A stretch of 43,461 nt of DNA from the IMG/VR virus record IMGVR_UViG_3300032675_000046, positions 1 through 43,461 of that record; one strand, written 5' to 3'. Position 1 is the first letter of the stretch; each line of letters begins with the position of its first letter. This document shows positions 1 to 43,461 of the stretch, in pieces. The notes under the pieces are model-generated. The model ran no database searches and was not told the origin of the DNA. It was given only the letters and a program-made list of their open reading frames with translations. The position numbers and the translations under genes were made by a program. This DNA comes from a virus.

Positions 1-127
1 ACTTTTGGCTCGGGCAATGGTTTTAAATCATATTTTGCTTGGGGATCTTCAGGTCAATCTGCTCACGTTATCAACGCTTCAGGAGCATTAGGGTTTTCCA
101 CTAATTTAGGAGCTACTCCAGCATTAA
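1..127. repeat. Terminal direct repeat, left copy (contig circularisation overlap)
   Basis: These 127 bases are identical to the last 127 bases of the window (43335-43461). The repeat lies wholly inside a tail-fibre coding region and the frame continues across the join. This is the signature of a circular or circularly permuted genome assembled with an overlap of fixed length, not of a biological terminal repeat. An exact overlap of 127 is a common assembler k-mer size. Confidence 0.95.
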
Positions 128-1743
128 GCGGGACTACTGGATACGGAACTGCTGGTCAAGTCCCAGTTAGCGCAGGATCTACTGGAGCAGTTTCTTGGAG
201 CAGCACCCCAACATTGACCGGAACAAACTTTACTGGTGTTCCGATTAGCACTGCAATTAGTGGTCTAGGCACTGGAGTTGCTTCAGCTTTATCTATCGCT
301 ATTGGCTCTGCAGGTGCTCCTATTACATTCAACGGAGCTCTCGGAACTCCTTCAAGCGGTACATTGACCAACGCAACAGGCTTGCCAGTATCAACTGGCA
401 TCAGTGGATTGGGTACTGGCGTTGCTATTGCTCTAGCTGTTGCCGTAGGCTCTGCTGGCGCATTCGTAGTCAATGGCGGTGCTTTGGGTACACCTTCAAG
501 CGGTACTCTTACAAATACAACTGGTTTTCCTGCTGCAAACTTAGCAGGAACTGCTCTACCTTCTGCTGTTGTTTCATCTAGCTTGACTTCTGTTGGAACA
601 ATTACTACTGGCACATGGTCAGGATTGTTTGGATCGGTTAGCGGTGCTAATTTGACAAACATTACTGGAGCAAACGTAACTGGTACTGTTGCTAGTGCAA
701 CAACGGCTGCTACTGCTAATGCCTTAAATACAGCGAATAGTTATACCGTAGCTGGATTAACTGTAAATGGTAATTTAGGTATTGGCACTACTCCGTCAGC
801 TTGGTATTCGTTAATAACTGCTACACAAAATAAAAATATTTCTCTTTGGTCAAATTCGATTACCCAAGGAGTTGCTGGAAACCTGTATAGAACTGGTGCT
901 GGGTATACATCAACATATATAAACACATCGTATGCTGCTGAAATAGAGTTCAATGGCGGTGGAACTGGCGGCATTCAATTTAATTTGGCTCCTTCTGGTA
1001 CTGCTGGTACTTCCGCTAGCCTAACTCAGGCAATGACTTTATTTCAGTCTGGCGGTCTATCTTTAGGAAATACTACAGATCCCGGTGCAACGAATTTATC
1101 TGTAACAGGATCAGTAACGGCAGCTTCTTTTTCTGGTACTTGGGCGAGTATTCCTGCTGGAACAGTAATGCTATTTCAGCAAACTGCTGCACCTACTGGG
1201 TGGACAAAATTAACCACAAACAATAACGCTGCTTTGCGTATTGTTTCGGGTACTGCTGGTACTGGCGGTACAGTAGCTTTTACAACTGCTTTTGCAAGTC
1301 AAACTCCTGCTGGTTCAGTAGGTACAAGTATTACAGGCGTAAGCGGTAGCGTAGGAATTTCTGGTGGGTCTGTTGCTGCAACAACTCTTGATACAACGAT
1401 GATTCCAGCTCACGCTCACACATATAGTGGAACAACATCTACTGAGAGTGTTTATCACCAACATAGTGTTAACGGCACAATGCAATCGTATGGTGCGCCT
1501 AGTATTTCCTCTGTTCAAACAGCGATTTCTAGTTCTGCTACTGGAAATCAAAATGCTTTACATACCCACACTTATAGTGGAACAACAAACAACAATGGTA
1601 GTGGGGCATCACATACCCACGGATTTACAGCTCCAAGTGGATCGTTCACTTTTAGTTCTGGTACAGCAAGTTCATCTTTCACAGGTACAGCGATTAACCT
1701 TGCCGTACAATACGTTGACGTTATTGCAGCCTCTAAAAACTAA
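1..1743 (+). CDS. Tail fibre protein, C-terminal part (gene begins at 42699 across the contig junction)
   Basis: The frame is open from base 1 and is the continuation of the gene starting at 42699; joined, the protein is about 792 residues. This part has two tandem 48-49-residue repeats ending in the fibre motif GTPSSGTLTN, a beta-rich Gly/Ser/Thr shaft, then a collar-like tip beginning near AAPTGWTK. The tip is rich in HxH triplets (HAH, HQH, HTH, HTH), as in metal-binding trimeric short-tail-fibre tips. The protein ends YVDVIAASKN, similar to the end of the second fibre at 19086-20540. It is probably a trimeric receptor-binding or virion fibre. Its position between MuF-like and prohead-protease genes is unusual for a tail fibre, so a head-fibre role is possible. 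Confidence 0.85.
   Translation, partial: TFGSGNGFKSYFAWGSSGQSAHVINASGALGFSTNLGATPALSGTTGYGTAGQVPVSAGSTGAVSWSSTPTLTGTNFTGVPISTAISGLGTGVASALSIAIGSAGAPITFNGALGTPSSGTLTNATGLPVSTGISGLGTGVAIALAVAVGSAGAFVVNGGALGTPSSGTLTNTTGFPAANLAGTALPSAVVSSSLTSVGTITTGTWSGLFGSVSGANLTNITGANVTGTVASATTAATANALNTANSYTVAGLTVNGNLGIGTTPSAWYSLITATQNKNISLWSNSITQGVAGNLYRTGAGYTSTYINTSYAAEIEFNGGGTGGIQFNLAPSGTAGTSASLTQAMTLFQSGGLSLGNTTDPGATNLSVTGSVTAASFSGTWASIPAGTVMLFQQTAAPTGWTKLTTNNNAALRIVSGTAGTGGTVAFTTAFASQTPAGSVGTSITGVSGSVGISGGSVAATTLDTTMIPAHAHTYSGTTSTESVYHQHSVNGTMQSYGAPSISSVQTAISSSATGNQNALHTHTYSGTTNNNGSGASHTHGFTAPSGSFTFSSGTASSSFTGTAINLAVQYVDVIAASKN
235..525 (+). repeat. Two tandem fibre-shaft repeats (49 and 48 residues)
   Basis: Unit A (235-381) and unit B (382-525) encode the pattern xPxSTxISGLGTGVA, then AL, then GSAGA, then GALGTPSSGTLTN. 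The units are similar at protein level and diverged in DNA, so the duplication is not recent. Such modules build beta-helical or fibrous shafts in phage fibres. Confidence 0.8.
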
Positions 1744-1745
1744 CT

Positions 1746-2105
1746 ATGAAAATAACTCTTATATCTAGCGATAAATCTCTTGGCATCGATGGTGTCTTTT
1801 ACAATGGGCTGGATTTTTCTTCAGTTCCAACAGGAATTCATGCAATTCAATGGGATGGCGTAAAAGGTACGATTGAATATGAACTTGATGAAGACAGCAA
1901 TAAGCCTCCTAGTGATGTCATTACTGCATTACCCGATTACATTGCCTCAATTCAACCATCTTGGGATGCAGCAGCTAAAGAATTAGCAGATAAAGAGGCA
2001 GCGTTTCAACTTGCTTGTGCTCAAGTTGCCGCCCTTATGCAAGTACATGAAGAAGCAGTTTCTATTCCTAGCGTTGCACCAACTTCACAAAGTACTCCAA
2101 CATGA
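1746..2105 (+). CDS. Small fibre-associated protein, possible fibre chaperone
   Basis: This 119-residue protein follows the fibre stop by 2 bases. The N-terminal half (about 1-60) contains AIQWDGVKGTIEY, which resembles the substrate-like segment of small proteins placed after phage fibres. The C-terminal half is an Ala/Glu-rich helix (KELADKEAAFQLACAQVAAL) with a disordered Ser/Thr/Pro tail. Position suggests a fibre-folding or fibre-attachment factor, but no family-defining catalytic motif is visible. The 60-residue gene at 20550-20732 sits in the same place after the second fibre and contains the comparable string VVKWDGRKWK. Confidence 0.55.
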   Translation: MKITLISSDKSLGIDGVFYNGLDFSSVPTGIHAIQWDGVKGTIEYELDEDSNKPPSDVITALPDYIASIQPSWDAAAKELADKEAAFQLACAQVAALMQVHEEAVSIPSVAPTSQSTPT

Positions 2106-2389
2106 ACTTAGATGCAAAAACTAATTGCCCTTTAGATGGGTTTAAACCTTGCCGTCAACTAGAATGTGCATGGTTTATTAAAGTATTAGGTAAAAACCCT
2201 AATACTGGTAAAGACGTTGAAGACTGGGGATGTTCTGTTGCATGGCTTCCAATTTTATCTATTGAGAACAGCCAACAACAAAGACAAACTGGCGCAGCAG
2301 TCGAATCATTCAGAAATGAAATGGTCAAATCAAACGAAGTAAACACAGCAATAATGATTGAGACAGCTAATTTAAAGTTTTTAAAGTAA
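2102..2389 (+). CDS. Conserved Cys-containing small protein, companion of fibre 1
   Basis: This 95-residue protein overlaps the previous gene by 4 bases (ATGA). Cysteines C9, C17, C22 and C43 sit in the pattern CP-x-C-x-CAW-x-GC, followed by the block AWLPILSIENSQQQ and TGAAVESFRNEMVKSNE. The product of 20723-21049 shares the same cysteines and the same block, so the two are paralogues, each tied to a fibre gene. The four cysteines could bind a metal. The function is unknown. Confidence 0.75.
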   Translation: MNLDAKTNCPLDGFKPCRQLECAWFIKVLGKNPNTGKDVEDWGCSVAWLPILSIENSQQQRQTGAAVESFRNEMVKSNEVNTAIMIETANLKFLK

Positions 2390-2390
2390 T

Positions 2391-3944
2391 ATGCTTGGCT
2401 TCCAGCCTTTCTCAGCCAATCCAATTTCAGCAATAAATGGGGTTCTGGTATTTAATGTTTCAATTTCTGAAACTGGGAATGGTCAAGATTCAATACAAGT
2501 AAGAATACTTGTTAATGTTTCTACCCTTGAAAATGGACTGGCAGTAGATTCTGCTTCAGAAGTATTAATAGCGGCAAATAGTATTAGTGAAGCTGCATCA
2601 ATAGCAGATACAGTTTCTCAGTCAATGTTTGCGCCATTGACGATTGCTGAATTTGGTTCATTATTAGATTCTGTATCTAATTCAATGACAGCACCAGTTT
2701 CAATAACAGAAGTCGGAAATGCTTTAAGCACACAATCCGAATCAATGGCTGCAACAGTCAATATTTTAGAGGCTGGAAATGCTTTAGACGCTCAGTCTGA
2801 AATAATGTCAGCACCTACTAACATATCAGAAGTTGGTAATGCTCAAGACTCTCAGTCTGAAAATATGACTGCTGGGGTAACAGTATCAGAATCTAATTCT
2901 GCTCTTGATAGCGTTTCTGAAACAATGACAGCTTCAGTAGTTAATGTTGAAGCTATTAATGCTCAAGACATTCAATCTGAGCAAATGTCCTCGCCTGTAA
3001 GCATTAATGAATCAGGTAACGGCATAGATTCTCAATCGGAAACAATGGCTGCTCCAGTTAATATTCTTGAAGCTGGAAACGGACAAGATACTATTGCTGA
3101 AAATATGACTGCCTCGATTAATGTTTCTGAGGCAGGTAGTGCAGTTGAAATTCAATCAGAAGCAATGTCGGCACCAGTAAATAATACTGAAAGTGCAAAC
3201 GCATTAGATTCTCAATCAGAAAACATGAACTCTCCTGTTTACATAAATGAATCAGGAAATGCTCAAGACAGCCAATCTGAAACCATGTCGGCACCTGTAA
3301 GCATTACAGAGCTAGGGAATGCACAAGATACGGTATTAGAAAGTATGACTGCTTCAGTAGAAGTACTGGAATCAACAGTTGCCATTGATTCTGTATCAGA
3401 AAATCTAATTGCATCTTTGAATATTTTGGAGGCTGTATCTGCTTTAGATAGCTACTCTGAAAATATGTCTGCTTTAATAGAAATCATAGAAGTTGCAATA
3501 GCACAAGATACTATTACAGAACAAATGACAGCTTCTTTAGTAATTAATGAAATTGCTAATGTTTTAGACCATATAAATGCTAATATGACAGCATCTTTGG
3601 TTGTAGTTGAGAGTGCTGATGCACAAGATATACAATCAGTATTAATGACTGCTGCGGTACAAGTCGATGAAGCTGGCAATGCTTTAGACTCGACTGATGC
3701 GACAGATTATGTCATAGTAGCGATAGTAGAAAACGGTAACGCAGTTGACGTATATATAGTTAAGCCAATTTTTAGGCTTTCAGATTTTGTATGGCATTTA
3801 CTTCCTAGACCTGATTACTGGCAAGTAGCTCAAAGATCAGATGAATGGGAAATTTCACCAAGACAAGATTTTATAAAAGAGCCTAAACGATTAACTTATT
3901 GGAATGTTTCACCAAGACAAACACATTGGATAGTAAATGAATAG
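2391..3944 (+). CDS. Virion-associated protein of 22 tandem 20-residue repeats
   Basis: This 517-residue protein has a 20-residue leader, 22 near-continuous repeats of exactly 20 residues (residues 21-460), and a Trp/Arg-rich C-terminus (461-517) with repeats around YWQVAQRSDEW and YWNVSPRQ. The repeat consensus is APVxIxExGNAxDxQSExMx, with the E at position 7 and the D at 13 almost invariant. It is acidic with few Lys or Arg in the repeats, and has no signal peptide. The period suggests a beta-solenoid or long fibrous rod. It lies between fibre and capsid genes, so a head or fibre appendage is likely. I do not recognise a named family. Confidence 0.8.
   Translation: MLGFQPFSANPISAINGVLVFNVSISETGNGQDSIQVRILVNVSTLENGLAVDSASEVLIAANSISEAASIADTVSQSMFAPLTIAEFGSLLDSVSNSMTAPVSITEVGNALSTQSESMAATVNILEAGNALDAQSEIMSAPTNISEVGNAQDSQSENMTAGVTVSESNSALDSVSETMTASVVNVEAINAQDIQSEQMSSPVSINESGNGIDSQSETMAAPVNILEAGNGQDTIAENMTASINVSEAGSAVEIQSEAMSAPVNNTESANALDSQSENMNSPVYINESGNAQDSQSETMSAPVSITELGNAQDTVLESMTASVEVLESTVAIDSVSENLIASLNILEAVSALDSYSENMSALIEIIEVAIAQDTITEQMTASLVINEIANVLDHINANMTASLVVVESADAQDIQSVLMTAAVQVDEAGNALDSTDATDYVIVAIVENGNAVDVYIVKPIFRLSDFVWHLLPRPDYWQVAQRSDEWEISPRQDFIKEPKRLTYWNVSPRQTHWIVNE
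2451..3770 (+). repeat. 22 x 60-bp protein-coding tandem repeat
   Basis: The period is exactly 60 bases (20 codons) with no indel over 22 units. Units 5-15 match the consensus best; the first three and last two are the most diverged. Synonymous positions vary widely, showing an old array kept by selection on the protein rather than a recent slippage product. Confidence 0.85.
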
Positions 3945-4299
3945 CTATGTATTAGAAAAAAGAACTTCAGAGTCTATTTTTTATGACTTAGATTGCACTC
4001 AGATTCTTGATACGGCTGAACTTATTTTAACTATTGTTTCTATTACTTCAGATCAAGTTGGGCTAGTATTTGCTGGTCAAGCTGTCAATTCTGAGCCAGT
4101 AGTGTTTTCCGATGGAACAGTTGCTGCTGCTGGAAAAGTAATCTCAGTCCAAATTTCTGAAGGAATAATTCCAGCCCCACAAGTGAACCAGCTTTACACA
4201 ATTAGGGCTTTGTTCACTACTAATGATATAAACACTAGAGAAGCAACGGTGCTTCTAAATGTAACTAATATTCCAGTCCAAACAGGGAGGGTCTGCTAA
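3937..4299 (+). CDS. Hypothetical virion protein, possible fibre-attachment adaptor
   Basis: This 120-residue all-beta-looking protein (alternating hydrophobic strands, Ig-like appearance) starts 8 bases inside the preceding gene and ends in a TAATG overlap with the protease gene. Its layout, with an N-terminal YDLDCTQIL segment, a central strand-rich core and an ATVLLNV end, resembles the small phage fibre-tail adaptor proteins. That link is from general resemblance only. No catalytic motif is present. Confidence 0.5.
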
Positions 4300-5978
4300 T
4301 GCCATTACAAGCCGGATACTCAAAAGAAACAATCCAAAATAATATTCGTGAGCTTATTAAAGCTGGTCACGATCCTAAACAGTCTATGGCTATCGCTTAT
4401 TCCAATGCCCGTAAGACTCATGGTGTAGATGAAGAAATTACCGAGACAGAAGAAAAATCTCACAAACGGGATTTAAAAGAAGAGCCTGATTCTGATATTG
4501 TTGCCTTCATTGTTTATACAGATAATGACAAAATTTTATGGATGAAACGCACTAAGGATGACACTTGGGGATTTCCCGGTGGTCATGTAGAAGAAGGTGA
4601 ATCAGCCATTGAAGGAGCTATAAGAGAGTCAAGAGAAGAAATTATGCACGTTCCTGAAACAGGTCTTCAGTTGATCTATTCAGAAGGAAAAGTCCGTTTG
4701 TTTGGCTGCAACGATGGTGAATTTAAACCTGAACTCAATGACGAGCATAGTGAGTTTGTATGGGCTACTATTGAGGATGCTCCCGATCCCATTTTTCCCA
4801 AAATTGACGGGGACGAAGAAAAGATTGCGGAAGCTGCTGAAGCGAATTCTTCTGCGATGGATTTACGTGAATATGATACTAACGGCTGGTTTGAAGTAAA
4901 AGACAATCCCCTTTCTATGGTTGGCGTATTTCCATACTCAGGTCGTTCTATTTCCCCTGATGCAGACCAAGACCGTGTTTATATGGTTTATCGCCCAGCC
5001 GAAGAACTTGGCACTAGTGAGTGTATTGATTCTTTTAAATTAATTCCATGGATTGATAACCATGTTATGTTAGGTAGCGAAGAAGATGGATTAACCCCAT
5101 CTGAAGCAAAAGGCGTTCAAGGGGTGATCGGTCAAGATGTTTATTTTGACGGATCAATCTTACGAGGTAACATTAAAGTATTTTCAGAAGCGATGGCTAA
5201 TTTAATCGCTAATGGTAAAAAAGAATTGTCTTGCGGATATCGTTGCAGATATGAATACACACCCGGAGTGTTTGAGGGTGTAAAGTATGACTATGTGCAA
5301 CGAGAAATTCGTGGCAATCATCTTGCCCTTGTCGAGAATGGTCGCATGGGTCCTGATGTAGCAGTATTAGATCACTTCACTTTTACAGTAGATAACAAGG
5401 AGCTTTTAAACATGGCTGAAGAAAACAAAGAAGTCGGGGCTGAAAAGCTCGACATGACTTTAGAGGAAGTTCATAAATTCCTCGAAGAAGTTATGCCTAA
5501 ATTGGCAAAAATCCAAGAGTTAACTGGTCAATCGTTTGGTTCAGCAGGTTTAGAAGCCGTTGCTGATGAAGACACAGTTAAGCCTGATGGCGATGAAGAA
5601 AAGCCTGAAGGCACAACTGATGCTGAAGGTGCTGAGTATTGCGTTGGCGGTCAGAAGACAGAAGAAAAAGAAGGTGAGCGTGGTGCTGGTATGGATGCAG
5701 CCATGATCGCTAAAGCTGTTGAGGCTAAAGTAGCCTTGAAAGCAAAGCTGTATGGTCAGTTATCTGCTCACATTGGTGCTTTTGATAGTGCTGATATGGA
5801 CTTAGATAAAATGGCTAAGTACGGCTGCAAAAAACTTGGCTTGGAAGCCCCTAAAGAAACTCGTGTAGTTGCTTTAGAAGCGTTCCTCAAAGGCAAGGGT
5901 GCTCCTGCAAGATCAGCAATGGATTCTGCTGCTCCTCGCAAGGGTAATTTCGTTCAACGTTTTTTAGAAGGTAAATAA
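4299..5978 (+). CDS. Nudix domain - DUF2213-like prohead protease - scaffold polyprotein
   Basis: This 559-residue protein has three parts. Residues 1-45 are a short helical N-terminus found on some phage head proteins. Residues about 65-165 are a Nudix hydrolase domain with a near-complete Nudix box (G95, E101, R109-E110, R112-E113-E114). Residues about 205-360 resemble the DUF2213/prohead-protease family, with the ELSCGYR and [15 protein letters not shown] motifs; H255 and S311 are candidate catalytic residues. Residues 372-559 form an acidic helical scaffold. A strong GGGAGGG ribosome site precedes the start. The protein should process and scaffold the procapsid. The Nudix substrate cannot be told from sequence. 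An internal ribosome site suggests the scaffold is also made alone. Confidence 0.85.
5397..5414 (+). promoter_or_regulatory. Internal ribosome binding site and ATG for a separate scaffold protein
   Basis: AAGGAG at 5397-5402 stands 9 bases before an in-frame ATG at 5412 (Met372 of the protease polyprotein). Initiation here would give a 188-residue scaffold made only of the C-terminal part. The position falls exactly at the protease/scaffold boundary, as in the nested lambda C/Nu3 arrangement. That similarity and the strong Shine-Dalgarno are the evidence; use in vivo is inferred. Confidence 0.7.
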
Positions 5979-5980
5979 TC

Positions 5981-6493
5981 ATGACTGCTGCGACTTTTCA
6001 ATCCACAGTTAACGTCAATCTGGGATTTGGAATTCCCGGTGAATTGATTGTTGACGGTCCACAACGTGTAGATTCCTTAACCCTTGACTCCATTGGTGGA
6101 ACAATCGGTTTGGCATTTACTAAATCCAACATTACTAACATTGCCTCCCAAGGTGGTGCTGTTGTTGCTGGTTCTAGCCTGTTCGCTGGTATCTTGGTTA
6201 ATCCTAAGGTCTATGCTTCATACGGTTCAGTTGGTGGCAATCCATTAGATCCTACTTTGTTCCTCGGTCCAAATAGTCAAGGTGAATTTCTTACTATGGG
6301 TACTATCGTTGTAACTTTAGTAGGTGCTGCCAATATTGGTGATCTCGTTCAATACGAAATCGCAACTGGTATTCTTTCCGCTATCGAACCCGGTACTTCA
6401 CCAGCTACTGGTTTTGCATTAGTTCCAAATGCAGTTGTATGGAACTACCCAACAACCAGCACTGGTCTAGCTGCTATCCGTATTACTGACTAA
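5981..6493 (+). CDS. Capsid decoration / structural cement protein
   Basis: This 170-residue, Gly- and beta-rich protein lies between protease/scaffold and major capsid genes, which is the classic place for a head-stabilising protein. The N-terminus (VNVNLGFGIPGEL) and the internal FAGILVNPKVYAS and GEFLTMGTIVV segments resemble the Gp24-like structural cement family. It probably binds the outside of the mature capsid. No transmembrane or signal sequence is present. Confidence 0.75.
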   Translation: MTAATFQSTVNVNLGFGIPGELIVDGPQRVDSLTLDSIGGTIGLAFTKSNITNIASQGGAVVAGSSLFAGILVNPKVYASYGSVGGNPLDPTLFLGPNSQGEFLTMGTIVVTLVGAANIGDLVQYEIATGILSAIEPGTSPATGFALVPNAVVWNYPTTSTGLAAIRITD

Positions 6494-6506
6494 TTAAGGA
6501 CTAATT

Positions 6507-7610
6507 ATGAACAAATCTTTAGAACGCAGCTATATCGCTCCTCGCCAAGTTGGTGCGGTGCAAATGTCTGCCGATGATGTTTCCGACTTTGCTGCTCTCG
6601 GTGACCTCGGCATCAACTTCTCCCAAGCTCAAGTTAAAAAAATGGCTGGCTTTGCAATGGACAATCAACAAGGTGATGTAACTTCACCTTCGATGACTAC
6701 TCCTGTGCAGTTCCTCCAAAACTGGCTTCCGGGCTTCGTTAAAGTTATTACTGCTGCTCGTAAGATTGATGAGCTTTGTGGTATTACTACAACAGGTTCT
6801 TGGGAAGATGAAGAAATCGTACAAGGCATGTTAGAGCCGATTGGTAATGCTGTTCCTTATGGCGATTACACAAATGTACCTTTGGCATCATGGAACACCA
6901 ACTTTGTACGCAGAACGGTTATCCGTTTTGAAAAAGGTATCAAAGTAGGTATGTTAGAAGAAGCTCGTGCTGCTCGTATTCGTATCAGCACTTCTGCTGA
7001 AAAGCGTTCATCTGCTGCTTTAGCATTAGAAATTCAACGTAACTTAGTTGGTTTCTATGGCTTTAACGGTGGTGACAACTTAACATACGGTTTCTTGAAT
7101 GATCCTTCATTGCCATCTTATGTTCCTGTTGCTGGTAGCGGCACAGGTGGTTCTACATTGTGGAGCCAAAAGACTTTCTTGCAAATCGTAGCTGACATTC
7201 GTGTTGCTGCTGCTCAGTTGCAAACTCAATCCCAAGACACTATTAACCCAGAAGATGTTGAATTGACATTGGCTCTGCCAACTAATTCATACCAATATCT
7301 GTCGGTTACTTCTGACTTTGGTATTTCTGTTCGTGACTGGTTGAACAAAACTTATCCTAAGTTGCGTGTTATTTCTGCTCCGCAGTTAAACCTCGCAAAC
7401 GGTGGTCAAAACGTATTCTATCTCTACGCAGAACATGTAGAAGATGGCGCATCTGATGACAACCGTACTTGGGTACAAGTTGTTCCAGCTAAGTTCCAAG
7501 CATTAGGTGTTGAAAAGCAAGCTAAGGCTTACGAAGAAGATTATGCCAACGCAACTGCTGGCGTAATGTTGAAGCGTCCTTATGCTGTTGTTCGTTACAC
7601 TCACATTTAA
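6507..7610 (+). CDS. Major capsid protein (DUF2184-like)
   Basis: This 367-residue protein follows the cement gene and is closed by hairpins, as expected for the most expressed gene. Features typical of the family are LQNWLPGFVKVITAARKIDELCG, the EEIVQGMLEPIG segment, the RRTVIRFEKGIKVGMLEEARA helix and the C-terminal MLKRPYAVVRYTHI. It is expected to have an HK97-type fold and form the capsid shell. Unlike HK97 it carries no long N-terminal delta domain, in keeping with a scaffold supplied by the upstream polyprotein. Confidence 0.88.
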   Translation: MNKSLERSYIAPRQVGAVQMSADDVSDFAALGDLGINFSQAQVKKMAGFAMDNQQGDVTSPSMTTPVQFLQNWLPGFVKVITAARKIDELCGITTTGSWEDEEIVQGMLEPIGNAVPYGDYTNVPLASWNTNFVRRTVIRFEKGIKVGMLEEARAARIRISTSAEKRSSAALALEIQRNLVGFYGFNGGDNLTYGFLNDPSLPSYVPVAGSGTGGSTLWSQKTFLQIVADIRVAAAQLQTQSQDTINPEDVELTLALPTNSYQYLSVTSDFGISVRDWLNKTYPKLRVISAPQLNLANGGQNVFYLYAEHVEDGASDDNRTWVQVVPAKFQALGVEKQAKAYEEDYANATAGVMLKRPYAVVRYTHI

Positions 7611-7616
7611 TGGGTC

Positions 7617-7638
7617 GGGGAGGTCTTATAGACTCCCC
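7617..7638 (+). terminator. Hairpin after the major capsid gene
   Basis: GGGGAGGTCT, loop TAT and AGACTCCCC form a 9-bp stem with one bulged G directly after the capsid stop codon. There is no T-tract, so it may be an mRNA 3'-end stabiliser or part of a double terminator with the next hairpin. Confidence 0.6.
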
Positions 7639-7661
7639 CATCTTAGTGATGTAATATAGGC

Positions 7662-7684
7662 AAGACGGGGGAAACTCCGTCTTT
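7662..7684 (+). terminator. Probable rho-independent terminator before the neck genes
   Basis: AAGACGG pairs with CCGTCTT (7 bp) around an 8-base loop, followed by only a short T-run (TTTCT). With the upstream hairpin it probably reduces transcription from the capsid gene into the neck/tail genes. Confidence 0.6.
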
Positions 7685-7709
7685 CTAAACATCAAAAGGA
7701 TAAGCAAAA

Positions 7710-8075
7710 ATGGCTAAGACATACGTATTCTCTACACTCGCTAACGATCAGACTTATACAAATTGGCTCAAAGGCGGTGGTGATGTTCCTGTTAAAGGAC
7801 ATGCTGTTCACATTAAAGGTGGAACAGGCGTAGCAAATAATAGACTCGTAACTCCATTAGGGGTGGCGACTGAAATTTCTGATTTTGATTTAGAAGAATT
7901 GCAAAAGAATCCTTCATTTAAAGACCATGAAAAAAATGGCTATATCGTAGTTCGTGCCAAAAAAGCAGAAACAGAAAAAGTAGCTTCTGACATGAACCTT
8001 AAAGACGAATCTGCACCAATGACTCATACTGACTATAAGTCTGAAGAAGATTCACCTAAATACAAATCTGCATAA
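7710..8075 (+). CDS. Hypothetical head/neck protein
   Basis: This 121-residue protein begins after the post-capsid hairpins with its own ribosome site (AAAGGATAAG) and ends in an A-shared TAATG overlap with the next gene. The N-terminal half is beta-rich and includes GHAVHIKGGTGVANNRL; the C-terminal 50 residues are charged and probably disordered. Its position fits a small head-completion or decoration protein. I do not recognise a family. Confidence 0.6.
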   Translation: MAKTYVFSTLANDQTYTNWLKGGGDVPVKGHAVHIKGGTGVANNRLVTPLGVATEISDFDLEELQKNPSFKDHEKNGYIVVRAKKAETEKVASDMNLKDESAPMTHTDYKSEEDSPKYKSA

Positions 8076-8521
8076 TGACATCTACTACACCAGTCTATAA
8101 CGATGAGGCTTTTCGGAACCAGTTTCCTCAATTTGAGAATACGACTTTGTTCCCACCTGACCAACTCGAAAGCTGGTGGGTGATGGGGACTGCGTACATC
8201 AACATTGATAACAACTATCCTTGGAACTTTAAAACCAAACAATTACAGTTGGCTATTGACTTGATGTGCGCCCATCTTGCAGCCTCATTTAGTATGATTA
8301 ATTCAGGAATCCCAGCAGTTGTAGTGCAGGGATCAGCAGAGGGATCAGTTAATGTTTCCCTTGTTCCTCCACCTGTTAAGACAGCTTTTGGCTGGTGGTT
8401 GGCTACTACCCCTTACGGCAACCAATTACGTGCCTTGTTGCGTATCGTAGCGAATGTAGGACTGTTTGTTGGCGGCAGCTATGAGAATCAAGGATTCCGT
8501 AGGGCTGGTGGTGTATTTTGA
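8075..8521 (+). CDS. DUF4054-like head-tail connector protein
   Basis: This 148-residue, mainly helical protein resembles the DUF4054 family found next to phage capsid genes. Typical features are FRNQFPQFENTTLFP near the N-terminus, the AIDLMCAHLA helix and the PYGNQLRALLRI segment. Family members are head-completion/adaptor proteins that bind under the portal. The gene overlaps the TTG start of the next gene. Confidence 0.72.
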   Translation: MTSTTPVYNDEAFRNQFPQFENTTLFPPDQLESWWVMGTAYINIDNNYPWNFKTKQLQLAIDLMCAHLAASFSMINSGIPAVVVQGSAEGSVNVSLVPPPVKTAFGWWLATTPYGNQLRALLRIVANVGLFVGGSYENQGFRRAGGVF

Positions 8522-8994
8522 AACAATTAAATCTAGAAAAAATCAAGGTAGCCCTAAATAGGGTTCCTGATGAATTCAATGGTTTAGTTGCACAAATTGG
8601 TTTTCCGTCAGGAAATAATTACCCTGACGGTACAAGTGTTGCTTATGTGGCAGCGATACAAGAGTTTGGTGCTCCTGCGGCTGGAATACCTCCTCGCCCT
8701 TTTATTAGACCTACTGTTAAAGAAAAAAAAGATCAATGGGTCAAAGGTCTAACAAAGAGCGTTGTGAAGGTAGCTGAAGGCAAAATGAGTGCTTTTGAAG
8801 CATTGAGCTTAGTTGGTATTCAAGCTGCTGCCGACATACAGACCAAGATCACAACAATTTATTCTCCTCCTAATGCCGAATCTACTATTAAGGCAAAAGG
8901 ATCTGCAAAACCATTAATTGATACGGGGTATATGCACGCCTCTGTTCAAAGTGGGGTAAACCAAGCTGGTTCAGAATTTATAAGTGAGAAATAA
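8518..8994 (+). CDS. Neck / tail-completion protein, TTG start
   Basis: This 158-residue protein starts with TTG at 8518, overlapping the upstream TGA by 3 bases; no ATG or GTG is as well placed. The motif VAYVAAIQEFGAPAAGIPPRPFI is characteristic of HK97 gp10-like and related virion morphogenesis proteins that sit at the head-tail joint. Its place in a row of neck genes supports this. The TTG start with a coupled stop suggests translation depends on the upstream gene. Confidence 0.7.
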   Translation: MKQLNLEKIKVALNRVPDEFNGLVAQIGFPSGNNYPDGTSVAYVAAIQEFGAPAAGIPPRPFIRPTVKEKKDQWVKGLTKSVVKVAEGKMSAFEALSLVGIQAAADIQTKITTIYSPPNAESTIKAKGSAKPLIDTGYMHASVQSGVNQAGSEFISEK

Positions 8995-8997
8995 AAA

Positions 8998-9381
8998 ATG
9001 AATCTTCGTGAAATTGCCAATAAATATATCCAAGTAACCAATCCCAATATTCAAATTAATTGGGTGCAGTCTAATGGCTACACAACTAATGATGCTGGCA
9101 GAAGAACCCCTAAGACTATTACTTTGACTGTTGATGCTCAAGTTCAAGCCTTAAGTGCTACTGACTTAAAGCATATTGACGGATTAAATATTACTGGTGT
9201 AATGCGTTCTGTATATATGTACGGTAATGCTGCTGGCGTAGTTCGTGCAGATCAAATTGGTGGTGACATATTGGTATTCCCTGAAGTTCCGGGTGGCTGC
9301 AATAAGAACTGGCTTATTAATCAAGTGGTAGAAACATGGGCTGATTGGTGCCATGTAATTGTTACTCTACAAGTGGATTAA
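8998..9381 (+). CDS. Head-closure / connector-type protein
   Basis: This 127-residue protein has the pattern INWVQSNGYTTNDAGRRTP in the first third, VQALSATDLKHIDGLNITG in the middle and VVETWADWCHVIVTLQVD at the end. It resembles small proteins between connector and terminator genes in contractile-tailed phages. A head-closure role is inferred from order: DUF4054, gp10-like, this gene, neck terminator, sheath. Confidence 0.6.
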   Translation: MNLREIANKYIQVTNPNIQINWVQSNGYTTNDAGRRTPKTITLTVDAQVQALSATDLKHIDGLNITGVMRSVYMYGNAAGVVRADQIGGDILVFPEVPGGCNKNWLINQVVETWADWCHVIVTLQVD

Positions 9382-9383
9382 TT

Positions 9384-9902
9384 ATGACAGTCTCAATAAA
9401 TATTAATGACCAAGACGTTTTCAGAGCTTTGATCGTTTTCTTTAATTCTTTTTTGCCTGCTGGTACTCAAGTAGTTCAGGCTCAAGATAATAGAGTTCCA
9501 ATGCCGAAGAAAGGTTTTGTTACTATGAACAATACAGGCATGGATCGTTTATCTTTTAATATTGACAATTATCAAGCTATACCTCAAGGTAAGACTATTC
9601 TTACTCCGACACAATATTCAATGCAATTAGATTTTTATGGTCCTGATTCACAAGTTTGGGCTATGCAGACTATGGCATTGTTTCGTGATGAATATGCGAC
9701 AGAGATTTTTCCGTCAAACATTCAGCCGTTGTATGCAGATGATCCAATTCAAATTCCGTTAATTGATGGGGAAGCCCAGTACGAACAACGATGGAAATTG
9801 GTGGCTACTTTGCAATACAACCCAATCCTTTCAACTTCACAGCAATCAATGGTCGCTGTGGAAATTGAACTGGCTCCAATCGACCAGACATTTAAACCCT
9901 AG
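9384..9902 (+). CDS. Phage neck/tail terminator-like protein
   Basis: This 172-residue protein starts at 9384, just after the upstream stop; an in-frame ATG at 9345 lies inside the previous gene and is unlikely. It has DVFRALIVFFNSFLPAGTQVVQAQDN at the N-terminus and a QRWKLVATLQYNP strand near the C-terminus, resembling gp12-like neck terminator proteins. Directly before the sheath gene is the usual place for a protein that caps the tail tube and joins it to the neck. Confidence 0.7.
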   Translation: MTVSININDQDVFRALIVFFNSFLPAGTQVVQAQDNRVPMPKKGFVTMNNTGMDRLSFNIDNYQAIPQGKTILTPTQYSMQLDFYGPDSQVWAMQTMALFRDEYATEIFPSNIQPLYADDPIQIPLIDGEAQYEQRWKLVATLQYNPILSTSQQSMVAVEIELAPIDQTFKP

Positions 9903-9910
9903 GAGAATTT

Positions 9911-11401
9911 ATGAGTACCATTCCTTTTTCGCAAGTAGTCCAAGTAGTACCCTCAGTTTTATCAGCTAATGGAGTTGCAGTTGACCTTAACGGTTTGGTG
10001 CTTACTCAGAACGCTGCTGCACCTTATGGATCAATTCTTCAGTTTGCAAATGCTGCTGGTGTTCAATCTTATTTTGGTGCAAATTCAACAGAAGCTCAAA
10101 TTGCCAATGTTTATTTCAATGGCTACAACAACGGTACACAATTACCGGGAACTTTGTTGATGACCCGTTACCCTGAAACAGCTATTGCTGGCTGGTTGAC
10201 AGGTGGATCATTGGCTAATGTAACTCTAGGTACTTTGAAGACTTACACAGGCACTTTGTCTATTACTGTTGCTGGTGTTCTTCAGACTTCAGGAACAATT
10301 AACTTAAGCGGTGCGACTAGCTTTAGTAATGCTGCCACTATTATTCAAGCTGCATTTACAAGTCCGGGCTTTACAGTTTCTTATAGCTCTACCAGCTCAT
10401 CTTTTGTATTTACTACATCTACTACTGGCTCTACACAAACGATTACTTATGCCGTAACTGGTACATTAGCTAATCAACTGTTGTTGACTCAAGCAACTGG
10501 TGCCGTATTGTCTCAAGGTGCTGACATTGCAACTCCTGCATCATTTATGGCTGGCATTTTGACTCAGAATCAAAACTGGGCAACATTTATGACAGCATGG
10601 GAAGCATTGATTGCTGAAAAAGAAGCTTTTGCTCAATGGAGTAGTTCTGCTGCACCACGTTGGTTATATGTTTGCCAAGACTCTGATCCAAATGTACTAA
10701 TCGCTTCAAGCACTACTACATTCGGTGATTATCTTCAAACTAATACATTGATCGGTACATTGCCTTTGTTTGGCGATTACACTCATGCAGCGTTTGTTTG
10801 CGGATTCGCAGCTTCATTAGACTTCAGCCGTTTAAATGGTCGTGCAACATTAGATTTTAAATCACAGTCAGGTTTAGTTCCTTCTGTAACTAATGCAACC
10901 CAATACGCTGCTGTTTTGTCTAATGGCTACAACTGCTACGGTGCTTTTGGATCTAATAACCCAGCCAATAATACAAACTGGTTTACTCCGGGTTCTGTAT
11001 CTGGCAAATGGTTGTGGGCTGATACTTATTTGAACCAAATTTGGTTGAATGCGAACTTGCAACTTGCTATGGTTAATCTATTGACCCAAGTAGGCGCAAT
11101 TCCTTACAATTCACAAGGTAACGGTTTGATTTACTCTGCTGCTCTTGATCCAATTAATGCCGCTAAAAACTTTGGTGCAATTCGTGCTGGTATTAATGTT
11201 TCTGCTGCTCAAGCTGCTGAAATTCAATACGCAACTGGCGTGAACGCTGCTCCTACTATTGCTGCTCAAGGTTTCTATTTGCAAATTAGTGAAGCAACTG
11301 CTCAGACTCGTGCTGCTCGTCAATCTCCTCCTATTACTTTGTATTATCAGGATGGTGAGGCTGTTCAACAAATCACTATGGCTTCAATCGCTATTCAATA
11401 A
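9911..11401 (+). CDS. Tail sheath protein (DUF3383-like)
   Basis: This 496-residue protein begins after an AGGAG ribosome site. It has the DUF3383 sheath layout: an N-terminal IPFSQVVQVVPSV strand, an inserted Ser/Thr/Gly-rich domain (about residues 100-200), a core with TFMTAWEALIAEKEAFAQW, and a C-terminal NAAPTIAAQGFYLQI plus PPITLYYQDGEAVQQ strand. The sheath contracts and drives the tube through the cell envelope. Its presence makes this a contractile-tailed phage. The tube gene follows 9 bases downstream. Confidence 0.85.
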   Translation: MSTIPFSQVVQVVPSVLSANGVAVDLNGLVLTQNAAAPYGSILQFANAAGVQSYFGANSTEAQIANVYFNGYNNGTQLPGTLLMTRYPETAIAGWLTGGSLANVTLGTLKTYTGTLSITVAGVLQTSGTINLSGATSFSNAATIIQAAFTSPGFTVSYSSTSSSFVFTTSTTGSTQTITYAVTGTLANQLLLTQATGAVLSQGADIATPASFMAGILTQNQNWATFMTAWEALIAEKEAFAQWSSSAAPRWLYVCQDSDPNVLIASSTTTFGDYLQTNTLIGTLPLFGDYTHAAFVCGFAASLDFSRLNGRATLDFKSQSGLVPSVTNATQYAAVLSNGYNCYGAFGSNNPANNTNWFTPGSVSGKWLWADTYLNQIWLNANLQLAMVNLLTQVGAIPYNSQGNGLIYSAALDPINAAKNFGAIRAGINVSAAQAAEIQYATGVNAAPTIAAQGFYLQISEATAQTRAARQSPPITLYYQDGEAVQQITMASIAIQ

Positions 11402-11410
11402 GGATAAATT

Positions 11411-11842
11411 ATGTCAACAATAACCTCAGCTAACTCGGTCTTGTCTCTTGCCGTTAACAATTACTTTCCAGTACCACAAGTAATTCAAGGCTATGCAGTA
11501 GATGATGCTTTTGAAAGCGAAGCAGTACAGCAGTCAGAAATCCTTATGGGCGTGGATGGCATTTTAAGTGCTGGTAAGATCTTTGTTCCGTACAAAATGA
11601 CCATTCATCTTCAAGCAGATAGTCCAAGCGTATTTTTGTTTGATGCTTGGCGTAATGCTCAAGATGCTGCTGTCGATGTATTTTCAGCAAGTGGGTCAAT
11701 TACCCTTCCTTCAACAGGTATGGTATATACTTTGCAAAACGGCTATTTAACTCAGGCAACTCCGTTCCCTGCTGTTAAAAAGACTTTGCAACCACTCGTT
11801 TACGAAATTACTTGGCAACGAATCATTGGCGGTCAAATTTAA
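11411..11842 (+). CDS. Tail tube protein
   Basis: This 143-residue protein lies directly after the sheath gene. It shows a beta-rich tube fold pattern: IQGYAVDDAFESEAVQQSE, GVDGILSAGKIFVPYKMTIHL, then alternating strands ending in YEITWQRIIGG. Length and position match the stacked hexameric inner tube of myoviruses. The assignment is from order and pattern. Confidence 0.75.
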   Translation: MSTITSANSVLSLAVNNYFPVPQVIQGYAVDDAFESEAVQQSEILMGVDGILSAGKIFVPYKMTIHLQADSPSVFLFDAWRNAQDAAVDVFSASGSITLPSTGMVYTLQNGYLTQATPFPAVKKTLQPLVYEITWQRIIGGQI

Positions 11843-11844
11843 TA

Positions 11845-12309
11845 ATGGCAAGAAAAGAAACGACATTCGTAGCAGAAACAGGCAGGGATAACGGGAAGCA
11901 ATTCCTAATCACTGAGATGTCTGCTTCACAAGCTGAGAGCTGGGCTTTCAGGGTAATTCTCGCTATCGGCAATGCTGGTATTGAAATTCCTGATAACCTA
12001 GCCTCTCAAGGAATGGCGGGTCTAATGGCGGTGGGCTACATGAACCTTCTCAAGATTCCATTTGAAGCTGCAAAGCCTCTTTTGGATGAAATGATGGGAT
12101 GTGTTCAGGTAGTCCCTTCTCCAAATATTAAACGTCCTTTGATTGAAGATGACATTGAAGAAGTCAAAACTCGTTTATTGATTAGAAAAGCTATATGGGA
12201 TCTACATATGGATTTTTTTTTAGGCGAAAGCAAGTCGACTTCGGAATCCGAAATTCAGGGGCAAACAACAATCGCCTCGTTGAGTACCAAGCCACCACGC
12301 AAACGATAG
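11845..12309 (+). CDS. Tail assembly chaperone, unshifted product
   Basis: This 154-residue protein starts at 11845; a possible in-frame ATG at 11812 lies inside the tube gene. It is largely helical (SQAESWAFRVILAIGNAG, LMAVGYMNLLKIPFEAAKPLLDEMM). Position between tube and tape measure, plus a slippery T9A run that opens the -1 frame, mark it as the G-type protein of a G/GT chaperone pair. It should coat the tape measure during tail assembly and be absent from the virion. Confidence 0.8.
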   Translation: MARKETTFVAETGRDNGKQFLITEMSASQAESWAFRVILAIGNAGIEIPDNLASQGMAGLMAVGYMNLLKIPFEAAKPLLDEMMGCVQVVPSPNIKRPLIEDDIEEVKTRLLIRKAIWDLHMDFFLGESKSTSESEIQGQTTIASLSTKPPRKR

Positions 12310-12440
12310 CAACAGTAATATCGTCAAGACTGGCTACCCTCCATGAACTTGATACTGTCTATGGTGTTGAGGACTTATGGATACTCCTTGAGGTTAATGC
12401 CGTTGATCGGCACAATGCTTATATTGTGAGTCAAAAGTAA
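11845..12440 (+). CDS. Tail assembly chaperone, -1 frameshift product (G-T fusion)
   Basis: This is a join, 126 codons to 12222 and then the -1 frame from 12222 to 12440, giving about 198 residues. Zero-frame GAT TTT TTT TTA allows slippage to TTT TTT TTT. The -1 frame is then open for 72 residues to a TAA that shares its last A with the ATG of the tape measure gene. The extension (VDFGIRNSGANNNRL to HDAYIVSQK-like end, LHELDTVYGVEDLWILLEVNAVDRHNA) has no good start of its own. Confidence 0.75.
12213..12222 (+). promoter_or_regulatory. Programmed -1 ribosomal frameshift site
   Basis: Nine T residues followed by A (12213-12222) contain the slippery heptamer T TTT TTA in the correct phase. Both tRNAs can re-pair fully after a -1 slip. 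The location, near the end of the first chaperone frame and just upstream of the tape measure gene, matches the conserved tail-chaperone frameshift. No downstream pseudoknot was modelled. Confidence 0.75.
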
Positions 12441-14335
12441 TGGCAACCGTCATAGATAGTCTGTTAATTGAACTTGGATTAGATACTTCTAAATTTGATA
12501 CATCTGCCAATAAGTCAGTAGAAGAACTTCGCAAGTTTGAAGATCAAGCAACAAAATCATTTAAAAATTCCCAGTTAGGGGCTAAGAACGTAGGCGATGG
12601 CTTCGATAAAGCTCGTAATGCTCTTATCTCTTTGGGTGCTGCTTTTATTGGCATTAAAGGCTTTACTAGCCTTGCACAACAAACTACAACTACTAATGCT
12701 GGTCTTGCTAGAACAGCAGAAATGTTTAAAATGTCTGCTCGTGAGCTTGATGCTTGGGGTGGCGTATTAAAATCTGTTGGTGGTGACGCTAATGATTTTC
12801 AATCATCTATGCAATCCATTCAGCAAGGTGTTGCTGCCATGCAGTTTGGAGATACCTCATTAATTGAGGCTCTTGGAAAGCTAAGTGCTCTTGGATCTAA
12901 TGCTGTTGAAGCATACGATTACACCAAAAAAGAAGTGGACATATACAAACTGGCAGATGCTTTTAAACAACTGACAGATGCTGGAAAAGAACAAGATGCT
13001 TACCTGCAAGCTCAAGCTATGGGTATTAATCGCAACTTCTTTATGATTCTTAAGCAGGGATCAGGGGTAATGCGTGAGCTATATGGGGACAGCTATAAGC
13101 TATCAGGCGTAACCGAACAAAATACTTTGAAGGCTCAAAAACTTCAAGAGCAATGGGGTCGAGTTGGTCAAGCCATGTCTGGTGCATCAAATCAGATCAT
13201 GGATCAACTTTATCCATCATTAGGTAAATTAGCCGATGGCACTCAAATGAGTTTAGATAAGTTCGTAGAGTGGGATAAATCCATGAATGGGGGCTTGTCT
13301 AACGCCATAATCTTTGCAGGTGGGCTAACTACCATAATGGCAGCATTCAGGGCTTTAGGGGTCACCGTAGCGACTCAGATAGCTACTGTCGCTCAATGGG
13401 GAGCAACGATTGAAGGAATTGTTACTTCTGGGTGGTTTTCAAAGTTTTTAGGTGCTGCTGGATTAATGCTTCATAGCGAAAGCCTTAACAAAGGTGAAGA
13501 CGAAGAAGTTAAAAAAATTCATGCAGAAGAAGATAAACGAGAAGGCGTTACCCGTGATACGACTGGTAGAGTTATTACCAAGAATGGTAAGCCAGTTAAC
13601 GGATATGAAAACTTAACTCCTGAAGTTAAGCAAAACTTTTCCTCTTTAGAAGAAAAATACAAACTTCCTGCTGGAATGCTCGATAAAATTTGGAGCATTG
13701 AATCAGGTCGTGGTCAAAACATGGAGTCTCCTGCTGGGGCTACTGGACATTTCCAATTCATGCCAAAAACAGCGGCAGCTTATGGAATGACTAAATCAGA
13801 TACTTATGACTTAGGAAAGTCATCTGAAGCAGCAGCACACATGATGTCAGACCTCTTAAAGCAATTTAAAGGCGATGAATCAAAGGCTATTGCTGCATAT
13901 AACTGGGGATCGGGAAATGTTGCTAGTAAAGGAATGGGAAGCCTTCCTCCTGAAACAGTTAAGTATTTAAGCAAGTATGGGGCGCAAACTCCTCCTCAAA
14001 ATGCCACAGATGAACAAAATGCAGCAAATAATACTGCTCCTCAATCTACTGCGCCACAAAATTTAGCAAGCAATATTATTCCTCAAATTACTTCATCTCA
14101 AATGAAGTTAGCTCCTGAAACTCAGGCTTATTTGAATAAATATAATTCAGGATTTATGGGTGCTAATGTAGCTGCTCCAGCAAATCAATCCACAAGTAAT
14201 AATACAAGTAGCGTTAACATTCAAAGTGTTAATGTTCAAACGCAAGCAACAGATGCAAGTGGAATTGCTAGAGATATGAAGGTAGCGATTGAAAACAATT
14301 CGTTAATTAACTATGGAATGGTCGGGAATAGATAA
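12440..14335 (+). CDS. Tape measure protein with lytic transglycosylase domain
   Basis: This 631-residue protein has an N-terminal helical region with the pattern LIELGLDTSKFDTSANKSV, typical of tape measure proteins, and a hydrophobic stretch about 285-345. A soluble lytic transglycosylase (SLT) domain lies at about 395-515, with catalytic E421 (IWSIES), GATGHFQFMPKTAAAYG (433-449) and AAYNWGSGNV (485-494). The last 110 residues are Gln/Asn/Ala-rich and probably disordered. It sets tail length and is expected to open peptidoglycan during DNA entry. It is short for a tape measure, so the tail should be short. Confidence 0.87.
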   Translation: MATVIDSLLIELGLDTSKFDTSANKSVEELRKFEDQATKSFKNSQLGAKNVGDGFDKARNALISLGAAFIGIKGFTSLAQQTTTTNAGLARTAEMFKMSARELDAWGGVLKSVGGDANDFQSSMQSIQQGVAAMQFGDTSLIEALGKLSALGSNAVEAYDYTKKEVDIYKLADAFKQLTDAGKEQDAYLQAQAMGINRNFFMILKQGSGVMRELYGDSYKLSGVTEQNTLKAQKLQEQWGRVGQAMSGASNQIMDQLYPSLGKLADGTQMSLDKFVEWDKSMNGGLSNAIIFAGGLTTIMAAFRALGVTVATQIATVAQWGATIEGIVTSGWFSKFLGAAGLMLHSESLNKGEDEEVKKIHAEEDKREGVTRDTTGRVITKNGKPVNGYENLTPEVKQNFSSLEEKYKLPAGMLDKIWSIESGRGQNMESPAGATGHFQFMPKTAAAYGMTKSDTYDLGKSSEAAAHMMSDLLKQFKGDESKAIAAYNWGSGNVASKGMGSLPPETVKYLSKYGAQTPPQNATDEQNAANNTAPQSTAPQNLASNIIPQITSSQMKLAPETQAYLNKYNSGFMGANVAAPANQSTSNNTSSVNIQSVNVQTQATDASGIARDMKVAIENNSLINYGMVGNR

Positions 14336-14991
14336 TGCCTAATATAACTTATCCGAATGTTCCTGCACTTCCGGGAGTTCCAGCTTTATCTAGAAGTAAC
14401 AATGCTCAGTTTGTAGCTGCTGGTTTAACTATTCTTGGCGAAATATTGCCGCTTGGATTGTTTGGTCAAAAATGGGGAATTGTTGCTCCGGGTGGCTCTG
14501 CATTACTAAGCCCTGATTCTTTTGTAGATTTTGAATACAGAGAAGAACAAAAGATTCCTATTTACCCTTTACAAAATGGAGCCTTTCAAAGTTATAACAA
14601 AGTTGGAATGCCTTATGACATTCGCTTAACTGTTACTTGTAGCGGCAATGGAAAAATGTCAAAAGGAAACTTTATTCAAGGAATAGACAAGCTATTAACT
14701 AGCCTAACCCTAGTTGATATTGTTACTCCTGATGCAACTTATAAAAATACCAATTTAATTCATGTGGACTATCGTAGAGATGCTAGTCATGGGGCAACAT
14801 TACTGATAGCTCAGTTATGGTTTCAATGGGTCAGAATTGTATCTAACCCAGTAGTTGCAACTGCTAAACCTTCAGGGACACCGACCTCATCTTTTGGTCA
14901 GCTTTCACCAACTACAACACCAACTGGAAATTTTGGCACATTAAATCCTAATTCAAGAGGGGCGACTGGATTAAACCCAGCAATAGTATGA
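14335..14991 (+). CDS. Baseplate/tail hub-associated protein
   Basis: This 218-residue protein starts in a TAATG overlap with the tape measure gene. The core segment with ALLSPDSFVDFEYREEQKIP, YPLQNGAFQSYNKV and FIQGIDKLLTSLTLVDIVTPDATY resembles a baseplate protein family found after tape measures in small myophages. A Pro/Thr/Ser-rich C-terminal tail (about 170-218) looks flexible. It probably links tube end and hub; the exact role is inferred from order. Confidence 0.62.
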   Translation: MPNITYPNVPALPGVPALSRSNNAQFVAAGLTILGEILPLGLFGQKWGIVAPGGSALLSPDSFVDFEYREEQKIPIYPLQNGAFQSYNKVGMPYDIRLTVTCSGNGKMSKGNFIQGIDKLLTSLTLVDIVTPDATYKNTNLIHVDYRRDASHGATLLIAQLWFQWVRIVSNPVVATAKPSGTPTSSFGQLSPTTTPTGNFGTLNPNSRGATGLNPAIV

Positions 14992-15281
14992 CTATTCAAT
15001 ACATTCCAATTTCTCCAGTTGCCTCACAGACTTTTACAATTCTGCTTGGGGATCAAAACTGTTTAATTACCATTTATCAAAAAAACACAGGTCTCTTTTT
15101 TGATTTACAAGTAAATTCAGCCCCATGCGTAACTTCAGTACTTTGCCTAAATTTAGTGGGTTTAATACGACAATCCTATTATGGATTTACAGGGCAATTA
15201 GCATTTTTTGACACCCAAGGCACAAGTGACCCTACTTATGATGGGCTAGGCAGTCGTTACCAGTTAATATATCAAGTATGA
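14988..15281 (+). CDS. Baseplate plug-like protein (Pam3 gp18 type)
   Basis: This 97-residue all-beta protein overlaps both neighbours by 4 bases. The sequence pattern (ITIYQKNTGLFFDLQVNSAPCV, GFTGQLAFFDTQGTSDPTYDGLGSRYQLIY) resembles the plug protein family named after cyanophage Pam3 gp18, which closes the baseplate hub channel. Position between hub-associated genes supports that. The family name is recalled, not searched. Confidence 0.65.
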   Translation: MTIQYIPISPVASQTFTILLGDQNCLITIYQKNTGLFFDLQVNSAPCVTSVLCLNLVGLIRQSYYGFTGQLAFFDTQGTSDPTYDGLGSRYQLIYQV

Positions 15282-16138
15282 CATTCGCTATAAGACAAGT
15301 TGAGTTGATTTTTACAACTCCTAATGCACAACCATTAACTTTAAAAAATTTAAAGTGCAATGCAGTAATTACTAATCCGGGTGGATATAGTGCTTACGGA
15401 CAACTCCAACTTCAAGTATTTGGCATGACATTAGACCAAATGAATCAATACTCAAGTTCAGGGTCAAAAATGGTGTTAGCTCAAAATCAATCTATTACCG
15501 TTTCTGCTGGCGATCAAGGCGGATCAATGAATCAAGTATTTTCAGGTACATTAATTTCTAGTTTTATTGATACCTCTAACTTGCCTGAAGTTAGCTTTGT
15601 ATGTTCTGCAATATCTGGTTACTATGCTAAAGCTGCATCAGTTGCTCCTAACACTTACAAAGGAGCGCAAAATGCAGAAGATATTATTGCTTCATTAGTA
15701 AGCCAACTAGGAGCACCTTGGTCTTTTGCTAATCCAAACAAAGCCCATGCTGTTGTGCAAAACCAATATGTATCAGGATCAGTTATAGATCAAATTTGCA
15801 CAGTAGCAAGAAACGCAAGCCTGCCAATAAAGATAGAAAATAATACTGTAACTATTTGGAGTAATACTGGTACGGCTGACAATGTAGTTATTGATATTGG
15901 TCCGACTACTGGACTTGTTGGCTATCCTTCATACTGGGAAACAGGTTTCATAGTGAAATCTGAATTTAAGCCAACTGTTACCAATGGAAGAATGATTAAT
16001 TTAACTTCAGGCATTCCTAAAGCTAATGGATTATTTCCAATTATTCAATCAACCCATGAAATTAGTACTTTGACTCCTGACGGTCCTTGGTTCACTATTT
16101 CAAAATTAGCTCCCGGTCCTTATGTCCCAAGAAACTAG
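15278..16138 (+). CDS. Baseplate hub protein (gp27/gpD-like)
   Basis: This 286-residue protein starts 4 bases inside the plug gene. The mainly beta architecture, with LQLQVFGMTLDQMNQYSS, the GTLISSFIDTS strand and a C-terminal domain ending HEISTLTPDGPWFTISKL, resembles phage hub proteins that carry the spike on the end of the tube. The following spike gene overlaps it by 17 bases, which supports co-assembly. Confidence 0.68.
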   Translation: MTFAIRQVELIFTTPNAQPLTLKNLKCNAVITNPGGYSAYGQLQLQVFGMTLDQMNQYSSSGSKMVLAQNQSITVSAGDQGGSMNQVFSGTLISSFIDTSNLPEVSFVCSAISGYYAKAASVAPNTYKGAQNAEDIIASLVSQLGAPWSFANPNKAHAVVQNQYVSGSVIDQICTVARNASLPIKIENNTVTIWSNTGTADNVVIDIGPTTGLVGYPSYWETGFIVKSEFKPTVTNGRMINLTSGIPKANGLFPIIQSTHEISTLTPDGPWFTISKLAPGPYVPRN

Positions 16139-16901
16139 CCCTCCAATTCAAACGAATCACGTTGCCTCGGATGCTGCGTCTGAAGTAGGCAGAATGAATT
16201 TTATTATTCGAAGTGCATTGTCAGGTCTTAGAACTTCAATGCCAGTAAAGGTCATATCGGTAACTAATGCTGGCGATCTTTCTGCTATTGGTTATGTTGA
16301 TGTTCAGCCCTTGGTAAGTGCCGTTGATGGAAACGGTATCGCATGGGCGCATGGAATTATTCATAATGTCCCTTATATGAGGATTCAAGGTGGATCAAAT
16401 GGAATTATTCTTGACCCTGTGGCTGGTGATATTGGTCTTGCTTCTGTATGTGATAGAGACATTTCGACAGTAAAAAATACAGGTAAGGTTTCTGCACCGG
16501 GTTCTAATCGTAAAAATGATATGTCTGATATGGTGTATTTAATGACTATTATTGGAGCAGCTCCAACTCAATATGTTCAGTTTAATGGTGCTGGCATTAC
16601 GATCCATTCACCTAACACAGTTGCAATAACAGCCCAAAATATTAACGCAACAGCTACGACTAAAGCTACAATAACAGCACCGAATGTTGAAGTCGATGCT
16701 TCAACAGCTTGCACAATTAATGCTCCATCTATTGTTTTAAATGGCGCAGTAAGTCAAGGTGCTGGCTCTTTTGGTGGCAATGCTACATTAGGTGGTTCAT
16801 TGACTGTAACAGGCGATGTAACAGCTCAAGGAACAAGTTTACATACCCATAAACATAGTGGCGTAACAACAGGAAGCGGTCAAACAGGAGCACCAGTATG
16901 A
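16122..16901 (+). CDS. Membrane-puncturing baseplate spike (Gp138/gpV-like)
   Basis: This 259-residue protein has an N-terminal OB-like domain (about 35-125; MPVKVISVTNAGDLSAIGYVDVQP and DPVAGDIGLASVCDRD) typical of Gp138-type spikes. A beta-helical repeat region (about 150-230; TITAPNVEVDA, INAPSIVLNG) follows, then a tip with HTHKHSG, the HxH metal-binding apex seen in contractile-tail spikes. It should form the trimeric needle that pierces the outer membrane, again implying a Gram-negative host. Confidence 0.82.
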   Translation: MSQETSPPIQTNHVASDAASEVGRMNFIIRSALSGLRTSMPVKVISVTNAGDLSAIGYVDVQPLVSAVDGNGIAWAHGIIHNVPYMRIQGGSNGIILDPVAGDIGLASVCDRDISTVKNTGKVSAPGSNRKNDMSDMVYLMTIIGAAPTQYVQFNGAGITIHSPNTVAITAQNINATATTKATITAPNVEVDASTACTINAPSIVLNGAVSQGAGSFGGNATLGGSLTVTGDVTAQGTSLHTHKHSGVTTGSGQTGAPV

Positions 16902-17266
16902 CAGTAATTCAAAACACATTATTACTAGATCAATCTGTTTGGGATTTAGTTTTAGATGTTAATGGCAACATTGCTTTAGCTGGAACTCCATATTCAATCG
17001 CTCAAGATGTTGCTTCAGCTATTAGAACATTTCTAGGTGAGTGCTGGTATGACACCAGTTTAGGACTTCCATATTGGCAGCAAATTTTAGGAGAGTTGCC
17101 TCCGTTGCAATATATAGCCGATCAAATGCAAGATCAAGCTAAAACTATTCCTAATGTTGTAGATTCAAAAGCAACTTTTACTTCTTTTAAAAATCGTTCA
17201 CTTGCTGGACAAATTCAAATAATAGACACAGATGGAGCGATTAACAATGTCGCTTTTGGAGGATAA
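16898..17266 (+). CDS. Baseplate wedge protein, gp25/W-like
   Basis: This 122-residue protein follows the spike with a 4-base overlap. The SIAQDVASAIRTFLGECWYD segment is characteristic of the gp25/GpW lysozyme-like wedge family, which initiates sheath attachment. Length and gene order (spike, gp25, J, I) are conserved in contractile systems. Confidence 0.8.
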   Translation: MTVIQNTLLLDQSVWDLVLDVNGNIALAGTPYSIAQDVASAIRTFLGECWYDTSLGLPYWQQILGELPPLQYIADQMQDQAKTIPNVVDSKATFTSFKNRSLAGQIQIIDTDGAINNVAFGG

Positions 17267-18475
17267 ATGAGCACTAACGTACCAGTAATTACATGGGTAA
17301 ATGGATCTCCCGTTTTACCTGCCGAGACAGATATTTTAGCTGGAGTTCAAGCAGACATTAATGCTGCTTTTGGTGGTGGCGTTAATCCTTCACTTCAAAC
17401 CCCTCAAGGACAGATTGCTCAAAGTGAAACTGCAATCATTGGCGAAAAAAATAATGAAATTGCGTACATTGCCAACCAAGTCAATCCCACTTTTGCTTCA
17501 GGTATTTGGCAGGATGCTATTGGTGAAATTTATTTCATTTCTAGAATTCCGGGTGCAGGAACTTTAGTAAGTGCCACTTGTGTAGGCGCAGTAGGAACAG
17601 TTATTCCTGCTGGTTCAATAGCTCAAGATACAAGTGGGTATTTGTATTTTTCTACTGCCGATGCCACAATTCCATCAACAGGATCAGTAACCGTTCAATT
17701 CCAAAATCAAACCCAAGGTGCAATTTCTTGCGCTATTGGAGCATTAAGTATTATTTATACTGCCGTTGCTGGCTGGAATACAGTATCTAATCCTACTGCT
17801 GGTACTCTTGGGAATTTAGTAGAAAGTCGTGCAGCCTTTGAAGCTAGAAGATCAGCAAGCGTTGCAGGCAACTCTTTAAATTCAGTTCAATCTTTATTTG
17901 CTGCGGTTTCAGCAGTCCCGAATGTATTAAGTGTTTTTGTTGTTGATAACCCAGCAGGAACAGCCGTCAATTATGGAGCCACTTCTTATTCATTGGCTGC
18001 TCATTCTGTTTGTGTAAGTGTAACTGGAGGTACAGCAGCAGCCGTAGCACAAGCTATTTGGAGCAAGAAGCCACCGGGATGCAGTTATAACGGAAATACC
18101 TCTGTTACGGTATATGACACTAATTACGCAACCCCTGTCCCTTATACAGTCACTTATTTGACACCGACAGCAGTTCCAATTTATTTTAAAGTTCAAATTC
18201 AAAATAATACTTTTTTACCATCTAATATTGTTGCTCTGATACAAAATGCCGTTCTTGCATCATTTAATGGTCAAGATGGCGGTACGTCTGTGGAAATTGG
18301 CTCTACCTCTTATTCTGGTCGTTACTATGCAAATATTAATGCGATCAGCCCTTATGTAAATGTCATTGAGGTTTATTTAGGTACTTCAGCAAGCCCATCA
18401 ACTTTATTGATTAGTATGGGTATTGACCAAGTGCCAACTCTTTCTACTGCAAACATTTCTGTGTTGCTGGTGTAA
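17267..18475 (+). CDS. Baseplate J-like wedge protein
   Basis: This 402-residue protein has the N-terminal TDILAGVQADINAAFGG and TPQGQIAQSETAIIGEKNNE helices and the ESRAAFEARRSASVAGNSLNS motif of the baseplate J/gp47 family. C-terminal beta domains follow with VPNVLSVFVVDNPAG. It forms the triangular wedge ring of the baseplate together with the next gene product. Confidence 0.85.
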   Translation: MSTNVPVITWVNGSPVLPAETDILAGVQADINAAFGGGVNPSLQTPQGQIAQSETAIIGEKNNEIAYIANQVNPTFASGIWQDAIGEIYFISRIPGAGTLVSATCVGAVGTVIPAGSIAQDTSGYLYFSTADATIPSTGSVTVQFQNQTQGAISCAIGALSIIYTAVAGWNTVSNPTAGTLGNLVESRAAFEARRSASVAGNSLNSVQSLFAAVSAVPNVLSVFVVDNPAGTAVNYGATSYSLAAHSVCVSVTGGTAAAVAQAIWSKKPPGCSYNGNTSVTVYDTNYATPVPYTVTYLTPTAVPIYFKVQIQNNTFLPSNIVALIQNAVLASFNGQDGGTSVEIGSTSYSGRYYANINAISPYVNVIEVYLGTSASPSTLLISMGIDQVPTLSTANISVLLV

Positions 18476-18477
18476 TT

Positions 18478-19077
18478 ATGCAAAACTGGGATCAAACACT
18501 TTTAAGTCAATATTGTGATTCACCAACAATAATGGGAATGCTGCAATCATTTAATGATGCAGTCGATCCTGCTTATGACTTAGCTCAGTTTTATGCAAAC
18601 ATTTGGAATGTAGCAACAGCAGTAGGAAACGGCTTAGATATTTGGGGGCAAATTGTTGGGTGTTCTAGATATTTGCAAATTGCAACAACTCCTTATTTAG
18701 GGTTTGATGAAGCCTACACAGCCCCTACTGCTGCAACAGGACCACAACCATTTAACCAAGATCCGTTTTATAACGGGGTAACAGCAACTACAACTTTTGC
18801 GTTAAGCGATACCCAATATCGTCAATTAATTATGGTTAAAGCTGCTGCAAATATTTCTGATCTCTCAACAAAATCAATTAACGCCTTATTGAGAGCAGAG
18901 TTTGGTACAAATAACGGAACAGACCCTTACGGTCCTGCTTACGTTCAAGATTTGGGTGGCATGGTATTTAATTATTATTTAGGGTTTCATCCGAACTCTA
19001 CTCAAATTGCCATCATTCAAAATTCGGGAGTATTCCCAAGACCAGCAGGTGTTCAAGCGAACTTAGTTTACATTTAG
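18478..19077 (+). CDS. Tail protein I / DUF2612-like baseplate protein
   Basis: This 199-residue protein matches the DUF2612 layout, with YANIWNVATAVGNGLDIWGQIVG near residues 38-60 and LSDTQYRQLIMVKAAANIS about residues 104-122, followed by a short domain ending FPRPAGVQANLVYI. The family occupies the gpI position, linking the J-like wedge to fibres. The next gene is a fibre. Confidence 0.78.
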   Translation: MQNWDQTLLSQYCDSPTIMGMLQSFNDAVDPAYDLAQFYANIWNVATAVGNGLDIWGQIVGCSRYLQIATTPYLGFDEAYTAPTAATGPQPFNQDPFYNGVTATTTFALSDTQYRQLIMVKAAANISDLSTKSINALLRAEFGTNNGTDPYGPAYVQDLGGMVFNYYLGFHPNSTQIAIIQNSGVFPRPAGVQANLVYI

Positions 19078-19085
19078 GAAAAATT

Positions 19086-20540
19086 ATGCAAAGCAGCAAT
19101 ATACCAACAAAGATTCCACTTCCTTTTGCTTACGCAGCAAGTAGCACTTATAAAAATACTATTCCGACTGCTTCTCAAATTGGCATAGTAAGTGGCAGAG
19201 CTTCACTTACCGATGGATTTCCTCCATTAACTTTTACACCTGTTACTGCTGGTGGCGTTCCCCCTTTTGGTGGGGATATGAATGGTATTTTGAATGAAAT
19301 TACTGCTATTCAACAATGGCAAGAAGCTGGTGGGATGTTCCCATTTGACGCAGGTTTTGCTACAACGATTGGCGGCTATCCTAAAGGTGCAGTAATTCTA
19401 AGTTCTTCGTTTAATGGATTGTGGATAAGCACTATTGAAAACAATAGCAACAATCCTGATACAACTGGGACAGGTTGGGTTTCTTTTTCTTTTGAAGGCT
19501 TGCAATCAGTAGCAATGGCGACTTCAAGCGTCACTTTGACTCAGTTGCAGTCTGCTTATCCTATTATTAATATTACTGGCACATTGACTGCCAACAGCAC
19601 TTTGACATTTCCTGCTCAAGTTGGAGAGTGGATTCTTGTAAATAATACAACTGGTGCTTTTACATTAACTGCTAAAACTGCTTCAGGTACAGGCGTAACT
19701 CTTACTCAGGCAGCTTCTACTTATGTTTACGGTGATGGTACAAACATGTATTTTGCCGACTCTGCAAAAGTGGCAAGTTTTAATGGAAGAACTGGAACAG
19801 TTACATTAACTGCAACAGACGTAACCAATGCACTTGGGTATGTACCTCCTACACCTACTGGTGGAGGTGCTTCTGGTACTTGGAACATTAATATTTCTGG
19901 CAATTCTGCAACAACAAGTCAGACTAATTTTACTAATTTAACTATTGGTGGATCTCAAGTTATTGATGCAGCCAATTATTTAACATACTCTCCTTCCTTA
20001 ACTGGTAATGGAGCTTCTGGTACTTGGAACATTAATATTACTGGAAATGCTAATACTGTTACTTATCCATTCCCTTCAGGAACTCGATTGGTATTTAGCC
20101 AATCTGCTGCTCCTACTGGCTGGACCCAAGATGTTTCTGATACAGCGAACAATCGTATGATGCGTGTTGTTGCAAGCGCAGGAAATGGCGTAGGCGGTTC
20201 TTATGATCCAACAGTAATGAACGTAGTGCCAAGTCATACCCACTCATTCGCTACTGGAAACGAAAACGCATATCATACCCACTATGATTCAGGGCACAGT
20301 CACCGACCTGCTGCTGGCACACAATTCGTGGTCAACCCTAACTGGGATGGTGCTGGTGGCAACTTGGCTACTGGAGGTCTTAATGCTAGTTATGATGGTG
20401 GCACAACAACTGCTAGTAGTTACGCAAATTTAGGTTCACAATCCGTATTCCATCAACACTCAGGTTCAACAGATAACGGATCAAGTCAAACAAATTGGAC
20501 TCCTAGGTATGTTAACTTAATCATTTGTCAGAAAAACTAA
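19086..20540 (+). CDS. Second tail fibre with HxH collar-like tip
   Basis: This 484-residue protein directly follows the baseplate genes, the usual place for a receptor-binding fibre. The N-terminal 90 residues (FPPLTFTPVTAGGVPPFGGDMNG) are a typical baseplate-attachment domain, followed by Ser/Thr-rich shaft and the repeat GASGTWNINI(S/T)GN. The tip begins SAAPTGWTQ and contains PSHTH, YHTHYDSGHSH and FHQHSG triplets, then WTPRYVNLIICQKN. Tip and end resemble fibre 1, so the two fibres are partial paralogues with different attachment domains. Confidence 0.85.
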   Translation: MQSSNIPTKIPLPFAYAASSTYKNTIPTASQIGIVSGRASLTDGFPPLTFTPVTAGGVPPFGGDMNGILNEITAIQQWQEAGGMFPFDAGFATTIGGYPKGAVILSSSFNGLWISTIENNSNNPDTTGTGWVSFSFEGLQSVAMATSSVTLTQLQSAYPIINITGTLTANSTLTFPAQVGEWILVNNTTGAFTLTAKTASGTGVTLTQAASTYVYGDGTNMYFADSAKVASFNGRTGTVTLTATDVTNALGYVPPTPTGGGASGTWNINISGNSATTSQTNFTNLTIGGSQVIDAANYLTYSPSLTGNGASGTWNINITGNANTVTYPFPSGTRLVFSQSAAPTGWTQDVSDTANNRMMRVVASAGNGVGGSYDPTVMNVVPSHTHSFATGNENAYHTHYDSGHSHRPAAGTQFVVNPNWDGAGGNLATGGLNASYDGGTTTASSYANLGSQSVFHQHSGSTDNGSSQTNWTPRYVNLIICQKN

Positions 20541-20549
20541 GGAATGAAA

Positions 20550-20732
20550 ATGGAAAAATTAATAACTGGCTACCAATATAATGAAGATGGTTTTTTTATT
20601 GGAATTTACAAATTTCATAAAAATTTAGACAAAGATGAAATACATTTGCCTCATAATACTACTTTGACCCCAATTCCTGAAGGTTTGGAAGATGGTCAAG
20701 TAGTTAAATGGGATGGAAGAAAATGGAAATAA
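20550..20732 (+). CDS. Small fibre-associated protein, companion of fibre 2
   Basis: This 60-residue protein could start at the ATG at 20544 or at 20550. AAGGA at 20539-20543 is 6 bases before 20550 but touches 20544, so 20550 is chosen. The sequence has two short domains around YNEDGFFIGIYKFH and a C-terminal QVVKWDGRKWK, a pattern common in short fibre-assembly proteins. It occupies the same place as the 1746-2105 gene after fibre 1. Confidence 0.6.
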   Translation: MEKLITGYQYNEDGFFIGIYKFHKNLDKDEIHLPHNTTLTPIPEGLEDGQVVKWDGRKWK

Positions 20733-21049
20733 AAACAGTATTAACTTGCCCTTTAGGTAGTCAATGCGAAACCATAAAAGATGAAGCAATTCATCGTTGT
20801 GCTTGGTATCAAACATTTGCAGGGACTAATCCTAGTACAGGTGAAGTGGTTGATGAAAAAGGATGTGCTATGGCTTGGCTTCCAATTCTTCTAATAGAAA
20901 ATTCAAAACAGCAATTAAGTACTGGTGCTGCCGTAGAGTCATTTAGAAATGAGATGGTTAAAGCTAATGAAACTAGTCAACAAATATTAATTGCAACTGC
21001 TTTACACAAGTCTGATCTTCCAAATATTTCGTATATTTCAGAAACCTAA
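20723..21049 (+). CDS. Conserved Cys-containing small protein, companion of fibre 2
   Basis: This is a 108-residue protein if started at 20723; an upstream in-frame ATG at 20708 would add 5 residues. The pattern CP-x-C-x-CAW, GCAMAWLPILLIENSKQQ and TGAAVESFRNEMVKANE is shared with the 2102-2389 product. The two are clear paralogues, each two genes downstream of a fibre. A metal-binding or fibre-trimerisation role is possible; neither is shown by sequence. Confidence 0.75.
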   Translation: MEIKTVLTCPLGSQCETIKDEAIHRCAWYQTFAGTNPSTGEVVDEKGCAMAWLPILLIENSKQQLSTGAAVESFRNEMVKANETSQQILIATALHKSDLPNISYISET

Positions 21050-21077
21050 TACAATAAGATTTTAAAAAGGAAAAATT

Positions 21078-21269
21078 ATGTCTATTACTCTTAACTTAGA
21101 AATTGCCGAAGTTGAAGCTGTTGTTGCTGGTTTGAGAAAATTGCCAATGGAATTAATAGAAGAAACTGTTAATAAAATTAAAATTCAAGCAATTCCTCAG
21201 ATACAAGAACAACAGGCTGCTGCAAAAGCAATTTCAGAACACGCTGCCGATGAAGCAGCTCCTACTTAA
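21078..21269 (+). CDS. Small conserved helical protein
   Basis: This 63-residue protein has a good AAAAGGAAA ribosome site. It begins with a strand-like SITLNLEIAEVEAVVAGL, then an amphipathic helix and an Ala/Gln-rich end. Short proteins of this layout are common between fibre and lysis genes in small myophages and siphophages. The function is unknown. Confidence 0.6.
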   Translation: MSITLNLEIAEVEAVVAGLRKLPMELIEETVNKIKIQAIPQIQEQQAAAKAISEHAADEAAPT

Positions 21270-21279
21270 TAGGTGATTC

Positions 21280-21531
21280 ATGGATCAGTCTTCTTTAAAT
21301 TGGTTTTTCGGATTAATTAACCTTAGTATAGGAGTCCTCATGAAAATGATGTGGGACTCTTATAAATCCTTAAAAGAGACTGATAAAGAATTAGCCGACA
21401 AAGTAAGCAACATTGAAGTGTTAGTGGCTGGGCAATATGTCAAACGAGAAGATTTTGCTCAAGTCACTAACCAAATATTTACAAAGCTAGACAAAATACT
21501 TGATAAACTTGATCAGAAAGTTGATAAATAA
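21280..21531 (+). CDS. Membrane-anchored coiled-coil protein of the lysis region
   Basis: This 83-residue protein has an N-terminal hydrophobic segment (about 8-24; NWFFGLINLSIGVLMKMMW) followed by a charged coiled coil (SLKETDKELADKVSNIEVLVAG) and KLDKILDKLDQKVDK. It could be a holin-accessory or spanin-like protein. It overlaps the next start by one base (TAATG). Confidence 0.55.
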   Translation: MDQSSLNWFFGLINLSIGVLMKMMWDSYKSLKETDKELADKVSNIEVLVAGQYVKREDFAQVTNQIFTKLDKILDKLDQKVDK

Positions 21532-21719
21532 TGTTTAAGCAAATAGCGGCACTTCTCCGCAAAAAGCCTGTTGAACCAGCCAGCATTACAGGATTGACCC
21601 AACCAGACTTTCCAGTAAAGAAAAAGATCGTAGTTAAAAAAGCTACTACAAGAAAAGTTACTGTTAAGCCAAAAGTTGCAGCTAAAAAAGTTGCAGTAAA
21701 AAAATCTGTTAAAAAATGA
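21531..21719 (+). CDS. Lysine-rich histone-H1-like tail protein
   Basis: This 62-residue protein has a short N-terminal helix (MFKQIAALLRKKP) and a C-terminal half that is almost all Lys, Val, Ala and Thr in KK-spaced repeats (KKATTRKVTVKPKVAAKKVAVKK). The composition matches histone H1-like C-terminal tails, which bind DNA or other polyanions without a fold. It lies inside the lysis cluster, overlapping the holin candidate by 4 bases. A role in DNA binding or in membrane/lipopolysaccharide interaction is guesswork. Confidence 0.6.
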   Translation: MFKQIAALLRKKPVEPASITGLTQPDFPVKKKIVVKKATTRKVTVKPKVAAKKVAVKKSVKK

Positions 21720-21901
21720 AACAAGCGCATAAATCAAAGACGATGTGGTTTGGTCTATTGGTCATGTGCCTTGGCTTTATTTATTCCAATTTTTCCGTTC
21801 TTCAAGACATCATCGATCCAAAAAATTACGGATGGTGGCTTATGGGAATAGGACTTATTGTTCAAATCTTAAGATATTTAACCAATAAGCCAATCGAATG
21901 A
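21716..21901 (+). CDS. Holin candidate, two transmembrane segments
   Basis: This 61-residue protein has a basic N-terminus (MKQAHKSKT), transmembrane segment 1 about 10-25, a short loop with DPKNYGWW, transmembrane segment 2 about 40-54, and a polar end. Size and topology fit class II holins. It overlaps Rz-like by 4 bases and lies upstream of the endolysin. The holin call rests on topology and position. Confidence 0.65.
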   Translation: MKQAHKSKTMWFGLLVMCLGFIYSNFSVLQDIIDPKNYGWWLMGIGLIVQILRYLTNKPIE

Positions 21902-22299
21902 TTCCTAAATTTGCAATCACTACATGGGTAATTATTTGTCTGATTATTATTTCTTTACTAGCAATAATGTACGGAAGATATGAACACAATAATTATGTGG
22001 CATTTAAAACAAAAACTGAAGCCGTTGCAACAACTCAAGAAATTAAAAATGAGTCTATTGTTAAACAACAAGCATTAGTCACTAAAGGAATTACCAATGA
22101 ATATGAAGCTAAGTTGGCTGCTCTTAAGTCTTATTATGGTGGGTTGCACAACTCCAGTAGCGGTTCAATGCCCTCCATTTCCAACCCCTCCAGCGGAGTT
22201 AATGAAAGCACCTCCGACCAGTTACTTGCTTGCGCCAATACAACGCAGCAATTAGTATCACTACAAGACTGGATTAACGAACAAGTAAATATCAAATGA
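21898..22299 (+). CDS. Rz: Rz-like inner-membrane spanin subunit
   Basis: This 133-residue protein has a single N-terminal transmembrane segment (about 7-26) followed by a periplasmic helical region (AFKTKTEAVATTQEIKNESIVKQQALVTKG), a Ser/Asn-rich spacer and a final helix ending QLVSLQDWINEQV. This is the i-spanin layout. A complete Rz1-like lipoprotein is embedded in the +1 frame at 22103-22255. The gene precedes the endolysin, the reverse of the usual R-Rz order. Confidence 0.8.
   Translation: MIPKFAITTWVIICLIIISLLAIMYGRYEHNNYVAFKTKTEAVATTQEIKNESIVKQQALVTKGITNEYEAKLAALKSYYGGLHNSSSGSMPSISNPSSGVNESTSDQLLACANTTQQLVSLQDWINEQVNIK
22103..22255 (+). CDS. Rz1: Rz1-like outer-membrane lipoprotein spanin, nested in Rz
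   Basis: This 50-residue product lies wholly in the +1 frame of the Rz gene. It begins MKLSWLLLSLIMVGC, a lipoprotein signal peptide with the lipid-modified Cys at residue 15. The mature part is proline-rich (CPPFPTPPAELMKAPPTSY), as in Rz1 proteins. The -3 position is Met rather than the usual Leu. AAAGGA lies 13 bases upstream, somewhat far, so coupling to Rz translation is likely. With Rz it should fuse inner and outer membranes in the last step of lysis. Confidence 0.82.
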   Translation: MKLSWLLLSLIMVGCTTPVAVQCPPFPTPPAELMKAPPTSYLLAPIQRSN

Positions 22300-22745
22300 C
22301 TAACAATGAGCAAGCATTTCTAAAGACAATAGGATTTTCTGAAATAGGTAGAGACTTACTTGCTCATTCTGACAATGGATATAACGTCTTATATGGTGGC
22401 GGTTTATTTGAAGGGTACGCAGATCACCCTAGAAAATCAATTAAAGCTAACAACATAACTTCTACTGCTGCTGGAAAATATCAAATACTCTCTCATATTT
22501 TTGACTATTACAAAGCAAGTCTTCAGCTTCCCGATTTTTCTCCTGCATCACAAGATAAAATTGCTTTACAACTTATTAAAGAAGTTCATGCTCTTGACCT
22601 TATAAACAATGGTCAATTTGAGCAAGCAATTATTCGTTGTAGCTCTCGCTGGGCTTCATTCCCCGGAAGTAAATACAGGCAGCACACAAACAATATGGCT
22701 TATTTAGAGGCTTTCTATGAAAATGTTGGCGGTACTTTATCTTGA
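22296..22745 (+). CDS. Endolysin, lambda R-type lytic transglycosylase
   Basis: This 149-residue protein has the lambda R pattern: AFLKTIGFSEIG with candidate catalytic E16, NGYNVLYGGGLFEGYADHPR, TSTAAGKYQILSHIFDYYK, LPDFSPASQDKIALQLIKE and ASFPGS. The length is close to lambda R (about 158). There is no signal peptide, so it needs the holin to reach the murein. It overlaps Rz by 4 bases and the next gene by 4. Confidence 0.87.
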   Translation: MTNNEQAFLKTIGFSEIGRDLLAHSDNGYNVLYGGGLFEGYADHPRKSIKANNITSTAAGKYQILSHIFDYYKASLQLPDFSPASQDKIALQLIKEVHALDLINNGQFEQAIIRCSSRWASFPGSKYRQHTNNMAYLEAFYENVGGTLS

Positions 22746-22948
22746 GTGATATTTTTGATGATGCTTCTGAAACAGAGCAATTACATAGAGAACTAGCAAT
22801 TCGAGTCGCTAGAGAATACAAAAGAGTTCCCCATTCAGGGCATTGCTTATCTTGCAATGAAATTGTTGCAAGAGGAAGATTTTGCAACGCTGAGTGTAGA
22901 GAAGACTGGGAATTAGAACAAAAAATTAAACGAATAACAGGCAGATAA
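22742..22948 (+). CDS. DksA/TraR-like zinc-finger protein, TTG start
   Basis: This 68-residue protein starts with TTG inside the endolysin stop. It has a helical N-terminus (DDASETEQLHRELAIRVAREY) followed by CLSCNEIVARGRFCNAEC, a four-Cys zinc finger of CxxC-x9-CxxxC form, and a basic end. The layout matches small phage TraR/DksA-type proteins. Such proteins can act on host RNA polymerase, but many phage copies are uncharacterised. Confidence 0.68.
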   Translation: MSDIFDDASETEQLHRELAIRVAREYKRVPHSGHCLSCNEIVARGRFCNAECREDWELEQKIKRITGR

Positions 22949-22955
22949 AACTTGT

Positions 22956-23933
22956 ATGTCTAAAACATTATCTGATGAAGATTTCATTAAATTATGGAAT
23001 AAATTAGGCTCTCCTGCTTTAATTGGTAATGAATTGGAAATGGCTCCTAGTAGCGTTATGCGAAGAAGGGCAAGTATTGAAAGTCGCTTAAAAATTAAGC
23101 TGCCAACTTTTAACTCTCAAAGAAAAAAAAGAAAAGAAAAACCCAAAAAAGTAGAACTTGCTGCTCACAATGTTCGTAGAGGCATTGATATTGATAAAGT
23201 AAAAAGAGTCATAGTATTTTCAGATGCTCACTTTACTGATTCAACCACAACAGCTTTTAAAGCATTGTTATTAATGATTGACACTTTTAAACCTGAAGTC
23301 ATTATTTGTAATGGTGATGCCTTTGATGGTCAAGTTCTTAGCAGATTTCCCTCAATCAATTATGATGCCAAGCCAAGCGTTTTAGAGGAGCTTAGGTACT
23401 GCCGTGAGCATTTAGACGAGATCGTGGCTCACAGACCTGCTGGATGCCGTTTAATATGGACTCTTGGCAACCATGATATGCGGTATGAATCTTGGCTAGT
23501 TAATAAAGTACCTGAATATAGTGGAGTAGATGGCTTTTCTCTTAAGTACCATTTTCCTGAGTGGGAAACTTGTTGGAGCTTTTGGATTGGCGAGGAAACA
23601 ATAGTAAAGCATAGACTTCGTGGGGGTCGTACTGCTGGGTACGCAAATTTACTTGCAGCAGGGAACACGAATATTATTACTGGTCATACTCATGTACTAG
23701 CAGTACAACCAATTTCAAACTATCAAGGTCACTTTTTTGGCGTTCAAACTGGATGCCTTGCTGACCCAATGTCCCCCACTTTTGAATACTGTGAAGATAG
23801 CCCTAAAGATTGGCGTTCAGGATTCGTTATGCTTTCATTCGATCAAGGAAGAATGTTAATGCCTGAAATGATTATGGTCACCGATGAAGAAAATGGTGAA
23901 TTTGATTTCAGAGGCTGCATTAATCAAGTTTAA
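22956..23933 (+). CDS. Calcineurin-like metallophosphoesterase with N-terminal HTH-like region
   Basis: This 325-residue protein has residues 1-48 looking like a small helix-turn-helix (IGNELEMAPSSVMRRRASI), a Lys-rich linker (55-68), then the phosphoesterase core. Metal-binding motifs are SDAH (D90, H92), NGDAFDG (D121), LGNHD (N172, H173), KHR (H219) and GHTH (H244, H246). The substrate is unknown; phage members are often near replication or nucleotide genes, but this one ends the late operon. Its last 14 bases overlap the convergent minus-strand gene. Confidence 0.8.
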   Translation: MSKTLSDEDFIKLWNKLGSPALIGNELEMAPSSVMRRRASIESRLKIKLPTFNSQRKKRKEKPKKVELAAHNVRRGIDIDKVKRVIVFSDAHFTDSTTTAFKALLLMIDTFKPEVIICNGDAFDGQVLSRFPSINYDAKPSVLEELRYCREHLDEIVAHRPAGCRLIWTLGNHDMRYESWLVNKVPEYSGVDGFSLKYHFPEWETCWSFWIGEETIVKHRLRGGRTAGYANLLAAGNTNIITGHTHVLAVQPISNYQGHFFGVQTGCLADPMSPTFEYCEDSPKDWRSGFVMLSFDQGRMLMPEMIMVTDEENGEFDFRGCINQV

Positions 23934-24141
23934 AAGATTCCAATTTAGCGACTTCATCTTGAAGATACCAAATAGCTTTGTTAAGGTCTTGAATCTTTCC
24001 ACCTTTTAGCCCAGCTCTCCAAACATATTTCATGGCGTTGCCAAGATTGAAATTCATGTGTCTAGTAATTTCAATACATTCAATTCCTGAAGGGTGGCTA
24101 GTGTAGTGTTTTGGATTATTTACTGGATCGTGTTCAGTCAT
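23920..24141 (-). CDS. DUF3310-like small protein
   Basis: This 73-residue protein has NNPKHYTSHPSGIECIEITRHMNFNLGNAMKYVWRAGLKGG and KIQDLNKAIWYLQDE, the classic DUF3310 pattern found in many phages. The function is not established; it is often listed near nucleotide-metabolism genes. It is last in the leftward early block and overlaps the late operon convergently. Its start overlaps the upstream stop by 4 bases. Confidence 0.78.
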   Translation of the reverse strand: MTEHDPVNNPKHYTSHPSGIECIEITRHMNFNLGNAMKYVWRAGLKGGKIQDLNKAIWYLQDEVAKLESFKLD

Positions 24142-24674
24142 AAGAAACTCGAAATTCTAGGTGAAAAGGAAAAAGTAGCATGATAAGGGGTTTTGGCTCC
24201 AACCGTTAATGCACGAACATTCCAGCCAAGATTAATATAGATACACTTAGAAGTATTAAAAATTTGCCATATCCACACAAATTGAAATAACCCTCCAGCA
24301 TTAACTAAAACCCAACCAGATACTGCTCTTGATCCATCTGTAACAGCATTATTTCCTTTAATGGTAAATGTTGCATCATTAAGAATTTTCTCTGCAAAAC
24401 AAGGAAGTGGATTACGAATTAACCATTTGACCATTGCTAAATAACTTAAACCATTGATGGCTTGAAATGTTGAATCTCCCCACAATGAGTTATCCCAAGT
24501 TTGGAACCAATTTAACCAATTAGGCAATCTTGGACCAAATCCAAAACTTGATCCATTGTCGGTGTATCCGTAAACAGTAGAAGCAAAGAATGGCAGGATT
24601 GGAGATAAAATTAAAGCAACCAAAGTAAATAAAATTTCTAATGGCAATAATAGTGCATAAATTATGTAAATCAT
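24138..24674 (-). CDS. Phage membrane protein (DUF7338-like)
   Basis: This 178-residue protein has an N-terminal hydrophobic region (about 1-32; two close segments) and another near 125-142 (VLVNAGGLFQFVWIWQIF). The middle holds DNSLWGDSTFQA and WLIRNPL. It resembles a membrane protein family widespread in phage accessory regions. Role unknown; an early membrane protein could act in exclusion. Confidence 0.55.
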   Translation of the reverse strand: MIYIIYALLLPLEILFTLVALILSPILPFFASTVYGYTDNGSSFGFGPRLPNWLNWFQTWDNSLWGDSTFQAINGLSYLAMVKWLIRNPLPCFAEKILNDATFTIKGNNAVTDGSRAVSGWVLVNAGGLFQFVWIWQIFNTSKCIYINLGWNVRALTVGAKTPYHATFSFSPRISSFL

Positions 24675-24895
24675 TAGTCGTAGTTTCCTTTAAATGTTAA
24701 AACAGGCTTGCTTAGAGCTTCTTCCATCAAACTTAAATACGCCCACAAATCTTCGATAGTCTTCCCAGATAGAGGGGCGGTAACATGTCCCATTGGCTTG
24801 CCCATTGTGTCGTAAAACACTTCTTTGACCTCTAAAGCTGTATCGTCAAAGTTATCTTCATTTTGAATTAAAACTACACGCAAATTCCAAATCAT
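24674..24895 (-). CDS. Hypothetical early protein
   Basis: This 73-residue protein sits between two coupled genes (TAATG at its end, TAA directly before its ATG). The sequence starts with beta strands (IWNLRVVLIQNEDNFDD) and ends with a helix (TIEDLWAYLSLMEEALS). No family is recognised. Confidence 0.6.
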   Translation of the reverse strand: MIWNLRVVLIQNEDNFDDTALEVKEVFYDTMGKPMGHVTAPLSGKTIEDLWAYLSLMEEALSKPVLTFKGNYD

Positions 24896-25066
24896 TTATA
24901 GCTCCAAAGTTTTTCTAAAAAAAATGGCTTTTTCTTCTTTTGATAGTTTTAAATCAATCATTCCAGCAAAAGGAATAGGCTCTAATTCTTTTAAATTTTT
25001 ATCAAAAATAGAGTCCCAGTTATCCCTATATTGTTCTGTGACAGGTTTTTGGCTTTCGTTTGTCAT
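24896..25066 (-). CDS. Small hypothetical protein, 56 residues
   Basis: This short frame begins MTNESQKPVTEQYRDNWDSI and ends FFRKTLEL, with the stop directly abutting the next start. Its start overlaps the upstream 33-residue membrane peptide by ATGA. The tight packing and lack of gaps support it as a real gene. The sequence is charged and soluble, with unknown role. Confidence 0.55.
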   Translation of the reverse strand: MTNESQKPVTEQYRDNWDSIFDKNLKELEPIPFAGMIDLKLSKEEKAIFFRKTLEL

Positions 25067-25164
25067 GCTATGCCAAATAATCTAAATCCGATACGGATAG
25101 CAAACATTAAGAATATGGCAGAAATCATAGTCATTGCCAGCATTACTTTATCACTCCAATCCAT
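25063..25164 (-). CDS. Single-pass membrane peptide, 33 residues
   Basis: The product starts MDWSDKVMLAMTMISAIF and is hydrophobic from residue 8 to the end, with a basic RIGFR near the C-terminus. It fills the gap between two coupled minus-strand genes with overlaps on both sides (14 and 4 bases), and GTGGA lies just upstream. It is a tentative small membrane protein. Confidence 0.45.
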   Translation of the reverse strand: MDWSDKVMLAMTMISAIFLMFAIRIGFRLFGIA

Positions 25165-25336
25165 GATGTTCCACTCGAATATCCATTTTAAATAACATTG
25201 CTTGAACAACCATGTCTAAATCTATTAAAGCCATAATGAGGTTGTCTTTACCATTCATTTCAGGATTGGCATTAATTTGCTCAATTTTGCTTAATAGTTT
25301 TCGTGCAGTTATCAGGCTATCTGATATTTCATTCAT
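25151..25336 (-). CDS. Hypothetical helical early protein
   Basis: This 61-residue, almost entirely helical protein (SDSLITARKLLSKIEQINA, LIMALIDLDMVVQAMLFKMD) starts in an ATGA overlap with the upstream gene. No known family was recognised. Confidence 0.6.
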   Translation of the reverse strand: MNEISDSLITARKLLSKIEQINANPEMNGKDNLIMALIDLDMVVQAMLFKMDIRVEHHGLE

Positions 25337-25560
25337 CTTTTACCTTTTAGTATTTTGCTAGTTCTTGCGTCAGATAGTAATGGTAACGGAACATCAAGTC
25401 TTTTAACAAAATTATCTTTGTGACAAACCCATTTATTTCCCATCGATGCAATTTTTTCTTTAGATTTTTCAAGCCAATAAGCAGGCAAGCAATCATAAAT
25501 AACCCCAGCTTTACCCCTAGCAACTAGCTGGGCGATTAAATTTTTATCATTAGCATTCAT
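25333..25560 (-). CDS. Hypothetical early protein
   Basis: This 75-residue basic protein has helix AQLVARGKAGVIYDCLP and segment GNKWVCHKDNFVKR. Two Cys and a basic C-terminus (SKILKGKR) suggest nucleic acid contact at most. Ribosome site AAAAAAGGAAAC precedes the start. Confidence 0.6.
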   Translation of the reverse strand: MNANDKNLIAQLVARGKAGVIYDCLPAYWLEKSKEKIASMGNKWVCHKDNFVKRLDVPLPLLSDARTSKILKGKR

Positions 25561-25575
25561 TGTTGGTTTCCTTTT

Positions 25576-25743
25576 TTATTTCGATTGAAAATAATTTTCT
25601 ACTTCAATACAACTCATAACAGTTTTTGTATATACAGAAGTTAATCCTTCTTTTGTGTATAAGATTCCATCTCTGCAAACAACTGAAGGGTAAGTAATGC
25701 ACCCAGCAAACAATAAAGGAAATATTAAAATAATAACTTTCAT
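25576..25743 (-). CDS. Small lipoprotein-like protein, 55 residues
   Basis: The product begins MKVIILIFPLLFAGC, a short lipoprotein-type signal with Cys15, followed by a 40-residue periplasmic part containing two more Cys (C23, C45). The -3 position is Phe, less usual. The start overlaps the upstream stop by ATGA. An early outer-membrane or periplasmic lipoprotein could be a superinfection-exclusion or receptor-masking factor; that is inference. Confidence 0.55.
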   Translation of the reverse strand: MKVIILIFPLLFAGCITYPSVVCRDGILYTKEGLTSVYTKTVMSCIEVENYFQSK

Positions 25744-26093
25744 TTCTCTTGTGCCTTTCTTAATGCAACTTTGATTAAATTCCTATCCATTGCATGAGTT
25801 CTTGGATATGGAGCCATATCAATAATTTCATCTATTTCCTCATCTGTTAGGTCTGCTGGATGGAATTCCAAATACTTAATTTGCTCGTTAGCGTGGTATA
25901 GCGATGACTTTAGTCTGTCATTTAATGCCGACATTTCGTTGTATTGACGCTTCCAATAAGTAGCGTTTTTTACTGGTTCACCTCCATCATTTAATTCCTG
26001 TGCTGGATGAGTGTAGAGTGGGATAGCACCTTCTATTTGTACTGACGAAACCACTCTATCTGTAAGCATCCACGCTACTGGTTCATTATTCAT
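25740..26093 (-). CDS. Hypothetical protein with EPVAWM / IPLYTHPA motif
   Basis: This 117-residue protein starts NNEPVAWMLTDRV and contains GAIPLYTHPAQE, a signature pair seen in many Ead/Ea22-like and related phage accessory proteins. A coiled-coil middle (YWKRQYNEMSALNDRLKSSL) and an acidic helix DEEIDEIIDMA follow. The function of the group is unknown. It overlaps both neighbours by 4 bases. Confidence 0.62.
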   Translation of the reverse strand: MNNEPVAWMLTDRVVSSVQIEGAIPLYTHPAQELNDGGEPVKNATYWKRQYNEMSALNDRLKSSLYHANEQIKYLEFHPADLTDEEIDEIIDMAPYPRTHAMDRNLIKVALRKAQEK

Positions 26094-26368
26094 TTAACAA
26101 ACTCCTGTAATTCAGCTTTCCCATAAAGTTCTTCCATCATTGGCTTAAACATAGAAGTTCCTTCGTAATCACTTTTTATGTAGCTTGCGCACAATTCTTT
26201 TACACGCTCTATTTCAGCTTGTTGCTTGCGTAGCATGGTGGCGGCTTCATCTGCAATATCGGTAATGCAATCAAAATCAGCGTATGGATAACCACTTTTA
26301 TCCACTAATACAACTTCTGCATACACATCAAATTCTTGCAATTTATCAGCTAGTTCATTTGCGTTCAT
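26090..26368 (-). CDS. Hypothetical helical early protein
   Basis: This 92-residue protein has a short N-terminal domain then helix ADEAATMLRKQQAEIERVKEL, a pattern common in phage accessory proteins that end in a coiled coil. It overlaps the next gene by 4 bases. No function can be assigned. Confidence 0.58.
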   Translation of the reverse strand: MNANELADKLQEFDVYAEVVLVDKSGYPYADFDCITDIADEAATMLRKQQAEIERVKELCASYIKSDYEGTSMFKPMMEELYGKAELQEFVK

Positions 26369-26371
26369 TTT

Positions 26372-26671
26372 TTATTTTAATAATGATGTAACAGAATTAA
26401 TATTTACACTTAAACGACCACCTTTATTCCAATTTACAAAATAAAATGGATATTTATATTCGTAGCAGCCATCTACAATTTTATTTCCTAATGAGTCTGT
26501 ACTGTAAACATAATAATTATTAGGGATAGGTTGTTGGCTTTGAACATATACACATTGGCTATAAGTAAAGAACATATTTCCACCTAATTTGTTTTGTGTG
26601 TAAGCCAGTTCATTATCTGCATGGGCTAAAGTAGCGGAGCATAACATTAATGTTAGTAATAATTTATTCAT
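26372..26671 (-). CDS. Exported periplasmic protein
   Basis: This 99-residue protein has a clear Sec signal peptide (MNKLLLTLMLCSATLAHA, likely cut after AHA). The mature domain of about 80 residues is Tyr/Asn-rich with two Cys (in SQCVYV and DGCYEY) that could form a disulfide. Exported early proteins are unusual in lytic phages and suggest an envelope role. Confidence 0.62.
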   Translation of the reverse strand: MNKLLLTLMLCSATLAHADNELAYTQNKLGGNMFFTYSQCVYVQSQQPIPNNYYVYSTDSLGNKIVDGCYEYKYPFYFVNWNKGGRLSVNINSVTSLLK

Positions 26672-26678
26672 AATTTCC

Positions 26679-27119
26679 TCAAAATGATTCAGTTAAATCT
26701 ATATATTGAAATTTTGTAATTGGCACATCATAAAAATATTCTTCTCGTTTTACCGATCTATTTGGAACTTCTATTAATAAGGCAGCTTTAACGTCTTCAG
26801 CTTTGCACCAATAAGCATTTTTAAAATCTCTTGTAACTACAAATATCAAAGTCAAAAGCTCATTTAAAAATAACTTTTCTTTCCTTTGGGCAATATGAAT
26901 TGTCTTGTATGGACATTCTTTAGTTCCCCAGTCTCTTTTTTCGACTTCAATATATCCACAAATATCTCCTTTTTTATACACAATTAAATCAACTGCATAC
27001 TTATTAGGATTTTCTATGCAAGTCAGCCCCCATTTCATAGAAACCCAACTTGCTACTGCTTTTCTAGCTGGTGGGTCGCATAAATCGTGCAATTCTTGGC
27101 TAAAAGGTTTGTACGCCAT
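26679..27119 (-). CDS. PD-(D/E)XK nuclease-like hypothetical protein
   Basis: This 146-residue protein has a core YAVDLIVYKKGDICGYIEVEKRDWG that resembles the D...ExK strand pair of PD-(D/E)XK nucleases, with D44 and the EVEKRDW turn. The exact [DE]-x-K spacing is irregular (E57-V-E-K), so catalysis is uncertain. It overlaps the upstream membrane peptide at TAATG. Alternative: a non-enzymatic nuclease-fold protein. Confidence 0.5.
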   Translation of the reverse strand: MAYKPFSQELHDLCDPPARKAVASWVSMKWGLTCIENPNKYAVDLIVYKKGDICGYIEVEKRDWGTKECPYKTIHIAQRKEKLFLNELLTLIFVVTRDFKNAYWCKAEDVKAALLIEVPNRSVKREEYFYDVPITKFQYIDLTESF

Positions 27120-27223
27120 TATTTAAAAAGATATAAAGGCGATCCAAGCATTCCCCAAGAAATAAGAAATCCAAAGACCAATCCCAAAACAACTACTCCT
27201 ACTACATCAATGATTTTTTTCAT
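27119..27223 (-). CDS. Single-pass membrane peptide, 34 residues
   Basis: The product begins MKKIIDVVGVVVLGLVFGF and is a single hydrophobic segment with a polar C-terminus (SPLYLFK). The ribosome site GAAAGGAATTAAAA is excellent and is embedded in the last codons of the upstream gene. The stop overlaps the next start (TAATG). Strong signals make it likely real. Confidence 0.6.
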   Translation of the reverse strand: MKKIIDVVGVVVLGLVFGFLISWGMLGSPLYLFK

Positions 27224-27413
27224 TTTTAATTCCTTTCATTGCTTGCAAATTATTAACATACGCTAATGCTTGATCTGCATTGCTGAATTCATACTGAGAT
27301 CCAACTGGATATTCATTGCCGTCACTTTGAACAGCAATCCAAGCACCCGGTACAGTTGCACGAATTCTTGCGTTGTAACGCTCAGGCTGGAGATAGATTT
27401 CTACGATATTCAT
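27207..27413 (-). CDS. Small hypothetical early protein, 68 residues
   Basis: The start is set at 27413 because CACGAAAGGA stands just upstream; a frame-open ATG at 27467 lies inside the previous gene. The product begins MNIVEIYLQPERYNARIR and is a compact alpha/beta domain ending with a helix (ADQALAYVNNLQAMKG). Its last codons carry the ribosome site of the next gene. Unknown role. Confidence 0.6.
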   Translation of the reverse strand: MNIVEIYLQPERYNARIRATVPGAWIAVQSDGNEYPVGSQYEFSNADQALAYVNNLQAMKGIKNEKNH

Positions 27414-27432
27414 TTTTAATTCCTTTCGTGAA

Positions 27433-27597
27433 TTAGTTGTATTTAGTAATAAAAGGCTGCGTACCACCTATTGCAACTGCAACAACACCTTTTTCATAAA
27501 AAGCCATTATTGTTGGTGCATGATCTGAATGAGCAATACGAATTAACTTTCCTAATTCTTTGCCAGCTTTTTTTACAATATTAATTTCTTTTTTCAT
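27433..27597 (-). CDS. Small basic early protein, 54 residues
   Basis: The start is set at 27597 by the leader CACGAAAGGGAATCCAAA. The product begins MKKEINIVKKAGKELGKLIR and has a basic helix then a beta hairpin (GVVAVAIGGTQPF). It is the first gene after the promoter module at 27632-27697, so it is an immediate-early candidate, perhaps a host-takeover or inhibitor peptide. Confidence 0.6.
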   Translation of the reverse strand: MKKEINIVKKAGKELGKLIRIAHSDHAPTIMAFYEKGVVAVAIGGTQPFITKYN

Positions 27598-27606
27598 TTT
27601 GGATTC

Positions 27607-27659
27607 CCTTTCGTGTTTGTCCATAAGGTCTATTATCCACATGAATAATACTCTTACAA
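27607..27659 (-). promoter_or_regulatory. Leftward early promoter with CACGAAAGG leader
   Basis: Read on the minus strand: TTGTAA (27659-27654), a 16-base spacer, GATAAT (27637-27632), then AGACCT and the leader box CACGAAAGG (27615-27607) before the 54-residue gene. The layout is nearly identical to the rightward promoter at 31987-32036. Confidence 0.78.
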
Positions 27660-27669
27660 CACTTTTTTA

Positions 27670-27697
27670 TATTATTTTTATGAGGAAAACCCTCATA
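27670..27697 (-). promoter_or_regulatory. 28-bp inverted duplicate carrying a 19-bp dyad (operator candidate), left copy
   Basis: On the minus strand the sequence contains the dyad TATGAGGGTTTTCCTCATA (half-sites of 7, spacer 5) at 27697-27679 followed by AAAATAATA. All 28 bases are identical to 31949-31976 on the plus strand. The dyad ends 19 bases before the -35 in both copies, a typical activator position. Confidence 0.78.
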
Positions 27698-27705
27698 TAA
27701 GGGGT

Positions 27706-27781
27706 GGGGTCTTGACCCACGAAAGGATCGGCATTGCACCGAAAGATGGATTTTGAGGACATCACCCTCGATCAAGACCCC
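27706..27781. ncRNA. 76-nt element with 10-bp closing stem, structured RNA candidate
   Basis: GGGGTCTTGA (27706-27715) and TCAAGACCCC (27772-27781) are perfect inverted repeats enclosing 56 bases. Inside, TCGG/CCGA (27728-27731 with 27739-27742) and GAGG/CCTC (27755-27758 with 27766-27769) can form hairpins. An alternative local hairpin GGGTC-TT-GACCC competes with the outer stem. It lies in the non-coding gap between the SSB-like gene and the leftward promoter. The strand and role are unknown. Confidence 0.5.
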
Positions 27782-27834
27782 GTAGATTGTGGACTACTTA
27801 CAGTTTCTGCTTTCATCCGTAAAGCTATACTACA

Positions 27835-28089
27835 TCAAAATGGAATATCGTCAATTCCGTTTGTTCCAGCACCTTGATTAGTTGACTGGTTTCCGGCTCC
27901 AGCTTGCTTAGGTTTTGGTTCAAAAAATGAAATCCAACCATCAAAACCTACTGGAATAGCATCCATTTTCATTGATAAGCCATTGGCTGTTTCAAATACT
28001 GCGCCAACTTTAACCCAATTTGGCTTTTCTTCTCCATTTTGATTTTTATATGTTCCAACTCTTGCTTTAGCTTCGTATTTCAATGCCAT
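27835..28089 (-). CDS. Small SSB-like protein with acidic IPF tail
   Basis: This 84-residue protein has a beta-rich core (YEAKARVGTYKNQNGEEKPNW, VFETANGLSMKMDAIPVG), a Gly/Gln/Asn linker and the C-terminal tip GIDDIPF. An acidic tail ending in a hydrophobic pair is the hallmark of single-stranded DNA-binding proteins. It is shorter than bacterial SSB, but it sits after ERF and Gp157-like genes, which supports a recombination role. Confidence 0.6.
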   Translation of the reverse strand: MALKYEAKARVGTYKNQNGEEKPNWVKVGAVFETANGLSMKMDAIPVGFDGWISFFEPKPKQAGAGNQSTNQGAGTNGIDDIPF

Positions 28090-28098
28090 GATGTTTCC

Positions 28099-28602
28099 TT
28101 ATTTGATTTGTAATGAACTGCTTTGGGTTAGTTTTGCGCCTTCAACAACAACGCCAGCTTTTAAATCATCTTTAAGACGATTCTTGTTTAAAGATGGTGG
28201 AGGTGGCTCAGGAATGTCGAAATACTCATCTGGGATCATATCTTGATTAAGAACCTCAACTGCTGAAGGATTCTTGCGAATTCCCAACGAAAAGTAAGGA
28301 CAGTCAATTTTGGTAATGCCGGTACGCAACATATTATCAAGCAAATACTGTCGCATCCGATTAGATTTAGCCTCTAAAGCCTTTCTGCGTTCTGCCATCT
28401 GTTTCTCGGCAGCTTTGATAGCATCAGCATTAGCTTCCAAATTTCGAATAAACATCGCAACATTGGTAGCTTTAACTTCCAATTCTCCTGAAAGACTTTC
28501 TAGCGTATCCGCAAAAGTTTGATCATTAATCTCCATATCCTGCAATTTTTGTAAATCTTGCAAATACTGATCGGCAATGGTGTAAAGGGTTAAATTAGTC
28601 AT
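28099..28602 (-). CDS. Gp157-like protein
   Basis: This 167-residue protein is helical through residues 1-95 (coiled coil about 55-85; AIKAAEKQMAERRKALEAKSN) then has the YFSLGIRKNPSAVEVLN strand region and the acidic/Pro segment IPDEYFDIPEPPPPSLNK followed by LKDDLKAGVVVEGA. This matches the siphovirus Gp157 family, usually beside ERF or RecT genes; one streptococcal member is linked to phage resistance. It is part of the recombination block. Confidence 0.8.
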   Translation of the reverse strand: MTNLTLYTIADQYLQDLQKLQDMEINDQTFADTLESLSGELEVKATNVAMFIRNLEANADAIKAAEKQMAERRKALEAKSNRMRQYLLDNMLRTGITKIDCPYFSLGIRKNPSAVEVLNQDMIPDEYFDIPEPPPPSLNKNRLKDDLKAGVVVEGAKLTQSSSLQIK

Positions 28603-28604
28603 GA

Positions 28605-29237
28605 TTAAAGTCCTAACGCAGTTTTACGAGCATCTTTTAACGTGGTAAAAATGTCGATATTTTTAGTATCGCCTTGACCCTGTGCCAAACGATACGCAGC
28701 CGTAAATGCTTTTTCTAATTCTTCTTTGGTATTGGCATCGTTAATGGCAACAGTAAAATTAGTAACTTGATTGTCGTTTAATGGAGTTTTTGTAATTCTT
28801 GGAGCAACTTCAAGTGTATGAGCATCTGCATCGTTGTCACCCTCAGTAGGAATGGCAAACGCCTGAAGTGCAGCATACTTGTAAGCAGCAGACATGGCTT
28901 TATTGGTAGCCTTGTCGGAAGTATCCATAGCCTCGCCAAAAGTCTTAACTGTGTGTTTGCTTCCATCTACGGCAGCAACAAAGTCAAATTCAACCTCAAC
29001 AGTTACATAAAAAATAGCCCCACCTGCTTTGGTTTGACGTTCAATGCACTCCCTAGACAACACCCTAGGAAGTATGCAAAGACCATGCTGTGCAAGCAAA
29101 GGGCTAACAGTATTAAAAATATCGTCAATTCCTCTAAATTTATAGCTTGCACCTTGTTGATTAGTGCGACTTTTAGTAATTCCTATTTTTGCCAATTCAG
29201 ACTGAACGGCATTAATTGCTTGATAAACTTTCATCAT
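28605..29237 (-). CDS. erf: ERF-family single-strand annealing protein
   Basis: This 210-residue protein starts MM; the second ATG (29234) is also well spaced from the AAAAGGAAA site. The ERF family pattern is visible: VQSELAKIGITKSRTNQQGASYKFRGIDDIF, NTVSPLLAQHGLCILPRV and GEAMDTSDKATNKAMSAAYKYAALQAFAIP. ERF proteins anneal homologous single strands, here likely with the SSB-like product and RusA to circularise or recombine phage DNA. Confidence 0.87.
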   Translation of the reverse strand: MMKVYQAINAVQSELAKIGITKSRTNQQGASYKFRGIDDIFNTVSPLLAQHGLCILPRVLSRECIERQTKAGGAIFYVTVEVEFDFVAAVDGSKHTVKTFGEAMDTSDKATNKAMSAAYKYAALQAFAIPTEGDNDADAHTLEVAPRITKTPLNDNQVTNFTVAINDANTKEELEKAFTAAYRLAQGQGDTKNIDIFTTLKDARKTALGL

Positions 29238-29253
29238 ATTTCCTTTTCGTGGT

Positions 29254-29526
29254 TTAAAGATTATTAATTACTTCACGTTCACTACGGTTTTCCCAGTAAG
29301 TAAACAAAACAGCAGAAAGAACAACACCAACAGCGTGAGTATCACCTTTAGTGAGTAATGTTGCCAGCGTTTCCAAACTTTGCACTAAAGCATCATCAGA
29401 TATGGCTTCTGAAATATTTTCAGCCGTATATGGGTTGTTTTTGTTTTTAAGTTTATAGTCAATACGCTCCTGAATTTCATCAGCTTCGTTATTATCTTGA
29501 GGTTGGTAGTATCTATCTTCATTCAT
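29254..29526 (-). CDS. Hypothetical early protein, first gene of leftward operon
   Basis: This 90-residue acidic protein (QPQDNNEADEIQERIDYK) has helical segments and a hydrophobic stretch AVGVVLSAVLFTYW near the end. It directly follows the strong leftward promoter and CACGAAAGG leader. No family is recognised. Confidence 0.6.
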   Translation of the reverse strand: MNEDRYYQPQDNNEADEIQERIDYKLKNKNNPYTAENISEAISDDALVQSLETLATLLTKGDTHAVGVVLSAVLFTYWENRSEREVINNL

Positions 29527-29535
29527 TTTATTTTT

Positions 29536-29604
29536 CCTTTCGTGTTGGAATCAGCATTGTTTAACTGATAAAGACTATTATCCATACTTTTAAAACTATG
29601 ACAA
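29536..29604 (-). promoter_or_regulatory. Leftward early promoter overlapping the rusA start
   Basis: On the minus strand: TTGTCA (29604-29599), 16-base spacer, GATAAT (29582-29577), and CACGAAAGG (29544-29536) before the 29526 start. It is the best -35/-10 pair in the window. The -35 lies over codons 1-3 of the plus-strand rusA, so divergent expression may be mutually exclusive. Confidence 0.75.
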
Positions 29605-29951
29605 CAGCTATTTTTGAATTTCCTTTGGCACCAACAATCAATAGCTACTATGGGCTTCATGGACATAGAAGATATATGACTGAGAAAGGTAAACAGTTTA
29701 AAAAAGAAGTAGCTCATATAGTGAGCCAGCAAGAAATAAAATTCGGGAAATCCCTAGTTGCCATGACAATAACTATTCATTTCCGAGATCGAAGAATTCA
29801 AGATTTATCAAATAGAATTAAAGCCCTTGAAGATGCAATGGTTCAAGCTGGACTTATGGATGACGATTCCCAAATTAAAGAAATTCATATTTATGAAGGG
29901 GAAATTGTTAAAGGTGGCAAGATGAATGTTCAAATATCTTTGTTGTCCTGA
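29598..29951 (+). CDS. rusA: RusA-like Holliday junction resolvase
   Basis: This 117-residue protein matches the RusA layout: FPLAPTINSYYGLHGHRRYMTEKGKQFK, then HFRDRRIQDLSNRIKALEDAMVQAGLMDDDSQI. D69, and D88-D90 correspond to catalytic acids; the acid usually two residues after the first (D72 of E. coli RusA) is Ser71 here. It would resolve branched DNA made by ERF annealing or replication before packaging. There is little 5' leader and no good ribosome site. Confidence 0.82.
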   Translation: MTTAIFEFPLAPTINSYYGLHGHRRYMTEKGKQFKKEVAHIVSQQEIKFGKSLVAMTITIHFRDRRIQDLSNRIKALEDAMVQAGLMDDDSQIKEIHIYEGEIVKGGKMNVQISLLS

Positions 29952-29991
29952 ATAATAGTTACATCTACAATCAATTCCTTCACACGAAAGG
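29951..29991 (+). promoter_or_regulatory. Rightward early leader with -10-like AATAAT and CACGAAAGG box
   Basis: AATAAT (29951-29956) with TTCAAA 16 bases upstream (weak -35) is followed by CACGAAAGGA (29983-29992) six bases before an ATG. It resembles the other early promoters in leader but not in the -35. Confidence 0.5.
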
Positions 29992-29997
29992 ATTTTT

Positions 29998-30111
29998 ATG
30001 TATCAACAATACGAATACCTAAAACAACAATGGGCTTCAACTCATCCTGAAGCTACTCCTGCACAATATCAAAAAGCCATTCAACAAATTGCAAGAAAGC
30101 TAGGAATTTAA
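29998..30111 (+). CDS. Small protein of 37 residues before the DUF1376 gene
   Basis: The product begins MYQQYEYLKQQWASTHPEAT and ends QQIARKLGI, a helical mini-protein. CACGAAAGGA upstream is an excellent ribosome site and the stop overlaps the next ATG (TAATG). Small proteins of this kind often precede replication genes; the role is unknown. Confidence 0.6.
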   Translation: MYQQYEYLKQQWASTHPEATPAQYQKAIQQIARKLGI

Positions 30112-30764
30112 TGCACTATTACAAAAGGAATCTTGGTGATTACGCCAAGAAAGCTGGCAGGTTGACCATGCTTCAACACGGAGCGTACACGCTTTTGATC
30201 GATGCGTGCTATGACCGTGAAGTGTTCCCTACTTTGGATGATGCAATCGAATGGACGTGGGCTTCAACTCAAGAGGAGATAGATGCCGTTAAATTCGTGC
30301 TCAGTAGGTTTTTTCATCTTGATTCTGAGGGTCAATATGTTCAAGATCGAATTCTTCAAGAATTACTTGAATACCACTCTAAGGCAGACAAAAATAAGCA
30401 AATTGCCATCGAAAGAGAAACGAAGCGTAGAGAAAATGGAACGAAACGTACACGAATCGTGCACGAATCGCCACCTAACCAAGAACCAAGAACCAAGAAC
30501 CAAGAACCAATTAAATACTCTGATGAGTTTGAATCTTTTTGGAAGGCTTATGACAAACCGATTGGTAAAATCAATTCATTCAAAATTTGGAAGTCGTTAA
30601 ATCTGGCTGGTGATGTTGTTGAGATTGTTTTGAAAAAAGCAAAACATCATTCAATCAATACTGATCGACAATTCAGGAAAGACCCTGAACGCTGGCTTAA
30701 GGGCAAGCACTGGGAAGATGGTGGAAACCTTCCTGCACAATCTGAAAGCCCAAAATTTATATGA
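30111..30764 (+). CDS. DUF1376 replication protein
   Basis: This 217-residue protein has a DUF1376 domain in residues 1-75 (MHYYKRNLGDYAKKAGRLTM, HGAYTLLIDACYDRE, AIEWTWA). A basic linker (90-130) contains tandem NQEPRTK units, and the C-terminal domain (about 135-205; FWKAYDKPIGKINSFKIWK) resembles helicase-loader or initiator tails. The 7-nt repeats in the linker could be the origin. The downstream helicase supports a replication-initiation role. Confidence 0.78.
   Translation: MHYYKRNLGDYAKKAGRLTMLQHGAYTLLIDACYDREVFPTLDDAIEWTWASTQEEIDAVKFVLSRFFHLDSEGQYVQDRILQELLEYHSKADKNKQIAIERETKRRENGTKRTRIVHESPPNQEPRTKNQEPIKYSDEFESFWKAYDKPIGKINSFKIWKSLNLAGDVVEIVLKKAKHHSINTDRQFRKDPERWLKGKHWEDGGNLPAQSESPKFI
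30451..30511 (+). repeat. Iteron-like repeats inside the DUF1376 gene (origin candidate)
   Basis: CACGAATCG occurs at 30451-30459 and 30462-30470, an 11-base period. Then AACCAAG is repeated four times exactly, plus one variant (30477-30511). Both arrays lie in the linker of the replication gene, as the lambda origin lies in gene O. The heptamer repeat also encodes the QEPRTKN linker, so slippage is an alternative explanation. Confidence 0.55.
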
Positions 30765-31048
30765 TTGGTCATCAAAATTTAAGTTGTTGTGATTCTATTA
30801 TTTTTATCGTAGGATCAAGCCCTTCATGGTTTGATGGTGAGAATCAAGGAAATATCGGATTGGTATATACCCAAAAATCTCGCCCTAAATCAAATGATGC
30901 AAATTTTGTAAGGGGTAAGTCGGTTCAAGTAATTCATGGGGAAAATGCAAGTGATGAATTATTTTGCAAGTGGCTGGCTGAAATAATAAAAACTAATCCA
31001 AAGACGGTAATCGCAATGGATAGCGAAAAGGAAATTTTTGTATGTTGA
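30761..31048 (+). CDS. Hypothetical early protein
   Basis: This 95-residue protein overlaps its neighbours (ATGA start, 7-base end overlap). It has strands IIFIVGSSPSWFDGENQGNIG and a basic middle (SRPKSNDANFVRGK), then helix DELFCKWLAEIIK. No family is recognised; its place suggests replication. Confidence 0.6.
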   Translation: MIGHQNLSCCDSIIFIVGSSPSWFDGENQGNIGLVYTQKSRPKSNDANFVRGKSVQVIHGENASDELFCKWLAEIIKTNPKTVIAMDSEKEIFVC

Positions 31049-31953
31049 TGACTGAAAATATTAATTTTGATGAATATGCTGAAACTGAGAATATTCGCAA
31101 TATGGTGCGAGAGAAGTCTGAATTCATTGATGAGATGAATCATTATTTCGATACAAGAGATAACGGGATCGATGGGAATAAATTGCCTTGGAATAAATGC
31201 GATCAAATGGTTGGATTACGCCATTCTGAAGTAAGTGTGTGGGCTGGCGAGAATGGTTCCGGCAAGTCTTTGATTCTTGGTCAGCTAAAACTGGGATTGC
31301 TTGCACAAGGTAAAAAGGTGCTTACAGCCTCGTTAGAGATGAAGCCTTACATTACCCTTGCTCGTATGGCAAGACAGGCTACCGATACCGCTATTCCTTC
31401 AAGAAGTGATGTTCAAAAGTTTTGTGACTGGAGATTGGATCAGGGATATATTTTTGACCATGTAGGAAGTTTATCTCCTTGGCAGGTAGTCGCACTTTGC
31501 AGATATGCCGCAAAAGAATTAGGTGTTGAACATATTATTATTGATTCGATGATGAAATGTATTAGAGGTGAAGATGATTACAACGGTCAAAAGGATTTTG
31601 TAGATCAATTATGTAATGTTGCAAAAGAAACAAAATTACATATTCATTTAGTCCACCATGTACGCAAAAGTGGTGAAAGCGACAAAATTGCTGAAAAGAA
31701 AGATATTAAGGGTTCAGGAGTTATTACTGACCTTGTGGACAATGTTTTCTTGGTTTCTCGTAATCGCAAAAAAGAACGTGATACTGAAATGCAAAATGGA
31801 TGCCAAGACAACAGCCAGCCAGATACATTTTTAATATGTGCAAAACAAAGAAATGGGGAATGGGAAGGAACTTTGGGCTTGTGGTTTGATCGACATAGCC
31901 ACCAGTTCGTAGAGGCTGCTGGACTACCCTCAATTCCTTATTTGAATCTATGA
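31042..31953 (+). CDS. RecA/DnaB-type replicative helicase ATPase
   Basis: This 303-residue protein has Walker A GENGSGKS (69-76), a candidate catalytic E99 in TASLEM, Walker B HIIIDSM (D168), HIHLVHHVRKSG sensor-like segment, and a C-terminal SRNRKKERD/AKQRNGEWEG that matches the T7-gp4/DnaB family arginine-finger region. It lacks a primase or DnaB N-terminal domain, having only a short N-terminus (1-50). It is likely the phage replicative helicase, loaded by the DUF1376 protein. Its stop codon lies inside the operator dyad. Confidence 0.82.
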   Translation: MLMTENINFDEYAETENIRNMVREKSEFIDEMNHYFDTRDNGIDGNKLPWNKCDQMVGLRHSEVSVWAGENGSGKSLILGQLKLGLLAQGKKVLTASLEMKPYITLARMARQATDTAIPSRSDVQKFCDWRLDQGYIFDHVGSLSPWQVVALCRYAAKELGVEHIIIDSMMKCIRGEDDYNGQKDFVDQLCNVAKETKLHIHLVHHVRKSGESDKIAEKKDIKGSGVITDLVDNVFLVSRNRKKERDTEMQNGCQDNSQPDTFLICAKQRNGEWEGTLGLWFDRHSHQFVEAAGLPSIPYLNL

Positions 31954-31976
31954 GGGTTTTCCTCATAAAAATAATA
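31949..31976 (+). promoter_or_regulatory. 28-bp inverted duplicate carrying a 19-bp dyad (operator candidate), right copy
   Basis: The dyad TATGAGGGTTTTCCTCATA (31949-31967) plus AAAATAATA is identical to the complement of 27670-27697. It ends 19 bases before the -35 (31987). If transcription starts near 32021, the dyad centre lies about -63, a class I activator-like position. It also overlaps the helicase stop codon. Confidence 0.78.
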
Positions 31977-31986
31977 GTTAAACTTG

Positions 31987-32036
31987 TTGTCTAGTATTAT
32001 TTTCTGCTGATAATAGACCTATCCACTCACGAAAGG
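31987..32036 (+). promoter_or_regulatory. Rightward early promoter with CACGAAAGG leader
   Basis: TTGTCT (31987-31992), 16-base spacer, GATAAT (32009-32014), AGACCT, and CACGAAAGG (32028-32036) upstream of the 32046 gene. Elements and spacing match the leftward copy at 27607-27659. It should drive the acidic protein gene and perhaps the deazaguanine operon. Confidence 0.78.
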
Positions 32037-32045
32037 TAGATAAAA

Positions 32046-32423
32046 ATGAGCTTCGAATTAACAGATGAAACTATTGATGTTCGAGATATTATTGAGCGTT
32101 TTGAAGAATTAGAAACAGAGATTGAAAATGCTGAAGAAGAAAAAGATGATTCCTCAGTTGAAGAATTAAAGGTTTTGACGGAAATTCTTGAGGAATTAAA
32201 GGGTAATGGAGGGGATGAGAAATGGCGTGGAGATTGGTACCCCATTACTTTAATTGCAGATAGATTTTTTACAGAATATTGCCAAGAATTATTAGAAGAT
32301 TGTGGAACAATTCCAAGAGATTTACCCTCTTTTATCAAAATTGACTGGAAAGGTACTGCCAGCAACATGCAAGATGATTATTCAAGTATTGAAATAAATG
32401 ATGAAGATTTTTGGTATCGCTAA
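32046..32423 (+). CDS. Acidic early protein, possible DNA-mimic antirestriction protein
   Basis: This 125-residue protein is strongly acidic, especially in residues 1-60 (ELTDETIDVRDIIERFEELE, ENAEEEKDDSS). The C-terminal half contains YPITLIADRFFTEYCQELLEDCG and IKIDWKGTASNMQDDYSSIE, a pattern I recall from phage proteins sometimes annotated as antirestriction. It is the first gene of the duplicated promoter module, and is followed by a terminator. A DNA-mimic role is inference. Confidence 0.6.
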   Translation: MSFELTDETIDVRDIIERFEELETEIENAEEEKDDSSVEELKVLTEILEELKGNGGDEKWRGDWYPITLIADRFFTEYCQELLEDCGTIPRDLPSFIKIDWKGTASNMQDDYSSIEINDEDFWYR

Positions 32424-32441
32424 ATTTCTATGATATTATTT

Positions 32442-32469
32442 CCCCTGTTTAATACACAGGGGATTTTTT
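32442..32469 (+). terminator. Rho-independent terminator that contains the next ribosome site
   Basis: CCCCTGT pairs with ACAGGGG (7 bp, 7-base loop), followed by A and six T. It ends only 1 base before the ATG at 32471, and the AGGGGA Shine-Dalgarno of that gene lies in the 3' arm of the stem. It should both terminate and hide the ribosome site, limiting downstream expression. Confidence 0.75.
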
Positions 32470-32470
32470 A

Positions 32471-32716
32471 ATGGAAAAGAAGCCAAAAGTTAATGCAGTT
32501 ACAAAAGTTCGAGCCAATTTTGGTTTGTCGAGTCAACCTTTATTACTTAGTCAAATTCAAGACTCAACAGGGCTAAAAGCTACTGAAGTATCAATGGCAC
32601 TTTCTTATTTATTAAAAAGAAGTGAACTTACAAGAGAATTAATTGCCAACCCAGCAGGAAAAGGCAGAGCTTTTATCTGGTCTTATTCATATATTGGAAA
32701 GGCTGTTAATGTCTGA
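32471..32716 (+). CDS. Winged-helix-like DNA-binding protein
   Basis: This 81-residue protein has SQIQDSTGLKATEVSMALSYLLKRSELTREL, a helix-turn-helix with a following wing-like strand (GKGRAFIWSYSYIGK). It lies directly after the terminator and just before the deazaguanine operon, overlapping it by 8 bases. It may be a regulator of the early promoters or of the operon. Confidence 0.65.
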   Translation: MEKKPKVNAVTKVRANFGLSSQPLLLSQIQDSTGLKATEVSMALSYLLKRSELTRELIANPAGKGRAFIWSYSYIGKAVNV

Positions 32717-33458
32717 AATCCATATTGAAATGATTGAAGTTGAATCTTTGATTCCTTATGTAAACAATGCTCGAACTCATAGTGATGAACAAATTGCTAA
32801 AATTGCAGCATCGATTAGAGAATTTGGATTTGCTGACCCTGTTGAGATAGATGAAGCCAATATGTTGCTGGCAGGGCATGGTCGGGTTATGGCGGCTAGA
32901 AAATTAGGTTTAAAAGAAATTCCAGCAGTAAGGCATGAAGGCTTAAGCGAAACGCAAAAAAAGGCTTACATTCTGGCAAACAATAAACTTGCTCTTGATG
33001 CTGGCTGGGATTTAGAGTTATTGGATTTAGAGCTTGAAGAATTAAAAGACCTTGATTTTGATTTAGATTTAACTGGTTTTGATGATGAAGACATTGATTC
33101 ATTGCAAACTGAAATCGAAGAATTGAACGAAGAACCAAAAGAAAAAGAATCGATCCTTGATAAGCTGGACATCTGCATTGATGAGCCACGAACAAAAGTA
33201 GAAAAAGGAGATCGTTATCAACTTGGCAAACACATTTTAATTTGCGCTGATGTTATTGCAGATTGGAGTTCTTGGGTTGATGAACTTAAAGATGAAGGAA
33301 CCTTGTTTATTCCTTATGCTGGTATATACGCTGCTCTTGCCAAGAAAGCAGAACAACATAGATTAGTCATAGTTCAGCCAGATACTTATATTGCATCTTT
33401 AATTGTGGATCGTTACCTTGATGTATATGGAGCAGATTCAGTTCTGAAACAACAATGA
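32709..33458 (+). CDS. ParB/Srx-like protein, DpdB-like candidate
   Basis: This 249-residue protein starts at 32709 (GGAAAGG 6 bases upstream; a possible earlier ATG lies in the previous gene). Residues 1-95 are a ParB/sulfiredoxin-like domain with IPYVNNARTHSDEQ and the nucleotide motif GHGR (56-59). Residues 105-145 are an acidic coiled linker. The C-terminal part (164-249) starts like a DNA methylase (KGDRYQLGKHILICAD) but has no DPPY catalytic motif. It overlaps the DpdA-like gene by 4 bases, as would suit a DpdB-like partner. Confidence 0.7.
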   Translation: MSEIHIEMIEVESLIPYVNNARTHSDEQIAKIAASIREFGFADPVEIDEANMLLAGHGRVMAARKLGLKEIPAVRHEGLSETQKKAYILANNKLALDAGWDLELLDLELEELKDLDFDLDLTGFDDEDIDSLQTEIEELNEEPKEKESILDKLDICIDEPRTKVEKGDRYQLGKHILICADVIADWSSWVDELKDEGTLFIPYAGIYAALAKKAEQHRLVIVQPDTYIASLIVDRYLDVYGADSVLKQQ

Positions 33459-34351
33459 ATCATACAGGTGGGAATTGGGACCCAAACGAAAAGAATGTTT
33501 ATTTCTTAGCTACTTCACCTGCATACTTTAAAGCCAATGAAGTAGAAAAGTTCTACGATCATATTCTTTGCGCTGTGAATGAAATTAAAAACGCTGATGA
33601 TGAGCAATACATTCTTGATTGCGTAAATCAAGGGAAAAAACTATTTATTGACTCAGGGGTTTTTAACTTAACAAACCAGCACGCTAGAAATAATAATATG
33701 ACAATGGATCAAGTGCTGGCAATGGCACCTGATGAGTTAGATGGTTTTGATGCTCTTTTTGATAAGTACACTCGAATTGTTAAAGAGATTGGTGAAAAGG
33801 CTTGGGGATATATTGAAATCGACCAAGGAGGCATGCACAATAAAATCAAAACTAGAGAACGATTACATGGTCTTGGATTCAACCCTATTCCCGTATATCA
33901 TCCTTTAGTTGATGGTTGGGATTACTTTGATTATTTGGCTGAACGATATGATCGTATTTGTCTTGGAAATATTGTTCAAGCTCAAAACGAAACTCGCAAG
34001 CGCATATTAGCAACAATGTGGGAACGTAAGCGTAAGTACCCTAACCTTTGGATTCATTGTTTGGGACTTACCCCTAATGAGCATTGTTTGGCTTTTCCAT
34101 TAAGCTCAGGAGATTCTTCTTCTTGGGTATCAACTGTTCGTTGGATGAGCATGTCCACAAGAGCTTGTTTAAAGGCTTGGGATGCAGTAGATGAAAAAGT
34201 ATTCCGTTATGACTTAAACAACCCAGATAAAGGGTATAAGAAAACGGTTCAAATGTCGGCTGCAAATTGTGCTGCTGATCTTATTAATTGGAGACAATAC
34301 ATCTCTGATGTTGAAAATAACCTTGATTGTGATTACAGGATGCCATTATGA
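33455..34351 (+). CDS. dpdA: DpdA-like DNA-guanine transglycosylase
   Basis: This 298-residue protein belongs to the TGT-like TIM-barrel group by pattern: FIDSGVFN (D66), GYIEIDQGG (E121, D123), FNPIPVYHPLVDG, CLGNIV (169-174), WIHCLGLTPNEH (199-210) and DSSSW (220-224). Phage DpdA proteins exchange guanine in DNA for a 7-deazaguanine base. Position in one overlapping operon with FolE, QueD and QueE makes a DNA rather than tRNA target likely. It shares 4 bases with each neighbour. Confidence 0.75.
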   Translation: MNHTGGNWDPNEKNVYFLATSPAYFKANEVEKFYDHILCAVNEIKNADDEQYILDCVNQGKKLFIDSGVFNLTNQHARNNNMTMDQVLAMAPDELDGFDALFDKYTRIVKEIGEKAWGYIEIDQGGMHNKIKTRERLHGLGFNPIPVYHPLVDGWDYFDYLAERYDRICLGNIVQAQNETRKRILATMWERKRKYPNLWIHCLGLTPNEHCLAFPLSSGDSSSWVSTVRWMSMSTRACLKAWDAVDEKVFRYDLNNPDKGYKKTVQMSAANCAADLINWRQYISDVENNLDCDYRMPL

Positions 34352-34710
34352 AACATTCTATTTTTGTAAAGTTTGCAGTGGATGGATTCCATTACTGGCA
34401 TGATGCACCAGAAGGAAGGAAGTACCTTTCTAACAACCATCGTCATCTATTTCATGTAGATATTCGGACTTATGTAGAGCATGATGATAGAGAAATAGAA
34501 TTCCATGATTTACTTGATTTTGCTAAATCTCAATTTCCCGGTGGTCACATGGGGGGAATGTCTTGTGAGATGATGGCTTCCAAGTTGGGTGTTAAACTAG
34601 CAGAACGATTTAAAAGAACATTCCTTGTAGAAGTATCTGAAGATGGGGAATGTGGAGCAAGTATTATTATTGAACACAAAGGCAATGATGAGCATAACAA
34701 CCAAAATTAA
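34348..34710 (+). CDS. Small QueD-like T-fold protein (DpdL candidate)
   Basis: This 120-residue protein has HYWHDAPEGRKYLSNNHRHLFHVDI, EHDDREIEFHDLLDF, GGHMGGMSCEMMASKLG and LVEVSEDGECGASI. The clustered histidines (HRHLFH) and strand-helix order resemble a cut-down QueD/PTPS T-fold. It overlaps the DpdA-like gene by 4 bases. A role in altering carboxy-deazaguanine, such as decarboxylation, is known for some phage enzymes near DpdA; whether this is one of them I cannot confirm. Confidence 0.58.
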   Translation: MKHSIFVKFAVDGFHYWHDAPEGRKYLSNNHRHLFHVDIRTYVEHDDREIEFHDLLDFAKSQFPGGHMGGMSCEMMASKLGVKLAERFKRTFLVEVSEDGECGASIIIEHKGNDEHNNQN

Positions 34711-35347
34711 AGAACGAATTAAGGCTGCTGGTAAGACTTTCTTTGCCAATGATAATATTTCTGACTTCCTTGAGCCAAACGATCTAGAAGCTATCCAAGC
34801 CGAAGTTCAAGTTCAGATGCAGGGAGTATTAGAAAGTTTAATTATTGATACTGAGAACGACCACAATACGCAGGAAACTGCTAAAAGAGTGGCTAAGATG
34901 TTTGTTCAAGAAGTATTTAAAGGTCGCTATGATCCAATGCCTAAAGTTACGGACTTCCCTAATGCTAAACACCTTGATGAAATTTATACAATCGGTCCTA
35001 TCACCGTTAGAAGTGCTTGCTCGCATCATCTTGTTCCTATTACTGGGCGTTGTTGGATTGGCATACTTCCTTCTGATCGAGTTATCGGTATTAGTAAGTT
35101 TGTTCGTCTTACAAATTGGGTTATGGGTCGCCCTCAAATTCAAGAGGAAGCCACAATCCAACTTGCAGACATCATTGAAGAAAAAATAAAGCCTAAAGGT
35201 ATTGCTGTTGTAGTAGAGGCTACTCATCAATGTATGACTTGGCGTGGAGTGCGTGAGCATGATACAAAAATGACTACTTCTGTTATGCGTGGGTTCTTTA
35301 GGGACAACTCAGATGCAAGAGCAGAGTTTTTCAGGTTAATTAAATGA
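34688..35347 (+). CDS. folE: GTP cyclohydrolase I
   Basis: This 219-residue protein starts at 34688 by the AAAGG site 5 bases upstream; in-frame ATGs at 34643 and 34685 are less likely. FolE signatures are complete: CSHHLVPITGR (zinc C111, H114), GISKFVRLTNW and HQCMTWRGVREHD (C182). It makes dihydroneopterin triphosphate from GTP, the first step of 7-deazaguanine synthesis. The start lies 23 bases inside the upstream gene. Confidence 0.9.
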   Translation: MSITTKIKERIKAAGKTFFANDNISDFLEPNDLEAIQAEVQVQMQGVLESLIIDTENDHNTQETAKRVAKMFVQEVFKGRYDPMPKVTDFPNAKHLDEIYTIGPITVRSACSHHLVPITGRCWIGILPSDRVIGISKFVRLTNWVMGRPQIQEEATIQLADIIEEKIKPKGIAVVVEATHQCMTWRGVREHDTKMTTSVMRGFFRDNSDARAEFFRLIK

Positions 35348-35790
35348 CATTTCGCAGCACTAAGACTTATGGGCACGACTTAGGTTTTAGTTGTGCTTTT
35401 CGTCAATGGAAAGCCGAATCTCATTGCCGCTTTGTTCACGGGTACGCCTTGGCGTTTCGATTTGAATTTGAGGCTGATGAACTTGATGTTCGTAACTGGG
35501 TAGTAGATTTTGGGGGACTTAAAGACCTCAAAGCTATGCTTGAAGATACTTTTGATCATAAGCTGGTGGCCGCTTCAGATGATCCCCATATTGAATACTT
35601 CCGACAAGGGCATAAATTAGGCGTTCTAGACCTTGTTGAAGTTGATGCAGGGGGTTGTGAGAAGTTTGCCGAATTGGTCTATGAGTGCGCTGAACAATGG
35701 CTTGCTGACGCTGGTTTTGCTCCTAGATGTAGCTTGGTGTCAGTAGAAGTTAAAGAACATGGTGCTAATTCAGCTATTTATTCAAAATGA
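35344..35790 (+). CDS. queD: 6-carboxytetrahydropterin synthase (QueD)
   Basis: This 148-residue protein has YGHDLGFSCAFRQWKAESHCRFVHGYALAFRF, WVVDFGGLKDLKAMLEDTFDHKLV and SVEVKEHGANSAI, the PTPS/QueD pattern. The catalytic Cys is present (C28), but two of the three zinc His of E. coli QueD are replaced (F19 and Y34, with only H32 kept); H11 or H27 may serve instead. It makes CPH4 from the FolE product. ATGA overlaps on both sides. Confidence 0.85.
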   Translation: MTFRSTKTYGHDLGFSCAFRQWKAESHCRFVHGYALAFRFEFEADELDVRNWVVDFGGLKDLKAMLEDTFDHKLVAASDDPHIEYFRQGHKLGVLDLVEVDAGGCEKFAELVYECAEQWLADAGFAPRCSLVSVEVKEHGANSAIYSK

Positions 35791-36170
35791 ATATAAGATA
35801 TATTTCTTGGGATGAGTTCGATGAAGCTCTTGATAAGTTTCCTATTCCTGTATGCGATAGTTTTTATCCTATCCCTAGAGGGGGAATGGTACTTGCCGTT
35901 GCTCTTTCTCACCGTTTTAATAAACCGATAGTTCACCTGCCAACAAAGATGTCTATTATTGTTGATGACATTGCCGATAGCGGCAAGACATTGCAAAAAG
36001 TTAGACTTAAATATCCATACCCTGCTTATGTATTGGCTCGTAGATATACTTGCAAGCAAAATGCTATTACTACGGCACTCGAAATTTCTAATGATGATTG
36101 GCTAGTATTTCCTTGGGAAAACAAACAAAAGGCAAAAGAAGATTATGAATCATACATATCCCGTAAATGA
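35787..36170 (+). CDS. Phosphoribosyltransferase
   Basis: This 127-residue type I phosphoribosyltransferase has the PRPP loop IIVDDIADSGKT (57-68) and the N-terminal YPIPRGGMVLAVALSHRF. It is short for the family, with a minimal hood. It overlaps QueD by 4 bases and QueE by 26. In a base-exchange operon it could salvage guanine released by DpdA, or make a nucleotide from a deazaguanine base. Confidence 0.78.
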   Translation: MNIRYISWDEFDEALDKFPIPVCDSFYPIPRGGMVLAVALSHRFNKPIVHLPTKMSIIVDDIADSGKTLQKVRLKYPYPAYVLARRYTCKQNAITTALEISNDDWLVFPWENKQKAKEDYESYISRK

Positions 36171-36810
36171 AGTTTTCGAATCAATTCAAGGTGAAGCTAC
36201 ATTTACTGGTACGCCTTCTGTTTTTATAAGACTTCAAGGCTGCCCCGTTGGGTGTCATTGGTGCGATACAAAGCACACTTGGGAAACTAGCGCAAAAGTT
36301 ATTCCAATCGTAAGCATGTTGAAAAAAGTACAAGATGAAGAATCGGCTGCAACTATGTCTGTCGCTGACATTCTAGATATGTTAAAGTCTTTTCATGCTC
36401 AACATATCGTCTTGACAGGGGGAGAACCTTGTCTATACGATTTGATTCCGTTGACTAATGCCTTGATAGATAAGGGCTATTCAGTTCAAATTGAAACAAG
36501 CGGAACTTCTGATATTAAATGCAACCCTCAAACATTTATTACAGTCAGTCCTAAACTTGATATGGCTGGAGGCTTAGAAGTATTGCATGGCAACTACTTA
36601 CTAGCAGATGAAATTAAATACCCAGTAGGTAAGTTAGCTGATGTAGAAAAGCTAAAAGAAAGAGTATTGCCTTACGCTGGAAAAAATCCTAGCGTCTGGC
36701 TTCAACCTTTAAGCCAAAACCAAAAGTCCACAAATATCTGTATAGAGCAAGCAACTTTAAACGGATGGAAAATTTCCATTCAGACTCATAAGTTTTTAGG
36801 AGTTCGGTAG
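36145..36810 (+). CDS. queE: 7-carboxy-7-deazaguanine synthase (radical SAM QueE)
   Basis: This 221-residue protein has the QueE pattern VNEVFESIQGEA, GTPSVFIRLQGCPVGCHWCDT (cluster Cys C33, C37, C40), LTGGEPCLY, QIETSGT and SPKLDM. It turns CPH4 into 7-carboxy-7-deazaguanine. It is the last gene of the operon; no QueC follows. A promoter follows within 35 bases. Confidence 0.9.
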   Translation: MNHTYPVNEVFESIQGEATFTGTPSVFIRLQGCPVGCHWCDTKHTWETSAKVIPIVSMLKKVQDEESAATMSVADILDMLKSFHAQHIVLTGGEPCLYDLIPLTNALIDKGYSVQIETSGTSDIKCNPQTFITVSPKLDMAGGLEVLHGNYLLADEIKYPVGKLADVEKLKERVLPYAGKNPSVWLQPLSQNQKSTNICIEQATLNGWKISIQTHKFLGVR

Positions 36811-36837
36811 TATAATAGTGTTTAACCCCACGAAAGG
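36811..36837 (+). promoter_or_regulatory. Promoter-like TATAAT and CACGAAAGG leader before the packaging block
   Basis: TATAAT (36811-36816) follows the QueE stop immediately, and CACGAAAGG (36829-36837) stands just before the 36845 gene. No convincing -35 lies 16-17 bases upstream, so it may need an activator. The leader is the one used by early genes. Confidence 0.55.
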
Positions 36838-36844
36838 ATAAAGC

Positions 36845-37180
36845 ATGAATGATGACCCAAGCAAAGTAATAGAATTTTTACTTAAAAATGCTGGCATATA
36901 TGCAAAAGCAAAATCAGAACGAATTTACCTTGAAGAATTTAGAAAGTCTAAAAAGTCTTTGTTAATGCAACAAGCTCAAATAAGCGGTGTAGAAACATCG
37001 GCAGCTCAAGAGAGGGATGCTTATGCCAACTTAGAGTACAGAGAGCTTCTAATGGGCTTAAAACAAGCTGTTGAGGTAGAAGAAAAGCTCAAGTGGCAAC
37101 TCATTGCTGCTCAAATGAAAATAGATGTATGGAGAACTAATCAAGCGAACAATCGTTTCATTGATAAAGCTAATACTTAA
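36845..37180 (+). CDS. Hypothetical coiled-coil protein before the Ref-like gene
   Basis: This 111-residue highly helical protein (KAKSERIYLEEFRKSKKSLL, LLMGLKQAVEVEEKLKWQLIAAQMK) is a pattern common beside HNH or terminase genes in phages. It overlaps the next gene by one base (TAATG). The function is unknown. Confidence 0.65.
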   Translation: MNDDPSKVIEFLLKNAGIYAKAKSERIYLEEFRKSKKSLLMQQAQISGVETSAAQERDAYANLEYRELLMGLKQAVEVEEKLKWQLIAAQMKIDVWRTNQANNRFIDKANT

Positions 37181-37452
37181 TGGCAACTAAAAAGGAAAAA
37201 CAACACTATGATAAGCTGGCACGAATGGGCTGCATCTTATGTATCAGACTCGGATATGGCGAAGAAACACCCTCAGAAATACATCACATTAGACGAACTT
37301 CTAAAAGAAGTAATGCCCCTGTTATCCCACTATGCCCCGAACACCATCGAGGAAATTCCGGTATTCACGGACTTGGTCGCAAAGCCTTTGAGAAGCTATA
37401 TGACCTCACCGAATTCGATTTGTTGGATTTCGTCAATGAAAGAATTGCATGA
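37180..37452 (+). CDS. Ref-like HNH nuclease
   Basis: This 90-residue protein has MGCILCIRLGYG, EIHHIRR, PLCPEHHRG and GIHGLGRKAFEKLY, which match the Ref (recombination enhancement) family of RecA-dependent HNH nucleases. Zinc-site cysteines and the catalytic HH pair are kept. Phage copies are often small and lie near packaging or recombination genes. Confidence 0.82.
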   Translation: MATKKEKQHYDKLARMGCILCIRLGYGEETPSEIHHIRRTSKRSNAPVIPLCPEHHRGNSGIHGLGRKAFEKLYDLTEFDLLDFVNERIA

Positions 37453-37523
37453 AGCAGCTTGATCGTTTATCCTCTTGGGAATCGTTCAGTTAATTCCTTT
37501 TTCTGAAGCTGGATAAACGTAAC

Positions 37524-37569
37524 CAGCCCCCAAAAGGGCTGTAATATATTACGAGTTAAGATACAATCA
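37524..37569 (+). promoter_or_regulatory. Terminator-like hairpin, 12-bp palindrome and -10 upstream of terS
   Basis: CAGCCC pairs with GGGCTG (37524-37541), followed directly by the perfect palindrome GTAATATATTAC (37541-37552), and then TACAAT near 37561. The AAAGGAATC ribosome site of terS follows. The whole gap (37453-37599, 147 bases) holds no gene. The palindrome may be an operator, or part of a packaging site. Confidence 0.5.
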
Positions 37570-37599
37570 TCGTGAACAAAAAAAGGAATCTTATTCACA

Positions 37600-38079
37600 A
37601 TGGCAACTCCAGCTATACCAAACGACACTAAAGAGTTAATCCTTGCCGACTTCAAGACAGGGGACTTTACTCAAAGACATCTTTCTCAGAAATACAAATT
37701 AAGCCTAGGTGCAATTAATAAACTGACTAAGGGATTGGAAAAATCCACAGAACACATTGTGAACAAAATTGTTGAGGCAAAACAAGAACTTAGCCAATTA
37801 GATGAACACACCGTGAACGCTGTGAACGCAGTAGTCGATACTAAAGTCAAGTGGTTAGAGTATCTAAACAGGGCAACAATTAAAAATGTCCAAGAAAGCA
37901 TGACTGCAAAGTGCTTTGACCAGCAGGACTTCAAACATAGAGCCGATACCATTAGCAAGGCAAAAGATGTATTAATTGGAAAAAATGCTGATGTAGCGGT
38001 TCAAGTGAACACTCAGGTCAACAATAGTCTTTCAACAGAAGAATACAAAGATATAGCAACTCGCCTGCTGAACAGATGA
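37600..38079 (+). CDS. terS: Terminase small subunit
   Basis: This 159-residue protein has an N-terminal helix-turn-helix (DFKTGDFTQRHLSQKYKLSLGAINKLT), a central oligomerisation helix and a short tail (TEEYKDIATRLLNR) that would contact TerL. It recognises the packaging site. The next gene is TerL, starting in an ATGA overlap. Confidence 0.8.
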   Translation: MATPAIPNDTKELILADFKTGDFTQRHLSQKYKLSLGAINKLTKGLEKSTEHIVNKIVEAKQELSQLDEHTVNAVNAVVDTKVKWLEYLNRATIKNVQESMTAKCFDQQDFKHRADTISKAKDVLIGKNADVAVQVNTQVNNSLSTEEYKDIATRLLNR

Positions 38080-39458
38080 ACGAATACTCCTCAAAGGAAA
38101 TAGAAGTAGCCGATAGCTTGGCAAGGTTAGACCTTTACTGGTATAGCCAATGGATGTTCGAGCAAAGAAAGGGCTACCAATGGATCAAGGCTGAACACCA
38201 TGAGGTAATTTGTGCCGCTTTGATGAGGGTATTTAATGGTCAATGCAAGCGACTTATCATTAATATTCCTCCCCGATATTCCAAAACAGAGTTGGCGGTT
38301 ATTAACTTTATGTCTTGGTCGCTTGGGAAGTTTCCTGACTCTGAATTCATTTATACCTCTTACTCATCAAGGTTGGCATCAAACTATTCTTGGCAGACTA
38401 GGGAGCTAATCAGTACCAACGAATACAAACGCATTTTCCCTGATACAGTTTTGATGGATAACTCAAAAGCTAAAGACGAATGGAGAACTACTGCTGGGGG
38501 AATTGTTTACGCTGCTGGTGCTGGGGGAACTATTACTGGATATGGTGCTGGCAAACATAGACCTGAGTTTGCTGGAGCAATCATCATTGATGACCCACAT
38601 AAAGCAGATGAAGCTCGTTCAGATGTTATGCGAGAGAATGTTATCGACTGGTTCCAAAACACCTTAGAGAGCCGTAAGAACAGTCCTGATACCCCTATTA
38701 TTCTTATTATGCAAAGGCTGCACGAATCAGACCTTTCAGGATTCTTATTAAATAACGGCAACGGGGAGCAATGGGAGCATGTATGTCTTCCTGCCATCAA
38801 AGAAGATGGAACTGCACTATGGAAAGCCAAGCACGATATTGAAACTCTAAGACAAATGGAGCAAGCAGCTCCTTATGTCTTCTCAGGTCAATATATGCAA
38901 AGACCTGCTCCTGCTGAAGGGGGAATCTTCAAGCCAGATCAAATTCAAGTAATAGATGCGCTACCTGCTGGCGAGATAAAATGGTGTCGAGGGTGGGATT
39001 TAGCCTCTACAATAGATGGAGATTACACGGCTGGCGGCAAACTTGGGAGACTACCTGATGGGCGATTTGTTATTGGAGATATGGTTAGACTGCGTGTTGG
39101 TCCCGATGAGCGTGACTCAGCAATGGTTAACACGGCTTCACTTGATGGTCGAGAGGTTAAAATAAGTATTCCTCAAGATCCGGGACAGGCAGGGAAAACT
39201 CAGGTAATATATCTTACGAGGAAGCTGTCAGGATTTAATGTTAAAAGCTCTCCTGAATCTGGCGATAAGATAACAAGAGCAGAACCTTTTGCTGCTCAAG
39301 TTAATATTGGTAATGTTTTAATGCTGCGAGGGGATTGGAATGTGCCTCTAATAAATGAAATGCGAATGTTTCCTAATGGCTCTAATGATGACCAGATTGA
39401 TTCGCTTTCGAGGGCATTCTCTGAAATAATGATTCCACGCAGATCATTCTTTGGATAG
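38076..39458 (+). CDS. terL: Terminase large subunit
   Basis: This 460-residue protein has Walker A IPPRYSKTE (65-72), Walker B AIIIDDP (168-174), a coupling motif and an RNase H-like nuclease with D308 (GWDLA), D368 (PQDPGQ) and D438-D442 (NDDQID). All catalytic positions are kept. It packages DNA and cuts it into units; the headful versus cos type cannot be judged from one sequence. Confidence 0.92.
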   Translation: MNEYSSKEIEVADSLARLDLYWYSQWMFEQRKGYQWIKAEHHEVICAALMRVFNGQCKRLIINIPPRYSKTELAVINFMSWSLGKFPDSEFIYTSYSSRLASNYSWQTRELISTNEYKRIFPDTVLMDNSKAKDEWRTTAGGIVYAAGAGGTITGYGAGKHRPEFAGAIIIDDPHKADEARSDVMRENVIDWFQNTLESRKNSPDTPIILIMQRLHESDLSGFLLNNGNGEQWEHVCLPAIKEDGTALWKAKHDIETLRQMEQAAPYVFSGQYMQRPAPAEGGIFKPDQIQVIDALPAGEIKWCRGWDLASTIDGDYTAGGKLGRLPDGRFVIGDMVRLRVGPDERDSAMVNTASLDGREVKISIPQDPGQAGKTQVIYLTRKLSGFNVKSSPESGDKITRAEPFAAQVNIGNVLMLRGDWNVPLINEMRMFPNGSNDDQIDSLSRAFSEIMIPRRSFFG

Positions 39459-39464
39459 GTAAAA

Positions 39465-41087
39465 ATGTTTAAATGGCTCCGCAAACCTGAAGTTAAAGAA
39501 GAACCTCAAAAGCCTAAGGTTCGAAAAAGCCTATTCAGTACCCACGAATTTGATACTCTTGACCCAGACAAAGCTAAATTTGACCTCGCAGATAGGGTAG
39601 ATGCCCTTCGCAAAGTCCAGCCAGCCTTATATGGTGAGTTTGCTATGGATGATTCTAGCAATGGAATTGCCACTTTTAAGACTTATGCCAATGGAATTAA
39701 CTCTGTATCTGATGCCGTCATAGGCTGGTACGCTACTCAAGGATTTATTGGCGCACAACTTTGCGGCATCTTGGCTCAAAACTGGCTAGTCAATAAGGCT
39801 TGTGCAATGCCCGGTGATGATGCAATTCGTAAAGGCTATAACATTGTGACTGTTGATGGGGATGAATTAGACCCTGAAGCCGTTAAGATTCTAAAGTCTT
39901 ATGACCGTTCCCTTAAATTAGAGTGGAACATGCGTGAGTTTATCCGTAAAGGTCGTATCTTTGGTATCCGAATTGCCATGTTCAAAGTAATGTCAACTGA
40001 CCCTGAATACTATGAGAAGCCATTTAATATTGACGGTGTTACGGCTGGCAGCTACAAGGGCATTGTCCAAGTTGATCCCTATTGGACTGCTCCTATGTTG
40101 GATGGTGCAAGTGCAAGCCAACCCGACACATTGCACTTCTACGAACCGACTTGGTGGATCATCAACGGTAAAAAGGTGCATCGCTCACATTTAATCATTT
40201 TCCGTCATGCAGAGCCAGTAGATGTTCTTAAGCCTCAATACATTTATGGCGGTGTTCCATTAACTCAGCAAATCATGGAAAGAGTCTATGCTGCTGAAAG
40301 AACAGCCAACGAAGCACCTCAATTAGCTATGTCCAAACGGACAACAATATGGTTAACAGACATGGAAGCGGTAATGTCTAATACTAATGATGCTGTTGGT
40401 AGATTGCAGACATGGGCTGCATTTAGAGATAACTACGGTATTAAGCTGGGCGATAAAGAGGGAGATGAATTCCAACAATTTGATACTTCTCTTGCCGACT
40501 TTGATGCTTTGATTATGACCCAGTACCAGCTAGTAGCTTCTATTGCTGGTGTGCCGTCAACCAAATTACTAGGCACATCTCCTAAAGGCTTTAATGCTAC
40601 TGGTGAATATGAAGAAGCCAGTTATCACGAAATGCTAGAGTCTATTCAAACCCACGACTTAACCCCATTGGCAGAACGTCATCACATGTTAGTCATTAAA
40701 TCTTATGTTGAGCCTCAGCTAAAGATGAAGATTAACTTAGAAACAACTTTAAATTGGCTGCCACTCGATACCCCAACAGCCCAAGAGCTTGCACAAACTA
40801 ATTTGATTAAAGCCCAAACTGGTGCAGCCCTTATCGCTTCAGGTGCTTTATCTAGTGAAGATGAACGCCAGCGTATTGCTACTGATAAGACAAGCGGATA
40901 TAACGAAATTGGTCTAATTGAAGATGAAATGCCTGAAGAAGAATCTCCTGAAGAAGACTTAGTTGAAAAGGATATGCTCAAAACAGAGGACGCCAACCCA
41001 CCTCAACAAGAGCCTGAAGATGGGGAACATGACAGTCCTAAGTTTGAAACGGCTCAAGATTCTCACAACGCAAAATCTAAAAAGTAG
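39465..41087 (+). CDS. Portal protein (DUF1073-like)
   Basis: This 540-residue protein matches the DUF1073 portal family: NGINSVSDAVIGWYATQGFIG, CAMPGDDAIRKGYNIV, FIRKGRIFGIRIAMF, RSHLIIFRHAEP, IAGVPSTKLLGTSPKGFNATGE. A long acidic C-terminal tail (490-540) is probably disordered inside the head. It forms the dodecameric DNA gate. It lies between TerL and MuF-like as expected. Confidence 0.88.
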   Translation: MFKWLRKPEVKEEPQKPKVRKSLFSTHEFDTLDPDKAKFDLADRVDALRKVQPALYGEFAMDDSSNGIATFKTYANGINSVSDAVIGWYATQGFIGAQLCGILAQNWLVNKACAMPGDDAIRKGYNIVTVDGDELDPEAVKILKSYDRSLKLEWNMREFIRKGRIFGIRIAMFKVMSTDPEYYEKPFNIDGVTAGSYKGIVQVDPYWTAPMLDGASASQPDTLHFYEPTWWIINGKKVHRSHLIIFRHAEPVDVLKPQYIYGGVPLTQQIMERVYAAERTANEAPQLAMSKRTTIWLTDMEAVMSNTNDAVGRLQTWAAFRDNYGIKLGDKEGDEFQQFDTSLADFDALIMTQYQLVASIAGVPSTKLLGTSPKGFNATGEYEEASYHEMLESIQTHDLTPLAERHHMLVIKSYVEPQLKMKINLETTLNWLPLDTPTAQELAQTNLIKAQTGAALIASGALSSEDERQRIATDKTSGYNEIGLIEDEMPEEESPEEDLVEKDMLKTEDANPPQQEPEDGEHDSPKFETAQDSHNAKSKK

Positions 41088-41092
41088 GCTAA

Positions 41093-41926
41093 ATGAAGCC
41101 AGTCAGAAAACCTATTTCTGAAAAAGGGGTAGTCGGAGGTGCTTTAAGACCTAATGCTGGAATAGCAGCCGACTTTGCCAAGCCTACTGTCGATCTTATT
41201 GGATTGATGTATCGGGATGCTAGAAGGCAGTTAGAGAAATGCTTTAACCAAACCTCTTTTGGAATGGCAATGGATGCTTCTACTGCCAGCCAAGCAAGAA
41301 TTGTTATCAATGCCTTAATAGCTAAATGGACAAAAAGGTTTAATCTTATAGCCAAGTCCTCAGTAGATCGAATGATCGAAAGAACTATAAGGAATTCTTC
41401 TGTCACTTTAGGAATGTCTTTAAAAGAGATTTCAGAAGACTTTAAGATCGATATGTCCTTTACCAATTACATGATTGATGATGTAATTAAGGCAAGCACT
41501 CAAGAAGCGGCTAATTTGATCAAAGTAATTCCTCAAAAGTATTTAGCTGAAGTTCAAGGGCAAGTAATGAGAAGTATTACTACTGGTAAGGGCTTGCAAG
41601 ACTTAGTTCCTTATATGACTAAGAAATATCACGGGAATGTTCGACAGGCTAAATTAACAGCTTTAGATCAAACCCGTAAGGCTTATCAGTCAATAAATAC
41701 CTCAAGACTTAAATCTCTGGGGGTTAAAAAGTTTATATGGGTTCATTCTGGTGGCGGCAAAGAACCACGAATAGATCATATTAAAATGTCGGGTAATGAA
41801 TATTCATTCGACAAGCCCCCCATTATTGGGGTAATGTATGGTAGTGAAGTACGGGGACTTCCCGGAGATTTACCTAATTGCCGTTGTATATGCAAACCAG
41901 TCATCAACTTTGATTTAGACGAATAA
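41093..41926 (+). CDS. MuF-like head morphogenesis protein
   Basis: This 277-residue protein has a C-terminal phage Mu F-like domain, LTALDQTRKAYQSINTSRLKSLGVKKFIWVHSGGGKEPRIDHIKMSG and GLPGDLPNCRCICKPV. The first 150 residues are helical. Such proteins bind the portal inside the procapsid and may be ejected. The gene order portal-MuF is conserved. Confidence 0.85.
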   Translation: MKPVRKPISEKGVVGGALRPNAGIAADFAKPTVDLIGLMYRDARRQLEKCFNQTSFGMAMDASTASQARIVINALIAKWTKRFNLIAKSSVDRMIERTIRNSSVTLGMSLKEISEDFKIDMSFTNYMIDDVIKASTQEAANLIKVIPQKYLAEVQGQVMRSITTGKGLQDLVPYMTKKYHGNVRQAKLTALDQTRKAYQSINTSRLKSLGVKKFIWVHSGGGKEPRIDHIKMSGNEYSFDKPPIIGVMYGSEVRGLPGDLPNCRCICKPVINFDLDE

Positions 41927-41934
41927 GGAATAAC

Positions 41935-42516
41935 ATGAAAGACCAACTAAACGCTATTGAATCAGCTAGTGCTTCAATCGCATCTATCGCTGGAATGGGT
42001 GAAGCAGCCCAAGCTGAAGGTGTTTACACTTTAAAGTGCTTTGATAAAGAAGGTGGTTCACTTCTTTGGGAACAAAAAATTGACAATGTGGTTTGCACAT
42101 TAGGCAAAAACTTGATGCTTCAATCTTCTTTGACTGGATCAGGTTATACCGTTGTCGGTCCTTACATGGGATTGATTTCATCCGTTGGCTTTACTGCTGT
42201 TGCTGCTGCCGACACTATGTCATTACATTCGGGATGGAATGAAGCTGGTTCTACTAATGCTCCTACTTTTGCTGCTCGTATTGCTCCTAGCTTTGGTACT
42301 GCTTCTGCTGGTGCAATCTCTACAAGCACTCCAGTTAGCTTTACTATGACTGGTGCAGGAACTATTCAAGGTGCCTTTATCACTTACGGTACAGGCGCAG
42401 TTACTACGTTAATGAGTACTGCTGGTACATTGTTATCTGCTGGTGTATTCACAGGTGGCGCACAGCCAGTTAATAACGGTAACGTAGTTCAAGTTACTTA
42501 CTCACTTAGTCTATAA
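41935..42516 (+). CDS. Hypothetical structural protein
   Basis: This 193-residue protein has an N-terminal helix (NAIESASASIASIAGMGEAAQAEG), then a Gly/Ser/Thr/Ala-rich beta domain with FAARIAPSFGTASAGAI and TGAGTIQGAFITYGTGA. The strand-rich part looks like a virion surface or fibre-base domain. AAGGAATAAC precedes the start. No named family is recognised. Confidence 0.6.
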   Translation: MKDQLNAIESASASIASIAGMGEAAQAEGVYTLKCFDKEGGSLLWEQKIDNVVCTLGKNLMLQSSLTGSGYTVVGPYMGLISSVGFTAVAAADTMSLHSGWNEAGSTNAPTFAARIAPSFGTASAGAISTSTPVSFTMTGAGTIQGAFITYGTGAVTTLMSTAGTLLSAGVFTGGAQPVNNGNVVQVTYSLSL

Positions 42517-42526
42517 GGATTAAATT

Positions 42527-42697
42527 ATGTTTACTAAAGGTCAAACCGTAACCCAAGTATTACCAGCACCTATTAGCGGTGAAGTTGCTGGCTTTTCTTT
42601 GGATCAAGAGAATGGTGAAGTTCTTGTATTGGTATCTTATAAAGATGCTGATGGAGAAAGCCAAACTCGTTATTTTAAACAATCAGATTTAGCTTAA
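42527..42697 (+). CDS. Small hypothetical protein, 56 residues
   Basis: The product begins MFTKGQTVTQVLPAPISGEV and ends KQSDLA, a small beta-rich fold (AGFSLDQENGEVLVLVSY) of SH3-like look. AAGGATTAAATT precedes the start and the fibre gene begins 1 base after its stop. Its place between virion genes suggests a minor structural role. Confidence 0.6.
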   Translation: MFTKGQTVTQVLPAPISGEVAGFSLDQENGEVLVLVSYKDADGESQTRYFKQSDLA

Positions 42698-42698
42698 T

Positions 42699-43461
42699 AT
42701 GACATTTGTTATTGCCGATAGAGTTCAAGAAACTTGTGCCTCTCCCGGTACTGGAGTAGTTACTTTACTCGGAGCAGTTACGGGGTTTCAAACCTTTAGT
42801 GCTGCTGTCGGCAATACCAATAATACTTATTACACGATTGCTGATGTTAGTGGGTCAAACTGGGAAGTCGGTTATGGCACTTATTCCTCTACTGGGAATA
42901 CATTAACAAGAACAACCGTACTCTCATCATCTAATGCTGGTGCATTAGTAAACTTTAGTAGTGGCAATCAAAACGTATGGGTCGATTATCCTGCTAATAA
43001 AGCAGTATTTCAAGATTCAACTGGGACCGTATCTGTCCCAGTATTGTTGACAACTTCAACAACTAGCACTACTCCAAATCTTAGTTTTAATGCGTCAAAC
43101 ACTGGTTTTGCTGTTGGCGCAAGTGTTTCAGGAAGTTATCTTCAGTCTCTTTTGCAAAACAAAAGCGGAACTGCTGGAGCTTCAGTTAATTACGTTTTAA
43201 GCAATAACTTAGGAACCGACTCTACCTATTACGGTGAATTCGGTATGAATTCTTCCGTATATAGTGCATCAACTCCTTCGGATTTTTTCTCCATAAATAA
43301 CGGAATTTATTTTTCGGGTCATGATGGAGATATGACTTTTGGCTCGGGCAATGGTTTTAAATCATATTTTGCTTGGGGATCTTCAGGTCAATCTGCTCAC
43401 GTTATCAACGCTTCAGGAGCATTAGGGTTTTCCACTAATTTAGGAGCTACTCCAGCATTAA
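42699..43461 (+). CDS. Tail fibre protein, N-terminal part (continues at base 128)
   Basis: This is the start of the fibre that runs through the contig end; the frame at 43335 equals the frame at base 1. The first 90 residues begin MTFVIADRVQETCASPGTG and contain VGNTNNTYYTIADVSGSNWEVGYGTY and RTTVLSSSNAGALVNFSSG, an attachment-type domain widespread on phage fibres. A beta-rich shaft follows. It is the same gene as the 1-1743 entry. Confidence 0.85.
   Translation, partial: MTFVIADRVQETCASPGTGVVTLLGAVTGFQTFSAAVGNTNNTYYTIADVSGSNWEVGYGTYSSTGNTLTRTTVLSSSNAGALVNFSSGNQNVWVDYPANKAVFQDSTGTVSVPVLLTTSTTSTTPNLSFNASNTGFAVGASVSGSYLQSLLQNKSGTAGASVNYVLSNNLGTDSTYYGEFGMNSSVYSASTPSDFFSINNGIYFSGHDGDMTFGSGNGFKSYFAWGSSGQSAHVINASGALGFSTNLGATPAL
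43335..43461. repeat. Terminal direct repeat, right copy (contig circularisation overlap)
   Basis: This copy is identical over all 127 bases to positions 1-127 and in the same coding frame. It should be counted once; removing one copy gives a 43,334-bp circle. Confidence 0.95.

Follow-up and report, generated by a model that had tools for sequence, protein, structure and literature searches.

The window analysed here, the whole 43,461-nucleotide stretch of IMG/VR virus record IMGVR_UViG_3300032675_000046, carries a compact seven-gene operon on the plus strand at 32709-36810 (Table 1). All seven open reading frames lie where an earlier note, made from the sequence alone, had placed them, and its description of most junctions as 4-base overlaps is borne out, with exactly four bases shared at four of the six (ParB/DpdA, DpdA/QL, FolE/QueD and QueD/PRT). 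The QL/FolE junction, with the FolE start placed at 34685, and the PRT/QueE junction each overlap by about 26 bases; the FolE frame itself opens at 34643 and offers candidate ATG codons at 34685 and 34688. The gene directly upstream of ParB, relatives of which precede ParB at loci L003, L006, L008-L012, L014 and L015, is perhaps the first gene of the operon. A DpdA of the window's family is encoded at 40 viral and 11 genome loci, many of these relatives being fragments, and ParB lies directly upstream of it at every locus whose contig reaches that far, so that the operon is not a chance arrangement. In this tailed phage, the operon very probably swaps some DNA guanines for a 7-deazaguanine base.

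Table 1. Genes of the putative DNA-modification operon and its upstream neighbour
Feature	Position	Strand	Evidence
81-aa gene of unknown function, directly upstream of ParB	32471..32716	+	relatives in close loci
ParB-like gene, decayed DNA methyltransferase fusion, 249 aa	32709..33458	+	PF02195, PADLOC, phrog_498, ParB/Noc fold match
DpdA-like DNA guanine transglycosylase, 298 aa	33455..34351	+	phrog_887, TGT fold, invariant residues
QL, small QueD/PTPS-like protein, 120 aa, in QueC slot	34348..34710	+	phrog_17812, invariant residues
FolE, GTP cyclohydrolase I	34685..35347	+	PF01227 164 bits, TIGR00063 166 bits
QueD-type 6-carboxytetrahydropterin synthase, phage 'HGY' variant	35344..35790	+	PF01242, phrog_2389, alignment
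Xanthine-guanine-type phosphoribosyltransferase (PRT)	35787..36170	+	NF006613, PF00156 (both below cut-off), PRPP motif
QueE, 7-carboxy-7-deazaguanine synthase, radical SAM	36145..36810	+	TIGR04322 263 bits

FolE, QueD and QueE adjoin dpdA, as in DpdA-dependent 7-deazaguanine systems, and such a trio is sufficient for synthesis of 7-carboxy-7-deazaguanine (CDG) (PMC13329287). The QueE score lies well above the equivalog cut-off of 200 bits, and QueD matches both PF01242 (58 bits, 1.2e-15) and phrog_2389 (2.9e-42). Alignment shows the latter protein to be a variant that keeps the Cys and the Asp-His pair with two of the three zinc histidines replaced; we did not retain the idea that it is dead, as Me-ZS1 and N17 encode this variant alongside QueC, and near relatives have a canonical QueD instead. 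PRT matches xanthine phosphoribosyltransferase NF006613 (2.6e-9) and PF00156 (2.5e-5) and contains the PRPP motif VDDIADSGKT; it shares a cluster with QL also in Synechococcus phage BUCT-ZZ01. A six-frame profile search with PF06508 and PF14489 returned no QueC or QueF in the 43.5-kb record, a linear contig that may be incomplete, so that the phage-encoded QueC of the dPreQ0 branch is absent from it, and no DpdC-type gene was recognised. Along with the gene families, these absences support the earlier view of a DpdA-type DNA-modification operon ending at or beyond CDG.

Neither DpdA nor QL was recognised by Pfam or NCBIfam. DpdA matches phrog_887 'queuine tRNA-ribosyltransferase' (1.6e-22), and as the DpdA alignment, used as a profile against PDB sequences, yielded chance matches only, fold comparison was used, in which the top PDB match of the AlphaFold model (pLDDT 88.6) was a tRNA-guanine transglycosylase (TGT; E 9e-6, probability 1.00). 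Invariant alignment columns comprise D66-S-G, D123, H149, H201 and D220-S-S, and the DSG, Asp, His and DSS motifs are common to the window protein, phage 9g DpdA and others. Judged by its modelled fold and these residues, the window protein is a TGT-superfamily transglycosylase with DpdA motifs, like the TGT-family DNA transglycosylases DpdA1 of phage 9g and DpdA2 of Vibrio nt-1. A tblastn search of INPHARED with the window DpdA recovered no phage at E 1e-5 and only partial matches of 20-30% at E up to 10. In a tree with 9g (DpdA1) and nt-1 (DpdA2) as references and with DpdA3 and DpdA4 left out, where long branches call for caution, the window's family grouped with neither and formed a clade of its own, with the DpdA1 group on a long branch (support 99/99). 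At the sequence level, the window DpdA thus is a well-separated clade with no close relatives among isolate phages. To our knowledge, there is no settled account of how DpdA selects its target guanines.

The constant neighbour of this DpdA had been described in the earlier note as ParB/Srx-like; the ParB domain stands (PF02195, 2e-6), and what had been missed is its fusion to a decayed DNA methyltransferase. The protein matches the PADLOC Type II MTase model (8.9e-42, over residues 5-183 of its 436) and the phrog_498 DNA methyltransferase (3e-57), and has a fold match to ParB/Noc. Its C-terminal part alone gave no good PHROG match, and the origin of this part is shown by alignment with intact ParB-methyltransferases; compared with these, the window's family has lost its target-recognition region and its SAM motif and carries PYxGP in place of the DPPY-type motif. 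Family member L017 is 45-50% identical to the phage ParB-adenine methyltransferase fusions AcaML1 and pOW20-A across ParB, linker and methyltransferase start. All 23 ParB-like relatives lack both a DPPY-type motif IV and an FxGxG motif I, the motifs expected of an active DNA methyltransferase. This fusion with deleted catalytic motifs, encoded directly before DpdA throughout the family, is its constant partner and plausibly its targeting subunit.

QL matches phrog_17812, a family of unknown function (2.9e-21), and a link to the QueD fold is suggested by its zinc-histidine pattern and by a weak profile match to PDB 2dj6 (hypothetical protein PH0634, E 0.45). Invariant in QL are H15, H31, R32, H33, H45, R48, E51, S72-C73-E74, E98, D99 and E101. 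QL retains all three histidines of the zinc site and the glutamate that anchors the base; the catalytic Cys and Asp-His are lost, with Leu27 at the catalytic-Cys position, four positions ahead of the HxH zinc motif, in 20/20 aligned sequences and no Asp-His pair in the alignment, which rules out QL as a second QueD. Altogether 17 residues are fully invariant, the intact zinc-histidine set among them, suggesting catalysis.

The position of QL, directly after dpdA, is that of QueC in sister operons. Canonical QueC was absent from all 11 distinct isolate phages that encode QL and never found together with QL in the QL-bearing virus records examined, and a full QueC is present in 8 of the 10 examined DpdA1/DpdA2 phages without QL (Fisher p 2e-4, for records that are not independent). 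Two weak QueC matches were not counted as canonical: that in X1, which we read as an NAD-synthetase-like protein, and that in D479, a degenerate QueC-like gene with a degenerate P-loop and zinc cysteines present. Within the window's DpdA family, the only record above 40 kb without QL (G034, 51 kb) contains QueC, and in L062 queC lies exactly in the QL slot. The same swap beside dpdA is seen in the DpdA2 lineage (queC in nt-1, QL in X1) and among ParB-partnered DpdA1-like phages (queC in Opia, QL in Roos). A third, unrelated small protein fills the slot in L037, L032 and Typha, so that absence of QueC alone does not imply QL. In Faecalibacterium phage Roos, QL is accompanied by a DpdA and a YhhQ-like transporter, with no FolE, QueD or QueE found within the stretch read, and the substrate of QL there must therefore be a base that is imported or made by the host. 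On this comparative sequence evidence, the best reading is that QL takes the place of QueC and has CDG as its substrate, as expected of a QueC-replacing gene adjoining the pathway in the DpdL branch.

The explanation that best accounts for the whole, and in which we place moderate confidence, is partial guanine replacement in which FolE, QueD and QueE would convert GTP to CDG, QL would stand in for QueC, DpdA would insert the product and ParB would direct it. QL would bind CDG in its PTPS-like pocket with a zinc site and without the QueD catalytic Cys, Asp and His, and most likely strips the 7-carboxylate as a predicted DpdL-like CDG decarboxylase, so that the base is most likely plain 7-deazaguanine and not preQ0. 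DpdA, as its fold and residues suggest, would exchange this base for DNA guanine via a TGT-type covalent Asp intermediate, with the ParB/pseudo-methyltransferase probably bringing it to DNA or to certain sites; PRT may possibly salvage the released guanine to GMP. The predicted outcome is resistance to host restriction: many restriction enzymes contact N7 in the major groove, and 7-deazaguanine would lack this atom yet keep Watson-Crick pairing.

The earlier note had proposed CDG in the first place, or else a QL-made derivative, as the final base, and the derivative made by the small QueD-like protein is the part that we uphold. Insertion of CDG itself (dCDG), with QL a CDG carrier or pterin-handling accessory, ranks second; the sufficiency of the three enzymes for CDG and the reported occurrence of dCDG in phage DNA speak for it, but QL occupies the slot of a CDG-consuming enzyme and its invariant residues suggest catalysis, and we regard this as unlikely. 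We give little weight to another base made by QL from CDG or CPH4, such as an amide or one with an unknown 7-substituent: the new invariant residues R32, H45, R48, E51 and S72-C73-E74 could contact a carboxylate or support a different reaction, and QL is paired with a transporter in Roos, but no second substrate enzyme is conserved alongside QL, and no ATP-binding motif was seen in it, which makes QueC-like amidation unlikely.

Little weight also falls on completion by a host QueC, with preQ0 or a derivative inserted. The earlier caveat that the host might supply QueC still applies to the window phage, and QueC is indeed encoded by some of the relatives' hosts (Bradyrhizobium, an Oscillatoriales MAG); however, within phages QL and QueC exclude each other, and full-length QueC is missing throughout eight actinobacterial genomes whose QL prophages carry the same operon, so that in those cases the host cannot complete the pathway. 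A queuosine-like, tRNA-directed role would suit a member of the TGT superfamily but earns hardly any credence, as the record holds no QueF, no QueA or QueG gene was seen, the ParB/methyltransferase partner is DNA-directed and the DSSSW-type residues are shared with the DpdA of phage 9g, an enzyme that modifies DNA and did not complement tgt (PMC6884629).

Returning to the favoured QL-made 7-deazaguanine, the closest measured operon of the same order is that of Mycobacterium phage Rosebush, in which about 28% of Gs are modified, and complete guanine replacement is accordingly not indicated. In this Rosebush-type system, which has dPreQ0 in DNA and a mycobacterial host without a preQ0 pathway and is represented here by the conspecific phage Opia, ParB and DpdA are followed at once by a CDG-processing gene, with QueD also present, as in the window; there the gene is QueC in place of QL, the ParB partner has no recognisable methyltransferase remnant and the DpdA is only distantly related. 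Both dCDG and dDG have reportedly been described in phage DNA, with DpdL as a CDG decarboxylase (Cui 2023), and the window presumably has in common with these phages a pathway that branches from CDG without QueC and includes one additional small protein. The window operon is thus a variant and not the first QueC-less pathway, one being known from Mycobacterium phage Bipper (PMC6884629). What is new are the separate DpdA clade and its decayed ParB-methyltransferase partner, both previously unreported, the latter suggesting that DpdA works with a dedicated protein for DNA targeting. We tentatively propose a new two-component DpdA subfamily in which a ParB-fused, sequence-reading methyltransferase, stripped of catalysis, may have been kept as the targeting or base-flipping subunit of a base-exchange enzyme, with the modified base set by a swappable slot (QueC, QL or the third small protein). 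Slot exchange, QueC exclusion and hosts without QueC together form a genetic argument for CDG as the substrate of the unannotated phrog_17812, which would make the base predictable in many phages. QL is also present in Cellulophaga phiST and Acidovorax ACP17, and ACP17, like X1, carries a DpdA2-type gene outside the window's DpdA clade.

The seven operon genes are present as the earlier note described them, with 4-base overlaps at four of the six gene junctions, in a window (an IMG/VR virus record of 43,461 bases) that otherwise carries the gene set of a contractile-tailed phage (tail sheath, baseplate, portal, terminase, Erf-like, Gam-like, RusA and DnaB-like helicase). Pfam and NCBIfam bear out the FolE, QueD and QueE identities, the QueE match lying above the NCBIfam equivalog cut-off, and a six-frame search of the window found neither QueC nor QueF. 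The DpdA-like protein is recognised by PHROGs, and the best structure matches of its AlphaFold model (pLDDT 88.6) are to tRNA-guanine transglycosylase (E 9e-6), with the modest TM-scores (about 0.45) expected of a far relative. Its relatives occupy 40 viral loci, and a further 11 lie on contigs of bacteria or MAGs (Streptomyces, Kitasatospora, Amycolatopsis, Pseudonocardia, Bradyrhizobium, an Oscillatoriales MAG and a gammaproteobacterial MAG), and the Amycolatopsis copy (L058) is a prophage, as it precedes apparent terminase, portal and capsid genes. Placed in a tree alongside DpdA1 of the phage 9g type and DpdA2 of the nt-1 type, the family forms its own clade; the tree contains several long reference branches and leaves out DpdA3 and DpdA4. 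ParB lies directly upstream of DpdA at every locus where the contig reaches far enough, and QL, the small QueD-like protein encoded after dpdA in the window, is next to or near DpdA in most loci, followed by FolE, QueD and QueE in changing order.

Coordinates of the operon and of additional features in the window and at related loci (L-numbers)
Locus	Position	Strand	Feature
Window	32709-36810	+	Seven-gene operon
Window	214-1743		ORF >500 aa at record start; no Pfam, almost no PHROG match
Window	2391-3944		ORF >500 aa at record start; no Pfam, almost no PHROG match
Window	35344-35790		Phage QueD variant (AFRQW...HC..xHGY); also at L041, L042, L044, L070, L072
L032	4838-5233		Third small protein family in slot after dpdA
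L037	1669-2061		Third small protein family in slot after dpdA
L078 (Typha gp4)	2043-2468		Third small protein family in slot after dpdA
L042 (D479)	5418-6799		QL near dNMP kinase; DpdA not recognised nearby
L043 (Faecalibacterium phage Roos)	5168-7899		ParB, QL, DpdA and YhhQ-like queuosine-precursor transporter in a row
L048 (phiST)	6001-8097		QL near ATPase and MazG-like gene; DpdA not recognised nearby
L055	4100-6461		Apparent DGQHR/DndB-like gene and DndA-like cysteine desulfurase directly upstream of deazaguanine cluster

QL and canonical QueC exclude each other in the records scanned. Across the whole records of the 40 DpdA relatives, only one virus (G034) has QueC (E 6e-54), and it lacks QL; the QL-bearing, QueC-less records above 40 kb include G012, G018, G019, G021, G022, G024, G026, G027, G028, G033, G038 and the window. 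Canonical QueC is likewise absent from all 11 distinct QL-encoding isolate phages, the QueC-like gene of D479 having a degenerate P-loop, and full QueC is encoded by 8 of 10 DpdA1/DpdA2-type reference phages without QL, the exceptions being Typha and phiFN37 (in the latter, the stretch read shows a transporter but lacks synthesis genes). The exclusion gives a Fisher p of 2e-4 for related records in a non-random sample. Host QueC could complete the pathway, a proviso attached to the original prediction of CDG (7-carboxy-7-deazaguanine) in phage DNA: this is a less likely possibility for the window's host and for Bradyrhizobium and the Oscillatoriales MAG, hosts of relatives that do encode QueC, but fails for eight actinobacterial genomes with QL prophages, where only about 60-residue ATP-loop matches (E near 1e-4) and no full-length QueC were found, so that the pathway there must end without QueC.

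The two genes also share a position. In one relative (L062) and in phage nt-1, of the DpdA2 lineage, queC directly follows dpdA or dpdA2, and Mycobacterium phage Opia, of the Rosebush species, has the order ParB, DpdA, QueC, QueD; in Rosebush DNA, about 28% of Gs are present as dPreQ0 (PMC6884629). In the DpdA2 lineage, QL takes the position after dpdA2 in Xanthomonas phage X1, and in ACP17 it is flanked by a long hypothetical gene and by queE. With queC and QL found in the same slot in separate lineages, their exchange seems to have occurred more than once. The third slot family (motifs HSHF/HFHT and GVPDxIGHxDG), found in operons with neither QueC nor QL, is possibly another CDG-processing enzyme. 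The Roos cluster resembles a salvage version, the stretch read there containing no FolE, QueD or QueE, and D479 and phiST may use the base at the nucleotide level.

The 20-member QL alignment keeps H15, H31 and H33, at the PTPS zinc-ligand positions, together with E98 and E101; the proposed QueD/PTPS-like fold of this 120-aa protein rests on that zinc-His/Glu pattern and a weak profile match. A Cys and an Asp-His pair are catalytic in QueD. In all 20 members the Asp-His pair is missing, and Leu27 stands at the Cys position; we therefore rejected QL as a second QueD. QL most likely acts on CDG. QueC-like amidation is unlikely because no ATP-binding motif was seen in QL, and zinc-assisted decarboxylation to 7-deazaguanine would fit. 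Cui et al. reportedly described dCDG and dDG in phage DNA in 2023 and named a CDG decarboxylase DpdL, which makes DpdL a lead for the identity of QL. The QueC-less reading of the operon stands, with 7-deazaguanine a more likely product than the CDG first proposed.

The ParB-like partner is a ParB domain fused to a decayed methyltransferase. The window protein matches PADLOC's Type II methyltransferase (8.9e-42, residues 5-183 of a 436-position model), and in a family member (L017) the ParB domain and the first part of the methyltransferase share 45-50% identity with phage ParB-adenine methyltransferases. The central part of the enzyme, target-recognition region and SAM motif included, has been lost, PYxGP stands in place of the DPPY-type motif, and the end is retained (QPDxYIAGHILDRYEDIHG, resembling ELDPxYxDVIIxRWQDFTG), a pattern common to all 23 aligned members; the remnant is modelled confidently (pLDDT about 95). 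That this conserved fusion of ParB with a dead methyltransferase adjoins DpdA throughout the family suggests a part in targeting DNA or presenting the base. ParB proteins likewise adjoin DpdA in Opia, Typha and phiFN37, and the partnership is therefore older and wider than the window family. In Streptomyces and Kitasatospora (L054-L057) one ParB precedes two tandem, diverged DpdA genes, and the apparent gene pair at L055 would place phosphorothioation and deazaguanine genes side by side.

The phosphoribosyltransferase is xanthine-guanine PRTase-like and recurs in the clusters of BUCT-ZZ01 and other relatives. Each DpdA exchange frees one guanine, so it is plausible that the predicted enzyme would salvage this base to GMP. 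In the phage QueD variant two of the three zinc histidines are gone but the Cys and Asp-His residues remain, and it and canonical QueD are swapped between close relatives.
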